The translations under genes and the position numbers were made by a program. A stretch of 64,000 nucleotides of DNA, from positions 124,001 to 188,000 of the forward strand of contig JADMKE010000001.1 in the NCBI GenBank assembly GCA_018780035.1, written 5' to 3'. Positions 1-64,000 of the stretch are shown in pieces. How positions within the stretch are numbered: position 1 is the stretch's first letter; every line of letters starts with the position of its first letter. The DNA comes from Candidatus Sericytochromatia bacterium (GTDB lineage Bacteria; Cyanobacteriota; Sericytochromatia; UBA7694). The notes beneath the pieces are model-generated. The model ran no database searches and was not told the DNA's origin. It worked only from the letters and a program-made list of their open reading frames with translations.

Positions 1-365
1 GTTTGACGGGGCTCTTGTTCCAATCTTTTTTCAATCGTATTTTTTAGGCTCAAACGGGGAGGGGTCAGCAAGACCTGCAAGAAAGCCTGAAAATCAGGCT
101 CAGAAAGTGGCTCCTGATCTGAAAACCAGTCTCTCAGTTCGGCCTCTAATACATTTAAGGCTATTTTTCCTTGCTGAATATAGTCTAAATAGCGTCTTTG
201 CTCTAAAAAACAATACCCCCCATAGAGTTCACGGGCTTGCTGACAGGCCAATTCAAAGGGAATCGATTCAAATTGGGCCAAGGGATTGTGATGCACAAAA
301 TGCTGCAAAGCACCTTGATGTGGTAAATAATGACTTATCCAAGTTAAATCTGACTCAAGACTCAT
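1..365 (-). CDS. dabA: DabA-like inorganic carbon transporter subunit (UPF0753/DUF2309), N-terminal part only
   Basis: Reading leftwards off the window edge, an open frame of about 121 codons begins MSLESDLTWISHYLPHQGAL and continues with HFVHHNPLAQFESIPFELA and a later YLDYIQQGKIAL stretch. The order LP-x-Q-G-x-L-x-x-F-V-H-H-N-x-L, then a YLxxxxxGxI segment, is the start of the DabA family. DabA is the beta-carbonic-anhydrase-like cytoplasmic subunit that works with the NuoL-like membrane protein DabB to accumulate inorganic carbon. The zinc site lies beyond the edge, so activity cannot be judged. The ATG sits inside the end of the DUF983 gene (11 bp overlap), so the two are probably translated together. 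Whether dabB follows cannot be seen. Confidence 0.8.
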   Translation of the reverse strand, partial: MSLESDLTWISHYLPHQGALQHFVHHNPLAQFESIPFELACQQARELYGGYCFLEQRRYLDYIQQGKIALNVLEAELRDWFSDQEPLSEPDFQAFLQVLLTPPRLSLKNTIEKRLEQEPRQ

Positions 366-777
366 CACTGAGATCTTTCTTCGCGGTTTCGTTTAATTCT
401 GCCAGCATAAAAAAATAATAAATCCCCAGAGAAATCATTTTGCAGTAGTTATAGACCAGCAAAGGAATCACCACGGCCCCAGCGGCAATGAGGCCAAAAG
501 CGACAGGATAAGGAATCTGCTTCACGAACCATGCCGCTGAAATGGGGAAAAGCCAGATAAAAATGAACACAACATAAGAAATGGGCAAAGCCCCCAATAA
601 AAAACCATTCCCCTTGTCTATCAACAAATCACAACCAGGGCAGCGGGTTTGAAAGGAAAACAGACCCGCAATTGGCCGTCGGCCACAGCGCGGACAGCCC
701 ACACTTAAACAGCGTCCCAGCACCTTTAGACGGGGCAGTAAACCCAGTTCCGTCAGGTTTTCAGAGCGTCCAGTCAT
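355..777 (-). CDS. DUF983 family small membrane protein
   Basis: A protein of about 140 residues with an N-terminal treble-clef-like pair of cysteine motifs (CPRCGRRP and CPGC), followed by two hydrophobic segments around LPISYVVFIFIWLFP and FGLIAAGAVVIPLLVYNYC. This layout is that of the DUF983 family, whose biochemical role is not established. A GTG lies one codon upstream; the ATG is preferred because AAGGTG sits about 8 bases before it. The gene follows pepA after 13 bases and overlaps the DabA-like frame by 11 bp, so an operon pepA-DUF983-dabA is likely. The link to DabA suggests, without proving, a role near the carbon-uptake membrane complex. Confidence 0.8.
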   Translation of the reverse strand: MTGRSENLTELGLLPRLKVLGRCLSVGCPRCGRRPIAGLFSFQTRCPGCDLLIDKGNGFLLGALPISYVVFIFIWLFPISAAWFVKQIPYPVAFGLIAAGAVVIPLLVYNYCKMISLGIYYFFMLAELNETAKKDLSDES

Positions 778-790
778 CACTTTTCACCTT

Positions 791-2314
791 TTAGACTTTA
801 TTGGCAAAGTATTCAGCGAAAGTATAGAGCAGGCGAACCCCCGTACCCGTCCCGCCTTCTTTGGGGATATAAGGGGTTTTGACGTAGCGCGCGATTTCTT
901 CTTCCATCATCGCTGTGCCAGCAATATCCAAATGCAGCCAAGCTTGGTTGGGTTCAATAAACTCTTTCAAAAACATCGCTGCGGTAATGGTACCTCCTGA
1001 ACTCCCCCCGACACTTTCAATATCTGCCACATCCGAGATCAGTTGCGAACGATACTCTTCGTACAGCGGCAGACGCCAAATCCGTTCGCCAGTATACTCT
1101 CCAGCTTTGAAAAATTGGGCATAGAGTTCATCATCATTGCTCAATGCGACCGAAACCGTTCTGCCCAAGGCCACAACAGCGGCTCCTGTCAGGGTGGCGA
1201 TATCAATCAAAACATCGGGTTGGTGGTATTTTTGAATATAGGTCAGGGCATCTGCCAACAAAAGTCTTCCCTCAGCATCGGTATTGAGCATTTCGATGGT
1301 TTTTCCCGACATCGAAGTGAGAATATCTGAGGGTTTGTACGCTTTTCCACTGATCAGGTTTTCGGCCAGTGGCATCACCGCCACCAGATTGACAGCCAAC
1401 TTTTGATGAGCTATCGAGCGAACAGCTCCCAATGTTGCTGCCGCCCCAGCCATATCGCCATACATGCGCAACATGCCAGATGAAGGTTTAATATCATAGC
1501 CGCCAGAGTCAAAGGTCACCCCTTTGCCGACAATGCCCAGGGTCTTGCCACCATGATTCCCGTGATAACGTATGACTACCATGCGTGGGGGTTGCTCTGA
1601 ACCACGTGCGACGGCCAGAAAAGCCCCCATGCCTTCACGTTCAATCTCTTCGGGCCCCAAGATCTGAATTTCAAGTCCTTCATTTTTAGCGACTTCTTGG
1701 GCATATTCAGCAAAACGCACAGGGGTCAGATAGTTGGCTGGTTCGTTGACCAAATCCCTCGCAAAATTGGTACTCTCAGCCAGATTTTGACCTTTTTCAG
1801 CTCCCAGGCGCAAAGCTTCGATTTGAGCCGTTTTGCTGGCAATAATCTTGATTTTTTGCAGTTTTTTTTCTGGGTTTTTCTTCTGGCTTTTGTATTTATC
1901 AAAGCGGTACATGCCCATCAAAACCCCTTCAATCAGGGCTGTGGAACAATCCTGAGGCAATACCGCATATTCTGAAAAATCATGTATGGCCATTTCAGAG
2001 ATCCGGATACGGCGGGCATAACGGGCTGAATTGGCTGCAATCGAACGGATTCTATCAATTGAAAAATCCTTTTCTTTGCCCAACCCCATGATCAAAAGTC
2101 GTTTGGGGCCAGGGGAATCCAGATGCAAAACAGTAAACTCGCGGTATTTGGCTTGAATTTCTTTGCTTTCAATCATGCGGCTGAGCTTGCCGAACAGGGT
2201 CTGATCGAGTTCGCTCAGATAACCGAGCTTGTCCAGCGTATCTTCAAATAAAGTCAGGACCAGCATTTCAGTTTCAGCTTCATGCAAGGCTTTGGATACA
2301 ATTTGAACTTCCAT
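791..2314 (-). CDS. pepA: Cytosol (leucyl) aminopeptidase, M17 family
   Basis: A 507-residue protein of normal M17 length. It releases N-terminal amino acids from peptides using two divalent metal ions in the cytoplasm. The C-terminal half carries the family landmarks: GKGVTFDSGGYDIKPSSGM with catalytic lysine and metal ligands, then the signature NTDAEGRLLLADAL. Family knowledge adds that some PepA proteins also bind DNA and that the enzyme is typically hexameric; neither can be read from this sequence. The ATG is preceded by a purine-rich AGAAAGAAG. It lies between the ArsR gene (32 bases upstream) and DUF983 (13 bases downstream), all on the same strand, so it may share the ArsR promoter. 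Confidence 0.95.
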   Translation of the reverse strand: MEVQIVSKALHEAETEMLVLTLFEDTLDKLGYLSELDQTLFGKLSRMIESKEIQAKYREFTVLHLDSPGPKRLLIMGLGKEKDFSIDRIRSIAANSARYARRIRISEMAIHDFSEYAVLPQDCSTALIEGVLMGMYRFDKYKSQKKNPEKKLQKIKIIASKTAQIEALRLGAEKGQNLAESTNFARDLVNEPANYLTPVRFAEYAQEVAKNEGLEIQILGPEEIEREGMGAFLAVARGSEQPPRMVVIRYHGNHGGKTLGIVGKGVTFDSGGYDIKPSSGMLRMYGDMAGAAATLGAVRSIAHQKLAVNLVAVMPLAENLISGKAYKPSDILTSMSGKTIEMLNTDAEGRLLLADALTYIQKYHQPDVLIDIATLTGAAVVALGRTVSVALSNDDELYAQFFKAGEYTGERIWRLPLYEEYRSQLISDVADIESVGGSSGGTITAAMFLKEFIEPNQAWLHLDIAGTAMMEEEIARYVKTPYIPKEGGTGTGVRLLYTFAEYFANKV

Positions 2315-2346
2315 TTTAGGCTTCTTTCTGTGTAATCATGAACGCT

Positions 2347-2673
2347 TCAAACTTCAGCATTGGATACCAAATCTTGAAGATCGATCAGGTTGTTTTTAAA
2401 AATACGGGCAGCGTCATCCAAAAGCACAAAGATGGCCGGATCGGCAATCGAATAAAAAACGCTGTTGCCTTCTTTGCGGTTCTTGACGAGATGTTTTGCC
2501 CTTAAAATGGCAAGATGCTGAGACACTGCCGACTGTTCCATCGGAATTGAAATGGCCAAGTCATTTACACTCTTTTCTCCTGTGCGCAAAAGATCGAGAA
2601 TCGAAATTCGCACAGGATTGGCCAAGGCCTTAAAAAACTCAGCCTTAAAGATGCGCATTTGCGTGGTGGTCAT
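2347..2673 (-). CDS. ArsR/SmtB-family transcriptional repressor
   Basis: A 108-residue winged-helix protein. The helix-turn-helix lies in EQSAVSQHLAILRAKHLV and is followed by a wing with GNSVFYSI. No CVC metal motif and no cysteine is visible, so it is not a classical arsenic or cadmium/zinc sensor of the alpha-3 type; the C-terminal helix could still carry another site, but none is recognisable. A TTG start 18 bases upstream is possible, but AGGAG lies just 7 bases before the ATG chosen here. It heads the leftward run pepA-DUF983-dabA, and a 20 bp dyad just upstream suggests autoregulation. Confidence 0.88.
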   Translation of the reverse strand: MTTTQMRIFKAEFFKALANPVRISILDLLRTGEKSVNDLAISIPMEQSAVSQHLAILRAKHLVKNRKEGNSVFYSIADPAIFVLLDDAARIFKNNLIDLQDLVSNAEV

Positions 2674-2705
2674 GAAATTCTCCTGACTCAAGAACTTGTT
2701 TTAGT

Positions 2706-2725
2706 ATATTAGAAGATTCGAATAT
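2706..2725. promoter_or_regulatory. Imperfect 20 bp dyad upstream of the ArsR gene, candidate autoregulatory operator
   Basis: The sequence ATATTAGAAGATTCGAATAT pairs with its own reverse complement at 8 of 10 positions. Its ATATTxGAA...TTCxAATAT arms resemble operators known for ArsR-family repressors. It lies 33 bases before the chosen ATG, in a position to overlap the promoter. Assignment to this repressor is inference. Confidence 0.5.
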
Positions 2726-2838
2726 GCGAAAGAGTTTATGGGTTGAATTTGCCAAATGAACCGGTCAGCCCGCCCCATTGCCCCGGCCCCCAATCCGACT
2801 AAACTGAAGCATCGCTGCTGCAGGAGGGTGTTTTCACC

Positions 2839-3114
2839 ATGTATATCCGGGATTTTATCGCCAAATGGCAGGCGTCTTCACTCAAAGAGCGTTCGACCAG
2901 CCAAGATTGTAGTGGTTGTGGTGAACGGGTTGCTAAAGAATTGAGTGAACGGGTGCATCACTGTGATCTATGCGGTTTAGAGTTAGACCGTGATCACAAT
3001 GCTGCACTGAATATACTCAGCAAAGGATTAGGTTTAATCGGTACTGTGGGGCACACAGGAACCGGGCATCCCAGAGATGCCGAAACGCCTGAGGAGAGAC
3101 AAGCCGCTGCTTGA
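2839..3114 (+). pseudogene. tnpB: C-terminal remnant of an IS200/IS605-type TnpB (OrfB) transposase
   Basis: Only the last ~90 residues survive. The frame holds the zinc ribbon TSQDCSGCGERV...HHCDLCGLELDRDHNAALNIL, in which four cysteines are spaced as in TnpB. The DRDHNAALNI segment contains the last RuvC aspartate. The rest of the RuvC domain and the first two acidic residues are missing, so it is not a working RNA-guided nuclease. Sequence upstream (about 2756-2838) is GC-rich and may be older remnant, but no protein match is visible. The typical transposon right end follows directly. Confidence 0.85.
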
Positions 3115-3191
3115 ACTCTGGAAACAGACTCAAGTAAGTTTGCTCGGTGAATCAGGAACCCCCGTCATTTATGGCGGGGAGGATGTCAGGC
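3115..3191 (+). mobile_element. Retained right end / omega-RNA-like hairpin of the TnpB element
   Basis: After the tnpB stop, a stem of CCCCG and CGGGG with loop-side pairs (3160-3179) is followed by AGGATGTCAG. IS605-group elements commonly end with such a hairpin and a short tail resembling ATGTCAA, and the same region encodes the 3' part of the TnpB guide RNA. The hairpin is intact even though the protein is truncated. No left end was recognised. Confidence 0.6.
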
Positions 3192-3363
3192 CACCTCAAG
3201 AAGCACTGGCCCCAGCGCCAGAAGAAGCCCTGAATCACTTGTTTTTCTCATTGGTTGAACGCTATGAACCCAACACGCCCACTCACAGCCCAGACGATGC
3301 TGATAGAGCAAACTCAAAATCTGATAAAATAAAGCTCTCAAGTGAGAGAACAATCAGGTAAAA

Positions 3364-4011
3364 ATGAAAAGAACCTTAACACACCCCTCGCTCCCATTCA
3401 CCTTGGCCCTTTTGCTCTTAAGCGGCTGTCATGCCAAACACGCCCCCGAAACAGAAAACCAGCTGCCCGCCCAAAAGCAGGCTGAAATCAATGCCTGCCT
3501 AGCTGAACAAAACCTGATTCCCGAAGAGCGCAATTACCAAGGGCTGTTTACCCCCACGCCGCCTGCTGGCGATCTCGGCAATTTTGCGCAGCTCAGCCCC
3601 GGCTTGTATCGTGGTGCCCGCCCCACAGCAAAAGGTCTTTGCCAACTCAAAGCCCTGGGCATTCAGACCGTGATCTCACTCGAAAATTTAGAGCATATCG
3701 TGGCCTGGGAAAAAGCCAATGCCCAAAAACTGGGGCTGGAATTTGTGAATCTGCCCATGAGTGTCTTTTCGACCCCCAGCCCCGAACAGGTGGCGGCGTT
3801 CTTAAAACAGACCGAAACGGCCAGCCAAAAACCGGTTTATTTTCACTGCATGCAGGGCAGCGACCGCACGGGTTCCTTGGCTTTGGTCTACCGCATGCGT
3901 GTGCAAGGCTGGTCTTTTGAGAAAGCCTATGCCGAGATGCAGCAACACGGTTTTCATGAATACCTGCTGGGCTTGCAGGGGTTTATTCGTGCGCAAGTGC
4001 CCAAGCGTTAA
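3364..4011 (+). CDS. Tyrosine/dual-specificity phosphatase-like lipoprotein
   Basis: A 215-residue protein. A lipobox LLSGC places Cys22 as the lipidated residue, so the mature protein sits on the periplasmic side. The catalytic loop HCMQGSDRTG (residues 161-170) is the HCx5R signature of cysteine-based protein phosphatases, with Cys162 as nucleophile and Arg168 binding phosphate. YRGARP near residue 82 fits the substrate-recognition region of small DSP/PTP enzymes. The substrate is unknown. A plausible -10 (GATAAAAT) lies about 40 bases upstream, just after the transposon remnant, so the gene has its own promoter. It converges on the ccdA-like gene with only two bases between stops. Confidence 0.88.
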   Translation: MKRTLTHPSLPFTLALLLLSGCHAKHAPETENQLPAQKQAEINACLAEQNLIPEERNYQGLFTPTPPAGDLGNFAQLSPGLYRGARPTAKGLCQLKALGIQTVISLENLEHIVAWEKANAQKLGLEFVNLPMSVFSTPSPEQVAAFLKQTETASQKPVYFHCMQGSDRTGSLALVYRMRVQGWSFEKAYAEMQQHGFHEYLLGLQGFIRAQVPKR

Positions 4012-4013
4012 AT

Positions 4014-4844
4014 TCAAGCCAGAAACCAGCGAATCCCTTCAAACAGCGCCCAGCCACCCGCCAATAAAAGCAAAGCAGCTGAAATTCGGTTAATGATCTG
4101 GCCGTGGTATTTGAGAAAACTGACCTGTTTGCTCAGGCCTGTAAACAGGCTGGCCAAAAATAACAAGAGGGTGTATCCCAGGCCATAAGCGGCCATGGTG
4201 GCCACCGACAGCAAGAGATTTTCTGAGGTGGCCGCCAGAGCCAATACCCCAAACAAAACCGGGCTGGCACAGGGCGAGCTGATCAGGGCAAAAGCCATGC
4301 CCACGACAAAGGGCCCGGCATTGGGCATCCGATTGACCACCTGGGGCAGAGGCAAATGAATCCACTCCAACATGGCAGCGGCCATGACCATGACAATCAG
4401 GGCCACAGCCACAAAGAGCCAGCCTTTGTAGACCACCATCACAGCCTGAGCAAAACCCGAGGCCAGTCCAAAGAGCGAAGTCACCAGCACCACGCCCAGC
4501 ACAAACGATCCGGCCTTTAAAAAGGCATCTTTGCGGCTTTCGATTTTAAGGGTGCCAATATACCCCAAATTGAGGGGCAACATGGCCAAAATACACGGCG
4601 AAATGCTGCCCAGGATTCCGCCCAGAAAAGCCATGGCCAAGAGAGCCGGAAAAGGCAATCCAGCACCCTGATTGGCAACCAGATCCCCATACCAGCCTTC
4701 ACTCTGGCTCAAGACCCGTTCGAGCAAAAGCGGGTTAAAGAGCGCGATCAGACCCAGGAACAGCAGGCCTGAAAAAAGCAGACCCAGCCCCCACACCGCC
4801 AGCGGCCTTTTTTGTGCGGGTTTTTGCTCAGAACGGGCAGCCAT
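4014..4844 (-). CDS. CcdA/DsbD-type thiol-disulfide transmembrane protein
   Basis: A 276-residue integral membrane protein with about seven hydrophobic segments. Two conserved half-repeats carry the redox cysteines: SISPCILAMLPLN near the start and SSPCASPVLFGVLA in the second half. This is the CcdA/DsbD transmembrane family, which carries electrons from cytoplasmic thioredoxin across the membrane to periplasmic thiol proteins. The gene begins 4 bases after the stop of a secreted thioredoxin with AAGGAG before its ATG, so the thioredoxin is the natural periplasmic partner. Proposed uses are cytochrome c maturation or repair of oxidised proteins. Confidence 0.92.
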   Translation of the reverse strand: MAARSEQKPAQKRPLAVWGLGLLFSGLLFLGLIALFNPLLLERVLSQSEGWYGDLVANQGAGLPFPALLAMAFLGGILGSISPCILAMLPLNLGYIGTLKIESRKDAFLKAGSFVLGVVLVTSLFGLASGFAQAVMVVYKGWLFVAVALIVMVMAAAMLEWIHLPLPQVVNRMPNAGPFVVGMAFALISSPCASPVLFGVLALAATSENLLLSVATMAAYGLGYTLLLFLASLFTGLSKQVSFLKYHGQIINRISAALLLLAGGWALFEGIRWFLA

Positions 4845-4848
4845 GGTT

Positions 4849-5301
4849 TTACTCCTTGTGAGCGGCCAGGGCTTTGTTCAAAGCGGCCACATATTTGTCT
4901 TTGCGGCCTTCAGCCATAAAGACCGACAGCACTTTTTTGGTCTCGGGATCAATGATCGCCACCGTTGAGGTGCGTGAACCGTACTCCGCATAAAATTTTT
5001 CCAGGCCCAGTTCTTTGACCTTTTTTTCGGCTTCTGCTGTGGTTTTGGCATTGGTGACATCAAGCATGACCCACTGGGCTTTGCTCATATACTCTTTCAT
5101 CACGCCCATCACGGTGGGAGAGATTTTTTTGCAGGCCGGGCACCAGTCCGCTTTGACCACAGCGACAATCGGCATATTCTGTGCTTTGGCGGGCTGAGTG
5201 GCTGCTTCGGCTGCGCTGGGTTTTTCTGCCAAAGCGGGGGTAACGATCGCGCCCGCAGCCAACAAGAGCGCGGCCATAGAGAGGACAATAGGTTTAAACA
5301 T
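4849..5301 (-). CDS. Secreted thioredoxin-like protein (CPAC active site)
   Basis: A 150-residue protein with a clear N-terminal signal peptide (hydrophobic run ending ALA-E) and a thioredoxin fold. The active-site pair is WCPACKK, Cys54 and Cys57. It probably reduces disulfides in the periplasm and is itself reduced by the CcdA-like protein encoded immediately downstream. It lacks the TlpA-type insertion motif that I would look for in a dedicated cytochrome maturation factor. Its promoter has a TGTCA-N6-TGACA dyad placed exactly like those before the peroxiredoxin fusion, the Met-rich/cytochrome c unit and the subtilase gene, which ties it to a common regulon. Confidence 0.92.
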   Translation of the reverse strand: MFKPIVLSMAALLLAAGAIVTPALAEKPSAAEAATQPAKAQNMPIVAVVKADWCPACKKISPTVMGVMKEYMSKAQWVMLDVTNAKTTAEAEKKVKELGLEKFYAEYGSRTSTVAIIDPETKKVLSVFMAEGRKDKYVAALNKALAAHKE

Positions 5302-5360
5302 GATTTTTTCTCCTTAAATCTGGAAACAAGTTTGGATTGCATGTGAACCATGCTGTTTTT

Positions 5361-5403
5361 ACTCTAGCGGGAAGCGCTTGAGAAAAATGTCAGTTGGTTG
5401 ACA
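5361..5403 (-). promoter_or_regulatory. Class II CRP/FNR-type promoter (dyad 5388-5403, -10 box 5361-5366) for the thioredoxin-ccdA operon
   Basis: On the minus strand the dyad TGTCA-ACCAAC-TGACA is followed by exactly 21 bases and then TAGAGT. A 16 bp dyad with 21 bases to the -10 corresponds to a site centred at -41.5, the class II arrangement of CRP/FNR-family activators. Three further copies with the same spacing occur in this window. Confidence 0.65.
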
Positions 5404-5404
5404 A

Positions 5405-6409
5405 TCAAAAATAGAATTTTTCTCGAACTCTTTCACTGGCCACCCAGGTGGCAATAGCGTTAGAGATACGCATAGGCTGATCCTCATTGAGATAGTGGCT
5501 CCCAACACCCACAGACGCAACTGTGAGATTTTTGAAGTGTGTTTGCGCATAATCCAACTGAGCTTGTTGAATCAAAAACCCAGGTTCTGCTTTTATAAGC
5601 AAAATGGGAATAAGGGATTCTTTTAGCCCCTTTGCATTTTGATTGAAAATATCCGCGATTCCCGTTTGAGCTTGGATATCTTTGCCAATCGTGGCGGGTC
5701 CCATCCCTTCCAGTAAAACTTTTTGGCGTATGGCCGGTTCAGTAAAAGGAGCGCTGTATAACGCCAACTCTTGCGGTGACAAAGTTCGCTTGGTAAACAT
5801 GGCCAAAAACAGAGGGACGGGGTTCATGCCTACCAAAGCCAGTTTTGCCATCAGTGGATTTTCCATTTGCTGAAACATCATCTGCTGAAAAGGTGAAATC
5901 GACTGAATCCATTCCTGAGAAGGCATATACGCCCCTTCTAGAATGACCAAGCGCTTCACGCGTTCTGGATGTTGAAGCGCATAGTGAATCCCAATCACAG
6001 AACCCAGATCTGTGACAACCAAAGTCATGTCACGGTAATTTTGGGCTTCAATAAAGTCAGATAAAAACTGGTACTGACTTGCAAAATCATAGTTGATATT
6101 CAAGGGTTTATCGGATTGGCCATACCCCAAAAAATCAAGTGCGATGGCATTTCCAACTCTTGCAAGCTCAGGAATTATCTTTCGCCAAAGGCCAGCATGG
6201 GTTGGAATGCCATGTAACATTAAAATGGGTTCACCTTGGCCTGCTTGCAAATAATGGGCTTTGCCCTGGGGCAGGTGAGTATATTGCGATTGAGGAGCTG
6301 TGTTCTCTGCTCTGGCTTGTAGAGAGAGCAACAGGGTTAAAGAAATCCACAATAACGAAACCCATTTTTTGCGCCGTCCAGACCTGAATTGAGGTTGTGT
6401 TTTTTGCAT
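5405..6409 (-). CDS. Exported alpha/beta hydrolase resembling haloalkane dehalogenases
   Basis: A 334-residue protein with a signal peptide (RRKKW followed by a leucine-rich run to QARAEN). The alpha/beta-hydrolase landmarks are in order: oxyanion-side HGIPTHAGLW, strand LDFLGYGQSDKP, the nucleophile elbow VVTDLGSVIG and a late His in SHYLNEDQP. The nucleophile is Asp134, as in haloalkane dehalogenases and related epoxide hydrolases, instead of the serine of esterases. Signal-peptide export is unusual for that group. The ATG chosen lies 4 bases after the DUF2892 stop; an upstream in-frame start would overlap that gene and precede the signal peptide badly. Substrate is unknown. Confidence 0.82.
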   Translation of the reverse strand: MQKTQPQFRSGRRKKWVSLLWISLTLLLSLQARAENTAPQSQYTHLPQGKAHYLQAGQGEPILMLHGIPTHAGLWRKIIPELARVGNAIALDFLGYGQSDKPLNINYDFASQYQFLSDFIEAQNYRDMTLVVTDLGSVIGIHYALQHPERVKRLVILEGAYMPSQEWIQSISPFQQMMFQQMENPLMAKLALVGMNPVPLFLAMFTKRTLSPQELALYSAPFTEPAIRQKVLLEGMGPATIGKDIQAQTGIADIFNQNAKGLKESLIPILLIKAEPGFLIQQAQLDYAQTHFKNLTVASVGVGSHYLNEDQPMRISNAIATWVASERVREKFYF

Positions 6410-6413
6410 ATTT

Positions 6414-6674
6414 TTAGGCCTTTCTTTCTTTCCCTGAAATCGGACAGGTTGAAAAACCCAAAAAATAATAAACACTGCAACTGCCCATCACAGCCGTGAG
6501 CATCAACATGAACCCCACCATTAACGATAGCCATGCGACAGGGCCGCTTAAAACGTGTTGGTAAACAAGCCAGCCTGTCAGCGGCAAAAATAGGGCTCTG
6601 ATCAGGCGATCCACGCGACCGACATTGCGGGTGGTGAGCGTTTTCAAAAAACGGGATTGTAGTGTCATGTTCAT
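6414..6674 (-). CDS. DUF2892 (YgaP-type transmembrane domain) small inner membrane protein
   Basis: An 86-residue protein with NVGRVDRLIRALFLPLTGWL followed by a second hydrophobic stretch ending GSCSVYYFLGFSTCP. The N-[VI]-G-x-x-D-R-x-x-R opening and the C-x-x-Y-x-x-x-G-x-x-T ending are the marks of DUF2892, the membrane part of YgaP-like rhodanese proteins; here no rhodanese domain is attached. AAGGAG precedes the start. It heads a two-gene operon with the dehalogenase-like hydrolase and is divergent from the LysR gene, which probably controls it. Confidence 0.85.
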   Translation of the reverse strand: MNMTLQSRFLKTLTTRNVGRVDRLIRALFLPLTGWLVYQHVLSGPVAWLSLMVGFMLMLTAVMGSCSVYYFLGFSTCPISGKERKA

Positions 6675-6756
6675 CTCCTTGGAATTTTTTCATGGTTCAT
6701 CCAAATTCTAAGGGGTTTTATTAAACAAATTAATAGGGTTAATCATTCAAATATTT

Positions 6757-6771
6757 TCACAAGATTTGTGA
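6757..6771. promoter_or_regulatory. Perfect dyad TCACAA-GAT-TTGTGA between divergent DUF2892 and lysR genes
   Basis: The six-base arms are perfect inverted repeats around GAT. The right arm runs into GATAAT, a likely -10 box for the LysR gene, and in the other direction a TATTAA follows 21 bases away. This is where a LysR-type regulator would repress itself and activate the divergent operon. Binding is inferred from position only. Confidence 0.5.
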
Positions 6772-6817
6772 TAATATCCAGAGATAAGAATTGGGTCAGT
6801 TTGAAGACGGAGGCCAA

Positions 6818-7714
6818 ATGGTTCCCCATTTACAAGACATTCAGACATTTCTAGTGGTGTGCGAGACCGGTGGGATGGGCAAAGCTGCCAATATTTTGCA
6901 GCTTTCTACCAATGCTGTCAGCCAGCGCATCAAACGCCTGGAAAGCCAATTGGGAGTTCAGCTTTTAAACCGCAGCACACGCAGTTTGAGCCCCACGGCC
7001 CAGGGCCAACAGCTTCTGAGTAAAGCACGTTTGCTCTTGAGTGAGTTGGAAAGCATTCTGGAAGATATTTCACCCCATCCTTCTGAATTAGCTGGAGTGG
7101 TAAGACTGGGCCTGCCCAGTGGCATGTTATCTGAATATGTTTTAAAGCAGCTCAATTCCCTGCTTATTTCTCAGCCCAAATTGCACTTGCAAATTGAAAT
7201 TCTCAACGATCCTGCAGAGGTCATTTCCCGCAATTTGGACTTGGGCATTACCCCCTTCCCACCGCGTGATCTGGCTTTGATCTCCCGCAAAATAGGCTCT
7301 GTCAGTTGGAAGTTATGCGCCGCTCCGGCTTATGTGCAGCGCAATGGTTTGCCTCAAACCCTGGCCGAATTAAGCCAACATCGCTGTCTCTGTTTTCTGT
7401 CCAATCCCCCTCAGCGCCATTGGGATCTTTTGGACACCAACAACCAAATCGTCTCTGTGGCGGTTTCCGGCCCGCTGGAAAGCAATGACAGTCGTCTCTT
7501 GGGAGATGCGGTATATGCCGGTTTGGGCATTGGGGTGCGTTCAACGCGAGAGCTTCTCGATGCGGTCGCATCAAATAAACTGATCCCTGTCTTGCCAGAC
7601 TATACCTTTCAATCCATCGATGTTCTGGTCTTGTACAGCCGTGGGCGTTTAAAAAGCCGCAAAGTGAAAGCTGTTTATGATGCTCTCACTGAGGCGCTTC
7701 GCTGGATTGAGTAA
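6818..7714 (+). CDS. LysR-family transcriptional regulator
   Basis: A 298-residue protein. The N-terminal winged helix-turn-helix covers about residues 1-60 (GGMGKAANILQLSTNAVSQR, then LESQLGVQLLNRSTRSLSPT), followed by the LysR effector-binding domain. The start is the ATG preceded by GGAGG; a TTG nine codons upstream lacks a ribosome site. It is divergent from DUF2892 and the dehalogenase-like hydrolase, with a perfect dyad between them, so these are the most likely targets. The effector cannot be named. The class II promoter of the downstream peroxiredoxin unit begins 8 bases after its stop, so lysR is not part of that operon. Confidence 0.93.
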   Translation: MVPHLQDIQTFLVVCETGGMGKAANILQLSTNAVSQRIKRLESQLGVQLLNRSTRSLSPTAQGQQLLSKARLLLSELESILEDISPHPSELAGVVRLGLPSGMLSEYVLKQLNSLLISQPKLHLQIEILNDPAEVISRNLDLGITPFPPRDLALISRKIGSVSWKLCAAPAYVQRNGLPQTLAELSQHRCLCFLSNPPQRHWDLLDTNNQIVSVAVSGPLESNDSRLLGDAVYAGLGIGVRSTRELLDAVASNKLIPVLPDYTFQSIDVLVLYSRGRLKSRKVKAVYDALTEALRWIE

Positions 7715-7722
7715 TTTTGATT

Positions 7723-7765
7723 TGTCAGCTAACTGACAGCAAAAATATCTTTCAGCCTCTATACT
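7723..7765 (+). promoter_or_regulatory. Class II CRP/FNR-type promoter (dyad 7723-7738, -10 box 7760-7765) of the peroxiredoxin operon
   Basis: TGTCA-GCTAAC-TGACA, 21 bases, then TATACT. Same spacing as the three sister promoters. The predicted transcript would start near 7772, giving a leader of about 100 bases that contains the hairpin at 7796-7848. Confidence 0.68.
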
Positions 7766-7795
7766 CAATTTTGTCTTCAATCCCCATTGAGACAG

Positions 7796-7848
7796 CCGAT
7801 GAAAATGAAGCCGATGAATAACTACCCTGGCCATTTTCATCGGTTTTT
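7796..7848 (+). promoter_or_regulatory. Leader hairpin with T-run (attenuator-like) before the metallopeptidase-peroxiredoxin gene
   Basis: CCGATGAAAATG (7796-7807) is a perfect 12-base inverted repeat of CATTTTCATCGG (7832-7843), followed by TTTTTCT. A second copy of CCGATGAA at 7811-7818 can pair with the same 3' arm, giving two competing structures. The stem is upstream of the AGGAGG and ATG of the gene, so it could act as a terminator/antiterminator within the leader. Confidence 0.5.
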
Positions 7849-7870
7849 CTATTCAATCAGGAGGCCTGAT

Positions 7871-9388
7871 ATGCAAATTCCCCCTTCTTTCCCGGTTCAA
7901 ACATCAGAAGGCCCTGTTCACAGGCCCACCTATCGCAATCAAACACAGCTGCCCCTTCAAGATCAAACAAAACCAGATGCTCAAGACAGACTGCAAACAC
8001 ATCATCTCCCCTCTGAAAAAACACTGACACAGGTGGAACTTTGGGAGCCCAATGACGCGCCAATTCAATCCCTAGCGGAGATCGAGCAGCTTTTAAAAGA
8101 CGTTATCCATCAATCTTTCCCCGAACTCAAAACAGCAAAAATTGGCTTGGCTTCATTAAAGGATGAGTCTGTTTTTTTTCAAAGCAATTTTAAACCTTTG
8201 AGCCTGTTCAAAAAAAACAAACATTATCTCATTCAAGTCAATCCAGCCATCTTTAAGCGCAACTTGCCCAAAGAGGCTGCAAAGGCCATTTTGGCCCATG
8301 AGCTTTCTCATACCTTGGATTATCACAAGGCAGGAATGGGTGGCATCATCGGTGTGGGGTGGCATTTAATCAGCGATCCCACTTGTTATGAACACCTAAC
8401 GGATTTACAAGCCATTTCAAGGGGGTATGGTAAGGGCTTGATGGCCTACAGAAACTGGGTCTATACACAAATCCCTGCCAAAGATTTAGAAAAAAAACAA
8501 ACGACTTATTACCAGCCGCATGAAATTCAAGCCCTGATCTTGAGCTTGGAACAAGCGCAGAATCAAGGCCAAGCAACAAACTTGATCCAATCTTGGTTAA
8601 ACGATCCCCCCCTTCAGCTCTCAGAAATTACACAACGCCTGGAAATCCTCAGCGGTCAACAGAAACATGTCAAACAAAAACATAAAGCAGGGGTTCCTGA
8701 AAAAGATGGTATCCCAGCTATCTTAAATCCGCTATTTGAAAGTGCCGAGCAGGCCCTGCGAGATTTAAATAGCCAGGGGTTGGCTAAAATGCCGCCCACA
8801 GCCAAGGCCATTTTGCAAACAAGTTTAAGAGAATTATTGGCCAGTGGGCTGGCCGAAAAAGCACTCCAGGTTGGACAGAAAGTTCCCGATGGTGTGCTGC
8901 CCAATGCCTTCGGGCAAAAAATAGCCATTCAGGATCTCTATGCCCAGGGACCGCTGGTGATCAGCTTTTACCGGGGAAGTTGGTGCCCCTATTGCAATTT
9001 GGAATTGCGGGCCCAACAGGCCATCTTGCCAGAACTTCAAGCGTTGGGAGCACAATTGGTGGCCATTTCACCCGAATTGCCCGATCACAGCCTCGATTTA
9101 AAAGAAAAACTGGCCTTGGAATTTGAAGTCCTCAGTGACCGCGAAAATGCCTATGCCCGTTCTCTGGGGTTGGTTTTTGAAGTGGATCCTGACTTACAGT
9201 CGTTGTATCGCGGTCTCTTGAATCTCAGTCTGACACAGCACAATGGCAGTGAAAAAGCCGAGCTACCTATTCCTGCAACGTATGTGATCAACCGTTTAGG
9301 CAAAGTCATGCTGGCCCATGTTCAAGCGGATTATACCCAGCGCATGGAGCCAGACAGCATCTTAAAAGTCCTTAAATTCGAAAAATAA
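7871..9388 (+). CDS. Fusion protein: HExxH metallopeptidase-like domain plus peroxiredoxin (AhpC/TSA) domain
   Basis: A 505-residue protein with two unrelated parts. Residues about 60-260 resemble a small zinc metallopeptidase, with AAKAILAHELSHTLDYH (His143, Glu144, His147) and conserved acidic residues further on. Residues about 330-505 are a redoxin domain with GPLVISFYRGSWCPYCNLEL (Cys372, Cys375), VAISPE and PATYVINRLGKV. No signal peptide is evident at the chosen start; the ATG has AGGAGG six bases upstream. The peroxiredoxin half would reduce peroxides through its CxxC; the protease half may act on damaged protein. It is followed by a second peroxiredoxin gene. The domain boundaries are by eye, and I know of no named family with this architecture. 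Confidence 0.75.
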   Translation: MQIPPSFPVQTSEGPVHRPTYRNQTQLPLQDQTKPDAQDRLQTHHLPSEKTLTQVELWEPNDAPIQSLAEIEQLLKDVIHQSFPELKTAKIGLASLKDESVFFQSNFKPLSLFKKNKHYLIQVNPAIFKRNLPKEAAKAILAHELSHTLDYHKAGMGGIIGVGWHLISDPTCYEHLTDLQAISRGYGKGLMAYRNWVYTQIPAKDLEKKQTTYYQPHEIQALILSLEQAQNQGQATNLIQSWLNDPPLQLSEITQRLEILSGQQKHVKQKHKAGVPEKDGIPAILNPLFESAEQALRDLNSQGLAKMPPTAKAILQTSLRELLASGLAEKALQVGQKVPDGVLPNAFGQKIAIQDLYAQGPLVISFYRGSWCPYCNLELRAQQAILPELQALGAQLVAISPELPDHSLDLKEKLALEFEVLSDRENAYARSLGLVFEVDPDLQSLYRGLLNLSLTQHNGSEKAELPIPATYVINRLGKVMLAHVQADYTQRMEPDSILKVLKFEK

Positions 9389-9430
9389 CCCAAAAATAAC
9401 CCAAAAAAATAGCCATTGGGGTGGTTGAAT

Positions 9431-10297
9431 ATGTTAAAATCTTTGTTTATTCCCATCTGGATGATGGGATTGGTATTTTTGTTGTATTACAGCGCTTTGA
9501 AACTTTTCCAAGCAGATTTTCGCTCGCTGTTCTGGTGGAGTTTATTCTGCGCGACAGCGTTGGGGCCGCTCTTCATGGCTTCATTGTTTGTCTTTAAACG
9601 CGCCCGCACCCCGTCCAATTTGACCGTTTGGACAGCCTTCGAGCTGCTGGCGATTGGCCTGGGCGTTGGGGCCTGGTGGCGTGAACAGCTCCCATTAAAG
9701 GCTCCTTTGCTCGGTTTGGGGATGCTTGGGGGGGCTTGGCTTTTGTATGTGTATTGGTATTCTCGCCTGCAAAAACCTGAAAATACCCCCTTAAAACTGG
9801 GGCAGCCCCTGCCTGAGATGGTCTTTGTCGATCTTCATCAGCGCGAAGTGAAATCTTCAGACTGGCTGGGAAAACCCGTCTTGATTTTGTTTTACCGGGG
9901 CAATTGGTGCCCACTCTGTATGGCCCAAATTCAAGAGGTGGCCAAACAATACCGGGAATTGAGTGAATGGGGAGTGCAGATCGCTCTGATCAGCCCCCAA
10001 GATCAGGCCCACAGCCAAGCTTTGGCCGACAAATTTTCAGTGCCCATGCAATTTTTGACAGACCCCCAGGGGGCGATGGCGCAAAAACTGGATATTTTTC
10101 ATGCCTGGGGCCTGCCAACGGGTATGCAGGTCCTGGGTTATGATAAAAACACCGTCTTGCCTACGGTGATGATTGTCGATGCCGCTGGCATTGTGCAATT
10201 TGTTGAAATCGCCGATAATTACCGGGTTCGGCCTGAACCCCGTGTTTTTATCGAAATTTTAAAAAGGCATCGGATTTTAAACCAAGAGGATTCATGA
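9431..10297 (+). CDS. Membrane-anchored peroxiredoxin/AhpC-TSA protein
   Basis: A 288-residue protein. Three to four hydrophobic segments fill the first ~115 residues (for example FIPIWMMGLVFLLYYSALKL), and a redoxin domain follows with LILFYRGNWCPLCMAQIQEV; the cysteines are 160 and 163. The redox domain is most similar in style to that of the gene 42 bases upstream, so the two probably arose from related thiol peroxidases, one soluble and one membrane-bound. GGGGTGG before the ATG favours this start over a TTG five codons earlier. A broken lipoprotein gene begins one base after the stop. Confidence 0.85.
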   Translation: MLKSLFIPIWMMGLVFLLYYSALKLFQADFRSLFWWSLFCATALGPLFMASLFVFKRARTPSNLTVWTAFELLAIGLGVGAWWREQLPLKAPLLGLGMLGGAWLLYVYWYSRLQKPENTPLKLGQPLPEMVFVDLHQREVKSSDWLGKPVLILFYRGNWCPLCMAQIQEVAKQYRELSEWGVQIALISPQDQAHSQALADKFSVPMQFLTDPQGAMAQKLDIFHAWGLPTGMQVLGYDKNTVLPTVMIVDAAGIVQFVEIADNYRVRPEPRVFIEILKRHRILNQEDS

Positions 10298-10298
10298 C

Positions 10299-11033
10299 AT
10301 GTATAAACCCCTGCTGATTGTCTGCTTTTTATTAGGCGTCCTGCCCCTCTCTGCCTGCCAATTGCCTGTTTCTCAGTGATCGGCCCAGGCTGTGCAAACT
10401 GTGAATTTTTTGAACTTAAGGGTGGAGGAGATCGGCGCAAAACGGGCGGTGCTCCGTTTTGAAACCAGCCGGGAAACGAGCTGTGAAGCAGAGTTTGGGC
10501 TCAAGCCTGAGAATCTGGACCGTCGGGCCAGAGATCCTGACATGGACCTCAATAACCCGTACTCCATTCAGCACCAAGTCCCTTTGGAAGATCTTGAAAG
10601 TGGTCAAACTTATTTCAAACACCCGTGGCAGAAGCCTTGCCGCCAGGACTCAAGGCCCTGGCTTTGGGAGACGATTTTGAAGTGGCGGGGGTCAGCAGCC
10701 AATTTGGAGGGGATGATTTCAATGGCCCTTTCTGCATTCACAAGGCCTTTGATGCCAGCATGGCCACGGAGTGGTCAAGTCAGGGAGATGGCAACAAAGC
10801 CTTTGTCAGCCTGCGTTTTAAACAGCCCCAAAGGCTGAGCCATTATTCAGTCCATTCGGTTGATTCTGAATGAGGGCGAACAGGTTTTGGGGCTTTTTTT
10901 AAGCCCAGACCCCAGCCAAAATTATCTGTTTGCTTTAAATTCCAGTCTCAATATCACAGGTCTCAAAATTGAGACCGTGAGCAGCAGTGGCGGGAATACC
11001 GGTGCACGGGAAATTCGTTTTTACACAAAATAA
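10299..11033 (+). pseudogene. Broken lipoprotein gene with discoidin (F5/8 type C)-like C-terminal domain
   Basis: A lipoprotein signal (MYKPLLIVCFLLGVLPLSAC) opens one base after the peroxiredoxin gene and is cut by an in-frame TGA after only 26 codons. Coding-like sequence continues in the same frame (VNFLNLRVEEIGAKRAVLRF), then shifts frame near 10620 to GLKALALGDDFEVAGV...KAFDASMATEWSSQGDG, and shifts again near 10858 to EGEQVLGLFLSPDPSQ...GAREIRFYTK before TAA. The ATEWSSQGDG and REIRFYTK segments are typical of carbohydrate-binding discoidin-like folds. One stop and two frameshifts indicate loss of function, unless they are sequencing errors. Confidence 0.75.
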
Positions 11034-11052
11034 TTTTTCAATTTCTTGCCAT

Positions 11053-11095
11053 TGTCACTTACTTGACAGATTTTTAATTTAAGCGAGGTGATAAT
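11053..11095 (+). promoter_or_regulatory. Class II CRP/FNR-type promoter (dyad 11053-11068, -10 box 11090-11095) of the Met-rich protein/cytochrome c unit
   Basis: TGTCA-CTTACT-TGACA, 21 bases, then GATAAT. Same geometry as the sister promoters at 5361, 7723 and 14621. The start codon lies 44 bases beyond the -10 box. Confidence 0.65.
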
Positions 11096-11138
11096 GGCAG
11101 TATAAATCAATTATTTTGCAAAAAAGGAAGAAATAAAG

Positions 11139-12986
11139 ATGAAATTTAAATTAATTAAACAAGGTTTATTTTCACTCATGGCAGCTTCTGTGCTGCTTCA
11201 GACCCCCGTTTTGACCCAGGCGGCCCATGCCGAAAGAAACGAGCATTTTGATACGGCCCAAGCCATGTATCTGGCCAATGAAGAGATCAAGGTTTTTTCC
11301 TGTGGCCTGCCTTATAAATCACTGGGTTCAGCGATTGATACCGATTCATACTGGTATTCACTTTACAATCTGGGCAATCTGTCGATGATGTCGGGTATGG
11401 GTGTGCATCTGGTCAATGGGCCCGTGGGTGTGATGATGTCGAATCAAAACAAAGCCATGTTCCCCACCCCCCAAGCCTTTATGATGTCGAAGGTCAAACA
11501 ATTTATGATGCGTTCAGGCCTCAAAGACATGCCCAAGAATATGTATCCCACCTATTTGCCTTTTGCAGGCGGCACACCTCAGTTCACCCGCAGTATCAAC
11601 CCCTTTGATGCCGAAACCCTGCGTTGGAGTCCACAGAGTTTTGATACCCAGATCAAAATGGATGCCCTGGGTCAGACGGTCATGAAACAGGTTTTGTGGT
11701 CTGAAGATTTTTTCAGTGCTCACCGGGGCACTCAACTCGGGCGAACAGAGATGGATGGTTTTCGGGGCGGTGTTTTGACCGCTGCCAGTTTAAACGCCCT
11801 GATGGCTTTAAAAGATCAATTGGCTTTTGACGGCAGCAAGTTTGCCCCTGTTGACCCAATGAACTATGAGCCCATGAAAGGCCTGCGCTACTTCCCTCAC
11901 GCCGTGGAGCCCCAGCTGCAGAGCAGTATGCCGGGCATGCCCGCGATGTTGACGGGATTTAAAGTCAAAGATGCCCATTCTCGGCTCTTTGATCAGTCCT
12001 CTTTGCTTTGGGCTGCCAGTGAATTTTATTTTTACTCAGATCCGCTCGTCAAAGACAGTTTTGATGTGATCTTCGGCGAAGAAGCTCAGGGAGCGCTCTT
12101 TCCCACCATGCCCCATATGCTCGCCAAAGGGGTTTCTGCTGTGCTTTTAAAAAACCTGATGGCGATGCACCAAAACGGCAAACATGGGGTTTTTGTTGAC
12201 CAAGCCCGCCCCGGCCACCAAGACAGCTGGGTTTCCACTGCCAGTTCGGGCATGTTGATCACCGCTTTGGAAAACAGTGCCAAAGCCTTTCATGATGATC
12301 CCATGCTCAAACAAATGGCCACCCAGTTTTTAACTGCCCAGGCAGATTTCCTCGTAAACAAACTGCAAACCCCCGATGGGCGCTTTTATACAGGGTTTCA
12401 TTTGGATCAACAAAAACCTGAAAGTGGCGCATTTACGCTGGAGTCTCAAGGGTTTGCAATCAAAGCCCTGGTTCTGGCCCATCAAATGACGGGCAAAGAA
12501 GTCTACCAATTGGCCGCTCAAAGAGGTTACGAGGCCCTCAAAAAATATTTTTGGGCCGAAGAAGCTCAGGTCTTTAAAGCCCACGATGCCGATCAAGATG
12601 AGACCACGCTTGATGCCCAAAGCATTGCCGCCACATTGGGTGCGCTGCGTGAGTTGGCCTTGCAAAGTGATGGGAGTGCCCGCAAAGATCTGGTGGCATA
12701 TATGAGCAAGTTCTTTGAACACAGTGTCAAACGCGAAGATGGCCAGGGTCTGCAATTGGCAGAAATGGGGGAAACCGGCGAAATGATGCCCGAAGATGAA
12801 ATGGAAATGGTCAAAATGACGCTTCAGATGAGCCAGATGATGCGCATGCCCGAAGAGAAACGCATGGAAATCATGATGGGGATGCGGGACAGCGACGAAG
12901 ACGGAACTCCCAACCCCATGTTTGCTGGGGGCATGTTTGGCACCGCTCCTGTTACCGCCCAAAGTATTACGGTCGCTCTTAATTAA
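11139..12986 (+). CDS. Exported Met-rich protein of unknown function, cytochrome c partner
   Basis: A 615-residue protein with a signal peptide (hydrophobic run to TQAAHA-E). The sequence is unusually rich in methionine throughout (MMSGMGVHL, PTPQAFMMSKVKQFMM). Near the C-terminus comes an acidic Met block, residues about 545-590, with EMMPEDEMEMVKM and MSQMMRMPEEKRMEIMMGM. The second half (SSGMLITALENSAKAF, QGFAIKALVLAH, SIAATLGALRELAL) looks like repeated helix pairs of an alpha/alpha-toroid. No family was recognised with certainty. The Met clusters could bind copper(I), which is inference. GGAAG precedes the ATG. It is followed by a cytochrome c gene after 21 bases and is driven by a class II-type promoter. 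Confidence 0.8.
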   Translation: MKFKLIKQGLFSLMAASVLLQTPVLTQAAHAERNEHFDTAQAMYLANEEIKVFSCGLPYKSLGSAIDTDSYWYSLYNLGNLSMMSGMGVHLVNGPVGVMMSNQNKAMFPTPQAFMMSKVKQFMMRSGLKDMPKNMYPTYLPFAGGTPQFTRSINPFDAETLRWSPQSFDTQIKMDALGQTVMKQVLWSEDFFSAHRGTQLGRTEMDGFRGGVLTAASLNALMALKDQLAFDGSKFAPVDPMNYEPMKGLRYFPHAVEPQLQSSMPGMPAMLTGFKVKDAHSRLFDQSSLLWAASEFYFYSDPLVKDSFDVIFGEEAQGALFPTMPHMLAKGVSAVLLKNLMAMHQNGKHGVFVDQARPGHQDSWVSTASSGMLITALENSAKAFHDDPMLKQMATQFLTAQADFLVNKLQTPDGRFYTGFHLDQQKPESGAFTLESQGFAIKALVLAHQMTGKEVYQLAAQRGYEALKKYFWAEEAQVFKAHDADQDETTLDAQSIAATLGALRELALQSDGSARKDLVAYMSKFFEHSVKREDGQGLQLAEMGETGEMMPEDEMEMVKMTLQMSQMMRMPEEKRMEIMMGMRDSDEDGTPNPMFAGGMFGTAPVTAQSITVALN

Positions 12987-13007
12987 GTGAGGAAAGGAAA
13001 TCACCCC

Positions 13008-13382
13008 ATGAAAATGATTTGGAAAAAAACCTTACAGGTCAGTTTGGGCTTGGCTGTTTTAACGGGAGGCCTGATCTGGTTCAATGGCTCAGAACCACCT
13101 GCTGAAGCGGCATCAGGCAATGCCAAAGCAGGAAAAAAGGTGTATATGCAACGCTGCGCCACCTGTCATGGCAATACCGGTAAAGCCGATGGTCCTGTGG
13201 GCAAAGCGCTGACCCCCAAACCCCGTGATTTCAGTGTCGGCAAATTTTTATACGCCAAAAATGACGCTGAGTTGATTGCTTTTATTAAAAAGGGCAAATC
13301 CCCCATGCCTGCCTGGGAAGGGACCTTAAACCCAACCCAGCTCCAAGATGTGGTCGCCTTTATTCATACCTTGAAAAAATAG
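13008..13382 (+). CDS. Small periplasmic c-type cytochrome
   Basis: A 124-residue class I cytochrome c with an N-terminal signal/anchor (VSLGLAVLTGGLIWF). The heme site is CATCH (Cys50, Cys53, His54) and the distal ligand is probably Met100 in SPMPAWEG, followed by LQDVVAFIHTLKK, the usual C-terminal helix. It would carry single electrons in the periplasm. A GTG start seven codons earlier overlaps the intergenic space; the ATG with GGAAAGGAA upstream is preferred. It is co-transcribed with the Met-rich exported protein, which is therefore a candidate redox partner, and is closed by a strong terminator. Confidence 0.93.
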   Translation: MKMIWKKTLQVSLGLAVLTGGLIWFNGSEPPAEAASGNAKAGKKVYMQRCATCHGNTGKADGPVGKALTPKPRDFSVGKFLYAKNDAELIAFIKKGKSPMPAWEGTLNPTQLQDVVAFIHTLKK

Positions 13383-13409
13383 AAATTGTTTCCCCTCCCC
13401 TCGGTTTTG

Positions 13410-13440
13410 CGCTGCCAGATCTTTTGGCAGCGTTTTTTTT
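13410..13440 (+). terminator. Rho-independent terminator after the cytochrome c gene
   Basis: Perfect 8 bp stem CGCTGCCA/TGGCAGCG with a 7-base loop, followed by eight T residues. Confidence 0.92.
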
Positions 13441-13468
13441 GCCATAATGCTACATGAGGTAAATTCAA

Positions 13469-14161
13469 ATGTTGGATGCCCATTTGCAAAAACATTTACA
13501 GAGGCCCTTAACAGCCCTGGGCAGGGGCCTAAGTGCCTGGTCAATTCAGGCCAATACAGTTACCCTGATTGGTTTTTTTGCGGGTCTGGCCGCCATTCCC
13601 TGCCTGGCCACCCAGCACTATGGCTGGGCTCTGGGTTTGATCTGTTTCAACCGTTTTTGTGATGGCCTCGATGGCGCCATGGCTCGGCTTCAGGGCCCCA
13701 CCGACTTTGGGGGCTATCTGGATATTGTCTGCGATTTTATTTTTTATGCCGGGGTGGTCTGGGGCATGTCTCTGGCCCGCCCCCAAGAGGCTGGCTGGGC
13801 CGCACTGCTGCTTTTTAGCTTTATGGGCACTGCCAGCTCGTTTCTGGCGTATGCCATTCTTGCAGCCAAACAGGGCCAGGACAAACCCCAAGGCAAACCC
13901 CAGGTTTTGCCCAAAGCGTTTTATTACCTCGGCGGGTTAACCGAAGGCACCGAAACGATTGCCTTGCTGGTCTTTTTTTGCCTCTTTCCCCAGTGGTTTG
14001 TGCCCGCTTCGCTGGTCTTCTCTCTGATGTGCTGGGTGACGACCCTGACCCGCGTGCTGGGTGCGCGGCGATTATTGGCTGTGGAGCAGGAGTCTATGGA
14101 AAGATCCCCTCAATTCAAAGACCCAAAGGGGAAAATTGAAAAACAAGGAGTCGAGTCATGA
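13469..14161 (+). CDS. CDP-alcohol phosphatidyltransferase family membrane protein
   Basis: A 230-residue membrane enzyme. The signature runs DGLDGAMAR, then GGYLDIVCD, matching the D-x2-D-G-x2-A-R...G-x3-D-x3-D motif that binds CDP-activated lipid and metal (Asp65, Asp68 and the two later aspartates). It transfers a phosphatidyl group from a CDP-alcohol to a second alcohol at the cytoplasmic face of the membrane. The acceptor (glycerol phosphate, inositol phosphate or other) cannot be assigned. Several hydrophobic segments follow. The stop overlaps the next start by four bases (ATGA), linking it to a CopZ-N-like Fe-S protein, an odd pairing. Confidence 0.88.
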   Translation: MLDAHLQKHLQRPLTALGRGLSAWSIQANTVTLIGFFAGLAAIPCLATQHYGWALGLICFNRFCDGLDGAMARLQGPTDFGGYLDIVCDFIFYAGVVWGMSLARPQEAGWAALLLFSFMGTASSFLAYAILAAKQGQDKPQGKPQVLPKAFYYLGGLTEGTETIALLVFFCLFPQWFVPASLVFSLMCWVTTLTRVLGARRLLAVEQESMERSPQFKDPKGKIEKQGVES

Positions 14162-14634
14162 GTACCTGTTGCCCTCTGAAGATTAAACATAAACCCGTGA
14201 CTGCTTGTCCCTATTGCCAGCAAAAAGGCCGCGCCATTGCCATCGAAACCCTCAAATCACAACTCAAACCCCTCTTCATGCGCGAGCTTAAAGCCGAAGC
14301 CACTTATTATTTTTGTGCCCACCCCACTTGTTCTTCCGTCTATTTTCAGCAAGAACAGGTGTTTAAACTGGAACAGATTCGCGAAAAGGTTTTTCAAAAA
14401 AATCAGGAGCCCGACTGTCTGGTCTGTTATTGTTTTGGCTTTACACGCGGCGAAGTCATGCAGGATGCCCAAACAAACACACCACAGATTTTAAACCAAA
14501 TTAAGACGGGGACAAAAAACAAACAATGTGCCTGTGAATTGAGAAATCCCCAGGGGCGCTGTTGCCTGGGGAATATTGCCGATCTGCAAACGCAAGCGAC
14601 TTCAAAAAACGCATCGCTGTTGTCAGGAAGCTGA
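14158..14634 (+). CDS. CopZ N-terminal-domain-like [2Fe-2S]/zinc protein
   Basis: A 158-residue cysteine-rich protein. Cysteine pairs come in the order TACPYCQQKG, YYFCAHPTCSSVYF, CLVCYCFGFTRGEV, and CACELRNPQGRCCLGNIADL. This is the layout of the N-terminal domain of Archaeoglobus-type CopZ, which binds a [2Fe-2S] cluster and a zinc and is related to BFD-type domains. The C-terminal HMA copper domain of full CopZ is absent. The predicted role is cytoplasmic electron supply, for example reducing copper(II). It is translationally coupled to the CDP-alcohol phosphatidyltransferase gene. Its stop codon lies inside the dyad of the next promoter. Confidence 0.82.
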   Translation: MSTCCPLKIKHKPVTACPYCQQKGRAIAIETLKSQLKPLFMRELKAEATYYFCAHPTCSSVYFQQEQVFKLEQIREKVFQKNQEPDCLVCYCFGFTRGEVMQDAQTNTPQILNQIKTGTKNKQCACELRNPQGRCCLGNIADLQTQATSKNASLLSGS

Positions 14635-14663
14635 CAATTAAAAAAGATTAAACAAAATATAAT
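14621..14663 (+). promoter_or_regulatory. Class II CRP/FNR-type promoter (dyad 14621-14636, -10 box 14658-14663) of the subtilase gene
   Basis: TGTCA-GGAAGC-TGACA, 21 bases, then a perfect TATAAT. This is the clearest of the four copies: the dyad extends to TTGTCAG...CTGACAA and the -10 is consensus. Confidence 0.72.
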
Positions 14664-14691
14664 AATTTCATCCCATTATTCAGGAGTTTTT

Positions 14692-15957
14692 ATGTTTTTG
14701 AAATCCCCCCGTATCAGTCTTGGTCTGGCTCTGACAGCCCTTTCACTCAGCGCCTGTCAAAGTTCACTGAGTCCATTGAACTCATCCTTGATAAGCAATC
14801 CCTCTCTCCAAAGCCAAGCTGCAGTTTCAGCCAATAAACTGAACAATCGCGTCTTGATCGGCTATAAAGGCCAGTTGCTGCCAGCCAAAGTACAATCTTT
14901 GGCACAACAAGGTCTCAAACTGGTGCGCGATCTGCCCAAGCTTCAGATCGCCGTATTTGAAGGCAATCCCAATCAGCTTCGCTTTTTAAGTGCCGATCCC
15001 CAAATTGACTTTGTGGGCACCGATCAATCTCCTCGCAGAATTGTGGGTCAGCCCCAAGAAGTCGCAACACCGATCACGCGTTCAGGAGATCCCCTCAAAG
15101 AGCAGCAATGGAGCCTGAAAGCCGTAGATGCAGAAAAAGCCTGGGGCCTGACACGGGGTTCAAGCAATATTATCGCCGCAGTGGTCGATACAGGGGTTGA
15201 TCTCAATCATCCTGATCTTCAGGCCAATTTGCTGGAGGGCTATAATGCTGAGAATCCTGGTACCCCTCCCCAAGATGGCCATTTTCATGGCACCCATGTC
15301 GCAGGCATTATTGCCGCTGTGGCCGATAACGGGATTGGTGTCACAGGCATTGCCCCAGGTATCAAAATTTTACCCGTGCGCACCATCAGCAACGGTGGTG
15401 TGGCAGAAGTGGCCGATGGCATTGTTTGGGCCGCAGATCATGGGGCCCGTGTGATTAATCTGAGTCTGGGCTGGGACTACCCCACTTCTGCGGTTGAAGA
15501 AACCATTCAGCGGGCTGTCAAATATGCCTTGGACAAAAATGTGGTGATCTGTGCCGCGCTTTCCAATGACAGCAACAATAATCCCAGTAGTACCCCCGAC
15601 AACTTGGCGGGTAAAGCCGGTTTTGAAGGCGTAATCGGAGTGGGCAATGTGGATCTGTATAACCGCCGCCAAGGGGCTTATGGCAATTGGAAATCCGTTT
15701 CTTCACCCGGCACCCAGATCATGTCGACCTTGCCCAATGGCAAATATGGCAATTTAACGGGCACCTCAATGGCTACCCCCATGGTCACCGGCATAGTGGG
15801 GCTGATGCTATCTCAAAATCCAGGGCTCAAAAATAGCGAAGTCAAACAACGTTTGATGAGCTCTGCCATTGACCTCGGAACCCCAGGTTTTGATGACCAA
15901 TTTGGCGCAGGGCGCGTCAACGCCTTTGCGGTTTTAAGCAATACACGTTTGCGATAG
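14692..15957 (+). CDS. Subtilisin-family (S8) serine protease lipoprotein
   Basis: A 421-residue protein with a lipobox LSLSAC (Cys22). After a propeptide-like region come the catalytic triad motifs: VVDTGVDLNHPDL (Asp), HGTHVAGIIAAV (His) and GTSMATPMVTGIVGLML (Ser), with the oxyanion Asn in ICAALSNDSNNN. It is therefore a complete subtilase anchored by lipid in the envelope. The propeptide (about residues 50-120) contains VLIGYKGQLL and LVRDLPKLQIAVFEG, typical of inhibitor I9-like folds. It has its own class II-type promoter and is monocistronic, ended by a strong terminator. Confidence 0.94.
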   Translation: MFLKSPRISLGLALTALSLSACQSSLSPLNSSLISNPSLQSQAAVSANKLNNRVLIGYKGQLLPAKVQSLAQQGLKLVRDLPKLQIAVFEGNPNQLRFLSADPQIDFVGTDQSPRRIVGQPQEVATPITRSGDPLKEQQWSLKAVDAEKAWGLTRGSSNIIAAVVDTGVDLNHPDLQANLLEGYNAENPGTPPQDGHFHGTHVAGIIAAVADNGIGVTGIAPGIKILPVRTISNGGVAEVADGIVWAADHGARVINLSLGWDYPTSAVEETIQRAVKYALDKNVVICAALSNDSNNNPSSTPDNLAGKAGFEGVIGVGNVDLYNRRQGAYGNWKSVSSPGTQIMSTLPNGKYGNLTGTSMATPMVTGIVGLMLSQNPGLKNSEVKQRLMSSAIDLGTPGFDDQFGAGRVNAFAVLSNTRLR

Positions 15958-15991
15958 CAAGTAGAGCGTTCAAGTATTCTCCAAATCTGAC

Positions 15992-16020
15992 GGGAGGGGC
16001 TTTTTCCCTCCCCTTTTTTT
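15992..16020 (+). terminator. Rho-independent terminator after the subtilase gene
   Basis: Stem GGGAGGG/CCCTCCC with a 7-base loop, then C and seven T residues. Confidence 0.9.
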
Positions 16021-16091
16021 ATGCTCTGGTTTCTTTTGGGTAAGCCTGTTAGAATGTTACGCATTCATTCTGCACAGAAACCGAGTCAAAC

Positions 16092-16994
16092 ATGCGTTAT
16101 TTTGTTCTCTTCTCGTTATTGCTGCAAATCCTGGTTTTACCCGTTTCGGCCGCTACCCAGGCTGTTACATCTGCTGCTACACATACTTCTACACCCGCCT
16201 CTACCCTGGCCGAGCCAGCGTCCTTGCAGGTTTCGTACCAGAACCAGCAGGGTTTGGCGGTCCTCAATCTCAAAACCCAAGGCAATGTGCCCGCAGAAAT
16301 GGGCCAGATTTTAACCGACCGGATTCGGGCTTTGGTGATCAAAAGCAGACAATACCGTGTGATGGAGCGCTCACAGATGGAGGCCATTATCAAAGAGCAA
16401 GGCTTTCAGACCAGCGTGCAGGACTGTGATTCAGTGGCCTGCGCCATTGAATTGGGAAAATTACTCTCTGTCAGACAGCTGATGATCGGCAGCCTCTCCC
16501 AGGTGGGTCAGGTCTATTCCCTCAATCTGCGTATTATTGACGCCCAATCGGGCCAGATTATCAATGAACGTTTTGCCGATTGTCGCTGTAGTTTGGAAGA
16601 TGTTTTAATGCAGGTTTCTCCCTCTTTGGTTCAAGCTCTGATTTCCGGCGAAACCCCCGCCATCACCCTCAATGCCAGTTACAAAGAGCCTTTTACGGTC
16701 TTTCTGCTCAATATCCCCGGTCCCTTTGGCTATTTTTACATGGAAGAATGGGGCTGGTTTGGCGGTTTGCTCGCGGTCGACATCATTGCCGCGATTGCTC
16801 TGATCGTGAACCAATGGAGCTTCCCCGGTGGAGAATTAACCGCCTGGCTGGCCCTGGCTGCCACCCGTATTTTTGGCGTCATTCATGGCCCGGCTTTGGC
16901 CAATGAGCGCAATCGGGCCATTCAAACGGCACAGCCGACAGCCCCTGTACAGGCCCAAACGCTGCCACTGCTGCAAATGACTTGGCAGTTTTAA
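16092..16994 (+). CDS. Exported protein with CsgG/LpoB-like domain
   Basis: A 300-residue protein with a signal peptide (FSLLLQILVLPVSAAT) and a Thr/Ala-rich linker. Residues about 55-180 match the style of CsgG-like domains: LAVLNLKTQGNVPAEMGQIL, YRVMERSQMEAIIKEQGF, CAIELGKLLSVRQLMIGSLS and LRIIDAQSGQI. Such domains bind partner envelope proteins. Here a hydrophobic region follows (GGLLAVDIIAAIALIV), so the protein may be membrane-anchored at the C-terminus. It has no lipobox, unlike CsgG itself. No secretion genes are nearby, so a role as a curli channel is not supported. Confidence 0.75.
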   Translation: MRYFVLFSLLLQILVLPVSAATQAVTSAATHTSTPASTLAEPASLQVSYQNQQGLAVLNLKTQGNVPAEMGQILTDRIRALVIKSRQYRVMERSQMEAIIKEQGFQTSVQDCDSVACAIELGKLLSVRQLMIGSLSQVGQVYSLNLRIIDAQSGQIINERFADCRCSLEDVLMQVSPSLVQALISGETPAITLNASYKEPFTVFLLNIPGPFGYFYMEEWGWFGGLLAVDIIAAIALIVNQWSFPGGELTAWLALAATRIFGVIHGPALANERNRAIQTAQPTAPVQAQTLPLLQMTWQF

Positions 16995-17013
16995 GGCTTG
17001 ATTCAATCCCAAG

Positions 17014-17040
17014 CAAAGTATATACTTTGGATATACTTTG
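17014..17040. promoter_or_regulatory. Palindromic operator of the mazEF module
   Basis: A perfect 16 bp palindrome CAAAGTATATACTTTG (17014-17029) is followed by another half-site ATACTTTG (17033-17040), 13 bases before the mazE start. Palindromes plus extra half-sites at this position are usual for autoregulated AbrB-type antitoxins. Confidence 0.7.
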
Positions 17041-17053
17041 AAAGCGGTGTTTT

Positions 17054-17302
17054 ATGCTGACCAAATTGCAGAAATGGGGAAACAGTCAAGGGCTGCGTCT
17101 TTCTAAAGAAATCTTATCCAGCCTGCATTTGGCTGTGGGGGATGAAGTCGAAGTTTCAGTTGAACAAGGGCGGATTGTGATTGAACCTGTAACGCAGATT
17201 CGGGGAAAATACAGTTTGAAGGCCCTGGTGCGGGAAATTCCCGCCAATTACCAGGTTCAGGAAGAAAATTGGGGGCAAGCAGCGGGGAAAGAGGTCTGGT
17301 AA
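17054..17302 (+). CDS. mazE: MazE/AbrB-fold antitoxin
   Basis: An 82-residue protein with an N-terminal swapped-hairpin DNA-binding domain: KLQKWGNSQGLRLSKEIL and then VGDEVEVSVEQGRIVIEPV. The C-terminal tail (about residues 55-82) would wrap the toxin. It represses its own promoter through the palindrome upstream and neutralises MazF. Its stop shares one base with the mazF start (TAATG), typical of coupled toxin-antitoxin expression. Confidence 0.92.
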   Translation: MLTKLQKWGNSQGLRLSKEILSSLHLAVGDEVEVSVEQGRIVIEPVTQIRGKYSLKALVREIPANYQVQEENWGQAAGKEVW

Positions 17303-17634
17303 TGGCTGATATCCCACAAAAAGGCGATTTTATTTATCTGACCTTTGATCCCCAAGCGGGCCATGAGCAAAGGGGACGACGTCCGGCTCTGGTTGTCAGC
17401 AACACCTTGTTTAACAAGCACACAGGTCTGGCCTTGGTTTGCCCCATTACCAACACTTTTCGGAATTTTCCCTTTCATGTGGCTATTCCTGCCGATACAG
17501 GGCTGACAGGATATATTATGGTCGAACAAGTTAAGTCTGTTGATTACAAAATACGTGAGGCGAAACGCATTAAACGCGCCCCGCTTGCGGTTTTAAACGA
17601 AGTCTTGGCCCTGTTGGATGCCTGCTTGTATTAG
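17302..17634 (+). CDS. mazF: MazF/PemK-family endoribonuclease toxin
   Basis: A 110-residue protein with the family core: PQKGDFIYLTFDPQAGHEQR, GRRPALVVSNTLFNK, ALVCPITNT and IMVEQVKSVDYKIREA. MazF enzymes cleave mRNA at short sequence motifs; the motif here is unknown. Length and conserved residues (the RRPALVVS arginine and the EQVKSVD segment) suggest an intact toxin. The ATG overlapping the antitoxin stop is preferred to a longer in-frame start. The stop codon overlaps the stop of the convergent chrA gene within TTAG. Confidence 0.93.
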   Translation: MADIPQKGDFIYLTFDPQAGHEQRGRRPALVVSNTLFNKHTGLALVCPITNTFRNFPFHVAIPADTGLTGYIMVEQVKSVDYKIREAKRIKRAPLAVLNEVLALLDACLY

Positions 17635-18803
17635 CTACGCCAGATCCACCCCAGACCCGCTGCAGCCAAGATCAACCAGGCGGAATTGACCCGCCAGACA
17701 ATCAAAAGCAGGGCGCTGATCAGTCCCACACCCAGACTGGGCAAATCAGTCAGCGCTGTTTGGCCCAATTGAAGGATCACCGCCCCCATCAGGGCCAGGG
17801 ATGCCGCATTGACACCATCCAAAAACAAACCCGTCAGGGGAAATTGGCGCAAGCGTGTGACCAGTTGCTGGCTCAGAGCCACCAACAGAAACGAGGGCAA
17901 AAAGATGGCCAGGGTCGCGACAGCGGCCGCCCAAGGCCCGCCCAGCAAATAGCCAATAAAGGTCGCTGTCGTAAAGACCGGGCCGGGGGTGACCTGGCCA
18001 ATCAGAATTGCGTCCAGCAATTGGGTCTGGTTCAACCATTGCCACTGGGTCACCAGGGTTTCGTGCAAAAAAGCGAGTAAGACGTAGCCACTGCCATAGA
18101 GCAAAGCACCCACCTTGAAAAAAAAGCCAAACAGGGGAGCCAGTGCAAAAGGCAAGGCGGTTTTCTCGCTCAGGCTTTGGGGCAAGAGCCCATGCAGCAG
18201 CAAGGTCGGCAACGTCATCAGGGGAATCACAATTAGGTAGAGTTTAACTAAAGCACGCCGAAGCCCCTGTTCACGGGATTGAAGGGCCTTCAAACTGGCC
18301 GTTAGCAGGCCCGCGCCAAAGAGCAGGCCCAATTCATCGACGCCCAGCCAGGCCAGACCCAGAACCAATAATGCGAGCACTTTCAGCCAGCGGGTTTTGA
18401 GTGCGGGTTTGAGCAGTCCGGCAATGGCCTGCAAAACCACTGCCAGAATCACGGGTTTGATCGTGTTTAAAATACCGGCAAAAGCGGGCAAATGGCCATA
18501 AAACACATAGGCCCTGGCACAGAGCCCGACCATGATCATGGCAGGCAGAATAAAACACAGGCCCGCCACAATCAGCCCCGGCCAACCCGCCCGGCGAAAG
18601 CCCAGGTGGATCGCCATTTCGGTGGAGTTGGGGCCGGGAATCAGGTGGGTGATGCCGAGTAAATCGAGGAATTCTGCTTCGCTGAGCCAGAGGCGTCGCT
18701 CGACACATTCCTGTTTCATCAGGGCGATATGCGCAGCGGGGCCGCCAAACCCCAAAACACCGAGTTTGAAGAAGACCCAGGCCGTTTCAGCCAGAGGCGT
18801 CAT
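17631..18803 (-). CDS. chrA: ChrA-family chromate transporter (two CHR domains)
   Basis: A protein of about 390 residues with roughly ten membrane segments and two related halves. The first has FFKLGVLGFGGPAAHIALM and IPGPNSTEMAIHLG; the second has FKVGALLYGSGYVLLAFL and GQVTPGPVFTTATFIGY. These G-F-G-G-P and P-G-P repeats define the long ChrA type, an inner-membrane exporter of chromate driven by the proton gradient. The start is uncertain: a GTG at 18848 would add 15 residues, but MTPLAETAWVFFKLG is where homologues normally begin. The downstream end converges on mazF. Confidence 0.9.
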   Translation of the reverse strand: MTPLAETAWVFFKLGVLGFGGPAAHIALMKQECVERRLWLSEAEFLDLLGITHLIPGPNSTEMAIHLGFRRAGWPGLIVAGLCFILPAMIMVGLCARAYVFYGHLPAFAGILNTIKPVILAVVLQAIAGLLKPALKTRWLKVLALLVLGLAWLGVDELGLLFGAGLLTASLKALQSREQGLRRALVKLYLIVIPLMTLPTLLLHGLLPQSLSEKTALPFALAPLFGFFFKVGALLYGSGYVLLAFLHETLVTQWQWLNQTQLLDAILIGQVTPGPVFTTATFIGYLLGGPWAAAVATLAIFLPSFLLVALSQQLVTRLRQFPLTGLFLDGVNAASLALMGAVILQLGQTALTDLPSLGVGLISALLLIVWRVNSAWLILAAAGLGWIWRS

Positions 18804-18869
18804 GGGGAGATAAACTGAAGCCTCATTTTTAATGACTTGACGAAGCACGGGAGTAGTTTGGTCTGAGAA

Positions 18870-19568
18870 TTAACAGCAACCGCCACAACTGGTTTTCTTA
18901 TTTTCGGCCTTCTCGAAAGCTTCTTTGCCTTCGCTGTAGGCGAACCACATGATTCCCAGTGCCCCAATGCTATCAGCATAGGCAAAACCTGTCCATGAAT
19001 AGATCAGACTCGAAGCCAGCAACAGGAAAGACATATAAAGGCAAGCCCGCGTGCAGTTTGCATCGGCTTTGATAGGGGCCGAATCGAGCTTCTCGCCGAC
19101 ATACTGGGCGCGCATCAGGGCGTACATGGTCGAAATTGAGACCGCCGATATGACAATGCCCCAAAAGGTGTTATCAGGCTTGTGACCTGTCCAAATGTTC
19201 AAAAGGGCCGTCAGGCCGACACCAGCAATCAACAGGTAAAAAGCCGTACCAGTGATTCTCAGGGCCGTGGTTTCGAAGCGATCTCGTGCTTGCTGGCCTG
19301 GATTGCGCTGCAGGCGCATGACCATGTGAATGATGCCAATTCCCGACAAAACTTCGATGAAACTATCGAGCCCAAAGCCGAAGAGGGCCAGGGCTTCGTC
19401 GCTGAGGCCGAACCAGACCGAGATCAAACCTTCGGCCAGATTATAAGACACTGTGATGAAGGCCAGAATCAATGCCCAGCGGTACCAGCGTGGCATATCT
19501 GACACAGACCCTTCTACATGTGGTGGTGCAGGTTCTTGGCCTGGAATATAGATATTAACTTGACTCAT
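18870..19568 (-). CDS. Cation diffusion facilitator-like transporter lacking the usual cytoplasmic domain, Cys-rich tail
   Basis: A 232-residue protein with about six membrane segments. EGLISVWFGLSDEALALFGF, GLDSFIEVLSGIGI and FAYADSIGALGIMWFAYSEG follow the CDF pattern in which Asp residues of TM2 and TM5 bind the metal. The cytoplasmic ferredoxin-like C-terminal domain of CDF proteins is missing. The chain instead ends TSCGGCC, which may bind a soft metal. AAGGAA precedes the ATG. A truncated paralogue of this protein lies at 20241-20462. It lies next to chrA on the same strand but is spaced from it, so it may be separate. Confidence 0.75.
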   Translation of the reverse strand: MSQVNIYIPGQEPAPPHVEGSVSDMPRWYRWALILAFITVSYNLAEGLISVWFGLSDEALALFGFGLDSFIEVLSGIGIIHMVMRLQRNPGQQARDRFETTALRITGTAFYLLIAGVGLTALLNIWTGHKPDNTFWGIVISAVSISTMYALMRAQYVGEKLDSAPIKADANCTRACLYMSFLLLASSLIYSWTGFAYADSIGALGIMWFAYSEGKEAFEKAENKKTSCGGCC

Positions 19569-19850
19569 GCATATTTCCTTAAGGGTTGAGTATCACAGCT
19601 CTTGTAAAGTTAGACGGAGATGAGCAAATTTTCTTACACTTGCCATACTTAGGTTTCAGAAAAAAATCCACTTCTCTTTCACGGACTTCAGTGAATTGAC
19701 GCCAGGGCAAATCTGCCTGGGTCTACAAACAGGTTTGAACTTAGGGAGAGGTGTTTTAGGAAGTTCAATTGACCTTTTCATCGCCAAAATACTTAGCATA
19801 GAATCATAAAAAATGATAAAACCGATCCATTTTAATGTTAAATATTGGTT

Positions 19851-20219
19851 TTATAACGATATTTGAGAACTATTAGGTGTTGAAACAGCATCCATCATTT
19901 TTTGTAGAGAATGTATTAATGCCTGTATTTCTTGAACATGTGTCGATAACCTTTGCAGATGTCGAGCCACCATCTCTTTGGTCTTTTCATTGGCCTGCGT
20001 AGGGTCTTGCCAAAATGTAACCAGTTCATTTATTTCCCGAATTTTAAATCCCAAATCACGGGCACGCTTTATGAGAATCAATACTTCAATATCGGAAGCG
20101 CTATAAATACGATACCCTCCTGCTGTGCGGGTGCCACAAGGAAAAATTCCGATTGACTCATAATAGCGAATTGTTTTAGCGCTGATGCCAGAGGCTTGAG
20201 ATAACTCACCGATTAACAT
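19851..20219 (-). CDS. MerR-family regulator (CueR-like but without the metal-binding cysteines)
   Basis: A 122-residue protein. The N-terminal winged helix reads MLIGELSQASGISAKTIRYY and RTAGGYRIYSASDIEVLILI, followed by the long dimer helix. It is close to the CueR type in length and helix sequence, but the C-terminal Cys-x7-Cys loop that binds copper(I) is replaced by MMDAVSTPNSSQISL. It therefore cannot sense copper in the standard way. It lies 21 bases after a truncated CDF gene at the end of the Czc operon, so it is probably transcribed with it. Its effector is unknown. Confidence 0.88.
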   Translation of the reverse strand: MLIGELSQASGISAKTIRYYESIGIFPCGTRTAGGYRIYSASDIEVLILIKRARDLGFKIREINELVTFWQDPTQANEKTKEMVARHLQRLSTHVQEIQALIHSLQKMMDAVSTPNSSQISL

Positions 20220-20240
20220 TTTATTTGCCTCTCTTTACAT

Positions 20241-20462
20241 TTAATGTCCAGCTCCGCTGTAGCAAACATTTTGTTTATTTGCTGCGAGCGCCAAATTTTC
20301 ATTATTAAAACCAAACCAGACAGAAATGACAGCTTCAATCAGATTGAAAAATATTGTGATCCCAGCTAGTGCCAGAGCTATCAAAGACCACTTGACAAGT
20401 ATTTTTTGAGTAATATGTTCATTAAAATTATTTGGTGGTTCGGTTAAATTAACAAAATTCAT
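20241..20462 (-). pseudogene. Truncated remnant of a CDF-like transporter gene
   Basis: The 73-codon frame reads VKWSLIALALAGITIFFNL then IEAVISVWFGFNNENLAL, which aligns with the first membrane segment of the CDF-like protein at 18870-19568 (YRWALILAFITVSYNLAEGL, ISVWFGLSDEALAL). Immediately afterwards it loses similarity and ends AANKQNVCYSGAGH-stop. It keeps a ribosome site (AAGGA) and overlaps the end of the CDF gene upstream by a few bases. It appears to be a broken second copy trapped between czcD-like and merR. Confidence 0.7.
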
Positions 20463-21361
20463 AATGTGCATCCTTTGTTAAAATCACAATTATTTAAAAG
20501 GTTTTCTTCAATTTCAAGTGTGCAATGTTGAATGCCAAATTCTTGATTCAAAAGCTGACGAACACGCGCTACAGCACTCAGATCGCTTACACCATGCATC
20601 ATCCTCAAATGAGCTGTTAATAAGATTTGCTCTCCAGTTAGGGACCAAACATGCAGATCATGAATCGCCATTACCCCCTCAACGGCGAGAATACGCCTCT
20701 CAAGTTCAGGCAAATTAATTTGAGGGGGAACACCTTCCAGGAGGATATGCCAGGTATCACCCAAAAACGACCAGCTTGTATACAGAATCAGGCTCGCAAT
20801 TAGCAGGCTGACCAAAGGATCGGCATAAGTCCAGCCAGTAAATTGAATGATTAATGCGGCAGCAATAGCTCCGACCGAACCCAATAAATCTCCCAACACA
20901 TGTAAGAACGCGCCTTTGAGATTAAGATTTTCACCAGCCCCTTTGATTAACAACCCTGCTACAAACAGATTTACCAAAAGGCCCATGACAGAAATCCAGA
21001 GCATTTGTTCAGAATGAACTTTCACAGGCATCCAAAAGCGACTGAACGCTTCTTTAAAGATCAGGCCTGAGATCAGCACAAGTGTTATACCATTTGTAAA
21101 GGCTATCACTGTCTCTGCCCGCCGATTACCATAAGTTCGATGCATATTTGCTGCACGTCTTCCCAAGTAGAAAGCCCAAAGCGCTAAACCCAGTGAAAGC
21201 GCATCATTAAACATGTGGCCAGCATCGGAGAGCAAAGCAAGACTCCCACTGAACAGCCCTCCTGCGATTTCAGCGACCATAAAAAGACCCGTCAGAATAA
21301 AAGCGAGAACCAGAATACCTTGATGTTTGGGTTTATGAGAATGGGGGTGAAGATCACTCAT
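20459..21361 (-). CDS. czcD: CzcD-type cation diffusion facilitator
   Basis: A 300-residue CDF transporter with six membrane segments and a cytoplasmic C-terminal domain. The zinc sites are visible in LLSDAGHMFNDALSLGLALW (TM2) and FLHVLGDLLGSVGA (TM5). The C-terminal ferredoxin-like part includes IHDLHVWSLTGEQILLTAHL. It exports zinc, cobalt or cadmium from the cytoplasm using protons, feeding the RND pump encoded upstream. The start overlaps the czcC-like stop by four bases (ATGA). The chain ends NNCDFNKGCTL, with two cysteines. Confidence 0.92.
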   Translation of the reverse strand: MSDLHPHSHKPKHQGILVLAFILTGLFMVAEIAGGLFSGSLALLSDAGHMFNDALSLGLALWAFYLGRRAANMHRTYGNRRAETVIAFTNGITLVLISGLIFKEAFSRFWMPVKVHSEQMLWISVMGLLVNLFVAGLLIKGAGENLNLKGAFLHVLGDLLGSVGAIAAALIIQFTGWTYADPLVSLLIASLILYTSWSFLGDTWHILLEGVPPQINLPELERRILAVEGVMAIHDLHVWSLTGEQILLTAHLRMMHGVSDLSAVARVRQLLNQEFGIQHCTLEIEENLLNNCDFNKGCTL

Positions 21362-22662
21362 GGCTGTGGCCCCTCTGGCTCAGTGATAGGCAAATCTTTG
21401 ATAGGCTCAACGTCATTTGTCAGGCCGCGCAGCGTAATCAGAGCCTGCTCAAGAACATACTGTGTTTCAAGCAAACTCCGGCGAGCGGTAAAATAACCTT
21501 GTTGGCTTTGTAAAACATCCAGATAACTGGTTTTGCCTGCATCAAAAGCAATCAAAGCGATTCGATATGCTTCCTGAGACAGCTGAAGCTGTTGCTGATA
21601 AAGTTGCCAGCGCTGATAAGCACTTGTATATACCTCATAATTTCGACTTAATTCTGCATTCAGTTTTGCAAGCTCTTGCTCCCGTTCTGCAGACAGACTG
21701 TTTTGGCGCAGGCGAGCATCTTCAATCTGCCCCTGATTGCGGTTGAACATTGCTAAAGGCAAGCCAATAGAAGCAACCACCCCCCAATCCCCTGGGGGAT
21801 GATAACGTAAACCACCAGAAGCAGTTAGATCTGGAGCTGTTTGAGCCTGCGCGTTTGTTAGAGATACTTGCCGAATTTGATTTTCTAATAGCCAACGTAA
21901 TACCTGTGGATGTTGAGACAAACGCTGTTGATAAAACATCAGCTCCGATAACCGTTGAGGAGCAGTATAGGCACTCACATCTGGCAAATCTTTCAGTTGG
22001 GATTCTCCCCAGAGGGCCGCAAGTTCAAGATCAGAGACCCGCTTTTGGGCAGCCATTTCCTGTCCTTCTGCCTCTAACATCAATACCTGTTGACGGGCCT
22101 GTAAAGCACCAAGAGGCGATTGCTTACCTGTATTTACACGAATTTCAATCAGGGCAAGTGTTTCACGGGCATTGCTAAGCAAGTCATCAGCCAAACTGAT
22201 CCGAGCAAGAAAATAGCGCAAGCGACCGTAAGCCAGATAAACATCCCCGGCCAAGCGACGTTGTTGAATGCGGTATTCCCAATTCAAAAGTTCTGTTTCT
22301 AATTCTGCCAAATGCTTTGCCTGAGATAACTTATCTCCCAATGGCAATGTCTGAACCCATTCGAGTGTAAATTGGGTAAATCGATCATCTGTCAAGGCTG
22401 CCGAACCCGCAAAGTCCTCAGCAGTTAAACCCAATTCTGGGTTGGACCATAACCCGACCTGAAGTAATCGTGCTTGCGCACGGGCATATTCTCGCCGTAA
22501 TTGCCGCAAAGTTGAATGATTACGCCAAGTACGTAGAACTGCCTGAGACGGGCTCAAAAGCCTTTCTGCCTGAGCCAATGGTTGAGCAAGAGGCGATCCT
22601 GGTAAGGGAAAAAGGGACATAAATAAAAAACTCGCCAAAAGAATATATCTATTTTTGCTCAT
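21358..22662 (-). CDS. czcC: TolC-like outer membrane factor of the Czc system
   Basis: A 434-residue outer membrane factor with a signal peptide (FLFMSLFPLPGSPLAQ) and two repeated coiled-coil/barrel halves. Typical segments are LWSNPELGLTAEDFAGSA near the N-terminus and ALIAFDAGKTSYLDVLQSQQ in the second half. It would form the outer membrane channel for the CzcA pump. AGGAAAA precedes the ATG, which lies 14 bases inside the end of czcA; a longer in-frame start exists but would place non-signal residues ahead of the signal peptide. Confidence 0.9.
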   Translation of the reverse strand: MSKNRYILLASFLFMSLFPLPGSPLAQPLAQAERLLSPSQAVLRTWRNHSTLRQLRREYARAQARLLQVGLWSNPELGLTAEDFAGSAALTDDRFTQFTLEWVQTLPLGDKLSQAKHLAELETELLNWEYRIQQRRLAGDVYLAYGRLRYFLARISLADDLLSNARETLALIEIRVNTGKQSPLGALQARQQVLMLEAEGQEMAAQKRVSDLELAALWGESQLKDLPDVSAYTAPQRLSELMFYQQRLSQHPQVLRWLLENQIRQVSLTNAQAQTAPDLTASGGLRYHPPGDWGVVASIGLPLAMFNRNQGQIEDARLRQNSLSAEREQELAKLNAELSRNYEVYTSAYQRWQLYQQQLQLSQEAYRIALIAFDAGKTSYLDVLQSQQGYFTARRSLLETQYVLEQALITLRGLTNDVEPIKDLPITEPEGPQP

Positions 22663-25600
22663 CGGTATTTTCCTCGTGGATAGAGAGTTGAAGCAATTCC
22701 AGTTGTGGGGAGGGCTCTCCAAAAGTGGTATCTGAATCACTGCTTTCTAAAGACAGCTCCTCGCTTTTATAATGAAAAAGCTGATAGAGGACAGGCAAAA
22801 CGAACAGAGTCAATAAGGTTGAGGATAAGATGCCTCCAATTACAACAGTAGCCAAAGGGCGTTGAACTTCAGAACCTGTTCCCGTAGCTATCGCCATAGG
22901 AACAAACCCCAGCGAAGCCACCAACGCGGTCATCATAACCGGGCGCAAGCGGGTCATTGCTCCTTCTAGCAATGCGTTATAAAGACTGAACCCCTGATAT
23001 CTGAGTTGTCGGATAAACGTCAACATGACCAAGCCATTCAAAACGGCGACACCCGAAAGGGCAATAAAACCGACACCAGCAGTGATCGAGAAAGGCAATC
23101 CACGCACGGCTAAAGCAGCAATACCACCCGTTAGAGCCAGAGGAACGCCTGAAAATACCAAGAGAGAATCTTTGATGCTGTGAAGTGTGGCATTCAGCAA
23201 GAGCAAAATGAGCACCAAAGCCACTGGAACCACTATTTGAAGTCGCCGGGTCGCAGAGATCAGGTTTTCAAACTCTCCTCCCCATTCCAACCACATACCA
23301 TCAGGCATCTTGACTTTAGATTGGACTTTTTTTTGGGCCTCTGAGACAAAACTTCCCAAATCTCGGCCCTGAACATTTGCACTGACAACAACACGTCGTT
23401 TGCCGTTTTCGCGGCTGATTTGGTTGGGACCCTCGATCATTTCGATGCTCGCAACCTGAGAGAGAGGGATATAAGCAACGGCTTGACCTTCAATTTTAGG
23501 CAAAGGCACAGGCAATTCACGTAAACGTGAAGCATCTTGAAGATATTCTACCGGTAGGCGTACCACAATTTCAAAACGCCTGTCGCCTTCAAAAATTTCT
23601 CCAGCAGGTAAGCCAGAACCTGCCGCCTGAATGATTTCTTGAATATCCCTTACATTCAGCCCATAGCGACGTAAACTTCCAAATTTGGGTTTGATAGTTA
23701 GCACAGACAAACCGCTCACTTGTTCAACCTGTACGTCTTTGGCCCCTGGAATCGCAGACAAAGTATTGGCAATTTTTTGGGCTTCTTGGCGCATCAAATC
23801 AAGGTCTTCTCCATAGACCTTGACAGCAAGGGCCGCTCTAACACCTGAAATCAGCTCGTTGAAGCGCATTTGAATTGGCTGGGCAAATTCATAATTATTG
23901 CCAGGCAGGTCTTGAACCGCTGTACGAATTTTATTCACCAACTCAGATTTAGGCTGCTTGGGCATGGGCCACTCCGATCGGGGCTTCATGATGATATATG
24001 TATCTGCGATGCCTGGTGGCATCGGATCTGTTGCGACCTCAGCCGTGCCTATACGTGCAAAGACTTTTTCGACTTCTGGTACTTTTCTAAGACGGGTTTC
24101 CAGCGCTTCCTGCATTGCAATCGATTGACTCAGACTTGTACCAGGAATACGCAAGGCCTGAACAGTCATATCCCCCTCATCAAGACTGGGAATAAACTCA
24201 CTCCCCATCTTTAAAGCTGCAATACCACTCAGAAAAATTAAGACCCCAGCAGACACAAGAATCACAACCCGGTTGCTCAATGCCCAACTCAAAGCAGGCT
24301 GATAGAGCCGTTTACTTAAACGCACAATCATATTTTCTTGTTCTGCCACCCGACCGCCCATTAATAAAGCAATGGCAGCAGGTACAAAGGTAACGCTCAA
24401 AAGCATGGCTCCTGCCAATGCAACAACGACAGTCAATGCCATCGGTCGGAACATCTTGCCTTCAATACCCTCTAAGGTCAAAATGGGCAAATAGACAACC
24501 ATGATAATTAATTCGCCAAAGAGCAGGGCTTGTCGCGCTTCTTTTGATGCCTCCCAAACGGCATTGAGGCGTTCCTTGAGAGTCAGAGCCCGTCCAAGTT
24601 CATGCTGACGTTCACTCAGATGCCTCAAACAATTTTCGGCAATAACCACTGAACCATCAACAATAATGCCAAAATCCAGCGCTCCCAGGCTCATCAAATT
24701 GGCACTGATTTTCCCAGCAAACATACCAGAGATTGTCCAACACATTGAAAAGGGAATCACCAAGGCAGTAATTAATGCCGCTCTGAAATTGCCCAAGAAT
24801 AAAAACAAAATGACAATGACGAGCAACGCGCCTTCAACCAGATTTTTTTCGACAGTGTGTATGGTTTGGTCAACAAGTGTAGAACGGTTGTAGACAGGAA
24901 CAGCACGAACCCCAGCAGGTAAACTGGCGTTGATGACTTCAAGCCGAGCATGTACAGCCTCAGAGACTTCTCGACTGTTTGCACCCAAAAGCATCACTGC
25001 CGTGCCTAAAACAGTTTCTTTGCCATCACGGGTAGCGGCCCCTGTTCGTAGTTCTCGGCCATATTCTATTCGAGCCACATCACTGAGTGCGACAGGGATT
25101 CCTTTGACATTTTTAAGCAAAATTCGGCCAAGGTCATCACGGTCTTGAAGGCGGCCAGGAACCCTCAAAAGCTGTTGAGTGCCATAAGATTCAAGATAAC
25201 CTGCCCCCACATTGGCATTATTGGCTTCAACAGCAATCACCACATCACGAAAGCTCATACCATAAGCCTGCAGTCTCTCTGGTCGGGGGCTGATCTGAAA
25301 CATTTTACGATAACCACCAATCGTGTTTACCTCTGTAACGCCAGGTACAGTCCTGATTTGTGGGCGAATAACCCAATCCTGAAGCGTGCGTAAAGCAAAT
25401 AAATCATAAGGGCTGCCATCTTTTTGACGTGCATCGGGCTCGGCTTCCACAGTCCACATATAAATTTCACCCAAGCCACTGGCAATCGGCCCCAATTCTG
25501 GTTCAAGGCCAGCTGGTAATTGACTGCGTATTTGTTGAAGTTTTTCATTTAATAACTGTCGAGCAAAGAAGATATCTGTGCCTTCTTCAAAAATAACTGT

Positions 25601-25879
25601 CACTTGAGAAAGTCCATACCGTGAAAGTGAACGTGTACTCTTTAACTTGGGCAATCCTGAAAGAGTTGACTCTATTGGAAACGTGATTTGTTGTTCCGCT
25701 TCTTGGGGGGTATAACCAGGTGCACTGGTATTAATTTGTACCTGTACATTGGTAATATCTGGAACAGCATCTATTGGCAAATGTTGAAAATTATAGACCC
25801 CCAGCAAAGCAATAGCAGCAACAACGAGCAGCACAAACCAGCGCTGCCGGATTGAAAAAGCAAGTATCCGGTTAAACAT
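22649..25879 (-). CDS. czcA: CzcA-type heavy-metal RND pump (divalent cation class)
   Basis: A 1076-residue RND permease with twelve predicted membrane helices and two large periplasmic loops. The TM4 motif is LDFGIIVDGSVVIAENCL; the DFGxxVDG pattern is that of the HME1 class (zinc, cobalt, cadmium or nickel). The three methionines that mark copper pumps are not at the equivalent places: the segment aligned to the first CusA methionine reads DMTVQALRIPG. The start is MFNRILAFSIRQRW. It is followed closely by czcC and preceded by czcB 10 bases upstream. The C-terminal tail is acidic and long. Confidence 0.93.
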   Translation of the reverse strand: MFNRILAFSIRQRWFVLLVVAAIALLGVYNFQHLPIDAVPDITNVQVQINTSAPGYTPQEAEQQITFPIESTLSGLPKLKSTRSLSRYGLSQVTVIFEEGTDIFFARQLLNEKLQQIRSQLPAGLEPELGPIASGLGEIYMWTVEAEPDARQKDGSPYDLFALRTLQDWVIRPQIRTVPGVTEVNTIGGYRKMFQISPRPERLQAYGMSFRDVVIAVEANNANVGAGYLESYGTQQLLRVPGRLQDRDDLGRILLKNVKGIPVALSDVARIEYGRELRTGAATRDGKETVLGTAVMLLGANSREVSEAVHARLEVINASLPAGVRAVPVYNRSTLVDQTIHTVEKNLVEGALLVIVILFLFLGNFRAALITALVIPFSMCWTISGMFAGKISANLMSLGALDFGIIVDGSVVIAENCLRHLSERQHELGRALTLKERLNAVWEASKEARQALLFGELIIMVVYLPILTLEGIEGKMFRPMALTVVVALAGAMLLSVTFVPAAIALLMGGRVAEQENMIVRLSKRLYQPALSWALSNRVVILVSAGVLIFLSGIAALKMGSEFIPSLDEGDMTVQALRIPGTSLSQSIAMQEALETRLRKVPEVEKVFARIGTAEVATDPMPPGIADTYIIMKPRSEWPMPKQPKSELVNKIRTAVQDLPGNNYEFAQPIQMRFNELISGVRAALAVKVYGEDLDLMRQEAQKIANTLSAIPGAKDVQVEQVSGLSVLTIKPKFGSLRRYGLNVRDIQEIIQAAGSGLPAGEIFEGDRRFEIVVRLPVEYLQDASRLRELPVPLPKIEGQAVAYIPLSQVASIEMIEGPNQISRENGKRRVVVSANVQGRDLGSFVSEAQKKVQSKVKMPDGMWLEWGGEFENLISATRRLQIVVPVALVLILLLLNATLHSIKDSLLVFSGVPLALTGGIAALAVRGLPFSITAGVGFIALSGVAVLNGLVMLTFIRQLRYQGFSLYNALLEGAMTRLRPVMMTALVASLGFVPMAIATGTGSEVQRPLATVVIGGILSSTLLTLFVLPVLYQLFHYKSEELSLESSDSDTTFGEPSPQLELLQLSIHEENTDEQK

Positions 25880-25889
25880 GGTTATTCCT

Positions 25890-27641
25890 TTAATGGCTGT
25901 GACTGGCCGTTGATTTTTCGATTTCGGCTTTTAATAAGAAACTGTTATTTGAGACATAAGCCATACCTGCTTCAAGCCCTTCACGCACCTCAACCCAATC
26001 CTGACTACGACGCCCTAACTCAACAGGAACAGCCTGTAAAGCTTCTTCATCACGAACAAAGACAACGTCTTCACCCTCTAATGTTTGTATAGCAGCAGCA
26101 GGAACCGCCAGGGAAACACGATAAGGGTTACTTTGGAGCTGCACAGTCACAAACATACCGGGCTTCCAAATTCGCTGAGAATTTAGCACCTCCGCATGGG
26201 ATTCAGCCGTTCGGCTTGACTCATCTACAGTTGCCCCCAAATGACTAACAATCCCTCCTGTTGAGTATTTGCCTGTTTGAGAAATAATCTCAACACGTTG
26301 TCCCAAGCGCACACTTTCAAGCTGAGATTCAGGAATCATCATTTCAGCCCAAACCTGGCTGAGATCGGCAATCAAAAATGCATCAGCCTCAGCCTGCAGA
26401 GACTCACCTGCGGCAATATGTTTAGAAATAATGGTTCCATTAATAGGCGAACGCAATTCATAGCGGATAGAAGTACCTTTTGTATCCAGGCCCAAAGACT
26501 GCAATTTCTGACGCGCCATGTCTGCTGCAGGAGCCAGAGAGCGCATCTCTTGTTCCCGCTCAAGCAATTGTAATCGTCGGGAACGTTCAGCTTCTTCAAT
26601 CACAGCTTGATAAGCCGAACGGGTTTCTAAAAAAATTTGTTCGGCTTGTTGGTATTCTGCTTGAGATGTCACTTTCTGAGTTAAAAGCGTTTTTTCGCGC
26701 TGGTAGTTTTGATTTGCCAAACGCCATTCAGAATAAGCTTTGAGTAAATTTTGACGATCTGTACCTATCGCCAATCCAAGCAATTCTTGGTGTAAAGATT
26801 CAATATTTTCGCCTTTTTGAAGCCCGCGAATGAGAAGTGTGGTATTGCTAAAAAAACCGCGTTCATATTCATAACGTTTACGTGCCTGTGCATATCGTTG
26901 AGTCGATTGCTGGTAATCTAAACGCAAATCGCCAAGTTCTCGACTTTCAATAACAGCCAGAACCTCACCTTTAGAGACATTTTCGCCCAAATGTCTAAAT
27001 ACCCGTGTAACCAGTCCGCTGATTCTAGGGGTTAAATGAACATATCTATCTTGATCTACCGCAATTTTACCTGGCAATTGCAGAGTGTCACTCAAAAAAC
27101 GTGATCCTGCCCGTGCAAAACCAATATTGCTTTCGCGTAGCTGCTCTCTTGTTAGCTCAAGTCGGTTTTCATGTTTTTCCCAATGAAAATTAGCAGTTTT
27201 TCCTTGAAAAGTCAGTTTCGCCTGCAGCTCAAAAGAATGAGGCTCATCAATCAAAGACTGAGCTATCCAGGACTGCTCTTGTATTTTAAAATTTAGGGGA
27301 TATGCTTTTTCCAGGCGTTTCCAGATTACCTGTAACTGTCCTTGTTGAGGCTCTAGCGTTTTATTGCCATCGGCCAGGGCATAGAAGTGTAACTCTAATT
27401 TTCCCTTGCCTTTCTCACGGGAAACAACCTCAAGTTTAAAGGGCATCTTTGCATCTTCGAGCAAAAGTCCTTCATGTGGACCTTGAGCACTATGCTGATG
27501 TTTTTCTTCATTCTCTCCCCCTTCTTCATGCTCTTCAGCACTTTGTACAGGGGTCAAACTATCCAAGCGCAGCAACGCTACGCCCAAGATTAAACCAAGG
27601 GACAAAACAAAACTTACAATGATCCACTGAAATCGAGACAT
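25890..27641 (-). CDS. czcB: CzcB-type periplasmic adaptor (membrane fusion protein)
   Basis: A 583-residue adaptor, longer than average. An N-terminal anchor (IIVSFVLSLGLILGVALL) is followed by a His/Glu-rich stretch EEHEEGGENEEKHQHS, likely metal-binding, and an extra N-terminal domain up to about residue 170. The core has LTPRISGLVTRVFRHLGENV (barrel-sandwich), a long coiled-coil hairpin rich in Glu/Gln/Arg, and LRSPINGTIISKHIAAGES. It joins CzcA to the outer membrane channel. It ends with SHSH. Confidence 0.9.
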   Translation of the reverse strand: MSRFQWIIVSFVLSLGLILGVALLRLDSLTPVQSAEEHEEGGENEEKHQHSAQGPHEGLLLEDAKMPFKLEVVSREKGKGKLELHFYALADGNKTLEPQQGQLQVIWKRLEKAYPLNFKIQEQSWIAQSLIDEPHSFELQAKLTFQGKTANFHWEKHENRLELTREQLRESNIGFARAGSRFLSDTLQLPGKIAVDQDRYVHLTPRISGLVTRVFRHLGENVSKGEVLAVIESRELGDLRLDYQQSTQRYAQARKRYEYERGFFSNTTLLIRGLQKGENIESLHQELLGLAIGTDRQNLLKAYSEWRLANQNYQREKTLLTQKVTSQAEYQQAEQIFLETRSAYQAVIEEAERSRRLQLLEREQEMRSLAPAADMARQKLQSLGLDTKGTSIRYELRSPINGTIISKHIAAGESLQAEADAFLIADLSQVWAEMMIPESQLESVRLGQRVEIISQTGKYSTGGIVSHLGATVDESSRTAESHAEVLNSQRIWKPGMFVTVQLQSNPYRVSLAVPAAAIQTLEGEDVVFVRDEEALQAVPVELGRRSQDWVEVREGLEAGMAYVSNNSFLLKAEIEKSTASHSH

Positions 27642-27700
27642 AAAAAATCCTTAGATGTTGATCGCTTAAAAATCCATGCACAGCCGTGCGTGGAATGAGA

Positions 27701-28135
27701 TCAAATCAGAAGGACAGTGGAAGGAATGTGGAGAAGTATTTTTGAAGGAGAAACAAGCGGAGGAGGATATGTGAGCAAAGGGGTATTTTTTAAAACAGCA
27801 CTTAAAGGTTGAGGAACAAGTGTCAGTGAAATTTTTTGCAGATCAAAGCTAACACTATTATTGAAATTTTCAGGATTTTGGGTGAAAAAACCCTGGTTAT
27901 CGGGATGTCCTGTCCCAATAAAATAATCCGTGCAATCTTCACAATTGCCCAATTTATCAGATTCTAGCGGGGTTGACTGAGATGCATTAACCATTGCCCA
28001 TTGAGTTAAATCATAGGTTTCAACCGAACTGTGACCATTTTTTTCAACGCAAAAAACCTGCACATGCTTGTCAAAAGCAATATGCAGATTAAAAGTGCAA
28101 TAAAAAAATAAAGTAAGAAAAACCAGAAATCGCAT
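27701..28135 (-). CDS. Small exported protein at the head of the Czc operon, unknown function
   Basis: A 144-residue protein beginning with a signal sequence (RFLVFLTLFFYCTFNLH). Mid-protein it has GNCEDCTDYF, and earlier a VFCVEKNGHSS, so cysteines are conserved in pairs. The C-terminal third is proline and leucine rich. No family recognised. Small exported proteins with a CxxC-type motif often precede czc/cus efflux genes and may help deliver metal; that is inference from position. The ATG with AAGG(T) upstream is chosen over a GTG three codons earlier. A sigma-70 promoter lies about 20 bases upstream. Confidence 0.7.
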   Translation of the reverse strand: MRFLVFLTLFFYCTFNLHIAFDKHVQVFCVEKNGHSSVETYDLTQWAMVNASQSTPLESDKLGNCEDCTDYFIGTGHPDNQGFFTQNPENFNNSVSFDLQKISLTLVPQPLSAVLKNTPLLTYPPPLVSPSKILLHIPSTVLLI

Positions 28136-28155
28136 TAAATACACCTTACCCAGGC

Positions 28156-28185
28156 ATTATAACATTGTTTATTTCTTTTCGGCAA
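28156..28185 (-). promoter_or_regulatory. Sigma-70-like promoter of the Czc operon
   Basis: On the minus strand TTGCCG (28180-28185), 18 bases, then TATAAT (28156-28161). It lies 20 bases before the start of the small exported protein, the first gene of the operon. Confidence 0.65.
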
Positions 28186-28213
28186 GTTCTTTTAACTCAG
28201 TCATACAAACCAA

Positions 28214-28236
28214 AACATTCCTCAATGTGGAAGGTT
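28214..28236. repeat. Dyad AACATTCC-N7-GGAAGGTT (copy 1)
   Basis: Imperfect inverted repeat (7 of 8 arm pairs) with 7-base centre, upstream of the Czc promoter. Its TTCC-N7-GGAA core is the same as in the CueR-type copA promoter at 33152. The same dyad recurs at 28255 and 30472. Confidence 0.55.
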
Positions 28237-28254
28237 GGCTTGACAAAAAGAGAG

Positions 28255-28277
28255 AACATTCCTCATTAAGGAATGTT
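28255..28277. repeat. Dyad AACATTCC-N7-GGAATGTT (copy 2)
   Basis: Perfect 8-base arms around a 7-base centre, followed on the plus strand by a T-rich stretch. It could be a regulator site or a terminator; the repeated occurrence with constant spacing favours a binding site. Confidence 0.55.
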
Positions 28278-28490
28278 TTTTATTTTAAAGCATTATAAAT
28301 TTAAAAATAAAGCTTCTTTAGATCAAAAGCAACTCAATTTAAACATGATTATAATCATGTATCCCTATATAATTAGAATATTCCAGTTATATCAAAGCTT
28401 CTACAAATTAGAATGTTTTGAATTCTCATTCAAGAAATTGCACGGAAAATTTTACTGTATGCCAATAGGACAACAAGAAGGATATTGATT
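28278..28490 (+). promoter_or_regulatory. AT-rich leader of the 28491 gene: palindrome, -10 box and a 9-codon mini-ORF
   Basis: No gene longer than the mini-ORF is seen here. A perfect 16 bp palindrome CATGATTATAATCATG (28344-28359) is followed by TATAAT (28368-28373). At 28459 the frame ATGCCAATAGGACAACAAGA... encodes MPIGQQEGY and stops at TGA, 2 bases before the ATG of the next gene. The start of this mini-ORF resembles the start of the PLP-enzyme gene at 30633 (ATGCCAACAGGACAAC). Confidence 0.55.
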
Positions 28491-29108
28491 ATGGGCAATA
28501 TAAATAAGCTGCCAGCGAATATCATCAGTTCTACTCCACCCAAAGCTGAAATCATCGGTTCTTCACAGGCCCTTGCAAATAACCCCCCAAGCCCACAAGT
28601 AGCGGCTGAAGCACAGATAACCCCAGATAAATTAGAGGTTAGCCAATCTGGCTCAGATTGGGGCAAGACAGCCAAGACCGTGGCGACAAAGCTTGCGGGA
28701 AAAGCCATTGAAGAGTCCCTGCATATTGGCATGAGGGTAGGGGTGCAATACACCAGTAATAAGTTGTCACAGCAAGTCATCGGCGGGGCCTCGAAAGAGA
28801 TTGTTGGGGGCACATCTGCAAAAGTTGTAGGGATGCTTGGAGCGAAAGCATCCAGTCGTCTGTCTTCAGCCGTCCCCTATGTTGCAGCCACCGTTGTTGC
28901 AGGCTTTGCTGTCCTGGATGTAAAAAATGCCATCGAATTATCCAGAGACCAAAATGTAAGCAGTGTGAGTAAAGCTTTGGCCTGGACAACAGTTGGAATG
29001 GATGCCATCTCTGTTGTGACAACAGCCACAAATAAAGGAGCTACCCTTGGTTGGGTTGCCATTGGCCTGGGCATTGGTTCCAGTGTTTTGTCAGAAATCT
29101 TAAAGTAG
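28491..29108 (+). CDS. Gly/Ala-rich hydrophobic protein without signal peptide, unknown
   Basis: A 205-residue protein. The first ~55 residues are polar and proline-rich (MGNINKLPANIISSTPPKAE). The rest is rich in Gly, Ala, Val and Ser with two strongly hydrophobic runs, AVPYVAATVVAGFAVLDV and TLGWVAIGLGIGSSVLSEIL. No family recognised. The pattern (signal-less, disordered front, hydrophobic hairpin at the back) is seen in some secreted or pore-forming effectors, but nothing specific supports that. AAGGA is well placed before the ATG. It is followed after 11 bases by the MshEN/lipobox/C39 gene, so the two probably act together. Confidence 0.65.
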   Translation: MGNINKLPANIISSTPPKAEIIGSSQALANNPPSPQVAAEAQITPDKLEVSQSGSDWGKTAKTVATKLAGKAIEESLHIGMRVGVQYTSNKLSQQVIGGASKEIVGGTSAKVVGMLGAKASSRLSSAVPYVAATVVAGFAVLDVKNAIELSRDQNVSSVSKALAWTTVGMDAISVVTTATNKGATLGWVAIGLGIGSSVLSEILK

Positions 29109-29119
29109 CTATTTTTAAT

Positions 29120-30406
29120 ATGTCCACCGATAAACATAATCTGGCACCCACTCACAAACCTTGCAGAATTGGTGATCAGCTGCGCCAAGCCAATTGGGTT
29201 TCACGCTTTCAAATTAAGCAAGCTTTAACCGAGCAAAAAAGAGCGCCTGAAAAGTTGGGGCGGATTTTAAAAAAACTGGGGTTTTTACCTGAATCCACCA
29301 ACAGTTTAAGCTCAGCCTCAAAACAGGTGAAATCAGCCCCTTTGGGTGAACGGTTATTGCGCTCGGGCTGGATTACCCAGGACGAATTGAATTCGGCTTT
29401 GCAAGAACAGTATGAGACAGAAGAAGAGCTTGGCTCGCTCCTAGTGCGCAAAGGTTGTTTGGCTCCACATCAATTGGAGCAGGCCTTGACAGAGCTTTTG
29501 CTGGAACGCACCCAGCGACACAGACAAAAATTAGGCTGTATTTTACTTCAGACCCAACAAATTTCTCATTGGCAATTAGACAAAGCCCTGAGCCAGCAGC
29601 AAAGAAAAGAGCCTTTGGGACAAATCCTCTTGCGGCTCAACTGGCTTTGCCCTCAGAAATTGGCCCAGGCTTTGCGCCTTCAGAAAAAATTATTGCGCAG
29701 CGCTGCTGCAGCTTTCTTGGGAAGCAGCCTTTTATTGGCCTGCCAGCCCCCAACCGTCCCTTTGCAATTTGCAGATGCAGGCAATCTCAATGCTCCCCCC
29801 GTCTACCAGGTACAGTCACAGGCCAATCTCAATGGGGCTTTTAAGACTTTAAGTGTCAAGGAGGCGGCTGACCACGATGTTAAAATTCGCATTTATCAAA
29901 ATGGCAGCAAAGTAATTGAAAACGTGCCTTTCTTTCGACAAGGCAGAGACAATACCTGCGGACAAGCCGTTGTTGCCATGGTGACCAATTTCTGGGGAAT
30001 GAAAACCACTTACCAAAACCTGGTGGATAAAGAAAATCCGCTTAATCTGGCCACATCAGCGGGAATGTTGAGCAGCTCCTTTCGCGCGAAAGGACTGGCC
30101 GCCCAAGATTTTCGCCGAGGGGATCTGACCAATATTCTCGATGAGATAAACAAAGGGCGTCCAACGCCTGTCTTGTTGGATTTTGGCAATATCCAAAGTG
30201 CCCATTATGTGGTTGTTGTGGGCTATAACATGAAAAAAGGCACCTTTATTATGCACGACAGCTTGGAAGGTCCTTATGTTGAAATGGATCAAATGGCCTT
30301 TTTAAAAATGTGGGAAAACAAATCTGTGAGAAATATCTTGCCGGTGGGAGCAGACAATTACCAAAGGCTGATGTTTCGCGTCTTTCATCCAGAACAGAAC
30401 GGATGA
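29120..30406 (+). CDS. MshEN-repeat protein with central lipobox and C-terminal C39-like papain domain (copy 1)
   Basis: A 428-residue mosaic. Residues about 15-200 contain GspE-N/MshEN-like units: RIGDQLRQANWVSRFQIKQA with KLGRILKKLGFL; PLGERLLRSGWITQDELNSA with ELGSLLVRKGCL; KLGCILLQTQQISHWQLDKA with PLGQILLRLNWL. A hydrophobic stretch ending LLLAC (Cys208) looks like an internal lipoprotein signal. After it comes a C39_2-type papain fold with NVPFFRQGRDNTCGQAVVAM (Cys280), AHYVVVVGYN (His362) and MHDSLEG (Asp380). MshEN domains can bind cyclic di-GMP. A near-identical copy lies at 48806-50089. The ribosome site is weak. Confidence 0.8.
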   Translation: MSTDKHNLAPTHKPCRIGDQLRQANWVSRFQIKQALTEQKRAPEKLGRILKKLGFLPESTNSLSSASKQVKSAPLGERLLRSGWITQDELNSALQEQYETEEELGSLLVRKGCLAPHQLEQALTELLLERTQRHRQKLGCILLQTQQISHWQLDKALSQQQRKEPLGQILLRLNWLCPQKLAQALRLQKKLLRSAAAAFLGSSLLLACQPPTVPLQFADAGNLNAPPVYQVQSQANLNGAFKTLSVKEAADHDVKIRIYQNGSKVIENVPFFRQGRDNTCGQAVVAMVTNFWGMKTTYQNLVDKENPLNLATSAGMLSSSFRAKGLAAQDFRRGDLTNILDEINKGRPTPVLLDFGNIQSAHYVVVVGYNMKKGTFIMHDSLEGPYVEMDQMAFLKMWENKSVRNILPVGADNYQRLMFRVFHPEQNG

Positions 30407-30471
30407 TTTGCTTTTCTCAAAAAAAATAACCTTCCCCATTAAGTAAGAAAGACTCTATAAATAGCGATGAA

Positions 30472-30494
30472 AACATTCCTTATTCAGGAATGTT
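30472..30494. repeat. Dyad AACATTCC-N7-GGAATGTT (copy 3)
   Basis: Perfect 8-base arms with a 7-base centre, matching the copy at 28255. It lies upstream of an ACATGATT element, a CTATATAA -10-like box and the PLP-enzyme start, in the same order as in the leader of the 28491 gene. Confidence 0.55.
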
Positions 30495-30632
30495 TTGTCT
30501 TTTAAAATCAAATATTGATAAAAATAAATAAATTTTAACCTAAAAAACTTTTAAAGTTAAACATGATTTCACCTTCAATGTCTATATAAAAAGAGAGAGC
30601 CAATCAAAAAATTGAATGAGGAATCTTACCCT

Positions 30633-31724
30633 ATGCCAACAGGACAACTCAACGAGCACAAACTCTCCTTTCAAGGACATCAAAATATCAGCACATTTTC
30701 TTGGCTGCGTGAAGATGTCACTCAAGCGGTTGGAATGGTTCCAACTGTTTCATTGCAAAGCTTGCACCCTGTGTGCAAAACCCGCTTTTGCCATATTAAA
30801 CTTGAAAGTTGTAATCCTGGGGGATCTATCAAAGAAAAAAATGCGGTTTATCTGGTTGATGATGCAGAAGCCCAAGGATTACTGAAACCCGGTGGCACAA
30901 TCATTGAATCCAGTTCGGGAAATTTTGGTATTGGCTTGGCGATTGTTGCAGCAGCACGTGGGTATCGGGTAAAAATTGTCGTGGATGCAAAAACAGCCCC
31001 GCCCATGCGGCGCATGCTTTTGGCTTACGGAGCCGAGTTGGTTGATGTTCCACTCAGTGAGGCCGATGCGGGAGGGTCTATGCAAAAGGCGCGTATGCGC
31101 AAGGCAAAAGAATTGGCTGATACCACTCCCAATTCATGGTATCCCTGTCAGCATCTCAACCCAGTCAACACAGATGCCCATGCTTTTTATACGGCCAAAG
31201 AAATTGAAGAGACCTTTGGTGACAGCTTAGATGCAGTTGTGGTTGGGGTGAGTACCGCAGGGCAAATTATGGGCATAGCCAAACATCTCAAAAAACGCTA
31301 TCCTGCCATTCAGGTGATTGGTGTCGATGTTTTGGGCTCAGTGATTATGGGAACGCCTGCCAGTCCTTATAAAATGACAGGTGTTGGCCTGTCGTTTATT
31401 CCGCCCAATCTGGATTATCAATTGTTGGATGCTGGTTATGTTGTGCCTGAGTCTCTGTCTTATACTGTTTGTCATGCTTTGGCCCAGCGCGAAGGCTTGT
31501 TATTGGGAGCTTCGACAGGTGCGATTGTGTCTGCTGGGTTACATTTGGCAACACAAATGGCCCCTGGGAGCCGTATCTTAATGATTAATCCTGACCGGGG
31601 AGATCGCTATCTGGAAACGGTTTATGATACCGCTTGGATCTCTCAAAATGGTTTTGAAATTTATCCGTTTGAAAATATTCCTTCACATATTGCCCGTTTA
31701 AATCCAATTCGTTTCTCTGCATAA
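30633..31724 (+). CDS. PLP-dependent cysteine synthase/SbnA-like enzyme
   Basis: A 363-residue fold-type II PLP enzyme. The PLP lysine is Lys67 in NPGGSIKEKNAVYLV; the substrate loop is SSSGNFGIGLAIVAAARGY; the phosphate-binding loop is VVGVSTAGQIMGIAKHLKKR; and the late segment is PDRGDRYLETVYDTAWISQN. The last feature and the length resemble SbnA, which makes N-(1-amino-1-carboxy-2-ethyl)-glutamate for staphyloferrin B, as well as standard cysteine synthases. Which reaction applies is open. An N-terminal extension of about 45 residues precedes the core. The ATG with GAGG upstream is preferred over a TTG seven codons earlier. It lies between the C39 gene and an exporter. Confidence 0.85.
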   Translation: MPTGQLNEHKLSFQGHQNISTFSWLREDVTQAVGMVPTVSLQSLHPVCKTRFCHIKLESCNPGGSIKEKNAVYLVDDAEAQGLLKPGGTIIESSSGNFGIGLAIVAAARGYRVKIVVDAKTAPPMRRMLLAYGAELVDVPLSEADAGGSMQKARMRKAKELADTTPNSWYPCQHLNPVNTDAHAFYTAKEIEETFGDSLDAVVVGVSTAGQIMGIAKHLKKRYPAIQVIGVDVLGSVIMGTPASPYKMTGVGLSFIPPNLDYQLLDAGYVVPESLSYTVCHALAQREGLLLGASTGAIVSAGLHLATQMAPGSRILMINPDRGDRYLETVYDTAWISQNGFEIYPFENIPSHIARLNPIRFSA

Positions 31725-31731
31725 GTATCAG

Positions 31732-31776
31732 ACAGGATGGGGTAAAGGCAGTTTCTTTGCCCCATCCTGTTTTGTA
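31732..31776 (+). terminator. Rho-independent terminator after the PLP-enzyme gene
   Basis: Perfect 11 bp stem ACAGGATGGGG (31732-31742) with CCCCATCCTGT (31760-31770), further AAAG/CTTT pairs inside, then TTTGTATAAT. The TATAAT just after it (31774-31779) may serve as the -10 of the exporter gene. Confidence 0.85.
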
Positions 31777-31813
31777 TAATGATGACACTTCAAATGAAAA
31801 TGAATAATGGCCT

Positions 31814-33136
31814 GTGAAGCAGACAAAAGATGGCCCAGGGCTAGCACAGCTTCTGGGTAAATTTGTGCCTCTCTCTCTCTCCGATATCATCATGGCACTG
31901 GGAGACCCCCTCCAGACCATGGCATTGACGCGTTTACCTCAAGCCCCCGTCACCTTAGCAGGTATGGGGGTCGTCAAATCAATTGCTGTCTTTCTTGAGA
32001 GCCCCATTATCATGATCCTGCATGCCTCAACGGCCTTGGGTAAGCAGGCCGCTTCCCGAAATGCTCTTTGGCGCTTTATGTTGCTACTGAGTGGCTTGCT
32101 GAGCTTGATTTTTGCTGGGCTGTGTCTTGGTCCTGTCTATGATTGGTTATTGTGTTCTGTTTTCGGAGTAAATCGACAAGTAGCAGATATCGGTCGCATC
32201 GCGTTTGTGATGATGATTGCTTGGCCTTTTATTATTGCCTGGAGGCGCTATTTTCAAGGCTTGCTGATTCGCAGCGGAGACAATAAATACATTGGCTACT
32301 CCAGTATTCTGCGTTTGGGATGGGTGATCGCCATTCTGCTTATTGGCGTGTCATTAAAATGGAACGGGGCTGTGCTGGGTGGTTTGAGCCTGATTGGTGG
32401 CGTGTTTTGGGAGGCTCTGATTGTTACGTGGTTTGCTTTGCGCTTAAACGTCATTTCAAAAATTGAAGCACTCAATTTACCCGAAGATTCAAGCCTGCCT
32501 CATGACTTAAAAAGTGTGACAAAGTATTATATACCATTGGCCACAACCATGATCCTTGTTTGGGGGGGGCGGGCCCTTTTAATCGGTCTAGTGGCGCGTT
32601 CTCAAGACAATACACTGGCGTTGGCCGCTTGGCCTGCAGCATGGGGGCTGGTATTGGCGATTGCAAATGCCACCCGCATGGTTCAACAGATTGTGATCTC
32701 TCATGCTGAACACGTTGAACTCAACTTAATTCTGCGTTTTAGCTTTATTGTTGGATTCTGCTGTAGCTTGGTACTTGTCTTTCTGGGATTGACCCCTTGG
32801 GGTGAAACACTCTTACAACTGTATTTGGGACAAAATCGTGATCTCTTAAAAGCTGTACACCCAGTTATTTGTTATGCCGCATTATTCCCGCTGTTTTTGG
32901 CTTTTCAAAATGCTTTACAGGGTTTGCTCATTAGCCGCCAGCAAAATTGGTTTATTAATTTTGCTACCCTGATGGGTGTCTTGTTGATGCTGTTTTTGTG
33001 TTGGTTTTTTGTCAGCCTTGGCTTACCAGGAGCCTTAAGTGCTGCTTGGGCCATGCTTTGGGGTACACTGGTGGAAATCCTTTTATTGTGTGGTAGTTTT
33101 GCTTGGGTTTGGCGTGTTCATAGAGCCAATGATTAA
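31814..33136 (+). CDS. MOP/MATE-superfamily membrane exporter (ANKH-like)
   Basis: A 440-residue membrane protein with about twelve hydrophobic segments. The opening VPLSLSDIIMALGDPLQTMA and the repeated pattern in the second half (YYIPLATTMILVWGGRALLI) fit the multidrug/oligosaccharidyl-lipid/polysaccharide flippase fold; the first segment recalls ANKH-type transporters more than NorM. Substrate unknown. The start is a GTG and no good ribosome site is seen, so the true start may be elsewhere. It sits immediately after the SbnA-like gene on the same strand, separated by a terminator, so it may export the product of that enzyme. Confidence 0.8.
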   Translation: MKQTKDGPGLAQLLGKFVPLSLSDIIMALGDPLQTMALTRLPQAPVTLAGMGVVKSIAVFLESPIIMILHASTALGKQAASRNALWRFMLLLSGLLSLIFAGLCLGPVYDWLLCSVFGVNRQVADIGRIAFVMMIAWPFIIAWRRYFQGLLIRSGDNKYIGYSSILRLGWVIAILLIGVSLKWNGAVLGGLSLIGGVFWEALIVTWFALRLNVISKIEALNLPEDSSLPHDLKSVTKYYIPLATTMILVWGGRALLIGLVARSQDNTLALAAWPAAWGLVLAIANATRMVQQIVISHAEHVELNLILRFSFIVGFCCSLVLVFLGLTPWGETLLQLYLGQNRDLLKAVHPVICYAALFPLFLAFQNALQGLLISRQQNWFINFATLMGVLLMLFLCWFFVSLGLPGALSAAWAMLWGTLVEILLLCGSFAWVWRVHRAND

Positions 33137-33151
33137 TTTTCCTTTTTGTGC

Positions 33152-33182
33152 TTGACCTTCCAACTATTGGAATCTGTAATCT
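33152..33182 (+). promoter_or_regulatory. CueR-type MerR-family copper promoter of copA
   Basis: TTGACC (33152-33157), exactly 19 bases, then TAATCT (33177-33182). Within the spacer TTCC-AACTATT-GGAA forms the dyad, as in the CueR operator. A 19 bp spacer is the hallmark of MerR-activated promoters. The copA ATG lies 30 bases downstream. Confidence 0.85.
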
Positions 33183-33211
33183 TAAAAACAGAAATTAAAA
33201 GGAGTCTTCCC

Positions 33212-35410
33212 ATGTCTGAAACCCAATTTGCCATTCAGGGCATGACCTGCGCTTCCTGCGTGCGCCATGTCGAAAAAGCCCTGCTGGAAGTACCCGGTGT
33301 GAGCCAGGTTGAGGTCAATCTGGCGAGTGAAAAAGCGCGAGTGATTTATGGCGCTGACGCGACGATCCCCCAATTGCTTGAAGCGGTTGAAGAGGCCGGT
33401 TACGATGCCCAAGCCCTGAGCGAAGACAGCCCCCACAGCAGCCCAGATAAAACAGCCGAGCTGAAGCAACAATTCAGGCATTTTCAGATTGCCGCACTGT
33501 TTTCTCTGCCCCTGCTGGCACCCATGCTGCTGATGCCGCTGGGTTTTAACCTGATGCTGCCCCCCTGGCTACAATGGGCCCTGGCCACCCCCGTCCAATT
33601 CTGGCTGGGTGCCCGGTTTTATACCGGGGCCTTTAAAGCAATCAAGGCCCGCAATGGCAATATGGACCTGCTCGTGGCCCTGGGAACCAGTGCCGCTTAT
33701 GGTCTGAGTGTTTACCAACTTTTGCGTGGCGGCCATGCCCATGCCCTGTATTTTGAAAGTGCCGCAGTGGTGATTAGCCTGGTGCTGCTGGGCAAATTTT
33801 TGGAGGCCCGCGCCAAACAACAGACCAGCGAAGCGATTCGCTCGCTTGAAGCCCTGCGCCCGGATACTGCCCGCGTCTTGAAAAATGGCCAAGAGACAGA
33901 AATGCCCCTTGCCCAGGTGCGGGTGGGGGATCACGTGATTGTGCGGGCCGGTGAGCGGATTCCGGTTGATGGCAAAATTACCAAGGGCCAGGCCCAGATT
34001 GACGAAGCCCTGATCACCGGTGAATCGCTGCCGGTCAGCAAAGGCCCCGGAGATCCCTTGATCGGTGGGGCGATCAATCTTGATGGTTTTCTCGAAGTCG
34101 AAACCAGCGCGATTGGGGCTGCAACCCTCTTGGCCAAAGTGATCAAAATGGTGGAATCGGCCCAGGCCGCCAAAGCCCCAATTCAAAAATTGGTGGACAG
34201 AATCAGCGCGATCTTTGTGCCTGTGGTGTTGGCCATTGCCCTGGTCACCCTCTTGGGCTGGTTGGTTGCCGGGGCCAGCCCTGAGCAGGCCCTGCTCAAC
34301 GCTGTGGCCGTGTTGGTGATTGCCTGCCCCTGTGCCCTGGGTTTGGCTACCCCGGCCGCGTTAATGGTGGGAATGGGTCTTGGGGCCCGCAATGGCATTT
34401 TGATCAAAGACGCAGAAGCGCTGGAGGTGACTCATTCCGTGACAACTGTGGCCTTTGACAAAACGGGCACATTGACACAAGGCAAACCCGAGGTCCAGGA
34501 AATTCATGCCCTGGAAGGCAACAAAAACAACCTATTGGGACAAATGGCTTCCCTGCAACAGGGCTCCAGCCACCCCTTGGCGGCGGCGATTCTGGCCGAA
34601 GCCGCTGCAAATGGGCTGAACTTGGCTCCGATTACGGCTCTAAAAACCTTGGCTGGGCGCGGCTTGCAGGCTGAAATAGCAGGCCAGACGCTGGTGCTGG
34701 GCAACCAGCGCCTGATGGAAGAATCCGGTATCGACCTGCAGAGCGCGGCGGGTGTGGTGGCAGCCTGGCAAAACAAAGGCCTGACCCTGGCTTATCTGGG
34801 CGAGCCAAGCTCCCGCCGTTTATTGGGCGCGGTGGCCTTTGCCGACAAGATCAAACCCTCTGCCAAAGCGACGATTGAGGCCCTGCACAGCTTAGGTCTA
34901 CAGACGGTTTTGATTACCGGTGATCATCAGAGCGCGGCCCACAGTGTGGCCCAAGCACTGGGAATTGATGTGGTTTATGCGGAGGTTTTGCCCGGTGACA
35001 AAGCCCAGATTATCCAAACCCTCCAGGCCCAAGGCCAAGTCGTGGCCATGGTGGGTGATGGTATCAACGACGCGCCCGCTTTGGCTGCTGCCCAGGTGGG
35101 CATGGCCATGTCAACCGGTACCGATATAGCAATGCAAGCCGCCGGCATTACCCTGATGCGTGGCGAACCCCTGTTGATCCCCGATGCGATTGAAATTTCA
35201 CGGCGAACCTATGCCAAAATTCGCCAAAACCTCTTTTGGGCCTTTGTCTACAACGGAATTGGCCTTCCCCTGGCTGCGTTCGGTTTGCTCAACCCCGTTT
35301 TGGCGGGGGCAGCCATGGCCTTTAGCAGTGTGAGTGTAATTACCAACGCGCTTTTATTGCGGCGCTGGAGACCGGCCAGTCGCGCTCACAAACACCAGAG
35401 AGTGCAATAA
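33212..35410 (+). CDS. copA: Copper(I)-exporting P1B-type ATPase
   Basis: A 732-residue ATPase with one N-terminal HMA domain (IQGMTCASCVRHVEKALLEV), eight membrane helices, the CPC metal site in ACPCALGLATPAALMVGMGL, the phosphorylation site VAFDKTGTLTQGKPE, ATP-binding HP (SSHPLAAAIL) and hinge MVGDGINDAPALAAAQVGMA. This is CopA, pumping copper(I) out of the cytoplasm. The ATG with AGGAG upstream is chosen over an earlier in-frame codon. It starts a rightward copper operon with the response regulator 3 bases downstream and is driven by the CueR-type promoter. Confidence 0.96.
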   Translation: MSETQFAIQGMTCASCVRHVEKALLEVPGVSQVEVNLASEKARVIYGADATIPQLLEAVEEAGYDAQALSEDSPHSSPDKTAELKQQFRHFQIAALFSLPLLAPMLLMPLGFNLMLPPWLQWALATPVQFWLGARFYTGAFKAIKARNGNMDLLVALGTSAAYGLSVYQLLRGGHAHALYFESAAVVISLVLLGKFLEARAKQQTSEAIRSLEALRPDTARVLKNGQETEMPLAQVRVGDHVIVRAGERIPVDGKITKGQAQIDEALITGESLPVSKGPGDPLIGGAINLDGFLEVETSAIGAATLLAKVIKMVESAQAAKAPIQKLVDRISAIFVPVVLAIALVTLLGWLVAGASPEQALLNAVAVLVIACPCALGLATPAALMVGMGLGARNGILIKDAEALEVTHSVTTVAFDKTGTLTQGKPEVQEIHALEGNKNNLLGQMASLQQGSSHPLAAAILAEAAANGLNLAPITALKTLAGRGLQAEIAGQTLVLGNQRLMEESGIDLQSAAGVVAAWQNKGLTLAYLGEPSSRRLLGAVAFADKIKPSAKATIEALHSLGLQTVLITGDHQSAAHSVAQALGIDVVYAEVLPGDKAQIIQTLQAQGQVVAMVGDGINDAPALAAAQVGMAMSTGTDIAMQAAGITLMRGEPLLIPDAIEISRRTYAKIRQNLFWAFVYNGIGLPLAAFGLLNPVLAGAAMAFSSVSVITNALLLRRWRPASRAHKHQRVQ

Positions 35411-35413
35411 ACC

Positions 35414-36100
35414 ATGCGTTTACTCCTGATCGAAGATGAGCCCAAATTGTCAAAAGCCATTGCCCAAGGCCTGCGCGAAGAAGGTTATGTCGTCGATCAG
35501 GCCTTTGATGGTGGAGAAGGAGAGCGTCTGGCCTTTATGCAAGAGCACGATCTGATTATCCTCGATGGCATGTTGCCAGGGTTAGATGGTCTCCAAATCT
35601 GTCAAAATTTGCGCAGAGAACGGATACAAACCCCTATCTTGATTCTCAGTGCGCGAAATCAGGTGCAGGATCGCATCGCAGGTTTGAATGTGGGAGCGGA
35701 TGACTATCTCAATAAACCCTTTGAGTTTGAAGAATTATTGGCCCGTGTACGGGCTCTTTTGCGGCGGCAGGTTCCAAGTCAAGGCGTTCAGTTGCAAGCG
35801 GGGCCACTGCGCATGGATTTAAGTTGTCACAGGGTCTTCTTACAGGAAGAGGAGATTAAACTGACCTTGCAAGAATACCGTTTGTTGGAATATTTCCTCC
35901 AACACCAGGGGCAGATTATCAGCCGTCTACAATTGGCTGAACGGGTCTGGGAAGATCCGGATATTTCTCTGGGCACAGTCGATGTCTATATTGGTTATTT
36001 GCGGAACAAAATTGACAAACCTTTTGGAACACACTTGCTCCAGACTGTGCGGGGAGTGGGCTATTGTTTGCGCTACGACCCCAGCGATGCCAACCCCTGA
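35414..36100 (+). CDS. OmpR/CusR-family response regulator
   Basis: A 228-residue response regulator. The receiver domain has the acidic pocket (IEDEP), the phosphoacceptor Asp51 in LIILDGMLPGLDG and lysine in LNKPFEF. The C-terminal winged helix has LTLQEYRLLEYFLQHQGQII and VDVYIGYLRNKID. It resembles CusR-type metal regulators. It begins 3 bases after copA. No histidine kinase gene is adjacent; the nearest candidate is the metal-sensor-like kinase at 53973-55385, so the pair may be split across the window. Confidence 0.92.
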   Translation: MRLLLIEDEPKLSKAIAQGLREEGYVVDQAFDGGEGERLAFMQEHDLIILDGMLPGLDGLQICQNLRRERIQTPILILSARNQVQDRIAGLNVGADDYLNKPFEFEELLARVRALLRRQVPSQGVQLQAGPLRMDLSCHRVFLQEEEIKLTLQEYRLLEYFLQHQGQIISRLQLAERVWEDPDISLGTVDVYIGYLRNKIDKPFGTHLLQTVRGVGYCLRYDPSDANP

Positions 36101-36198
36101 GTTCATAGGGAATTCTTAGATTTTATCCCTATAATTTTAAACAGCAACACCTGGTGGGGTGTTTGTTCAAAATATCTGAAATACGTGGTTATACCGCA

Positions 36199-37692
36199 AT
36201 GCGCAGACAATTCCTTATATTCACCCTTTCTCTTTCCGGTTTTTTAATCAGTTGCAATACATGGGGACCTATTAAAAATATACTGCAAGAGAATATGACA
36301 CAGCCTGTTCGCTCTCGACTGGTATTCCCCCCTCAGCAGTCGGTCACAAATGCTGTGCTTAGCCCGCAAGAGGTGGAAGTGCGCTTAGGCAACACAAGCA
36401 TAAAGGGAATGGGTTATCATCAGGGGCTTTTAGGACCCACCCTGATTGCAAACGCGGGTGAACAGGCACAAATCAAGGTGCAAAATCAGTTAAAAGAGCC
36501 GACAAACGTTCACTGGCATGGTTTGGTTGTTCCTGCAGACCAGGATGGGCATCCAGAGCAGCTCATTGCCCCATCTGCATCACAAACCTATTTGTTTCAA
36601 ATCAAACAAGCAGGTGGGCTTTATTGGTATCATCCTCATCCCCATAATTTAACAGCCAAACAGGCTTATTTGGGTTTGGCGGGTCTATTTGTAGTTCGGG
36701 ACCCACTTGAAGCAAAACTCAATCTACCTGTTGATTCTCAGGAGGCTTTTCTTGTATTGCAAGACAAACGCTTGGAAAACAATGCCTTGGATTATAAGCC
36801 CAATCAACAGGACATTATGAGTGGTTATCTTGGACAAGACATCTTGGTAAACGGGCAAAAGAACACCCAAATGCAGGTATTTCAAGGGATTTACCGCCTG
36901 CGAATTTTAAACGGTTCAAATGCACGGGTTTACAACATTGCTTTCGACAAAGAGACACCTTTTTGGATCATAGGAGGTGATGGTGGTCTCACAGAAACCC
37001 CCTATCCTTCAAAAGCGGTTTTATTGGGGCCGGGTGAGCGTCTTGATCTCTTGGCTGACTTTAGTTCTCACGAAGCAGGAAGCTCACTGAAGTTGATTTC
37101 CCAACCCTTTAAAGGCGTTAAAACCCAAGGTCAGCAAGCGTTCTCACTTTTGGATATTCAGATTGAAAAAGGCCCCATCAAACCCTATTTGATTCCAAAT
37201 CAACTGGCAACGTTGGAAAAAATACAAACACCACAGGGAACAAAAACACGGAGCTTTGAATTACAAGGAATGAAAATGTCTGGTGTCGATGCAATGCCTG
37301 AAATGGGGCATGGATCCATGATGATGCCTACAGGCGGCAATACAATTATGAGAGGCATGCACACTATTAATGGGAAAACCTTTGATATGAAACGGATTGA
37401 TGAAACAGTGCCTGCTGGAGCCTCGGAAATTTGGGTCTTTGATAATAGCAAAGGCGACGAAATACACCCAATGCACTTACATGGCGCTCAGTTTCAAATC
37501 ATCCAGAGAGAGGGCGGTCGAAACAGTGTTTTTTCTCATGAAAAAACCCGAAAAGACACTGTTCTATTAATGCCTGGTGAAAAGGTGTCAATTGCCGTTA
37601 AGTTTCCAGATTATAAAGGAAAGTATGTGATTCACTGTCATAACTTGGAACATGAAGACGATGGAATGATGCTCAATTTTGAATTGATATGA
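36199..37692 (+). CDS. Multicopper oxidase lipoprotein (CueO-like)
   Basis: A 497-residue multicopper oxidase. A lipobox LISC follows a hydrophobic signal, so the protein is anchored in the envelope. The four copper motifs are present: NVHWHGLVVPADQ, GLYWYHPHPHNL, IHPMHLHGAQFQII and YVIHCHNLEHEDDGMM. A Met-rich segment near residue 355 (MKMSGVDAMPEMGHGSMMMP) is like that of CueO, which uses it to bind copper(I) before oxidising it to the less toxic copper(II). An in-frame GTG further upstream is less likely. It follows the copper regulator and may have its own promoter with CCTATAAT near 36130. Confidence 0.93.
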   Translation: MRRQFLIFTLSLSGFLISCNTWGPIKNILQENMTQPVRSRLVFPPQQSVTNAVLSPQEVEVRLGNTSIKGMGYHQGLLGPTLIANAGEQAQIKVQNQLKEPTNVHWHGLVVPADQDGHPEQLIAPSASQTYLFQIKQAGGLYWYHPHPHNLTAKQAYLGLAGLFVVRDPLEAKLNLPVDSQEAFLVLQDKRLENNALDYKPNQQDIMSGYLGQDILVNGQKNTQMQVFQGIYRLRILNGSNARVYNIAFDKETPFWIIGGDGGLTETPYPSKAVLLGPGERLDLLADFSSHEAGSSLKLISQPFKGVKTQGQQAFSLLDIQIEKGPIKPYLIPNQLATLEKIQTPQGTKTRSFELQGMKMSGVDAMPEMGHGSMMMPTGGNTIMRGMHTINGKTFDMKRIDETVPAGASEIWVFDNSKGDEIHPMHLHGAQFQIIQREGGRNSVFSHEKTRKDTVLLMPGEKVSIAVKFPDYKGKYVIHCHNLEHEDDGMMLNFELI

Positions 37693-37748
37693 AGCTGTTG
37701 TTCAAATGCCTAGCGTGGCACAATCGAGCGGCTGAAGTTAGACAAACC

Positions 37749-39020
37749 ATGAGAAGGCCCATGCTCTTTCTCTTGCTCGTTCTCCTTGGCATCTCGCCTG
37801 TGTTGGCTGCAGAAAGTGACTTTCCAACACTGCTGCGCCAGGCCTTACTGTCCAATCCCGAGCTGAAACAGTCACAGGCTACAATTGCCCGACGTCGGGC
37901 GGAGTTGACATCAGCCGGAGCCTTGCCCGATCCGGTGCTCGAAACAGGCCTACAGAATTTCGAATTCGCGCGCTGGAGCCTCGGTAGCGAGCCGATGAGT
38001 GGTCTGGCCGTGATGGTGAGCCAGGAGCTACCTTACCAGCCCAAGCTGGCACTGCGGGTCCAGATGGCCGAGACGGATGTACGAATGGCCACCCAGGAAT
38101 TGCGGATGAGCACCTGGCGGCTGTACCGCGAGCTCAAAAGTGCTTACAGCGATCTGAGCTACACCCATCAGGCCGAAGCAGTATTGACAGAACTGCGCGG
38201 GCTACTGCGCCAGATGCTCAAAATTGTCGAACTCAATTACAGCGTTGGCAAGGCCACGCAGGCAGATGTCTTGAGTGTTCGCCAGGAACTGAGCATGCTC
38301 AGCGAGCGCCAGATTATGCTCGAACAGCGCCGGGGGCAAGCCCGGATCGTGATCGAACGCGTTCTCGGGAATGCCCGGCGGCCGGAACTCGAAACCGAGG
38401 TTTTGCCGACACTGCCGGAGCCAAACCGGATGCTGGGGCTGACGCAGTTGGAAGAGCGTTTTTCACAGGCTCCCGAGTTGCAAGTAGCCACGCTGGCCAT
38501 TCACATGAGTAAACTTAATACAGACATGGCGCAGTTGGAATTTATTCCCGATCCGATGTTTAGCGGTGGTGTGATGCTGCGCGGCCCGCTGCCAGCGATG
38601 TGGAATCTGCAGGTGGGGCTACCTCTGCCGGTCTTTGCCCAGCGCAAGCAGGCTCCGCTGGCGGAAGCTGCCGCCGAAGCCCAAAAAGAAGCCCAGGCCC
38701 GTGCCGAGGCTTTGCGGCAGCGCCTGATCGCACAAGTACGCGAAAACCTGACTATGCTACAGGCCGAACTCAAGCAGGAGGCGCTGTATCGCGATGTCCT
38801 GCTGCCCCAGGCCCGCCTGACAATTGACGCTCTGCTAGCAAGCTATGTCAGCGGCAAGGCCGATTTCGTCGATCTGCTCGAAGCCTGGCGTCTGTATCTG
38901 AGCTACCATCTGACCCTACCGGAAAAACAGCGCAACGCCCAACAAGCCCTCGCCATGCTTGAGGAAATGCTGGCAACGAGCCTGAGCTATCCGGCCTTGG
39001 ACAAGGAGATCACACTATGA
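37749..39020 (+). CDS. cusC: CusC-like outer membrane factor
   Basis: A TolC-type outer membrane factor of about 423 residues with signal peptide LFLLLVLLGISPVLAAES. The body shows the two-fold pattern QALLSNPELKQSQATIARR and LLASYVSGKADFVDLLEAW. A longer frame starts at 37689 and overlaps the oxidase stop (ATGA), but its extra 20 residues precede the signal peptide unnaturally. From about here to 44.4 kb, base and codon use changes visibly (more GC-ending codons, AAG for lysine) compared with flanking genes. It starts the CusCBA unit. Confidence 0.88.
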   Translation: MRRPMLFLLLVLLGISPVLAAESDFPTLLRQALLSNPELKQSQATIARRRAELTSAGALPDPVLETGLQNFEFARWSLGSEPMSGLAVMVSQELPYQPKLALRVQMAETDVRMATQELRMSTWRLYRELKSAYSDLSYTHQAEAVLTELRGLLRQMLKIVELNYSVGKATQADVLSVRQELSMLSERQIMLEQRRGQARIVIERVLGNARRPELETEVLPTLPEPNRMLGLTQLEERFSQAPELQVATLAIHMSKLNTDMAQLEFIPDPMFSGGVMLRGPLPAMWNLQVGLPLPVFAQRKQAPLAEAAAEAQKEAQARAEALRQRLIAQVRENLTMLQAELKQEALYRDVLLPQARLTIDALLASYVSGKADFVDLLEAWRLYLSYHLTLPEKQRNAQQALAMLEEMLATSLSYPALDKEITL

Positions 39021-40237
39021 GGACTTTACGGATTTTTGGATTTTTGATATTGCTCTGGAGTCTGCTGAGTGCTTGCCGCCCGCAGGCTGAATCGGAGCAT
39101 GCCGGACACTCGCCCGTCTCGACAGCCTCTGCTGACCACAGTGGCCATACGACCGCGAGCCCACAGGCTTCACCCACAGCCAAAGCGACGGCCAAAGTTG
39201 CCGGACGCAGCGGGGTGATGATCAACCCCGAAAAACAGCAACTGATCGGTCTGCAGACAGTCCGCGTCACGCCTCGGGTCCTCAGCCGGGCGATTCGTAC
39301 CGTGGGGCGAGTAGAGTACGACGAGCGGGCCTTGGCTCATGTGCATACCAAGGTCGAAGGCTGGATCGAAAAGCTCTATGCCGATTTCACCGGCCAATGG
39401 GTCAGCAAGGGCCAGCCTTTGTTGGAGATCTACAGCCCTGAGCTCTTGACGGCACAAAAAGAGTTCCTGCTCGCCTTGCAGACCCAGCGCCAACTACGCA
39501 ATATCGCCAAAGCCAGCGAACTGGCTCTTGGAGCCGAGGACAATGCCTCGTTGGTGGCCGCCGCGCGTCAGAAGCTATTGCTTTGGGATCTGCAACCGAC
39601 CCAGATTACAGCTCTTGAACGCACAGGCATAGTACGTAAAACAGTCACGCTTTACGCGCCAGCATCAGGCTATATAATCGAAAAGAAAGCACTCACAGGC
39701 ATGCAAGTGATGCCGGGAATGGAGCTTTACACGCTTGCGAATCTCACCAGCGTCTGGGTTCATGCGCAGGTTTACGAATATGAGCTGCCCAAAGTGAAAG
39801 CAGGGCAACTGGCCAGTATGCGTCTGGCCTACCTGCCAGGTGTGAGCTTTAGCGGCCGGGTCAGCTATATCTACCCGACACTGGATCCCGAAACCCGTAC
39901 TGCCACCGTTCGCATCGTATTTGCCAATCCCGAAAATCGGCTTAAGCCGGAGATGCATACCGAAGTCACGATCGAAACTGGCACGGGCCGCCAGGAACTG
40001 GCGATTCCTGCTGATGCGGTGATCGATTCTGGCACGCGCAAGCTGGTTTTCATCACCCGTGGCGATGGCTATTTCGAGCCGCGTGAAATTGTCACCGGTG
40101 GCCGTGTCGGGGATTATTACCCAGTGATGAAGGGTCTGAAGCCCAACGAGAGGGTGGTCTCATCGGCGAATTTTCTTGTCGATTCCGAAAGCCAACTCAA
40201 AGCAGCCGCTGGCAATATGGGAGGACACGGCCATTGA
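39017..40237 (+). CDS. cusB: CusB-like periplasmic adaptor lipoprotein
   Basis: A 406-residue adaptor with lipobox LLSAC (Cys20) and a His-rich front (AGHSPVSTASADHSGHTTAS). The adaptor core has IRTVGRVEYDERALAHVHTK and VEGWIEKLYADFTGQWVSKG, then LYAPASGYIIEKKALTGMQV. It ends GNMGGHGH. The N-terminal Met/His features are used in the family to hand copper(I) or silver to the pump. It overlaps cusC and cusA by four bases each, so the three are strictly coupled. Confidence 0.92.
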   Translation: MRTLRIFGFLILLWSLLSACRPQAESEHAGHSPVSTASADHSGHTTASPQASPTAKATAKVAGRSGVMINPEKQQLIGLQTVRVTPRVLSRAIRTVGRVEYDERALAHVHTKVEGWIEKLYADFTGQWVSKGQPLLEIYSPELLTAQKEFLLALQTQRQLRNIAKASELALGAEDNASLVAAARQKLLLWDLQPTQITALERTGIVRKTVTLYAPASGYIIEKKALTGMQVMPGMELYTLANLTSVWVHAQVYEYELPKVKAGQLASMRLAYLPGVSFSGRVSYIYPTLDPETRTATVRIVFANPENRLKPEMHTEVTIETGTGRQELAIPADAVIDSGTRKLVFITRGDGYFEPREIVTGGRVGDYYPVMKGLKPNERVVSSANFLVDSESQLKAAAGNMGGHGH

Positions 40238-43200
40238 TCGAGAAAATCATCGCTAGCAGCGTCCGCAATCCCTTTCTGGTGCTCGTGATGCTGGCTGTAC
40301 TAATCGCAACGGGCTTCTGGTCCTTGCTGCGCACGCCTCTGGACGCAATTCCAGATTTGTCAGATACGCAGGTGATTATTTTCAGTGAGTGGATGGGTCG
40401 CAGCCCAGACTTGGTCGAGGACCAGATCAGCTACCCGATTGTTACGACAATGCTCTCTGCACCGCACGTCAAAGCCGTGCGTGGCCAGTCGATGTTTGGC
40501 ATGAGCTTCGTCTACGTTATTTTCGAGGATGGTACCGACATTTACTGGGCCCGCAGCCGGGTTCTCGAGTATATGAGCGAGGTCCGCACCCGCCTGCCCG
40601 AAGGCGTCAACCCGATTCTGGGGCCCGACGCTACTGGGGTAGGCTGGGGCTTTCAGTACGCCCTGGTAGACGAAAGCGGCAAGCACAATCTGGCGGAGCT
40701 GCGCAGTTTGCAGGACTGGTATCTGCGCTACCAGCTCAAGAGCGTGCCGGGCGTGGCGGATGTTGCTTCCATCGGCGGTTTTGTCAAGCAATACCAGATC
40801 ACCCTCGACCCGACTGTTCTGGCCGCCTACGATCTCACTCTCGATCAGGTGATGATGGCCGTGCGCGGTAGCAATCAGGACGTTGGCGGGCGCAGTTTGG
40901 AGCTTTCCGGGCGAGAATACGTAGTCCGGGGCCGAGGTTACCTCAAATCGCTCAAGGATCTCGAAAATATCGCCGTCACGGCCAGCGCAGGAGGTACACC
41001 CGTTCTGCTGCGGGACATAGCACGGGTGGCTCTTGGGCCGGAAATGAGGAGGGGAATCGCCGAGCTCGACGGCAAGGGCGAAGTTGCTGGCGGAGTTGTG
41101 GTCGTACGCTTCGGTGAGAATGTGATGACTGTGATTGATCGGGTCAAAGCAAGGTTAGCAGAAATCAAATCCACCCTGCCTCCGGGAGTCAAAATCGTCA
41201 CCACCTATGATCGCAGCGACCTGATTCGGGGCTCGATCAATACTTTGCGCGAGAATCTGATCGAAGAGATGATCATCATCAGCCTAATCTGCGTGGTGTT
41301 TCTGTTCCATGTGCGCTCGGCCCTGGTTGCCATCATTACCCTGCCGATCGCCGTGCTCTTGGCATTCATTCCGATGTACTTCCTCGGCATTTCGGCCAAT
41401 ATCATGTCTTTGGGCGGAATCGCAATTGCAATCGGCGATTTGGTTGACTCAGCGGTGGTGATGATCGAGAATGCCCATAAAAAGCTTGAGGAAGCAGCAA
41501 AATCAGACCAGCCAGCGGATCGCAAGGCGATTATTCTCTCAGCAGCCCAGGAAATGGGCCGTCCACTGTTTTTTTCTTTGCTGATCATCACAGTCTCGTT
41601 TTTGCCTGTCTTTACCCTCGAAGCCCAGGAAGGCAAACTTTTCAAGCCGCTGGTCTATACCAAGACTTTCTCGATGTTCTTTGCCGCTCTGCTCTCAATC
41701 ACCCTGGTCCCTCTTCTGATGAGCTGGCTGATTCGCGGTCGAATCAAACCCGAAGGCAGTAATCCGGTCAACCGGCTGCTGCAGGTTATGCTGCGCCCCG
41801 TGCTCAAGCTGGCGCTGCGGCTGAAATGGGGCGTCGTCGGCCTGTCATTGGCGGGAATGCTGCTGACGGTGCCGGTGTTTCTGCGCCTGGGTTCGGAGTT
41901 CATGCCACCGCTGTGGGAAGGCACGAGCCTGTACATGCCTTCGGTGATTCAGGGTATTTCAGTAACGGAAGCCTCACGGCTACTGCAACTGCAAGACAAG
42001 CTGATCAAGACCGTTCCAGAGGTAGTTCAGGTGTTTGGCAAGGCCGGTAAGGCTGATACGGCAACGGATCCGGCCCCAGTGAGCATGACCGAGACCATTA
42101 TCACGCTCAAGCCCCAGGACCAGTGGCGACCGGGCCTGACCCCAGACAAGCTCATCGCCGAACTGAATGCCAAGCTTGAGATCCCAGGCGTGGTAAATAC
42201 CTGGACGATGCCAATCAAAGGCCGTATCGACATGCTTAGCACCGGTATTCGCACGCCCCTGGGGATCAAGATTTTCGCTAAGTCGATTACGGATATTGAG
42301 AAACTCGGCATCGAGATCGAGACGGTTCTTAAGCCACTGACTGGCAGCCGCAATATCTATTTTGAGCGCCAGCTCGGAGGCTACTTTCTCGATTTTGACC
42401 TCAAGCGCGAGGCGATTGCACGCTACGGCTTGAGTGTGTCCGAAGTTGAAACGACAATTGAGACCGCGATCGGGGGAATGAACGTGACCACCACGATCGA
42501 GGGACGGGAGCGCTACCCGGTGAATATCCGTTATGCCCGCGAGTTGCGCGACGACCCGAACGAGCTCGGCCGGGTGCTGGTCACCGCGATGGGGCGCCAG
42601 ATTCCGCTGGCCCAGTTGGCGGACATCAGAATCAAAGAAGGTCCCCCGATGATCCGCACCGAAGCTGGGCAGTACACCGGCTCGGTCTATATTGACATCG
42701 AGGGCATGGATATTGGTAGCTACGTGCAGGCCACTGACAAGCTACTCAAACAACGTCTCCAGGCACCAGCCCAAACCACCTGGCGCTGGAGCGGACAGTT
42801 CGAGTACATGGAGCGGGCCTCGCGCCGCCTCATGGTCGTGATTCCGATTACACTGGTGGCAGTGGTGCTGTTGCTCTACCTGATTTACCGCTCCTTTTCC
42901 AAATTGCTCCTGACCCTGCTGACCCTGCCGATGGCGATCATCGGTTCAATTTGGGGGCTGTGGCTGCTCGGCTACGATATGAGTGTAGCGGTCTGGGTTG
43001 GTATTATTGGCTTAATTGGCGTGTCGGCCGAAACCGGCGTGGTGATGCTGATTTCGCTCGATGAAAGTTATATGGCCCGCCAGGGCGATATCAGCAGTCG
43101 CCCAGAGCTGGCTGCGCTGGTACTCGATGCAGCGGCTTCGCGCATCAGGCCTCTAATGATGACCAATCTGGCGAATATCATCGGCCTGATGCCGATTATG

Positions 43201-43410
43201 CTCGATGCTGGCCCAGGCTCGGACACAATGAAGCGGATCGCCGCCCCAATGATTGGCGGAATGCTCAGCTCGACGACGTTGGCACTGATCGTGCTGCCGG
43301 TGATCTACTTCATCTGGCGCGGTTGGTCCTTGCCCCGGCAGTTCCAGACTGAACGTGTCCTTCTGATGTCAGTATCGCCCGAGGAAGTCAACCATGAAGA
43401 AACTCCCTGA
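40234..43410 (+). CDS. cusA: CusA-type copper/silver RND pump
   Basis: A 1058-residue heavy-metal RND pump of the monovalent class. The TM4 motif is GGIAIAIGDLVDSAVVMIEN, and the segment QSMFGMSFVYVIFEDGTDI is CusA-like. The three methionines that bind copper in E. coli CusA (573, 623, 672) are represented by Met568 (LYMPS), Met618 (SMTET) and Met667 (DMLSTGI), with the same spacing of 50 and 49. The start codon is TTG, nine bases after GGGAGG and overlapping the cusB stop. It moves copper(I) or silver from the periplasm and membrane to the outside. Confidence 0.95.
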   Translation: MIEKIIASSVRNPFLVLVMLAVLIATGFWSLLRTPLDAIPDLSDTQVIIFSEWMGRSPDLVEDQISYPIVTTMLSAPHVKAVRGQSMFGMSFVYVIFEDGTDIYWARSRVLEYMSEVRTRLPEGVNPILGPDATGVGWGFQYALVDESGKHNLAELRSLQDWYLRYQLKSVPGVADVASIGGFVKQYQITLDPTVLAAYDLTLDQVMMAVRGSNQDVGGRSLELSGREYVVRGRGYLKSLKDLENIAVTASAGGTPVLLRDIARVALGPEMRRGIAELDGKGEVAGGVVVVRFGENVMTVIDRVKARLAEIKSTLPPGVKIVTTYDRSDLIRGSINTLRENLIEEMIIISLICVVFLFHVRSALVAIITLPIAVLLAFIPMYFLGISANIMSLGGIAIAIGDLVDSAVVMIENAHKKLEEAAKSDQPADRKAIILSAAQEMGRPLFFSLLIITVSFLPVFTLEAQEGKLFKPLVYTKTFSMFFAALLSITLVPLLMSWLIRGRIKPEGSNPVNRLLQVMLRPVLKLALRLKWGVVGLSLAGMLLTVPVFLRLGSEFMPPLWEGTSLYMPSVIQGISVTEASRLLQLQDKLIKTVPEVVQVFGKAGKADTATDPAPVSMTETIITLKPQDQWRPGLTPDKLIAELNAKLEIPGVVNTWTMPIKGRIDMLSTGIRTPLGIKIFAKSITDIEKLGIEIETVLKPLTGSRNIYFERQLGGYFLDFDLKREAIARYGLSVSEVETTIETAIGGMNVTTTIEGRERYPVNIRYARELRDDPNELGRVLVTAMGRQIPLAQLADIRIKEGPPMIRTEAGQYTGSVYIDIEGMDIGSYVQATDKLLKQRLQAPAQTTWRWSGQFEYMERASRRLMVVIPITLVAVVLLLYLIYRSFSKLLLTLLTLPMAIIGSIWGLWLLGYDMSVAVWVGIIGLIGVSAETGVVMLISLDESYMARQGDISSRPELAALVLDAAASRIRPLMMTNLANIIGLMPIMLDAGPGSDTMKRIAAPMIGGMLSSTTLALIVLPVIYFIWRGWSLPRQFQTERVLLMSVSPEEVNHEETP

Positions 43411-44428
43411 ACTGTTGTGCCTCCTCAACCTGTTGGGCATCCCCGCACAGGCTGCCGAGCCACAGCCCTCACCCTCTCCAGATGCAGTGACTGTCTACCG
43501 CCTGGAGGCTTTGTCCCCCGAATTTCTGACGCTGGCCCAAGTCGCCTACCCGCTGGGACTGGGCTATTTGCTCCAGGGCGAGGACGAACTCGGCGGGCTT
43601 TACATGGGGCTTCAGGGTGGCATGCTGCTGAGCGGCACGCTCTGGGGAACGAGTATGGGTGGCAGCACGTGGACCCAGCTGCTGCCGAATCTGAGCTTGG
43701 GTCTGTGGCTTATTAGCCTCACCCATGTCGATGTCCTTGCGCGAGCCAAAAACACCCGACTGGCACAGGAGCTGAAGCTGAGCCATGAGCAGGTCAAGGC
43801 TCTGGCTTCACCTTACCCTTTTGCTCCTGGGTCGCTTGATTTGCCAGAACCGCGCTGGGATGCCAAGCTGGGCTTCCCGGTGTTGATCGAGGCCAACAGC
43901 GATTTCAGACTGGCATTCGGAGCTGCACCAGGACTGCAGTTGAATTATCCTTTGGGTGCCTGGCTACGGCACTACACACACGAAACCTGGAGCGAGAATT
44001 GGGAGCTAAACTTGGAGCTACAGGGCCTGATGTCGTTCTGGAGCAGTTCGCTGGCTGTAATGCCCAGCTCGGTACCAAGCACACCGGATCAGATGCAAGC
44101 CGCTCAGATGGCGGTGACAGGTCGTCCCGGCCCTGATCTTTTTGGCGCGCCGGGGCTCAGCAGTAGTCTGGGGCTGATCTATCGCACATCGGGGTCTGTG
44201 GCCTGGTATGCAGGCGCTGGCTGGACCACGCTCTGGCGTGGTTTACTCGGAAATCAGGCAACCTGGAACGGTGTCACCGCTCAGGGCGGTCTGAGTTTGT
44301 TGCCAGTAGCAGATCTGGAGCTTAAACTAGGCCTACAGCTGGGCTTTCTTGGATTCAGCGGTGGCATGGCGGAATCGCCCGCTTTGATTCGAGTTCAGCC
44401 GGAAATTTCCGGATCATTCGTTTTTTAG
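43394..44428 (+). CDS. Exported barrel-like protein at the end of the CusCBA operon, unknown
   Basis: A 344-residue protein with a signal peptide (LLCLLNLLGIPAQAAEP). The front half has a hydrophobic helix pair region (YPLGLGYLLQGEDELGGLYM and LLPNLSLGLWLISLTHVDVL). The back half looks like an outer-membrane beta-barrel with alternating residues, aromatic ends and a final Phe (PEISGSFVF). No family recognised. It overlaps cusA by 17 bases, so it is translated with it and is likely an accessory of the copper pump. Confidence 0.7.
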   Translation: MKKLPELLCLLNLLGIPAQAAEPQPSPSPDAVTVYRLEALSPEFLTLAQVAYPLGLGYLLQGEDELGGLYMGLQGGMLLSGTLWGTSMGGSTWTQLLPNLSLGLWLISLTHVDVLARAKNTRLAQELKLSHEQVKALASPYPFAPGSLDLPEPRWDAKLGFPVLIEANSDFRLAFGAAPGLQLNYPLGAWLRHYTHETWSENWELNLELQGLMSFWSSSLAVMPSSVPSTPDQMQAAQMAVTGRPGPDLFGAPGLSSSLGLIYRTSGSVAWYAGAGWTTLWRGLLGNQATWNGVTAQGGLSLLPVADLELKLGLQLGFLGFSGGMAESPALIRVQPEISGSFVF

Positions 44429-44438
44429 AAGGAGCCCG

Positions 44439-44483
44439 ATGACGACTCTCTATTTCAGAAACCTCGCCGTGATGCCGGGGTAA
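44439..44483 (+). pseudogene. Fifteen-codon gene stub after the Cus operon
   Basis: AAGGAG followed by ATG at 44439 opens a frame MTTLYFRNLAVMPG and stops. The good ribosome site with no gene behind it suggests the start of a deleted operon member at the right edge of the compositionally distinct block. Confidence 0.4.
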
Positions 44484-44605
44484 AAATATGGCTAGTGTCA
44501 AACCTTTGAATGGCCAGCACCGGCATGCTTATGTAGAGGCTTCTGAAGTTGATCGGTGCACATCACAGGCTCCTGCAGTTATACAAAATCAAGGAGAAAA
44601 ATATC

Positions 44606-44818
44606 ATGACTGAATTCACTGTCCAAGACATGACCTGCAATAGTTGCGTTCGGCGCATCACGAAAGCAATTACCGAGCTTGACCCCCAGGCCAAAGTAAA
44701 TGTCGATCTTGGCACCAAGCAGGTGAGTATCGAGAGTACCCAAAACCCGGAAGCCCTGTGTGCCAAAATTAGTGGCGCTGGCTATACACCGGTTCCAATT
44801 ATCAGCGCACAGGGCTAA
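44606..44818 (+). CDS. copZ: CopZ-like HMA copper chaperone
   Basis: A 70-residue stand-alone HMA domain with the metal motif VQDMTCNSCVRRITKAITEL and the usual second-half VNVDLGTKQVSI. The fold binds copper(I) through the two cysteines and hands it to CopA or a regulator. AAGGAG precedes the ATG. It lies right after the Cus operon; its own promoter is not clear. Confidence 0.92.
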   Translation: MTEFTVQDMTCNSCVRRITKAITELDPQAKVNVDLGTKQVSIESTQNPEALCAKISGAGYTPVPIISAQG

Positions 44819-44859
44819 TCTAAACAAGCAAAAGGGTTCATCAGAGCTGAAAAACAATA

Positions 44860-45348
44860 CTAACGCACAATCAAATTAAAATTAGCTGTTTGTGTATTTT
44901 TTCCTTGTTTAATTGTTATCTCAAATTTATAATTACCCTTTTTTGAAAGGGAATAGCCCACCCCATAATAAGGCGTTCTGCCTTGGGGTCTGAAATAACT
45001 TAAAGGGGTTCCTTGGTCATTGCCCAGCAACTTCTGTTCTGAGTCATAAACCTTGGCACTGACACTGATGTTGCTGACAGGTTCGCCGGTATTGCGATCG
45101 GCCACATCTACCATTAAAAGATGTGTACCTACAAACCCCAATGGTTCATTGTGTTTGCTGGTCATTTCTTGGTGATGCTGAGTGACTGAGTGCAAATCAA
45201 CACTCACGTGAAAATTGGAAATAACTTGATGAGATTGGCCTTGGTGATCCTTAAAATCACAAGCATTCACAGGATAGATCGCTGCGATCCCGTTCATTAT
45301 TCCGAAGGTTGTTAATAGGGATAAAACTTGAAGATGTCGTTTAAACAT
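44860..45348 (-). CDS. Exported YtkA/FixH-like protein
   Basis: A 162-residue protein with signal peptide (LQVLSLLTTFGIMNGIAAIY). The mature part has a single Ig-like fold: HLLMVDVADRNTGEPVSNIS, VSAKVYDSEQKL and GNYKFEITIKQGKNTQTANF. This is the style of YtkA/FixH-like periplasmic domains often found next to copper genes. It also has several His/Met residues in the N-terminal mature region (HQGQSHQVISNFHVSVDLHS). AAGG precedes the ATG. It is divergent from the propeller lipoprotein, sharing a 332-base AT-rich intergenic region. Confidence 0.7.
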   Translation of the reverse strand: MFKRHLQVLSLLTTFGIMNGIAAIYPVNACDFKDHQGQSHQVISNFHVSVDLHSVTQHHQEMTSKHNEPLGFVGTHLLMVDVADRNTGEPVSNISVSAKVYDSEQKLLGNDQGTPLSYFRPQGRTPYYGVGYSLSKKGNYKFEITIKQGKNTQTANFNLIVR

Positions 45349-45680
45349 TTTGAAGACCTTACTTTCAGATTTTTTTGAAGTTAGACTTGATAACATTAAG
45401 CGTAAAGTAAAATCTGAGTTCAATTCATTGATGTGATTATAATTTAGAATTGATATTGATCAATTTTAAATTATAAAAAGTATTTTATGTATTAAAACAC
45501 AACCTTTTAATCATTATAATCTTTAAAAGGTTGCAATGATTATAATCTTTATAAAAATACCTATATAAAGATGTCACTGATCCTTTCATAGAAAATTCAA
45601 AGAATGGTTTGTTAAATTATAAACAATCTATTCAGCTGATTTGGTTGTACTTAATTCTTGATTGATAAAAAGAGGTTGAG
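45349..45680. promoter_or_regulatory. AT-rich divergent intergenic region with an 11 bp inverted repeat and a conserved promoter element
   Basis: No gene is seen. CAACCTTTTAA (45500-45510) pairs perfectly with TTAAAAGGTTG (45523-45533). ATGATTATAATC at 45536-45547 repeats the core of the palindrome at 28344. The element AATTCAAAGAATG-N3-TGTTAAA (45594-45616) lies 64 bases before the propeller lipoprotein gene and recurs at 55435-55457. Confidence 0.55.
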
Positions 45681-46748
45681 ATGAATTTTTTTTATAAACC
45701 CATCATTATTTTATTATCAGGTTTCTCTTTATATGCCTGCTCAACGGCTTTTCCCAATCAAAACAGTCAAACCTTGTTACGTCAGCAAAATATGTGGGCA
45801 AAAGAGGGTGTTTTTGTTGTCAATGGTGCAGATGCCAGTGTGTCAGTGCTTGATCCAGAAGGCACAAAAGTGATGAGCAAAATTGCTTTGCCATCGGGTT
45901 CTTTTCCGCATCATGCCTATGTCAGCCCCGATCGGAATACCTTGGCAGTCAGCCTTCCTGGTATGGACTTTAGTGGAGGCCATGGAGATGGGGGGCATGG
46001 GGGCATGCCCATGCCGGGGCGTATTGCACTCCTGGACCTGAATTCTGGGCAAATTAAAAGTATTAAAAATACGCCAGCCATGCATCACAATGCTATTTTT
46101 AGCCCTGATGGCAAAGAGATCTGGGCTGCCGCCATGGAAAGTCGTGGACGGGTTTTCGTTTATGACGCAAATAGTTTTGCTCTCTTAAACGAAATTCCCG
46201 TGGGCCAGAAGCCCGCTGAAATCACATTTTCTGCAGATGGCCAAAAAGTCTTTGTGGCCAATGGGGGCTCCCATTCAGTCAGTGTGATTGACCCTTTCAA
46301 AAAAGAAGTAATCAGCACATTGGCTGTCGGCAAAAATCCGGTCGGTGCTTGGGTTGGCAGTGATCAACGCATGTATGTCGATAACGAAGAGAGTCAAAGC
46401 ATCAGTGTCATCAACAGCCGCAACTTACAAATAGAACAAACCTTGCCTTTGGGTTTTATGCCAGGCATGGCCGCCCTGCATCCCAATCAAACAGAACTTT
46501 GGGTCAGTGATGCTCAAAATGGCAAAGTTGTTGTATTTAGCCGTCTTCAAGAGACTCAAACTTTTACGCGCAATCGGGAGTTGTCAACAGGGGCTGGGGC
46601 CCACGCGATTGCATTCAGCAAAGATGGCAAAAAAGCCTTTGTCAGCAATCAGGAGGCGGGCAATGTTTCTGTCATTGATGTCCTCTTATTTAAAAAAGAA
46701 CGTGATCTGAGGGTCGGAAACAAGCCCAATGGTTTGGCTCTGCGCTAA
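45681..46748 (+). CDS. Beta-propeller (YVTN-type) lipoprotein
   Basis: A 355-residue lipoprotein (lipobox LYAC). The chain is made of about seven ~40-residue blades: VFVVNGADASVSVLDPEG, KVFVANGGSHSVSVIDP, VYDANSFALLNEIPVGQKP, SISVINSRNLQIEQTLPLGF and KAFVSNQEAGNVSVID. This is the 40-residue YVTN family. A Gly/His/Met loop (SGGHGDGGHGGMPMPG) could bind copper. It starts a rightward operon with a FixH-like protein, a DUF2231 protein, CueR-like regulator, thioredoxin-like protein and the MshEN/C39 gene. Confidence 0.85.
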   Translation: MNFFYKPIIILLSGFSLYACSTAFPNQNSQTLLRQQNMWAKEGVFVVNGADASVSVLDPEGTKVMSKIALPSGSFPHHAYVSPDRNTLAVSLPGMDFSGGHGDGGHGGMPMPGRIALLDLNSGQIKSIKNTPAMHHNAIFSPDGKEIWAAAMESRGRVFVYDANSFALLNEIPVGQKPAEITFSADGQKVFVANGGSHSVSVIDPFKKEVISTLAVGKNPVGAWVGSDQRMYVDNEESQSISVINSRNLQIEQTLPLGFMPGMAALHPNQTELWVSDAQNGKVVVFSRLQETQTFTRNRELSTGAGAHAIAFSKDGKKAFVSNQEAGNVSVIDVLLFKKERDLRVGNKPNGLALR

Positions 46749-46773
46749 AAATCAGCAAAGGAAAATCGGAAAA

Positions 46774-47235
46774 ATGCGCTTTAAACACATAAACAATCTG
46801 CTTCTGAGCGGTCTTATCATGGGTGGCACTTCATTGGCCATGCCTGTATTTGCCCATAATGGGGTCGATCATGGAAGTATCAAACACCGACAGGTTGAAG
46901 GTACCGATGTTTTATTTGAAATGCACACACAATCAGAATTTAAAAAAATAGCATTGGGTGCCCAACCTTTTCAGGGTAGCCATATTTTGGTTGTACATCT
47001 GATGCAAAATAAACAGCGAGTTAACAATGCCCAAATAAAAATTAAGCTGATCGGCCCAGATCAAAAAACCATTGGTTCAGAAAGTGGACAAAATATGGGA
47101 AAAGTAACCCTAAAAAATAAATTACAGAATTTTGCCACTGGCTTTGATTTGAATAAAAAAGGCAAATATATTGCGGTTATTTTGTTTAAAACAAACAATA
47201 AATTGGCCCAAACCAGTTTTGAATTCCATCTGTAA
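46774..47235 (+). CDS. Exported YtkA/FixH-like protein
   Basis: A 153-residue exported protein with signal peptide ending MPVFAHNG. The mature domain resembles the one at 44860 in order: LVVHLMQNKQRVNNAQIKI, IGPDQKTIGSES, and FDLNKKGKYIAVILFKTNNK. Periplasmic Ig-like domains of this sort are common in copper operons. The ATG with AAGGAAAATCGG upstream is chosen. It begins 25 bases after the propeller stop. Confidence 0.7.
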   Translation: MRFKHINNLLLSGLIMGGTSLAMPVFAHNGVDHGSIKHRQVEGTDVLFEMHTQSEFKKIALGAQPFQGSHILVVHLMQNKQRVNNAQIKIKLIGPDQKTIGSESGQNMGKVTLKNKLQNFATGFDLNKKGKYIAVILFKTNNKLAQTSFEFHL

Positions 47236-47247
47236 TGTACTGATATA

Positions 47248-47892
47248 ATGAGGAAATTTGGATTTTGGATTCTTGGGTTTTTGCTTCTGTTCTTGGGTGT
47301 GTCCATTGAAAGTAAATCAATGTCCATGGCAATAAATTCTTCACCAAGATTGGTACAGGTAATAACAAAGCCGCACGATGAGATGGATATGTCAAAGATT
47401 ACACCCGAGCAAGCGATTCAGTCTTTGCCTGAACCAACACACCTGAGTGATATCAATCTCTGGGAGAGTATTCAAGAACATGTTCACAACAAATTAGTGC
47501 ATTTTCCCTTTGCTCTGGGTTTGTTGGCTTGCTTGTTTTGGTTGCTCAGCTTCAAGCAACCTGAATTTCAAAACCCTGCAAAACTTATTCTTGTTTTGAG
47601 TGCCACAACAGGGTTGTTGGCTGTGATAACAGGTGAAAATCAAAAACAGGTATTTCAAGACTCTTCGCTTGTTGAAATCATGCAGTGGCATGAAAGGAGC
47701 GGTTTTTTTAGTTTATTCCTGTTATTAACAGGCTCGGTCTGGCAATGGTTTCAAAGTTTTCGTAAGTTTATTTGGGTCTATGTTGGCTTGATGGCTTTTT
47801 CCCTGTTGTTCACAGGTTTTTTAGGAGGCCTTCTATCACACTCACATCTCGAACCTGTCAATGAGAGTCAAAATCAGCAGGCGTCATTTTAA
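47248..47892 (+). CDS. DUF2231-like membrane protein
   Basis: A 214-residue protein: signal/anchor, polar region, then four membrane segments with HNKLVHFPFALGLLACLFWL as the DUF2231 signature (the family motif is H-P-x-x-V-H-F-P). Later segments include AATTGLLAVITGE-like and VYVGLMAFSLLFTGFLGG. Conserved histidines in the membrane (VHFPF and EIMQWHERSG) could bind heme or copper. Function is not established for the family. It lies between the FixH-like and CueR-like genes. Confidence 0.7.
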   Translation: MRKFGFWILGFLLLFLGVSIESKSMSMAINSSPRLVQVITKPHDEMDMSKITPEQAIQSLPEPTHLSDINLWESIQEHVHNKLVHFPFALGLLACLFWLLSFKQPEFQNPAKLILVLSATTGLLAVITGENQKQVFQDSSLVEIMQWHERSGFFSLFLLLTGSVWQWFQSFRKFIWVYVGLMAFSLLFTGFLGGLLSHSHLEPVNESQNQQASF

Positions 47893-47894
47893 CC

Positions 47895-48290
47895 ATGAAT
47901 ATTGGCCAACTCGCCAAAGCATCTGGCGTCAATAGCAAGTTAATCCGCTATTACGAGTCAATTGGCCTGATTCCTGCCGCTGAACGAACCGATTCCAATT
48001 ACCGTATTTATCGCCCAGAAGATATCCATTTGTTAAAATTTATCAAACGCTCACACAATTTAGGGTTTAGTATCCCTGAAATCGAGATTTTACTGGGGCT
48101 CTGGAAGGACACCGAACGCTCAAGCGCAGAAGTCAAAGATTTGGCCACGAAACATATACTGGCCTTGGAAGCCAAAGTTCAAGAAATTCAAACTGTACTC
48201 AAAACACTTAATCTACTTGTCGAGAACTGTCATGGCAGCACACGATCTGAATGTCCCATTTTAGAGGATTTGGCTGATGGGCATTTATAA
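47895..48290 (+). CDS. cueR: CueR-type copper-sensing MerR regulator
   Basis: A 131-residue MerR protein. The DNA-binding part is MNIGQLAKASGVNSKLIRYY with SNYRIYRPEDIHLLKFI. The C-terminal loop NCHGSTRSECPILEDLADGH has Cys-x7-Cys followed by Pro-Ile, as in CueR (Cys112 and Cys120). It senses copper(I) and would activate the 19 bp-spacer promoter of copA, 14.7 kb away. It lies 2 bases after the DUF2231 gene and overlaps the next gene by 14 bases. Confidence 0.88.
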   Translation: MNIGQLAKASGVNSKLIRYYESIGLIPAAERTDSNYRIYRPEDIHLLKFIKRSHNLGFSIPEIEILLGLWKDTERSSAEVKDLATKHILALEAKVQEIQTVLKTLNLLVENCHGSTRSECPILEDLADGHL

Positions 48291-48819
48291 AAAAATGGGG
48301 GTTTTGACACTTTTTTTTGGAATCTTGATACCCATGCCTGTTTTGGCTCAAAGAGGGAAAGGCACACTGCTTCAACGCTTTGAACTAAAAGATCAAAATG
48401 ACAAAGCCGTGACCTTTGCTGCCAATTTTGCCAAAAAAGTAACCTTGGTGGTTTTAACCAATTATTGCTCTGTTGAATTAGCGGGTGTTTGGAGTATTCC
48501 TGTTTATTACCGTTTTCACAAGAATCCCCATTTTCGCTTTGCTTTTATTTTTAGCAAAACCTGTTTGCCAGGATTTATTCCCAATGGCTTTATTTCCAGC
48601 TCCCTTCAAAATGCGGTTGAAAGTTTAAAACTTCCTTATATTTTGGTTGACTGGGATAATTCCGTCACCCAGCGTCTGGGTGGTAACGACAAATACACTC
48701 AACTTTATCTGCTTGACACACAAGGTGTTATTCGCTGGCAATACAGGCTCAAAAACCCCATGGCATCAACCTTTGTTCTTGAAAAAATGATCAAGGAGCT
48801 TCTCCATGCCCAGAGATAA
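48277..48819 (+). CDS. Exported thioredoxin-fold protein without CxxC
   Basis: A 180-residue protein with signal peptide (MGVLTLFFGILIPMPVLAQ). The mature part has a thioredoxin/redoxin-like pattern (LLQRFELKDQNDKAVTF, VTLVVLTNYCSVELAGVW, QLYLLDTQGVIRWQYRLKN), but the active site has only one cysteine at the expected place (TNYCSVE). It may be a redox protein of another kind or a non-catalytic copper-binding fold. GAGG upstream fits the ATG; the stop overlaps the next start by 14 bases. Confidence 0.7.
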   Translation: MGIYKKMGVLTLFFGILIPMPVLAQRGKGTLLQRFELKDQNDKAVTFAANFAKKVTLVVLTNYCSVELAGVWSIPVYYRFHKNPHFRFAFIFSKTCLPGFIPNGFISSSLQNAVESLKLPYILVDWDNSVTQRLGGNDKYTQLYLLDTQGVIRWQYRLKNPMASTFVLEKMIKELLHAQR

Positions 48820-50089
48820 AAAGATGAATATGCATCAATCCATCCGAATAGGCGATCAATTGCGTCAAGCCCATTTGGTTTCCCGCTTTCAGATTAAGCA
48901 AGCCTTAAACCATCAAAAAAGAGCGCCCGAAAAACTGGGGCAGATTTTAAAAAAGCTGGGGTTTTTGTCTGAGTCCAGCATCAATCTAACCTCAGCCTCA
49001 AAGCAAGCGAAATCGGCCCCTTTGGGTGAACGTTTATTGCGTTCAGGTTGGATTACACAGGACCAATTGGATTCAGCTTTGCAAGAGCAGTATGAGACTG
49101 AAGAAGAACTTGGGACGCTCTTGCTGCGCAAAGGTAGCTTGGCCCCACATCAACTAGAACAGGCTCTGACAGAGCTTTTGTTTGATCGCACCCAGCGACA
49201 CAGACAAAAATTGGGCAGTATTTTACTTCAGACCCGACAAATTTCTCATTGGCAATTAGACAAAGCCCTGAGCCAACAGCAGAAAAAAGAGCCTCTGGGA
49301 CAAACCCTCTTGCGGCTTAACTGGCTCTGTTCTCAGAAATTGGCGCAGGCTTTGCGGTTGCAGAAAAAATTATTGCGCAGCGCTGCGGCCACATTTTTGG
49401 GTAGCAGCCTTTTATTGGCGTGCCAACCCCCAACAGTCCCTTTGCAGTTTGCCGATGCGGGCAATCTCAATGCTCCCCCCGTCTATCAGGTACAGTCCCA
49501 AGCCAACCTCAAAGGGGCTTTTAAAACCTTGAATGTCAAAGAATCTGGTCAGCACGATTTTAAAATTCGCGTTTATCAAAATGGCAGCAAAGTCATTGAA
49601 AACGTACCTTTCTTTCGGCAAGGCCGAGATAATACCTGTGGGCAAGCAGTTGTAGCCATGGTAACCAATTTTTGGGGAATGAAAACCAATTACCAAAACC
49701 TGGTGGATAAAGAAAATCCACTTAATCTGGCTACCTCAGCCGGAATGCTGAGCAGTTCCTTTCGCGAAAAAGGGCTGGCTGCCCAAGATTTTCGCCGAGG
49801 GGATCTTGCAAATATTATCGATGAGATAAACAAAGGGCGTCCGACACCTGTCTTGCTGGACTTTGGCAATATACAAAGTGCCCACTATGTGGTTGTCGTG
49901 GGCTATAACCTTAAAAAAGGCACCCTGATTATCCATGACAGTTTGGAAGGCCCCTATGTTGAAATGGATCAAACGGTCTTTTTAAAAATGTGGGAAAATA
50001 AATCTGTGAGAAGTATCTTACCAGTGGTGGCAGACAATTACCAACGGCTGATGTTTCGGGTGTTTCATCCAGAAACCAGACAATTATAA
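48806..50089 (+). CDS. MshEN-repeat protein with central lipobox and C39-like papain domain (copy 2)
   Basis: A 427-residue paralogue of the gene at 29120, nearly the same along its whole length. Differences are mostly in the first 60 residues and scattered. It has the same order: MshEN-like units, hydrophobic stretch with LLLAC (Cys206), then NVPFFRQGRDNTCGQAVVAM (Cys278), AHYVVVVGYN and IHDSLEG. AAGGAG lies eight bases before the ATG, so this copy has the better start. It is translationally coupled to the thioredoxin-like gene and followed by a lytic transglycosylase. Confidence 0.82.
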   Translation: MPRDKKMNMHQSIRIGDQLRQAHLVSRFQIKQALNHQKRAPEKLGQILKKLGFLSESSINLTSASKQAKSAPLGERLLRSGWITQDQLDSALQEQYETEEELGTLLLRKGSLAPHQLEQALTELLFDRTQRHRQKLGSILLQTRQISHWQLDKALSQQQKKEPLGQTLLRLNWLCSQKLAQALRLQKKLLRSAAATFLGSSLLLACQPPTVPLQFADAGNLNAPPVYQVQSQANLKGAFKTLNVKESGQHDFKIRVYQNGSKVIENVPFFRQGRDNTCGQAVVAMVTNFWGMKTNYQNLVDKENPLNLATSAGMLSSSFREKGLAAQDFRRGDLANIIDEINKGRPTPVLLDFGNIQSAHYVVVVGYNLKKGTLIIHDSLEGPYVEMDQTVFLKMWENKSVRSILPVVADNYQRLMFRVFHPETRQL

Positions 50090-50136
50090 GATTTGTTCAG
50101 ATAGCGAAAATGGCACTTTAAATTAAGGATGGTAAT

Positions 50137-51243
50137 ATGACACAAATTAATGGATCTTCACAGCCTCTCTCTTTTAAAGAGCAATTTACTCAGGCTGCGC
50201 AAGACAAACAAATTACGGCTCAAGAAGCCAAAGAATTGAATTCGTTTATTGACCGGATGCAAATCCCGAACGAAGACAAAGATGCGCTTAAACAAATGGT
50301 TTCCAAGTTGGAAGATTCCACCAATGGCGGATTCAATTTCTTGGGGCTTAAGATTAACTGGCGCAGCGGAATTGATGCCAACGAAAAAGAGGGGCTTGAA
50401 TCTCTGGCAAAAAACAACCGCATGGCCTCTCAATTGCTGATGTTTTACAACGAAGCGGTAACCCAAGAATCCACCTTGGATACCTCCTTGGTGAATGGGG
50501 TTCAATCCCCAGTATCATCGGCAAGCGCTCCCTCTGATTATGCGGGCAATAGCAATTATGCTGAACATGGAACAAATCCCAATGGTGTGACCTTCTCCAA
50601 GCCAAGTACCCGTGCAGCTACGCCAGTTGCTCCTTTAAACAGCCCCAGCCCTGTGGATAATAGTCCTATGGGGGATATGGAGGCAGAACTCTACCAAGCG
50701 ATTAAGAGTTATCCTGGCAATAAGGCGACGGATGCCGAGGCGCGTGAAATTGCGCGAACTCTGAACGAATCAGCTAAAGCCATGGGTTTCAGTGCTGAAA
50801 ATACCCGAAAAATGTTGGCCGTTTTTGCTCATGAAAGCGGGGGATTTGATCCTCGGGCCCGCAGCCAGACAGGTGCAGGCGGTCTGGGTCAGCTCACTGG
50901 AGTGGCCATTGAAGACATGCAGCGTCTTTCAGGTGCAGGCGGCCCTTATGCAGAATATAGCAATAATTTTATTAAACCCGGTGGAGATCGCACGGATATT
51001 CGCAGCAATATCTGGACTTCCGTGGCCTATATGCATAACCTGATGGGTCAAATTGGCAGTCAGGATATCAGCAACGCCTTTGTCGCTTACAATACGGGGG
51101 TAGGTGGCTACCGAGCACTCATGACCATGGGGTCTGGCGCAGATGCCTATCTGGAAAGGGCGACAGGTGTTACGGGCAAAGGCAATGAAGCCCGTGCTTA
51201 TGCTGGCTTTGTAACAGCGGCGTATAACCGCATGTTCGCTTAA
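50137..51243 (+). CDS. Lytic transglycosylase (SLT-fold) protein without signal peptide
   Basis: A 368-residue protein. The C-terminal half (from about residue 205) has the SLT fold: catalytic Glu in LAVFAHESGGFDPRARSQTG, then GAGGLGQLTGVAIEDM and VAYNTGVGGYRALMTMG. Such enzymes cleave peptidoglycan with formation of anhydro-muramic ends. The N-terminal half is a helical/EF-hand-like region (ITAQEAKELNSFIDRMQIPN) and a Pro/Ser/Thr linker. No signal peptide is visible, so export, if it happens, must use another route. AGGAT precedes the ATG. It follows the C39 copy 2 gene by 47 bases. Confidence 0.82.
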   Translation: MTQINGSSQPLSFKEQFTQAAQDKQITAQEAKELNSFIDRMQIPNEDKDALKQMVSKLEDSTNGGFNFLGLKINWRSGIDANEKEGLESLAKNNRMASQLLMFYNEAVTQESTLDTSLVNGVQSPVSSASAPSDYAGNSNYAEHGTNPNGVTFSKPSTRAATPVAPLNSPSPVDNSPMGDMEAELYQAIKSYPGNKATDAEAREIARTLNESAKAMGFSAENTRKMLAVFAHESGGFDPRARSQTGAGGLGQLTGVAIEDMQRLSGAGGPYAEYSNNFIKPGGDRTDIRSNIWTSVAYMHNLMGQIGSQDISNAFVAYNTGVGGYRALMTMGSGADAYLERATGVTGKGNEARAYAGFVTAAYNRMFA

Positions 51244-51352
51244 TATTAGAGTCCAGAAGACAATAACACTTTTCTCTCCGATCGCTTGTCCCTGTAGTCA
51301 CGCTTGTTCCCTATCAGGCAGAATATAGAAACCCATTTTGTCAAGTCGGGGC

Positions 51353-52240
51353 TCAGTCCAGTTTAAATCCTTGAGCTATATAAAACTTGAAAAGAGTTGT
51401 TTTCATAAAATCAGGCGCAAAAGATCCATAAAATCTCAGAAGAGCTTCTGTTTTTGATTTTATTGCTGGATATGTACTCGCTAATTCAATGATATGCTCA
51501 GGCTGAGAAAAGACCATGCCTGCAAAAGTATTAAAATCTTCTTCTAGGTCAGAAGTCGAGTACTGGCTTAAAAAACCGATTTTGAGCAAAGCGGTTTCTT
51601 CTTCTGTTTTAAATCCTTCCTTCAGAGCTTCAGTTCCTGGATTTTCCTTTGTTTCATAGACATACTGAAAGTTTTTGGGGTTAATTTTTCGCCACTCAGA
51701 AACTGGGAAATTAAATTTTTTTAATAAAATAGAGCTGAATTCATGATGAAATGAATCCAAAACAAAGAGACGGTTATCTGTGGATGTTTGATCAGAGAAA
51801 TTGGCAATAAACAAATCCCCCTTACCCCTCTCATCATAAAAAGCATATGTTGCCCCATACAATTGGCCATAGAGGTAAAGTCTTTTTGAAATCGCAATGG
51901 CACTCAGGCTTTCACTTATAACTTTCTTGGGGTAGTTTCCCAATGCTTCTTTTAATGTTTTACAAAAAACAGCCCCGCTGCCAATATCTATAGGTTCCGA
52001 GTGAGCATCCATCGGGGGTTCTCTCCATGAGGAATAGAAGACAGAATCGGGCTGTTTATAAACAATTTTAATGAGATAGTCTTTTTCCAGACCAGATATG
52101 CAATGCTCAAAAGAGGATGTATCCCCTTTGCTTTGGGGGATACATCCTAAAAAGAATAAACAGAATAATAAAAATGGCTTGTAACTGGTTTGCTGCAGTA
52201 AACGGGAAATTAAAAACAGAAACCCAGTGTTTAATGTCAA
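51353..52240 (-). CDS. HHEFSS-motif lipoprotein, putative degenerate zinc-metallopeptidase-like (copy A)
   Basis: A 295-residue protein with lipobox FFLGC. The mature part has YGATYAFYDERG, LDSFHHEFSSILLKKFNF and LEEDFNTFAGMVFSQPEHII. Zinc-binding metallopeptidase families with HEFaH and a later E-D-F pair show similar order; here the third histidine is Ser, so catalysis in that form is doubtful. The start codon seems to be TTG, since no ATG precedes the signal. A close paralogue lies directly upstream (52270-53103). Confidence 0.65.
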   Translation of the reverse strand: MTLNTGFLFLISRLLQQTSYKPFLLFCLFFLGCIPQSKGDTSSFEHCISGLEKDYLIKIVYKQPDSVFYSSWREPPMDAHSEPIDIGSGAVFCKTLKEALGNYPKKVISESLSAIAISKRLYLYGQLYGATYAFYDERGKGDLFIANFSDQTSTDNRLFVLDSFHHEFSSILLKKFNFPVSEWRKINPKNFQYVYETKENPGTEALKEGFKTEEETALLKIGFLSQYSTSDLEEDFNTFAGMVFSQPEHIIELASTYPAIKSKTEALLRFYGSFAPDFMKTTLFKFYIAQGFKLD

Positions 52241-52269
52241 TTACTTTTTCCCAATGATGTAATGACTCT

Positions 52270-53103
52270 TTAAGGTTTTAAACCCTTGGAGGCATATTTT
52301 TTAAATAAGGGTGTATTGTTAAACGCGGGATCGATTGAGGTATAAAACTTAAGCCAAATAACAATCTTCTTACGAATTATGGCATGTTTACTTGCTAGAT
52401 CAATCATCCAATCAGGATAAGCAAAAAGAACACCCGAGAATACATTTACATCTTCTTCAAGACTTGACATGCCATAGTCACTCATAAACCCCCTAACAAA
52501 AGGGGATTCTTCTTTTTGAAGATGTTCTTGATTTTTCATTGCCTCTAATCCAGGTATCTTTTGGTCTTCATATTTATACCGAAAAGTCTTTATATTTGCT
52601 TTTCGCCACTCAGCCTCGGGAAAGGGATATCTTTTCATCAATATGGAACTAAATTCATGATGTATTGAATCAAAAATATACTCATAGGAGTTTAAGTTGA
52701 CAGAATCACTATCTTTCGATAAAAATATTGAATTGCGATCTGGATCTGTTTGAGTATAAGTAGCGCCATAAAATGTACCATAAAAATACAATTTTTTAGC
52801 TAAACCAATATATCTCAGATTTTTTTTGATAACATTACTTGGGTATTGTGATAAGGCATCTTTAATTGGTTTGTGAATTTCTGACAAATCTTGAAAAACC
52901 AAGGGTTCGTATGTAACCGAAATGGGTGGTTCCAACCAATAAGCAGGGAATTTTTTTTCTAATTGCTCAAAGACAATAGAAATACCATATTTTTTTTCCA
53001 ATTCAAGGTAGAGAGATTTTGTACCTTTATCATCTGTTTTACTTTGCGCAGAACAACCAGTAAAAAATAAAAACACAAAAAAAATAGCGATCCAACCCCT
53101 CAT
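52270..53103 (-). CDS. HHEFSS-motif lipoprotein (copy B)
   Basis: A 277-residue paralogue of the previous protein with lipobox FFTGC. Landmarks correspond: YGATYTQTDPDRN, FDSIHHEFSSILMKRYPFPE, AEWRKANIKTF and LEEDVNVFSGVLFAYPDWM. Conservation of HHEFSS in both copies argues that the motif is functional rather than decayed. The ATG at 53103 is chosen; a longer frame runs backwards into the proline-rich gene in another reading frame. It ends 29 bases before copy A starts, so the two are one operon. Confidence 0.65.
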   Translation of the reverse strand: MRGWIAIFFVFLFFTGCSAQSKTDDKGTKSLYLELEKKYGISIVFEQLEKKFPAYWLEPPISVTYEPLVFQDLSEIHKPIKDALSQYPSNVIKKNLRYIGLAKKLYFYGTFYGATYTQTDPDRNSIFLSKDSDSVNLNSYEYIFDSIHHEFSSILMKRYPFPEAEWRKANIKTFRYKYEDQKIPGLEAMKNQEHLQKEESPFVRGFMSDYGMSSLEEDVNVFSGVLFAYPDWMIDLASKHAIIRKKIVIWLKFYTSIDPAFNNTPLFKKYASKGLKP

Positions 53104-53161
53104 AAAATGAGATCTGGGTGTAATTGTAATTTTTTTTGTGTTAGAAACAAGAAAAACCAGC

Positions 53162-53683
53162 TTAAGATGACGCTTTGGGGGGTGGTTTAGGACCAGCCAC
53201 AGGCGGCTTAGGCTGTAGCGGTGGTTTTGGTTGCTGTGGTGGTTTAGGCATAACTGGTGGGGGTGCTGGTTGCGGATGAGGAATTGGAGGTTTAGGTTGA
53301 GGAGGGGGTTGCCCACCTGGTGGAGGTTGATTACCTGGGGGCTTCGGACTATTCACAGGTGGTTTAGGTTGAACACCAGGCGGCTGAGGAGAGGGCTGAT
53401 TAGGGAAATTAGGAGGATTACAAGGCCCAGAGCCTGGAACAGGTATAGGAAAGGAGCAACCAGGAATTCTTGCACCAGATTCCTCATCACCTAACAGATC
53501 AACAGCAGGAATACCGTTTCCTTGTTTCAAAGAAGGGGTATCATTTTTAACGCTATCAACAGGAATAGAATTGGTATTTTGCACTGGTGAAATAGCGCTG
53601 TCCCCCTCATTTGACGAGGGCGTTTTGGTAACTGGCTGAGTAGTCGGGAAATTGGGCAAAGGCTTTGAATTGTTTACAAACAT
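53162..53683 (-). CDS. Proline-rich signal-less protein
   Basis: A 173-residue protein. The first ~95 residues are polar (MFVNNSKPLPNFPTTQPVTK ...). The last ~80 are almost pure Pro/Gln/Lys with repeats such as QPKPP, KPPGNQPPPGG and PQPKPP, an extended polyproline-II region. GGAG is well placed before the ATG. It lies upstream of the HHEFSS lipoproteins on the same strand and may be a surface or spacer protein; a function cannot be named. Low complexity also allows that the length varies between strains. Confidence 0.65.
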   Translation of the reverse strand: MFVNNSKPLPNFPTTQPVTKTPSSNEGDSAISPVQNTNSIPVDSVKNDTPSLKQGNGIPAVDLLGDEESGARIPGCSFPIPVPGSGPCNPPNFPNQPSPQPPGVQPKPPVNSPKPPGNQPPPGGQPPPQPKPPIPHPQPAPPPVMPKPPQQPKPPLQPKPPVAGPKPPPKASS

Positions 53684-53972
53684 TGTCAGCTCCATCCATC
53701 AAAAATTAAAACGGTCGATCATATTATACGACTAAACTATGAAAATCTTGTCATCTGCAGGGATATTTTGTTCTTCATTTGTATACAATCCTGTTTCTTC
53801 TCTGAAAGTGACCTTTAACCCCAAAATTGCCCCCCTAAAAGGGTTGTCGCATAAAAAAGCACTTTGAAAGCAAAGAAAGTCTTTGGAGTCCTCATACGAA
53901 CGAAACACGATCAGAACTCAGATCAGTTCCGAAGTGGGTTTTACTTATACGAAGACGAAAAGTGATGACTCT

Positions 53973-55385
53973 CTAAGCAGAGAGCGGAAACAGCACTTTA
54001 AAACAGCACCCCTGACCCATTTCGCTTGCCAGTAATATCTGCCCACCATGGCTTTCTGCCAGTGTTTTAGAAAGTGCGAGGCCCATGCCAAAATGCTGAC
54101 GATTCTCCGTTCGGGCCTGCTCGACCTGAAAAAACCGCTCAAAAATCCGCCCCTGATCTGCTGCTGAGATTCCAGGCCCCTGATCTGTGACCGAAAAACC
54201 CAGCAAATGGGGGAGTTCAATTACATCCAGCTGAATTTGGCTGCCAACGGGTGAAAAACGCAAGGCATTTTCGAGCAGATTGTCCAGGATCTGTTCCAGG
54301 TAGCGGGTATGAACCGCAACCGAGTGCTGCTGGCCTTTTGCTATATGAATCAGGCCAATCCCCTTTTCATGGGCCTTTTCTAGCCAGCGCAGCCGAGTTT
54401 TTTCTAAAAGTGGTTCTAAAGCGGTGTGGCCTTCGAGCAAGGTCCCCATTTCACTGGCCTGTTCAATCCGATTGAAGTTGAGTAAGACCTCTGCCAATTG
54501 GATCAAGCGATTGACTTCTTCAAGATTGCTGAGTAGCAAGGTCTTGTATGCCTGATTTTCTCTGGGTTTACGCAGCGCGACCTGAATTTCGCCTTTGAGA
54601 ATGGTCAGGGGTGTTCGCAGTTCATGGGAGGCATTTGCGGTAAATGCACGCAATTCACTTGCTGCTTGTTCAAGCCGGGCCAACATGGCATTGAGTTGGG
54701 TTGTGAGTTCATATAATTCTTGAGGGGCCTGCGGGGTATCTGGAATGCGCTGAGACAATTGCTTGAGATCGATCTGAGCGGTAATGGCGGCAATTTGCGC
54801 CAAAGGTGCAACGGCACGCCCAGCGATGCGCCAGCCCCAAAAAGAAGCCAGAATCAAAATGGCGACGCTGGCGATACCAAAGAGGCCCATGACCTGTAAC
54901 AGGGTTTCATCAATAGGGGCAAGGGGCGTTGCTACTTGCAAAGAATATTTTTGTTTTTTGTGTTCAATTGCCAAATACAAAATCCGATAGGGCTGACGGT
55001 GGAGATCGTTTTGCGTCAAAACTTGAAAGCTGGCATGTGAGGGGAGACGGTCCAGAGTCAGCGTAAAGGGAGATTCGCGAAAACCATGGTTCGAAGCCCG
55101 CAGTTGACCTTTTAAGGTTGTGATTTGGACGTAACGCGGCAAAGAATAAGCACTTGAGCCAGGTAAAACATCATGGGTGCGATGCAGATGCAGGTCTGCA
55201 TTTTGAGTGGCAAAATCTGCTTCACTCTGGGCAATCAATAAAAGGCTCCGATCCAGACTTTGTAACAGATTTTGGTACAAACTAAGACAGGTGACTACGC
55301 CCAAAAGCAAGATTAGACAGAAAAAAGAAGCGACATAATGCCGGGTCAAAAGCAGTCGAAATGATTTACGTGAAAAAGTACTCAT
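53973..55385 (-). CDS. Metal-sensor-like histidine kinase
   Basis: A 470-residue membrane histidine kinase. There are two membrane segments (FFCLILLLGVVTCLSL and GIASVAILILASFWGW) with a periplasmic sensor between, then HAMP, the phosphoacceptor FTANASHELRTPLTILKGEI, the N box LLENALRFSPVG, G1 VTDQGPGISAADQ and G2 HFGMGLALSKTLAESHGG. Order and size fit CusS-type kinases. No response regulator is adjacent; the CusR-like protein at 35414 is the best partner in the window. It is divergent from the YtkA-like/third-RND operon with nested inverted repeats between. Confidence 0.9.
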   Translation of the reverse strand: MSTFSRKSFRLLLTRHYVASFFCLILLLGVVTCLSLYQNLLQSLDRSLLLIAQSEADFATQNADLHLHRTHDVLPGSSAYSLPRYVQITTLKGQLRASNHGFRESPFTLTLDRLPSHASFQVLTQNDLHRQPYRILYLAIEHKKQKYSLQVATPLAPIDETLLQVMGLFGIASVAILILASFWGWRIAGRAVAPLAQIAAITAQIDLKQLSQRIPDTPQAPQELYELTTQLNAMLARLEQAASELRAFTANASHELRTPLTILKGEIQVALRKPRENQAYKTLLLSNLEEVNRLIQLAEVLLNFNRIEQASEMGTLLEGHTALEPLLEKTRLRWLEKAHEKGIGLIHIAKGQQHSVAVHTRYLEQILDNLLENALRFSPVGSQIQLDVIELPHLLGFSVTDQGPGISAADQGRIFERFFQVEQARTENRQHFGMGLALSKTLAESHGGQILLASEMGQGCCFKVLFPLSA

Positions 55386-55397
55386 GAAATGCATCTT

Positions 55398-55466
55398 AAC
55401 ATTGAAAAAAGAGGGTCTAACAGGCTTCTTAGAGAATTCAAAGAATGACCTGTTAAACTCAATGTT
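55398..55466. promoter_or_regulatory. Nested inverted repeats between the histidine kinase and the third RND operon
   Basis: AACATTGA (55398-55405) is inverted at TCAATGTT (55459-55466), and TAACAGG (55418-55424) is inverted at CCTGTTA (55449-55455). The same stretch holds AATTCAAAGAATG-N3-TGTTAAA (55435-55457), shared with 45594-45616. A response regulator or other dimer could bind here and control both directions. Confidence 0.5.
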
Positions 55467-55496
55467 GATCATTTCAAACAATCAGGAGCATAACTT

Positions 55497-55922
55497 ATGC
55501 AAGTTCAATTCATTACTTCTCCCTTAAAAAAAGGCCTGATTCTGGGTTTGGGTTTGGCCCTGCTCAGCTTGCCTGTCAGCGCAGGCCCCACCAAGAGCTT
55601 TACCAAAAATGCTGCCGGTTTGAGTTTTAAACTGACCATTCCCCATCCCTTACCCATGGGTGAGCAAAAATTGAGACTGAAAGTAATGCAGGGTACACAG
55701 CTGCTTAAAAACGCCAAATTGACTGGGTTGATCAGCATGGATGACGGCATGAAAGCCGCGGTCAAAATTACCCCTCAGACAAATGGCGAATTTGAGCTGA
55801 AGACAAACTTTAGCATGGGCGGGGAATGGCAACTCAAACTGCAACAGAGCGCCCCGGTCAAGACAGAAGTCAAATTCGAGCTGATGGTGTCTGGCGGCAA
55901 TCACGCTGGCCATCAGATGTAA
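55497..55922 (+). CDS. Exported YtkA/FixH-like protein
   Basis: A 141-residue protein with signal peptide (LGLALLSLPVSAG). One Ig-like domain: FKLTIPHPLPMGEQKLRLKV, LKNAKLTGLISMDDGMKAA, and GGEWQLKLQQSAPVKTEVKF. It ends GGNHAGHQM, His/Met residues that may bind copper. It is the first gene of the third RND operon and resembles the domain fused to the C-terminus of the adaptor encoded next, suggesting a duplicated copper-binding unit. Confidence 0.78.
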   Translation: MQVQFITSPLKKGLILGLGLALLSLPVSAGPTKSFTKNAAGLSFKLTIPHPLPMGEQKLRLKVMQGTQLLKNAKLTGLISMDDGMKAAVKITPQTNGEFELKTNFSMGGEWQLKLQQSAPVKTEVKFELMVSGGNHAGHQM

Positions 55923-55928
55923 GTCGCT

Positions 55929-57656
55929 GTGATTTTACGCAAATATCTGCCCGGTTTGGTGTTGCTGATCGCATCGATTGCACTGACGGCATTTGCTGTC
56001 CAACGCTTTCGTCTGCCCGGCCAGTCCAATATGCTGGAATCCCTGGCCATGGATATGAACACCATGAAGCCAGAACCCGGTTCTGTGCCCGTGGGCGTCA
56101 CGCAAGTGACGCTGCGCCGGGTGCAACCGGAACTCATTTATACGGGCACCGTTCGGGGCTTGAATGAAATCAGCATCGCGGCCCGTGTCGATGGCAGCTT
56201 GAGTGCCGTCCGCGTCTACACAGGTTCTCGGGTTAGGCGGGGCCAATTATTGGCCTCGCTTTCGGCCCCTGAATTGGGCGCTCAGATTGACACTGCTCAG
56301 GCAGAACAGCAAGAAGTTCAAGCTGAATTGAAGGTTCTTGCCCAGGAAGCCCAGCGTCTGCTCTCAGAAGAACAAACCGCCAATGCCAGCATTGGAGAAG
56401 CCCAAGCAGAGCTGAAAACAGCCGAAGCCAATCTGGCTTATTGGCGTGAACGCCTGCCACGGGAGCTTGAATTGTATCAAGCAGGCGGGATTGCCAAAGA
56501 AGAATACCAGCGCTACCAAGCTGATCATCAAGGGGCAGAATCGGGTGTGCAGGCCGCACGCCAACGCCTCAATGCTGCCGAAAGTGAGCGCAAGACCCGT
56601 CAGGCCCTGCGCAGAGAAAATCTGGCCCGCCAAGGGGCGCAGAAAAAGTCGATTTCCCGTGCGGGCAGCAGTGTTCGCGAGCGCCAGATTCAACAGGGAT
56701 TTACCCAGATCACAGCCCCTGTCAGTGGGGTGATTACAGAGCGTTTGCTTGCTCCCGGCTCCATCGTCACTGCCGGTACACCCATTTTGACTTTGGCACA
56801 AATCGATTCTGTCCGGATTCAGGTGCGTGTTGCTGAATCCGATAGTTCTGGTTTAAACATCGGTGATATGTTGGTCTTCAACTCCGCTGCCCAGCCAGAT
56901 AACGAGATTGAGGCCAGTGTCAGCAGTATCTCCCCCTCTTCAGGGGCCAATACCCGCACCCAAATTGTCGAAGCGATTGTTCCCAATCCCGAGGGCCAGC
57001 TTTTGCCGGGACATTCAGTTAAAGTGCGCTTACGCAAAGGAATGGGAGAAGCTCCCAAACCTGCAATTCCAGAGCGAGCACTGGTTCAAATACAAGGCCA
57101 AGACAGTGTTTGGACCATCCGCAACGGGCGTGCCCATCTTGTGCCTGTGACTGTCGAAGCGAGTGGCCGGGACTGGGTCAGTGTTTCTGAATTGGCAAAG
57201 GGCACAGCGATCATTAGCGAGGGTTATGAGGGGCTCAGTGAGGGCCTGGCGGTCACCCCTGTGCGCTGGACGGAAAACGGGCCTGAACGCCTGCCAGAAG
57301 CCGGGGGGAGCAATCGCCTTCATGATCGCAATGGCTGGACCTTGCAGGCCAATCTCACTCAGGAACTTGTGCTGAAAGTGGCCATTGACCCCAAACCGCC
57401 GATTGCTGGCAAAAATACCCTTGGCTTTGAACTGCTACACGGGGGGCAGCATCCGATCACGGATGCCCGTATTCATCTCGAAACCAGCATGCCCGCTATG
57501 AATATGCCCGGCCCAGACCTGAGCGCCAAGCACAAGAGCAAGGGCCGTTATGAATCTGAATTTACCGGGATGAGTGGTCTTTGGCAAGTGGTTGCAACGG
57601 TTGAAACTGGAGGCAAGCGCCTCAAACCGTTGACCTTTGAGTTTAATCTGCCATGA
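55929..57656 (+). CDS. RND adaptor with a C-terminal YtkA/FixH-like domain
   Basis: A 575-residue membrane fusion protein. An anchor (YLPGLVLLIASIALTAFAV) is followed by the adaptor parts: LNEISIAARVDGSLSAVRVY, a long coiled-coil hairpin, and ITAPVSGVITERLLAPGSI. After the usual membrane-proximal domain, from about residue 470, there is an extra Ig-like domain: FELLHGGQHPITDARIHLE, SMPAMNMPGPDLS and FTGMSGLWQVVATVETGG. That addition resembles YtkA/FixH and carries a Met cluster. The start is a GTG. It overlaps the RND gene by four bases. Confidence 0.82.
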   Translation: MILRKYLPGLVLLIASIALTAFAVQRFRLPGQSNMLESLAMDMNTMKPEPGSVPVGVTQVTLRRVQPELIYTGTVRGLNEISIAARVDGSLSAVRVYTGSRVRRGQLLASLSAPELGAQIDTAQAEQQEVQAELKVLAQEAQRLLSEEQTANASIGEAQAELKTAEANLAYWRERLPRELELYQAGGIAKEEYQRYQADHQGAESGVQAARQRLNAAESERKTRQALRRENLARQGAQKKSISRAGSSVRERQIQQGFTQITAPVSGVITERLLAPGSIVTAGTPILTLAQIDSVRIQVRVAESDSSGLNIGDMLVFNSAAQPDNEIEASVSSISPSSGANTRTQIVEAIVPNPEGQLLPGHSVKVRLRKGMGEAPKPAIPERALVQIQGQDSVWTIRNGRAHLVPVTVEASGRDWVSVSELAKGTAIISEGYEGLSEGLAVTPVRWTENGPERLPEAGGSNRLHDRNGWTLQANLTQELVLKVAIDPKPPIAGKNTLGFELLHGGQHPITDARIHLETSMPAMNMPGPDLSAKHKSKGRYESEFTGMSGLWQVVATVETGGKRLKPLTFEFNLP

Positions 57657-60600
57657 GCGATTTATTTGGCTCAGACCCCAAGGCCTCTCCCCAGCCCCCC
57701 CCTCACCAGGGCTGGAATCTGCCTGCTTGGTCGATTCAGCACCCTTATCTGATCATCACCTTTTTTTTAGCCGGGATCTTGGCCTCTGTTCTGGCGGTCA
57801 GTCAGGTCATTCCCCGGCGTATGATGCCTTATCTCGAAAGCCCGATGATTGGCATTGTCACAGAGGCACCGGGGTTGGCTCCGATGGAGATGGAAACTTA
57901 CTTTTCCAAACCGATTGAAGAACGCATGACGGCAGTGCCGGATTTGCGCTTTATCCGCTCGGCCTCTCAGGATGGTTTCTCGATGGTTTCGCTGGAGTTT
58001 CCCTATGGCACCAATATGCAGAAAGCCCTCACCAACGTTCAGGCGATTATGCGTGTGGTACAAGCCGATCTGCCTGGAACGGGTGCCAATGTTAAACCTT
58101 CTTGGGTGGTGCCCATTGACCCTTTGAATATCCCCGTTTTGGTTCTGGGTCTCAGAGCCCCTGATTGGAATCCCGTTCAACTGCGTGAGTTTGCTGAAAA
58201 TGAACTGGTCAACCGCCTCAAGCGCATCCCCAACGTGCAATCGGTTTTTCCTTATGGCGGTCGTGAGCGTCAGTTGCAGGTGGTCCTTGATCGTCATAAG
58301 CTCGCCAGCTACGGCATTAGCATCACCGCCCTGCGCCAGATTTTAGATTTGAACAATCTCAGTCTCAGCGCAGGTTTACTCACAAAAGGGTCACAAGAGA
58401 GCATTGTGCGCATCGACAATAAGCCCATTCGGCCCCAAGACCTGCTTCATTTGCCGATCAAAAATGAAGGGGATCAAATTGTCTCTCTGCGTGATGTGGC
58501 AACGGTTAAAGACACTTTTCGCGAACAGCGCAGTGCCTATCACTATCTCAAAGCGGGCAAGCGCTATGAAGATGCGGTGGCTGTGCAGATTATTCAGAAT
58601 CCGGGAGCCAGTTCACCCAAGGTCATTGCTGCGGTAAAACAAGAACTGGCAGAAATTCAGAAAATGTATCCCGGTCTCAAGCTCGAAACCACCTACGACA
58701 ATGCCCATTTTGTCGATATTCTGATGGAAAATATGCTGGAAGAACTGCTTTTGGCGATTCTTTTGACAGCCATTGCTGTGTTTTTGTTTCTCCATGGGAA
58801 TCTTCAGGCCACGTTTATTTCGGTTGTCACCATTCCCGTTTCACTGGCTTTTTCGATCCTGATCATGGTGCCTTTTGGCATGAGCCTGAATTCATCGACG
58901 CTGATTGGTTTTTTGGTGGCGATTGGTCGCCTGGTCGATGATTCCATTATTGATATCCATGCCATTCAAAAGCAGATCAAACTTGGCAAATCGGTCCGGC
59001 AGGCAACCATTGATGGCATCTCTGAAGTGCGGGTCTCTGTTGCGGCATCAACCCTGGTCTTGATTGTTGGCTTGCTGCCCCTGCTGTTTACCGGAGGCAT
59101 TGTGCAATTGATGTTTGAAGGACTGGTTTGGCCAATCGTGATTGGGGTGAGCGTTTCTTTTGTGGTCTCGATGACGCTCACTGCCGTGCTTGCAGATAAA
59201 CTCCTCAAACCAGAGCCCGAAACGCCAGTGCCCACGCGCAATCCGATTTACCGCTGGATTGTATACCCCTTTGACCGTTTTCTCGCTCAACTCGAACAGC
59301 GCTATGCCCACCTGATCGACTGGCTCTTGCACCACCGTTTTAATAACCTGATTCGCATTCTGATCACTGTGGTGATTGGCTTTGGCTTTTTTTGGTTTAT
59401 TGGCGGAGAGATGATGCCGCTGGCAGATGTGGGACAGGCCTATGGCGTGCTTGAAGCCCAGCCGGGTACTTCCTTTGAGCGCACCGAGCAAATCGTGCGT
59501 GCGGTCGAAGAGATCATTGCGGAGTATCCCGAAATCGAGCGGGTCTCAACTGAATTGGGGGCTGAGCCAGGGGGCACTTATTTTACAGGTTATGCCATGA
59601 ACCGGGTCAATGGTGCAAGCATGATGTTCACCTTCAGCGACAAAGACACACGCAAACGCAGTCTTTGGCAGATCGTTGATGAAATTCAAGACAGGGCCAT
59701 GACCACGATACCCGGTATTCGCCGTTTTCAGATCAAAGAAATGGGGAGCGATGTCATGGCCAGCTCCCAGGCCCCGATCTCCATTTTGGTCACAGGCAAA
59801 GATCTCCACGTCATCGATAAAATGACACAAGAAGTCGAAAAAATTGCCCGTGAGACCAAGGGGCTGTACCAAGTTGGCTCTGCTTGGACCATGGGTGTTC
59901 CGACCTGGGAAGTGCAACCCGATCTGCGTCGACTGCAAGAAGTGGGCCTGAGTGTCAAGGAGCTGGGTGAACAACTGTTTTACGCCTTGCGGGGTGGTTT
60001 GACAGAAGAGGATTTTTACACCCCCCAGGTGCGCCAGAACACGATTCTGCTGCGCCTGGAACAAGAACAACGCCTCTCGCTGGCTGACCTGGAACAATTT
60101 GAAGTGATCACCCCCACAGGAGCCGCTGTGCCCCTCAAATCTCTGGCCAGCTTGCGCAAAAGTACCTCTCCGACCTTGATTGAGCGCGACGGAATTCGCC
60201 GCAGCAACACTGTTTTGGCTTATTATCGCCCTGGGGACAAGCCTTCAATGGATGCCTCAATGGAAGTGCTGATGAAGGCGATGGGGGCCCTGAACTGGCC
60301 TCCGGGTTATACGATTGAAATGCGGGGGGATATGACCCAGATGATGGACAGTTTTGCGCGCCTCTTTCAGGGCATGGCGTTATCTGTTCTGCTGATTTTC
60401 TTTATTCTGGTGGCCCAGTTCCGGGGATTTTGGCAACCCCTGCAGATGGTTTTTTCACTGCCCTTGGAATTGACTGGGGTGTTTCTGGCCTTGTTTCTGG
60501 CGCATATGGCCTTTTCCTCTGTCTCGATTATGGCTGTGATCGTCTTGACCGGCATGGACATTACCACCGCCATTTTGTTAATTGACCATATCTTGCGCTA

Positions 60601-60874
60601 CCGCCGCGAAGGTCTCCCCCGCGATGAAGCCGTCAGGCGGGCCTGCCCTGAACGTTTGCGCCCGATTTTGATGACTTCTTTGATCACGATTTTGGTCATG
60701 AGCCGGATCGCCTTTGCCCCACCCACTGGCCTGGATGCCTACGCCCCTTTGGCCATGGTGGTGATTGGGGGCCTGACAGCAGGAACTTTGTTGAGTCTTT
60801 GGGATATTCCCATGATGCATACCCTTGTGGACGATTTGCACCTGAGCTGGCTGCGCTGGAGGAAAAAAACATGA
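57653..60874 (+). CDS. RND efflux pump (third system)
   Basis: A 1073-residue RND permease with an N-terminal polar extension of ~25 residues (SDLFGSDPKASPQPPPHQ). TM4 reads LIGFLVAIGRLVDDSIIDIH, with a double Asp as in AcrB-type pumps but in an unusual RLVDDSIIDIH context. Neither the CzcA DFG nor the CusA GGIAIAIG motif is present. Substrate is uncertain; the partners (YtkA-like proteins, adaptor with Met cluster) suggest a metal. The start overlaps the adaptor stop and its stop overlaps the tolC-like start. Confidence 0.9.
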   Translation: MSDLFGSDPKASPQPPPHQGWNLPAWSIQHPYLIITFFLAGILASVLAVSQVIPRRMMPYLESPMIGIVTEAPGLAPMEMETYFSKPIEERMTAVPDLRFIRSASQDGFSMVSLEFPYGTNMQKALTNVQAIMRVVQADLPGTGANVKPSWVVPIDPLNIPVLVLGLRAPDWNPVQLREFAENELVNRLKRIPNVQSVFPYGGRERQLQVVLDRHKLASYGISITALRQILDLNNLSLSAGLLTKGSQESIVRIDNKPIRPQDLLHLPIKNEGDQIVSLRDVATVKDTFREQRSAYHYLKAGKRYEDAVAVQIIQNPGASSPKVIAAVKQELAEIQKMYPGLKLETTYDNAHFVDILMENMLEELLLAILLTAIAVFLFLHGNLQATFISVVTIPVSLAFSILIMVPFGMSLNSSTLIGFLVAIGRLVDDSIIDIHAIQKQIKLGKSVRQATIDGISEVRVSVAASTLVLIVGLLPLLFTGGIVQLMFEGLVWPIVIGVSVSFVVSMTLTAVLADKLLKPEPETPVPTRNPIYRWIVYPFDRFLAQLEQRYAHLIDWLLHHRFNNLIRILITVVIGFGFFWFIGGEMMPLADVGQAYGVLEAQPGTSFERTEQIVRAVEEIIAEYPEIERVSTELGAEPGGTYFTGYAMNRVNGASMMFTFSDKDTRKRSLWQIVDEIQDRAMTTIPGIRRFQIKEMGSDVMASSQAPISILVTGKDLHVIDKMTQEVEKIARETKGLYQVGSAWTMGVPTWEVQPDLRRLQEVGLSVKELGEQLFYALRGGLTEEDFYTPQVRQNTILLRLEQEQRLSLADLEQFEVITPTGAAVPLKSLASLRKSTSPTLIERDGIRRSNTVLAYYRPGDKPSMDASMEVLMKAMGALNWPPGYTIEMRGDMTQMMDSFARLFQGMALSVLLIFFILVAQFRGFWQPLQMVFSLPLELTGVFLALFLAHMAFSSVSIMAVIVLTGMDITTAILLIDHILRYRREGLPRDEAVRRACPERLRPILMTSLITILVMSRIAFAPPTGLDAYAPLAMVVIGGLTAGTLLSLWDIPMMHTLVDDLHLSWLRWRKKT

Positions 60875-62226
60875 AATCAGTCATCATGGCCCTCTTGCTG
60901 GCTTTGGGATTCGGGTTTGCCCCCGCTTTGGCTGAGTCCTCCCCCAGCGAGAGGGTTCAAACAGAGAACGACCTGCTTGAGCGGGCTTTGGCACACAACC
61001 CCGAATTATTGGCGGCCCAAGAAGGGATTGCAATGGCGCGGGCCGATTACCGCCGCTTACAAGCAGAACTCTGGCCCTGGCTCTCGTTTAACAGTCAGAG
61101 CACCGCTGGCAGCAATCAACGCATGTCGATGCCCGTGCCGGGGATCGAGCCCGCCAATATGAGTATGCGCCCGCCCGGACTCACGGCCAATCTCAATTTG
61201 ACCGCGCTCTACCCGCTGTTCACCGGGGGCAAGGTGCAGGCCCAGCTCGAAGGCGGCAAACGCCGCCTCGAACAAAGTGAAGCGGAATACCAAAGCAAGC
61301 GGCTGGAGGTGCAGGCCGAAGTGCAACAGCTACAACTGTTGCGGCGCATGTTGAGCGCTCAGCAGCGTGTGTTGCATCAAGAGTTAAAGCGTCTTGACGC
61401 CGCTCTCAGCCTCGCTGAAGAGCGTTACCGTTTGGGCAAAGACCCCTATTATATTCTGCTACGGGTGCGCAGCGAACAGGCCCGCCGTCTGCAAGAACTC
61501 AACAATAACCGTTTGCAACAGGAAAAAAGTCTTGCCGATCTGCGCCGCTGGGCAGCCCTACCGCCGCAGACCCTTTTGCCCCCGCTTCCAGAATTGGAGG
61601 CCAACCCCAGTGGCGGCTATCTGCCCTCATTGCATGACGCGGGCAAGTTGGCCCTGCAAAATACCCCCCAGCTTCGGGTTTTTCGCTCCATGTTGGGCGA
61701 AGCCGAAACACGGGTTCAGATTGCCCAAGCCAGTTATTTTCCCTTTGTCTATTTGGTGGGGGTCGCCGAACTGCGTGTGCCCGAAAGACCCGAAATGGAC
61801 TATTCCAGTGGTGTCGCTTTGGATTTGTTGATCTCCTTGCCCGTCTTTGATGGTTTTCGCAGAGACGCAGAAGTGGAAAGGCTTAAACGCGAGGCCAGCC
61901 AGCTCCAAAACCGCTTAAATGATGCTCAAAACCGCTTACAAGCAGAACTGCTCAAGGAATGGCACAGCTTGCAACTGAATCGCGCCAATTTGGAGTTGAG
62001 TGCCCAGGTCTTAAGCCAAAGTGAGGAGGAGTTTCGCATTGCGCAATTGCGTTATCATTCAGGCAAAGCCATTCTGCTGGAATGGCTGGACGCAGCCAAT
62101 CAACTGCGGCAGGCCCGATTGGCGCAATTGGAAAACAGTTATAATTTCCAAATTGCGCAGGTGCGCTTTGAGCAATTATTGGCCTTGCCTGAGCCCGCTC
62201 AAAGCCAGCCTGCGAGCAAAAGATAA
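60871..62226 (+). CDS. TolC-like outer membrane factor (third system)
   Basis: A 451-residue outer membrane factor with signal peptide (MALLLALGFGFAPALAES). The two-fold pattern is LERALAHNPELLAAQEGIAM and IAQLRYHSGKAILLEWLDAA, with coiled-coil segments such as LEQSEAEYQSKRLEVQAEVQ. It completes the tripartite pump with the preceding two genes. The ATG overlaps the RND stop (ATGA). It converges on the TOPRIM-like gene with five bases between stops and no clear terminator. Confidence 0.9.
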   Translation: MKSVIMALLLALGFGFAPALAESSPSERVQTENDLLERALAHNPELLAAQEGIAMARADYRRLQAELWPWLSFNSQSTAGSNQRMSMPVPGIEPANMSMRPPGLTANLNLTALYPLFTGGKVQAQLEGGKRRLEQSEAEYQSKRLEVQAEVQQLQLLRRMLSAQQRVLHQELKRLDAALSLAEERYRLGKDPYYILLRVRSEQARRLQELNNNRLQQEKSLADLRRWAALPPQTLLPPLPELEANPSGGYLPSLHDAGKLALQNTPQLRVFRSMLGEAETRVQIAQASYFPFVYLVGVAELRVPERPEMDYSSGVALDLLISLPVFDGFRRDAEVERLKREASQLQNRLNDAQNRLQAELLKEWHSLQLNRANLELSAQVLSQSEEEFRIAQLRYHSGKAILLEWLDAANQLRQARLAQLENSYNFQIAQVRFEQLLALPEPAQSQPASKR

Positions 62227-62231
62227 CACGC

Positions 62232-62753
62232 TTAAATTCTCAGGTATTCTTCACAGGCCTCTTGCAAAGAAGGAGGGCAAGGTTGACGAAGATGGTTTTG
62301 CTCACACATCTGTTTCAATATATCCACTGCGGATTGACAATCTCTTTGACGCTGCAATTTAGGGTAAGTTGTTTGATCATCAACCGTTTGCCCATTTAAG
62401 TAGGCAATCCAGGTTTCAATATTGCGTTTGGGAACAAAAATAGCGATAGGTTCCGTTGCTGAGCGAAGAGATAAACTTTCTTCAGACAAAGCCCGTTCTA
62501 AAATTTGCAAACGAGGAATTGGGTAAAGATCCCCATCTATCATAACAACCAAAGATGTCGCCACCTGGTTACGTCTTAATGCCCGTACTTCTCGTGGATA
62601 TTGCATCCTTACCCATTGTTCTGCTGCTTGTTGGCCCGGAGGACAAATCAGCACCCGAATATCACGAATGTCTAATTTTCCACGTAAAAAACGCCGAACA
62701 AAAGCCTCGTGTTGTCTATCTTCACAGAGCAGAACACACTGTACCCTCCTCAT
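62232..62753 (-). CDS. Small TOPRIM-like (DUF4276/RloB-like) protein, ATPase partner
   Basis: A 173-residue protein. The start has LLCEDRQHEAFVRRFLRG, an acidic residue in the place of the TOPRIM glutamate, and later SLVVMIDGDLYPIPRL gives a D-x-D-like pair. A late part IAIFVPKRNIETWIAYLNGQ is like the NIE(x)W region of DUF4276-type proteins. This points to a TOPRIM-fold effector such as those that accompany AAA-type ATPases in defence systems. The match is by eye. It begins six bases after the ATPase stop. Confidence 0.6.
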   Translation of the reverse strand: MRRVQCVLLCEDRQHEAFVRRFLRGKLDIRDIRVLICPPGQQAAEQWVRMQYPREVRALRRNQVATSLVVMIDGDLYPIPRLQILERALSEESLSLRSATEPIAIFVPKRNIETWIAYLNGQTVDDQTTYPKLQRQRDCQSAVDILKQMCEQNHLRQPCPPSLQEACEEYLRI

Positions 62754-62759
62754 TTGAAT

Positions 62760-63884
62760 TCAGATCCACCCACGCGCAAATCTTTCTGAAAGTGGAAGTG
62801 CTCCTTCTTGCAAAGGCAACTCAGCAACAGATTTAACAGTGGTGAGCCCCCCATTTTCGCGATTCAATAGAATACCAGCATCTTTGCCCAAATAGTTTAT
62901 CAACTCAGGGTGATGAGAACAAATAATAACTTGAGATAATCCTTCTTCAAGTTTGTCTTTGAGTGCCATGAGCCAGGGTTGAATCTCAGACAGAGCGATA
63001 AAATTATCTGGTTCATCCAAAATAATGATTTGAGAATGATGGGCCGAAAAATAAATAAAAGCATATAAAACGAGCAAAACCCGCTGACCATCAGAGAGTT
63101 CATTTAATTGCAACTCATAAGATTGATCCATATGTTCAAATTTGATTTTCATAATCCGGGTCTCTACACCGACTTTTTCTAAACGAATGGATTTAAACCC
63201 ATCAATCACATGCTGAATTTCATTGAAGTATTCAGAGAGTAACTCTGCATTTTCTTGCACAAGATGCCGATACCAACAGGCAAAATTACTCCCATTTTTC
63301 GCCAACATGGCATCTTCTGAAACCGCATCAGAAACAAAATGAAGGGGTTCAATCTTGCAAATAATTATATTTTGAATAAATTCACGAAATCTGATCAGAT
63401 TTTGATGTTCTTTGCGATGAGCAGGCACACGTGCAAGGGCGGATTCAGACCAATCAGCAGAGTAGTTTGATCTTCCTGAGTCAGCATCTTTAAACAGAGT
63501 GACTTCTCCATCTTCAAAATGAAATAAAGAACGCCCATTCACCTCAAGAGCTTCTTGACGCACCTGTGATTTAGATGGCCCTTCTGCATAGGCATTTGGA
63601 TGCGCTATGAGTAAATGGTAAACATAGTTTTCATTGTTTAAAGTTGCAGAAAGGGTGAATGTTTGGAAATGAAGTGATTGCCAACGAGTCAGTGTGCTTG
63701 ACGGAAAAATATCCCCATCTGCAACTTTTGCTGTGCCACTCAACAGCTTTTGAATTGCGGATAAAACATCTAAAACAGATGTTTTTCCACTACCATTGCC
63801 CCCTAAGAGCAAATTTAAATTTTCAAAACCCAAATTTAAATTGACAAAAGACTTGTAATTGTCAATGTACAAACCTGTAAGCAT
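62760..63884 (-). CDS. AAA/ABC-type P-loop ATPase (RecF/OLD-like)
   Basis: A 374-residue ATPase. LTGLYIDNYKSFVNLNLGF opens like SMC/RecF-type proteins; the Walker A is LLLGGNGSGKTSVLDVLSAI, the ABC signature LNELSDGQRVLLVLYAF, the Walker B IIILDEPDNFIAL, and the switch His lies in VIICSHHPELINYL. These are the AAA_21/OLD-type ATPases. It is followed at six bases by a TOPRIM-like protein, so the pair resembles two-gene ATPase/TOPRIM modules known in phage defence. AGAGG precedes the ATG. The context does not show whether it is a working system. Confidence 0.85.
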   Translation of the reverse strand: MLTGLYIDNYKSFVNLNLGFENLNLLLGGNGSGKTSVLDVLSAIQKLLSGTAKVADGDIFPSSTLTRWQSLHFQTFTLSATLNNENYVYHLLIAHPNAYAEGPSKSQVRQEALEVNGRSLFHFEDGEVTLFKDADSGRSNYSADWSESALARVPAHRKEHQNLIRFREFIQNIIICKIEPLHFVSDAVSEDAMLAKNGSNFACWYRHLVQENAELLSEYFNEIQHVIDGFKSIRLEKVGVETRIMKIKFEHMDQSYELQLNELSDGQRVLLVLYAFIYFSAHHSQIIILDEPDNFIALSEIQPWLMALKDKLEEGLSQVIICSHHPELINYLGKDAGILLNRENGGLTTVKSVAELPLQEGALPLSERFARGWI

Positions 63885-63899
63885 AACAAATATGACCTC

Positions 63900-64000
63900 T
63901 TATCCATGAGGAAAGCTCTGGGCATCAACTTCAACTATAACATTCTTAAGAAGGGCGCGCTCAATCCAAATAGCTTGTGCGCAAACCGCGATCCTGCCTG
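63900..64000 (-). CDS. Partial C-terminus of an unidentified protein at the window edge
   Basis: A frame open from the edge gives 32 residues, GRIAVCAQAIWIERALLKNV, IVEVDAQSFPHG, then TAA, with the ATPase ATG 15 bases after it. It may be a real C-terminus of an operon partner, but the fragment is too short for a family call. Confidence 0.35.
   Translation of the reverse strand, partial: GRIAVCAQAIWIERALLKNVIVEVDAQSFPHG

Follow-up and report, generated by a model that had tools for sequence, protein, structure and literature searches.

A TGTCA-type dyad regulon with class II promoter geometry and a candidate CRP/FNR-family regulator in Candidatus Sericytochromatia

The three base-contacting residues of the CRP family are well known. 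In the CRP half-site T1G2T3G4A5, Arg180 bonds G2, and Arg185 together with Glu181 bonds G4 and its C (PMC11253593). The motif of CooA in Desulfovibrio is TGTCGGCNNGCCGACA (PMC545781), and the consensus of MrpC from Myxococcus xanthus is TGTYN8RAC (PMC4320627). The sites of SdrP/TTHA1359 and DdrI are TGTRA-N6-TYACA and TGTGA-N6-TCACA, and DdrI binds DNA without cAMP (PMC8465061, PMC11253593). In bufferin gene clusters, genes for a sigma factor and its anti-sigma factor (NrsF) were found in Buf1 but not in Buf2 clusters (PMC12452194).

The DNA analyzed here, referred to as the window, is a stretch of 64,000 nt from Candidatus Sericytochromatia bacterium (GCA_018780035.1, contig JADMKE010000001.1, positions 124,001-188,000 of the forward strand). 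The genome containing it (G000, 6.47 Mb) belongs to the Candidatus Sericytochromatia, an uncultured sister class of cyanobacteria. Its relatives G001 and G002 come from the same genus and the same family, respectively, and the family sample comprised five genomes. Genome-wide scans of G000 were done by pattern matching only and not with a weight matrix over all promoters.

The window contains exactly four copies of TGTCA-N6-TGACA, with 0.06 expected per window and four copies reached in 0 of 100 shuffles. An initial annotation had placed such dyads at 5388 (minus strand), 7723, 11053 and 14621, each followed after exactly 21 bases by a -10 box. Pattern matching confirmed all four dyads at these places, and the boxes are those that had been named:

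5388..5403, minus strand: dyad 1, TGTCAACCAACTGACA, exact match, upstream of thioredoxin-CcdA
5361..5366 (5366-5361), minus strand: -10 box TAGAGT, 21 bp after dyad 1, predicted transcription start at about 5354
7723..7738, plus strand: dyad 2, TGTCAGCTAACTGACA, exact match, upstream of the metallopeptidase-peroxiredoxin fusion
7760..7765, plus strand: -10 box TATACT, 21 bp after dyad 2, predicted transcription start at about 7772
11053..11068, plus strand: dyad 3, TGTCACTTACTTGACA, exact match, upstream of the Met-rich exported protein and cytochrome c
11090..11095, plus strand: -10 box GATAAT, 21 bp after dyad 3, predicted transcription start at about 11102
14621..14636, plus strand: dyad 4, TGTCAGGAAGCTGACA, exact match, upstream of the subtilase lipoprotein
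14658..14663, plus strand: -10 box TATAAT, 21 bp after dyad 4, predicted transcription start at about 14670

The statistics of the spacing agree with the sequence: with the four -10 scores added up at their best common spacing, 21 bp, neither 20,000 Markov simulations nor 20,000 random draws of window positions gave as high a value. A usable -35 hexamer was found in none of the 15 promoters tested: at spacings of 15-19 bp, no more than 3 of the 6 positions agreed. This fits the expectation for class II activation. With the transcription starts predicted, the fixed distance between dyad and -10 box puts the dyad centre at about -41.5. Together with the conservation across genomes and the coherent targets described below, this supports the class II CRP/FNR geometry that had been proposed for the four promoters. 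Dyad 3 has an identical copy in G001. Dyad 4 overlaps the final 14 bp of the upstream ORF 14158-14634.

The genes of the window that follow the dyads are:

4849..5301, minus strand: exported thioredoxin-like protein (PF00085), with dyad-bearing orthologues in G001 and G002
4014..4844, minus strand: CcdA/DsbD-type membrane protein (PF02683), in the same operon as the thioredoxin
7787..9388, plus strand: fusion of an HExxH protein (HELSH motif) and a peroxiredoxin (AhpC-TSA, PF00578)
9416..10297, plus strand: membrane-anchored peroxiredoxin (PF00578 and PF08534)
11139..12986, plus strand: Met-rich exported protein, 92% identical in G001, with no Pfam match
12987..13382, plus strand: cytochrome c (PF13442), in the same operon as the Met-rich protein
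14692..15957, plus strand: subtilase lipoprotein (PF00082)

For the fusion protein, a start at the ATG near 7871, behind an AGGAGG ribosome binding site, appears more likely. The controlled units had been described as a coherent envelope set, and the targets are indeed coherent; the same operons carry dyads in relatives.

Across the whole of G000, 12 exact dyads were found compared with 3 matches of the reversed control pattern. Eight of the 12, comprising all those outside the window, lie within ORFs; four inside 9.25 kb occurred in only 3 of 200,000 random placements. Many equally spaced matches throughout the genome had been named as grounds for dismissing the regulon. A scan for the dyad with one mismatch and TANNNT at 21 bp, however, returned the four window sites and three others, with three hits for the control, so that only the four in the window exceed background. 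The core pattern TGTC-N8-GACA recovered a variant site on contig C43. Scanning at 22 bp contributed additional sites in relatives and gave a single match in G000 (G000:C50:46783), which lies inside a predicted ORF and was left out of the count. In G000 the exact site is confined to the window cluster, and one variant, TGTCGGCTGGCAGACA, adjoins a regulator gene on another contig.

The dyads are conserved in relatives. G001 contains six exact dyads on one contig within 11 kb, and G002 five over two contigs, with at least six regulon dyads in all. In G000, G001 and G002 alike, dyads stand in front of orthologous operons for thioredoxin-CcdA, peroxiredoxin and a VTT-domain membrane protein. G000 and G001 share a dyad ahead of the Met-rich protein with cytochrome c, and YceI with cytochrome P460 follows a dyad at two places in G001 and also in G002. 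G001 adds a glutaredoxin to the targets, and G004 adds a spondin-domain protein and an exported MsrB. A CcdA gene was found in neither G003 nor G004. Bufferin-2 genes are dyad targets in G001 and, behind the VTT gene, in G000:C43. A peptide of G001:C25 matches the BufA2 model NF050166 and a protein of G000:C43 the model NF050167 for BufB, the MNIO maturase, both above cut-off; G000:C43 also encodes a similar Cys peptide.

An alignment of the thioredoxin promoters of the three genomes shows the dyad as the longest conserved block, with TTGTCA and CTGACA invariant and the flanks largely diverged. Five sites in relatives, detected by a dyad pattern that did not include the -10 box, each carry TANNNT at a distance of exactly 22 bp; the spacing is therefore 21 or 22. 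The sites on C43, C9, C25, C47, C178, C40, C202, C218 and C480 were found by patterns containing the -10 box, so their spacing, including that of the C43 variant, is not independent evidence. Exact dyads in G003, G008 and G009, genomes without the regulator clade described below, lie inside ORFs or are not followed by a good -10 box at 21-22 bp; those of G003 look incidental.

Over 24 sites the half-site reads TGTC-A/g-G-C-T, where positions 1-4 were preset by the search patterns and the inner G-C-T preference was not. The six inner bases, first described as variable, do differ between sites, but with this preference they are not fully variable. It is also true that the half-site is neither TGTGA (CRP) nor TTGAT (FNR). 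It is not unprecedented, however, being of the CooA type and compatible with MrpC, and the G004 site TGTCGGCAAGCCGACA fits the CooA consensus exactly.

The window itself encodes no CRP/FNR protein, as had been noted, and PF13545 matches occur at eight loci of G000. A CRP/FNR-family gene was sought and its recognition helix compared, as the initial annotation had proposed; a clade with changed base-reading residues was found to co-localize with the dyads. Residue logic formed no part of the search; the clade drew attention because a G001 member sits in the dyad cluster. The candidate in G000 is encoded on another contig:

G000:C43:10807-11472, outside the window: candidate regulator, CRP/FNR protein

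This protein matches PF00027 (N-terminal beta roll of the cNMP-binding type) and PF13545 (C-terminal Crp HTH) above cut-off, which places it in the CRP/FNR superfamily. Its AF2 model (pLDDT 87) has CRP and NtcA as best PDB matches and puts the recognition motif where the second HTH helix begins. The other clade members are G001:C71, G001:C74 and G004:C178, which are 45-56% identical to it, and a fifth, more distant protein, G017:C126. Tree support is 96/92 for the four members and 91/80 with G017 included. A search of 386 genomes of the phylum gave no clade members beyond these, namely one in G000, two in G001, one in G004 and the more distant one in G017; a contig scan returned the G004 record alone. 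The clade regulator was not found in the assembly of G002 (91% complete, 270 contigs), despite the regulon dyads of that genome.

The F-helices of the clade read RPTVSE (G000), RPTITE, RPTVTE, RQTVTE and RATATT, compared with RETVGR in CRP, RETVTR or RETLTR in most other homologues studied here and RQTTST in CooA. Arg180 is kept, Glu181 is replaced by Pro, Gln or Ala, and Arg185 by Glu or Thr. Retention of Arg180 together with replacement of the two residues that read position 4 fits the change of the half-site from TGTGA to TGTCA. The clade lacks the cAMP residues Arg82 and Ser83, and Arg180 is the only one of the CRP residues examined that is kept. The haem-ligand segment FCMHSG of CooA aligns to FGE in all five clade proteins, and we therefore rejected filing the regulator as CooA. 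With both the cAMP residues and the haem-ligand segment missing, a response to either cAMP or CO by the chemistry of CooA does not seem likely. A beta-roll cysteine common to all five members may be regarded as a candidate sensor. FNR has four Cys for its [4Fe-4S] cluster, compared with two in the G000 protein, and the half-site is TGTCA rather than TTGAT.

Four of the five clade genes are located within 1.7 kb of a dyad. The variant dyad of G000:C43 has TATGAT at 21 bp and points toward the VTT-bufferin operon; it is located upstream of the regulator, slightly more than 100 bp from the likely start of that gene. On G001:C74 the regulator is preceded, at a distance of 107 bp, by a dyad with one mismatch, TATCAGCTAGCTGACA. 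TAAAAT follows this dyad after 21 bp in the direction of a small divergent ORF, and an exact dyad is found 1.7 kb away. The spondin gene adjoining the regulator on G004:C178 carries a dyad, and on G017:C126 an exact dyad upstream of an exported protein is approximately 1 kb from the regulator. For the G001:C71 paralogue no dyad was found within about 4-6 kb. The pattern TGTCN8GACA occurs near 3 of 5 clade genes, a count that leaves out the one-mismatch site on G001:C74, compared with 1 of 25 other CRP-family genes with equal flanks (p = 0.009). In G000 the site next to the regulator is not exact but a variant, and the contig with the four exact sites does not carry the regulator.

Building on the observed site, its spacing, the absent -35 hexamer, the conservation, the target set and the co-localized candidate clade, we consider it likely that the dyads are class II operators of the clade activator encoded on G000:C43, driving an envelope redox and copper response. 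What we infer about DNA binding by the C43 protein, about activation and about the stimulus is as follows. A dimer of the regulator, a member of the Sericytochromatia CRP/FNR clade whose gene in G000 would be G000:C43:10807-11472, is proposed to bind TGTC(A/G)GC-NN-GC(T/C)GACA centred at about -41.5, where a -35 hexamer would lie, and to recruit RNA polymerase to the good -10 box. This would switch on exported repair proteins (thiol, peroxide and methionine-sulfoxide), the copper-binding bufferin-2 operon and cytochromes, resulting in an envelope redox and copper stress response. The stimulus might be oxidized thiols or copper, perhaps sensed via the cysteine conserved in the five clade members. 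More tentatively, an undescribed Sericytochromatia clade may have gained CooA-like specificity through the residue pair for position 4, sense oxidized thiols or copper by its conserved cysteine, and be the first regulator assigned to the bufferin-2 copper-peptide operon; we put this extended version forward as a possibility that we rather doubt.

The same class II sites could be bound by another PF13545 protein of G000, for example one of the SRETVTR type. The dyads of G002, where the clade regulator was not found, are in favor of this, as is the inferential character of the motif-to-helix assignment. The other recognition helices, however, keep Glu181 and Arg185 or are of other types, such helices occur in relatives without regulon dyads (e.g. 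G003), and TGTCN8GACA is present at just 1 of 25 of their loci, which makes this alternative unlikely. A regulator encoded close to the cluster, such as the LysR protein (6791-7714, 8 bp before dyad 2) or the ArsR protein (2347-2691), would agree with a regulon concentrated in one cluster. Both genes are missing from the related clusters, and on this ground we rejected them. LysR boxes have the form T-N11-A, which the even 16-bp dyad does not yield; neither such a box nor co-conservation of the gene with the targets was observed. ArsR proteins are usually repressors, in conflict with promoters that have no -35 box. Control by a local regulator is thus very improbable.

Repressor operators overlapping the -35 region would also agree with the position of the dyads, and the dyads alone cannot separate activation from repression. 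Good -10 boxes without a -35 hexamer are, however, the pattern of activator-dependent promoters, and a spacing fixed at 21 or 22 bp is unneeded for repression, so that we give this idea marginally less credit still than a local regulator. Finally, the location of all four copies in one 9 kb stretch might indicate a dispersed element or a chance cluster. Spacers and flanks vary among the copies, though, and in orthologous promoters the dyad stands out from diverged flanks. The random placements, the spacing simulations, the promoter alignment and the conservation in relatives contradict this explanation, to which we assign practically no weight and which was rejected. A CRP-family activator with changed DNA-reading residues, as judged from the F-helix sequences, probably operates the dyads.

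Among the described systems, CooA, a CO-sensing CRP/FNR activator, shares the type of 16-bp dyad and the inner GC, and the sites found here have its operator form TGTC(A/G)-N6-(C/T)GACA. Its F-helix, SRQTTST, resembles the clade in keeping Arg180 and lacking Glu181 and Arg185, and the tree groups CooA weakly with the clade, on a long branch. In contrast to the clade proteins, CooA carries its haem ligands Cys75 and His77 in the FCMHSG segment. It controls CO dehydrogenase, whereas the clade targets are envelope redox and copper genes, and no coo operon was found among the operons beside dyads. With E. coli CRP and its class II promoters the system shares the fold and domains, the 16-bp dyad at about -41.5 and Arg180; it differs in TGTCA instead of TGTGA, in the replaced Glu181 and Arg185 and in the absence of Arg82 and Ser83. 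With two residues and one base changed, it can serve as an experiment of nature on how CRP proteins recognize their sites. MrpC, a CRP-family protein whose consensus permits TGTC-N8-GAC, differs in that it regulates development and has hundreds of sites. Two CRP-family regulators that act independently of cAMP, SdrP/TTHA1359 of Thermus and DdrI of Deinococcus, are a functional parallel with different half-sites (PMC8465061, PMC11253593).

Bufferin-1 operons combine the genes of a bufferin precursor and an MNIO maturase, as do BufA2 and BufB here. In contrast to those operons with their sigma factor and NrsF, a CRP-type dyad stands ahead of the Buf2 genes. Thiol repair, methionine-sulfoxide repair, cytochromes and copper binding by bufferins would thereby be joined under one switch, and an uncultured sister class of cyanobacteria gains a regulon that is concrete and open to testing, for which a candidate regulator is named. 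The regulon is new; its half-site type is already known from CooA.

The 3' end of the gene for the PF18423 protein overlaps dyad 4, the dyad upstream of the subtilase lipoprotein gene. This gene and other features around the dyads are given here.

Window 14158-14634: CopZ-type zinc-binding domain protein (PF18423), immediately preceding the subtilase
L051:6394-6636: short ORF encoding several cysteines and pointing away from the regulator on G001:C74, a contig of the same-genus genome G001
L060 (G000:C43, in the genome holding the window) 8004-10620: VTT protein, Cys-rich bufferin-like peptide, BufB maturase and DUF2063 protein
Window 17054-17634: MazE/PemK-like toxin-antitoxin pair
L055:1591-6498: RND efflux pump whose adaptor is of the CusB type, located ~12-17 kb upstream from the dyad cluster
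Window 2839-3361: fragment like a TnpB (IS605-type) C-terminal zinc ribbon

The small ORF of L051 is separated from the G001:C74 regulator by a near-perfect dyad; no Pfam match was found for it. The four L060 genes apparently form one operon downstream of a variant dyad. In the same-family genome G002 one dyad separates a VTT gene from a divergent type III polyketide synthase of the chalcone-synthase type (L053:6116-7249), and in both directions a -10-like box follows at 21 bp.

A single ORF of the window (7787-9388) fuses an HExxH domain with a peroxiredoxin. The two are unfused in G002 (L054:579-1391 and L165:113-820), and the corresponding place in G001 holds the peroxiredoxin alone, without the HExxH part.

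The window toxin shares 99% identity with a copy within the G001 dyad cluster (L051:13276-13641), whereas its adjoining genes are 70-92% identical between the window and G001. This difference in sequence identity suggests a recent movement of the toxin-antitoxin pair. The TnpB-like fragment is probably a decayed transposon gene, and the RND pump is possibly a copper or silver pump.

Two more dyads resemble the operator type of the CO-sensing activator CooA, each with its -10 at 22 bp. No clear target was found for the one in G001 (L156, G001:C40:51642); a serine/threonine kinase gene begins ~60 bp after the other (L163, G002:C202:602).
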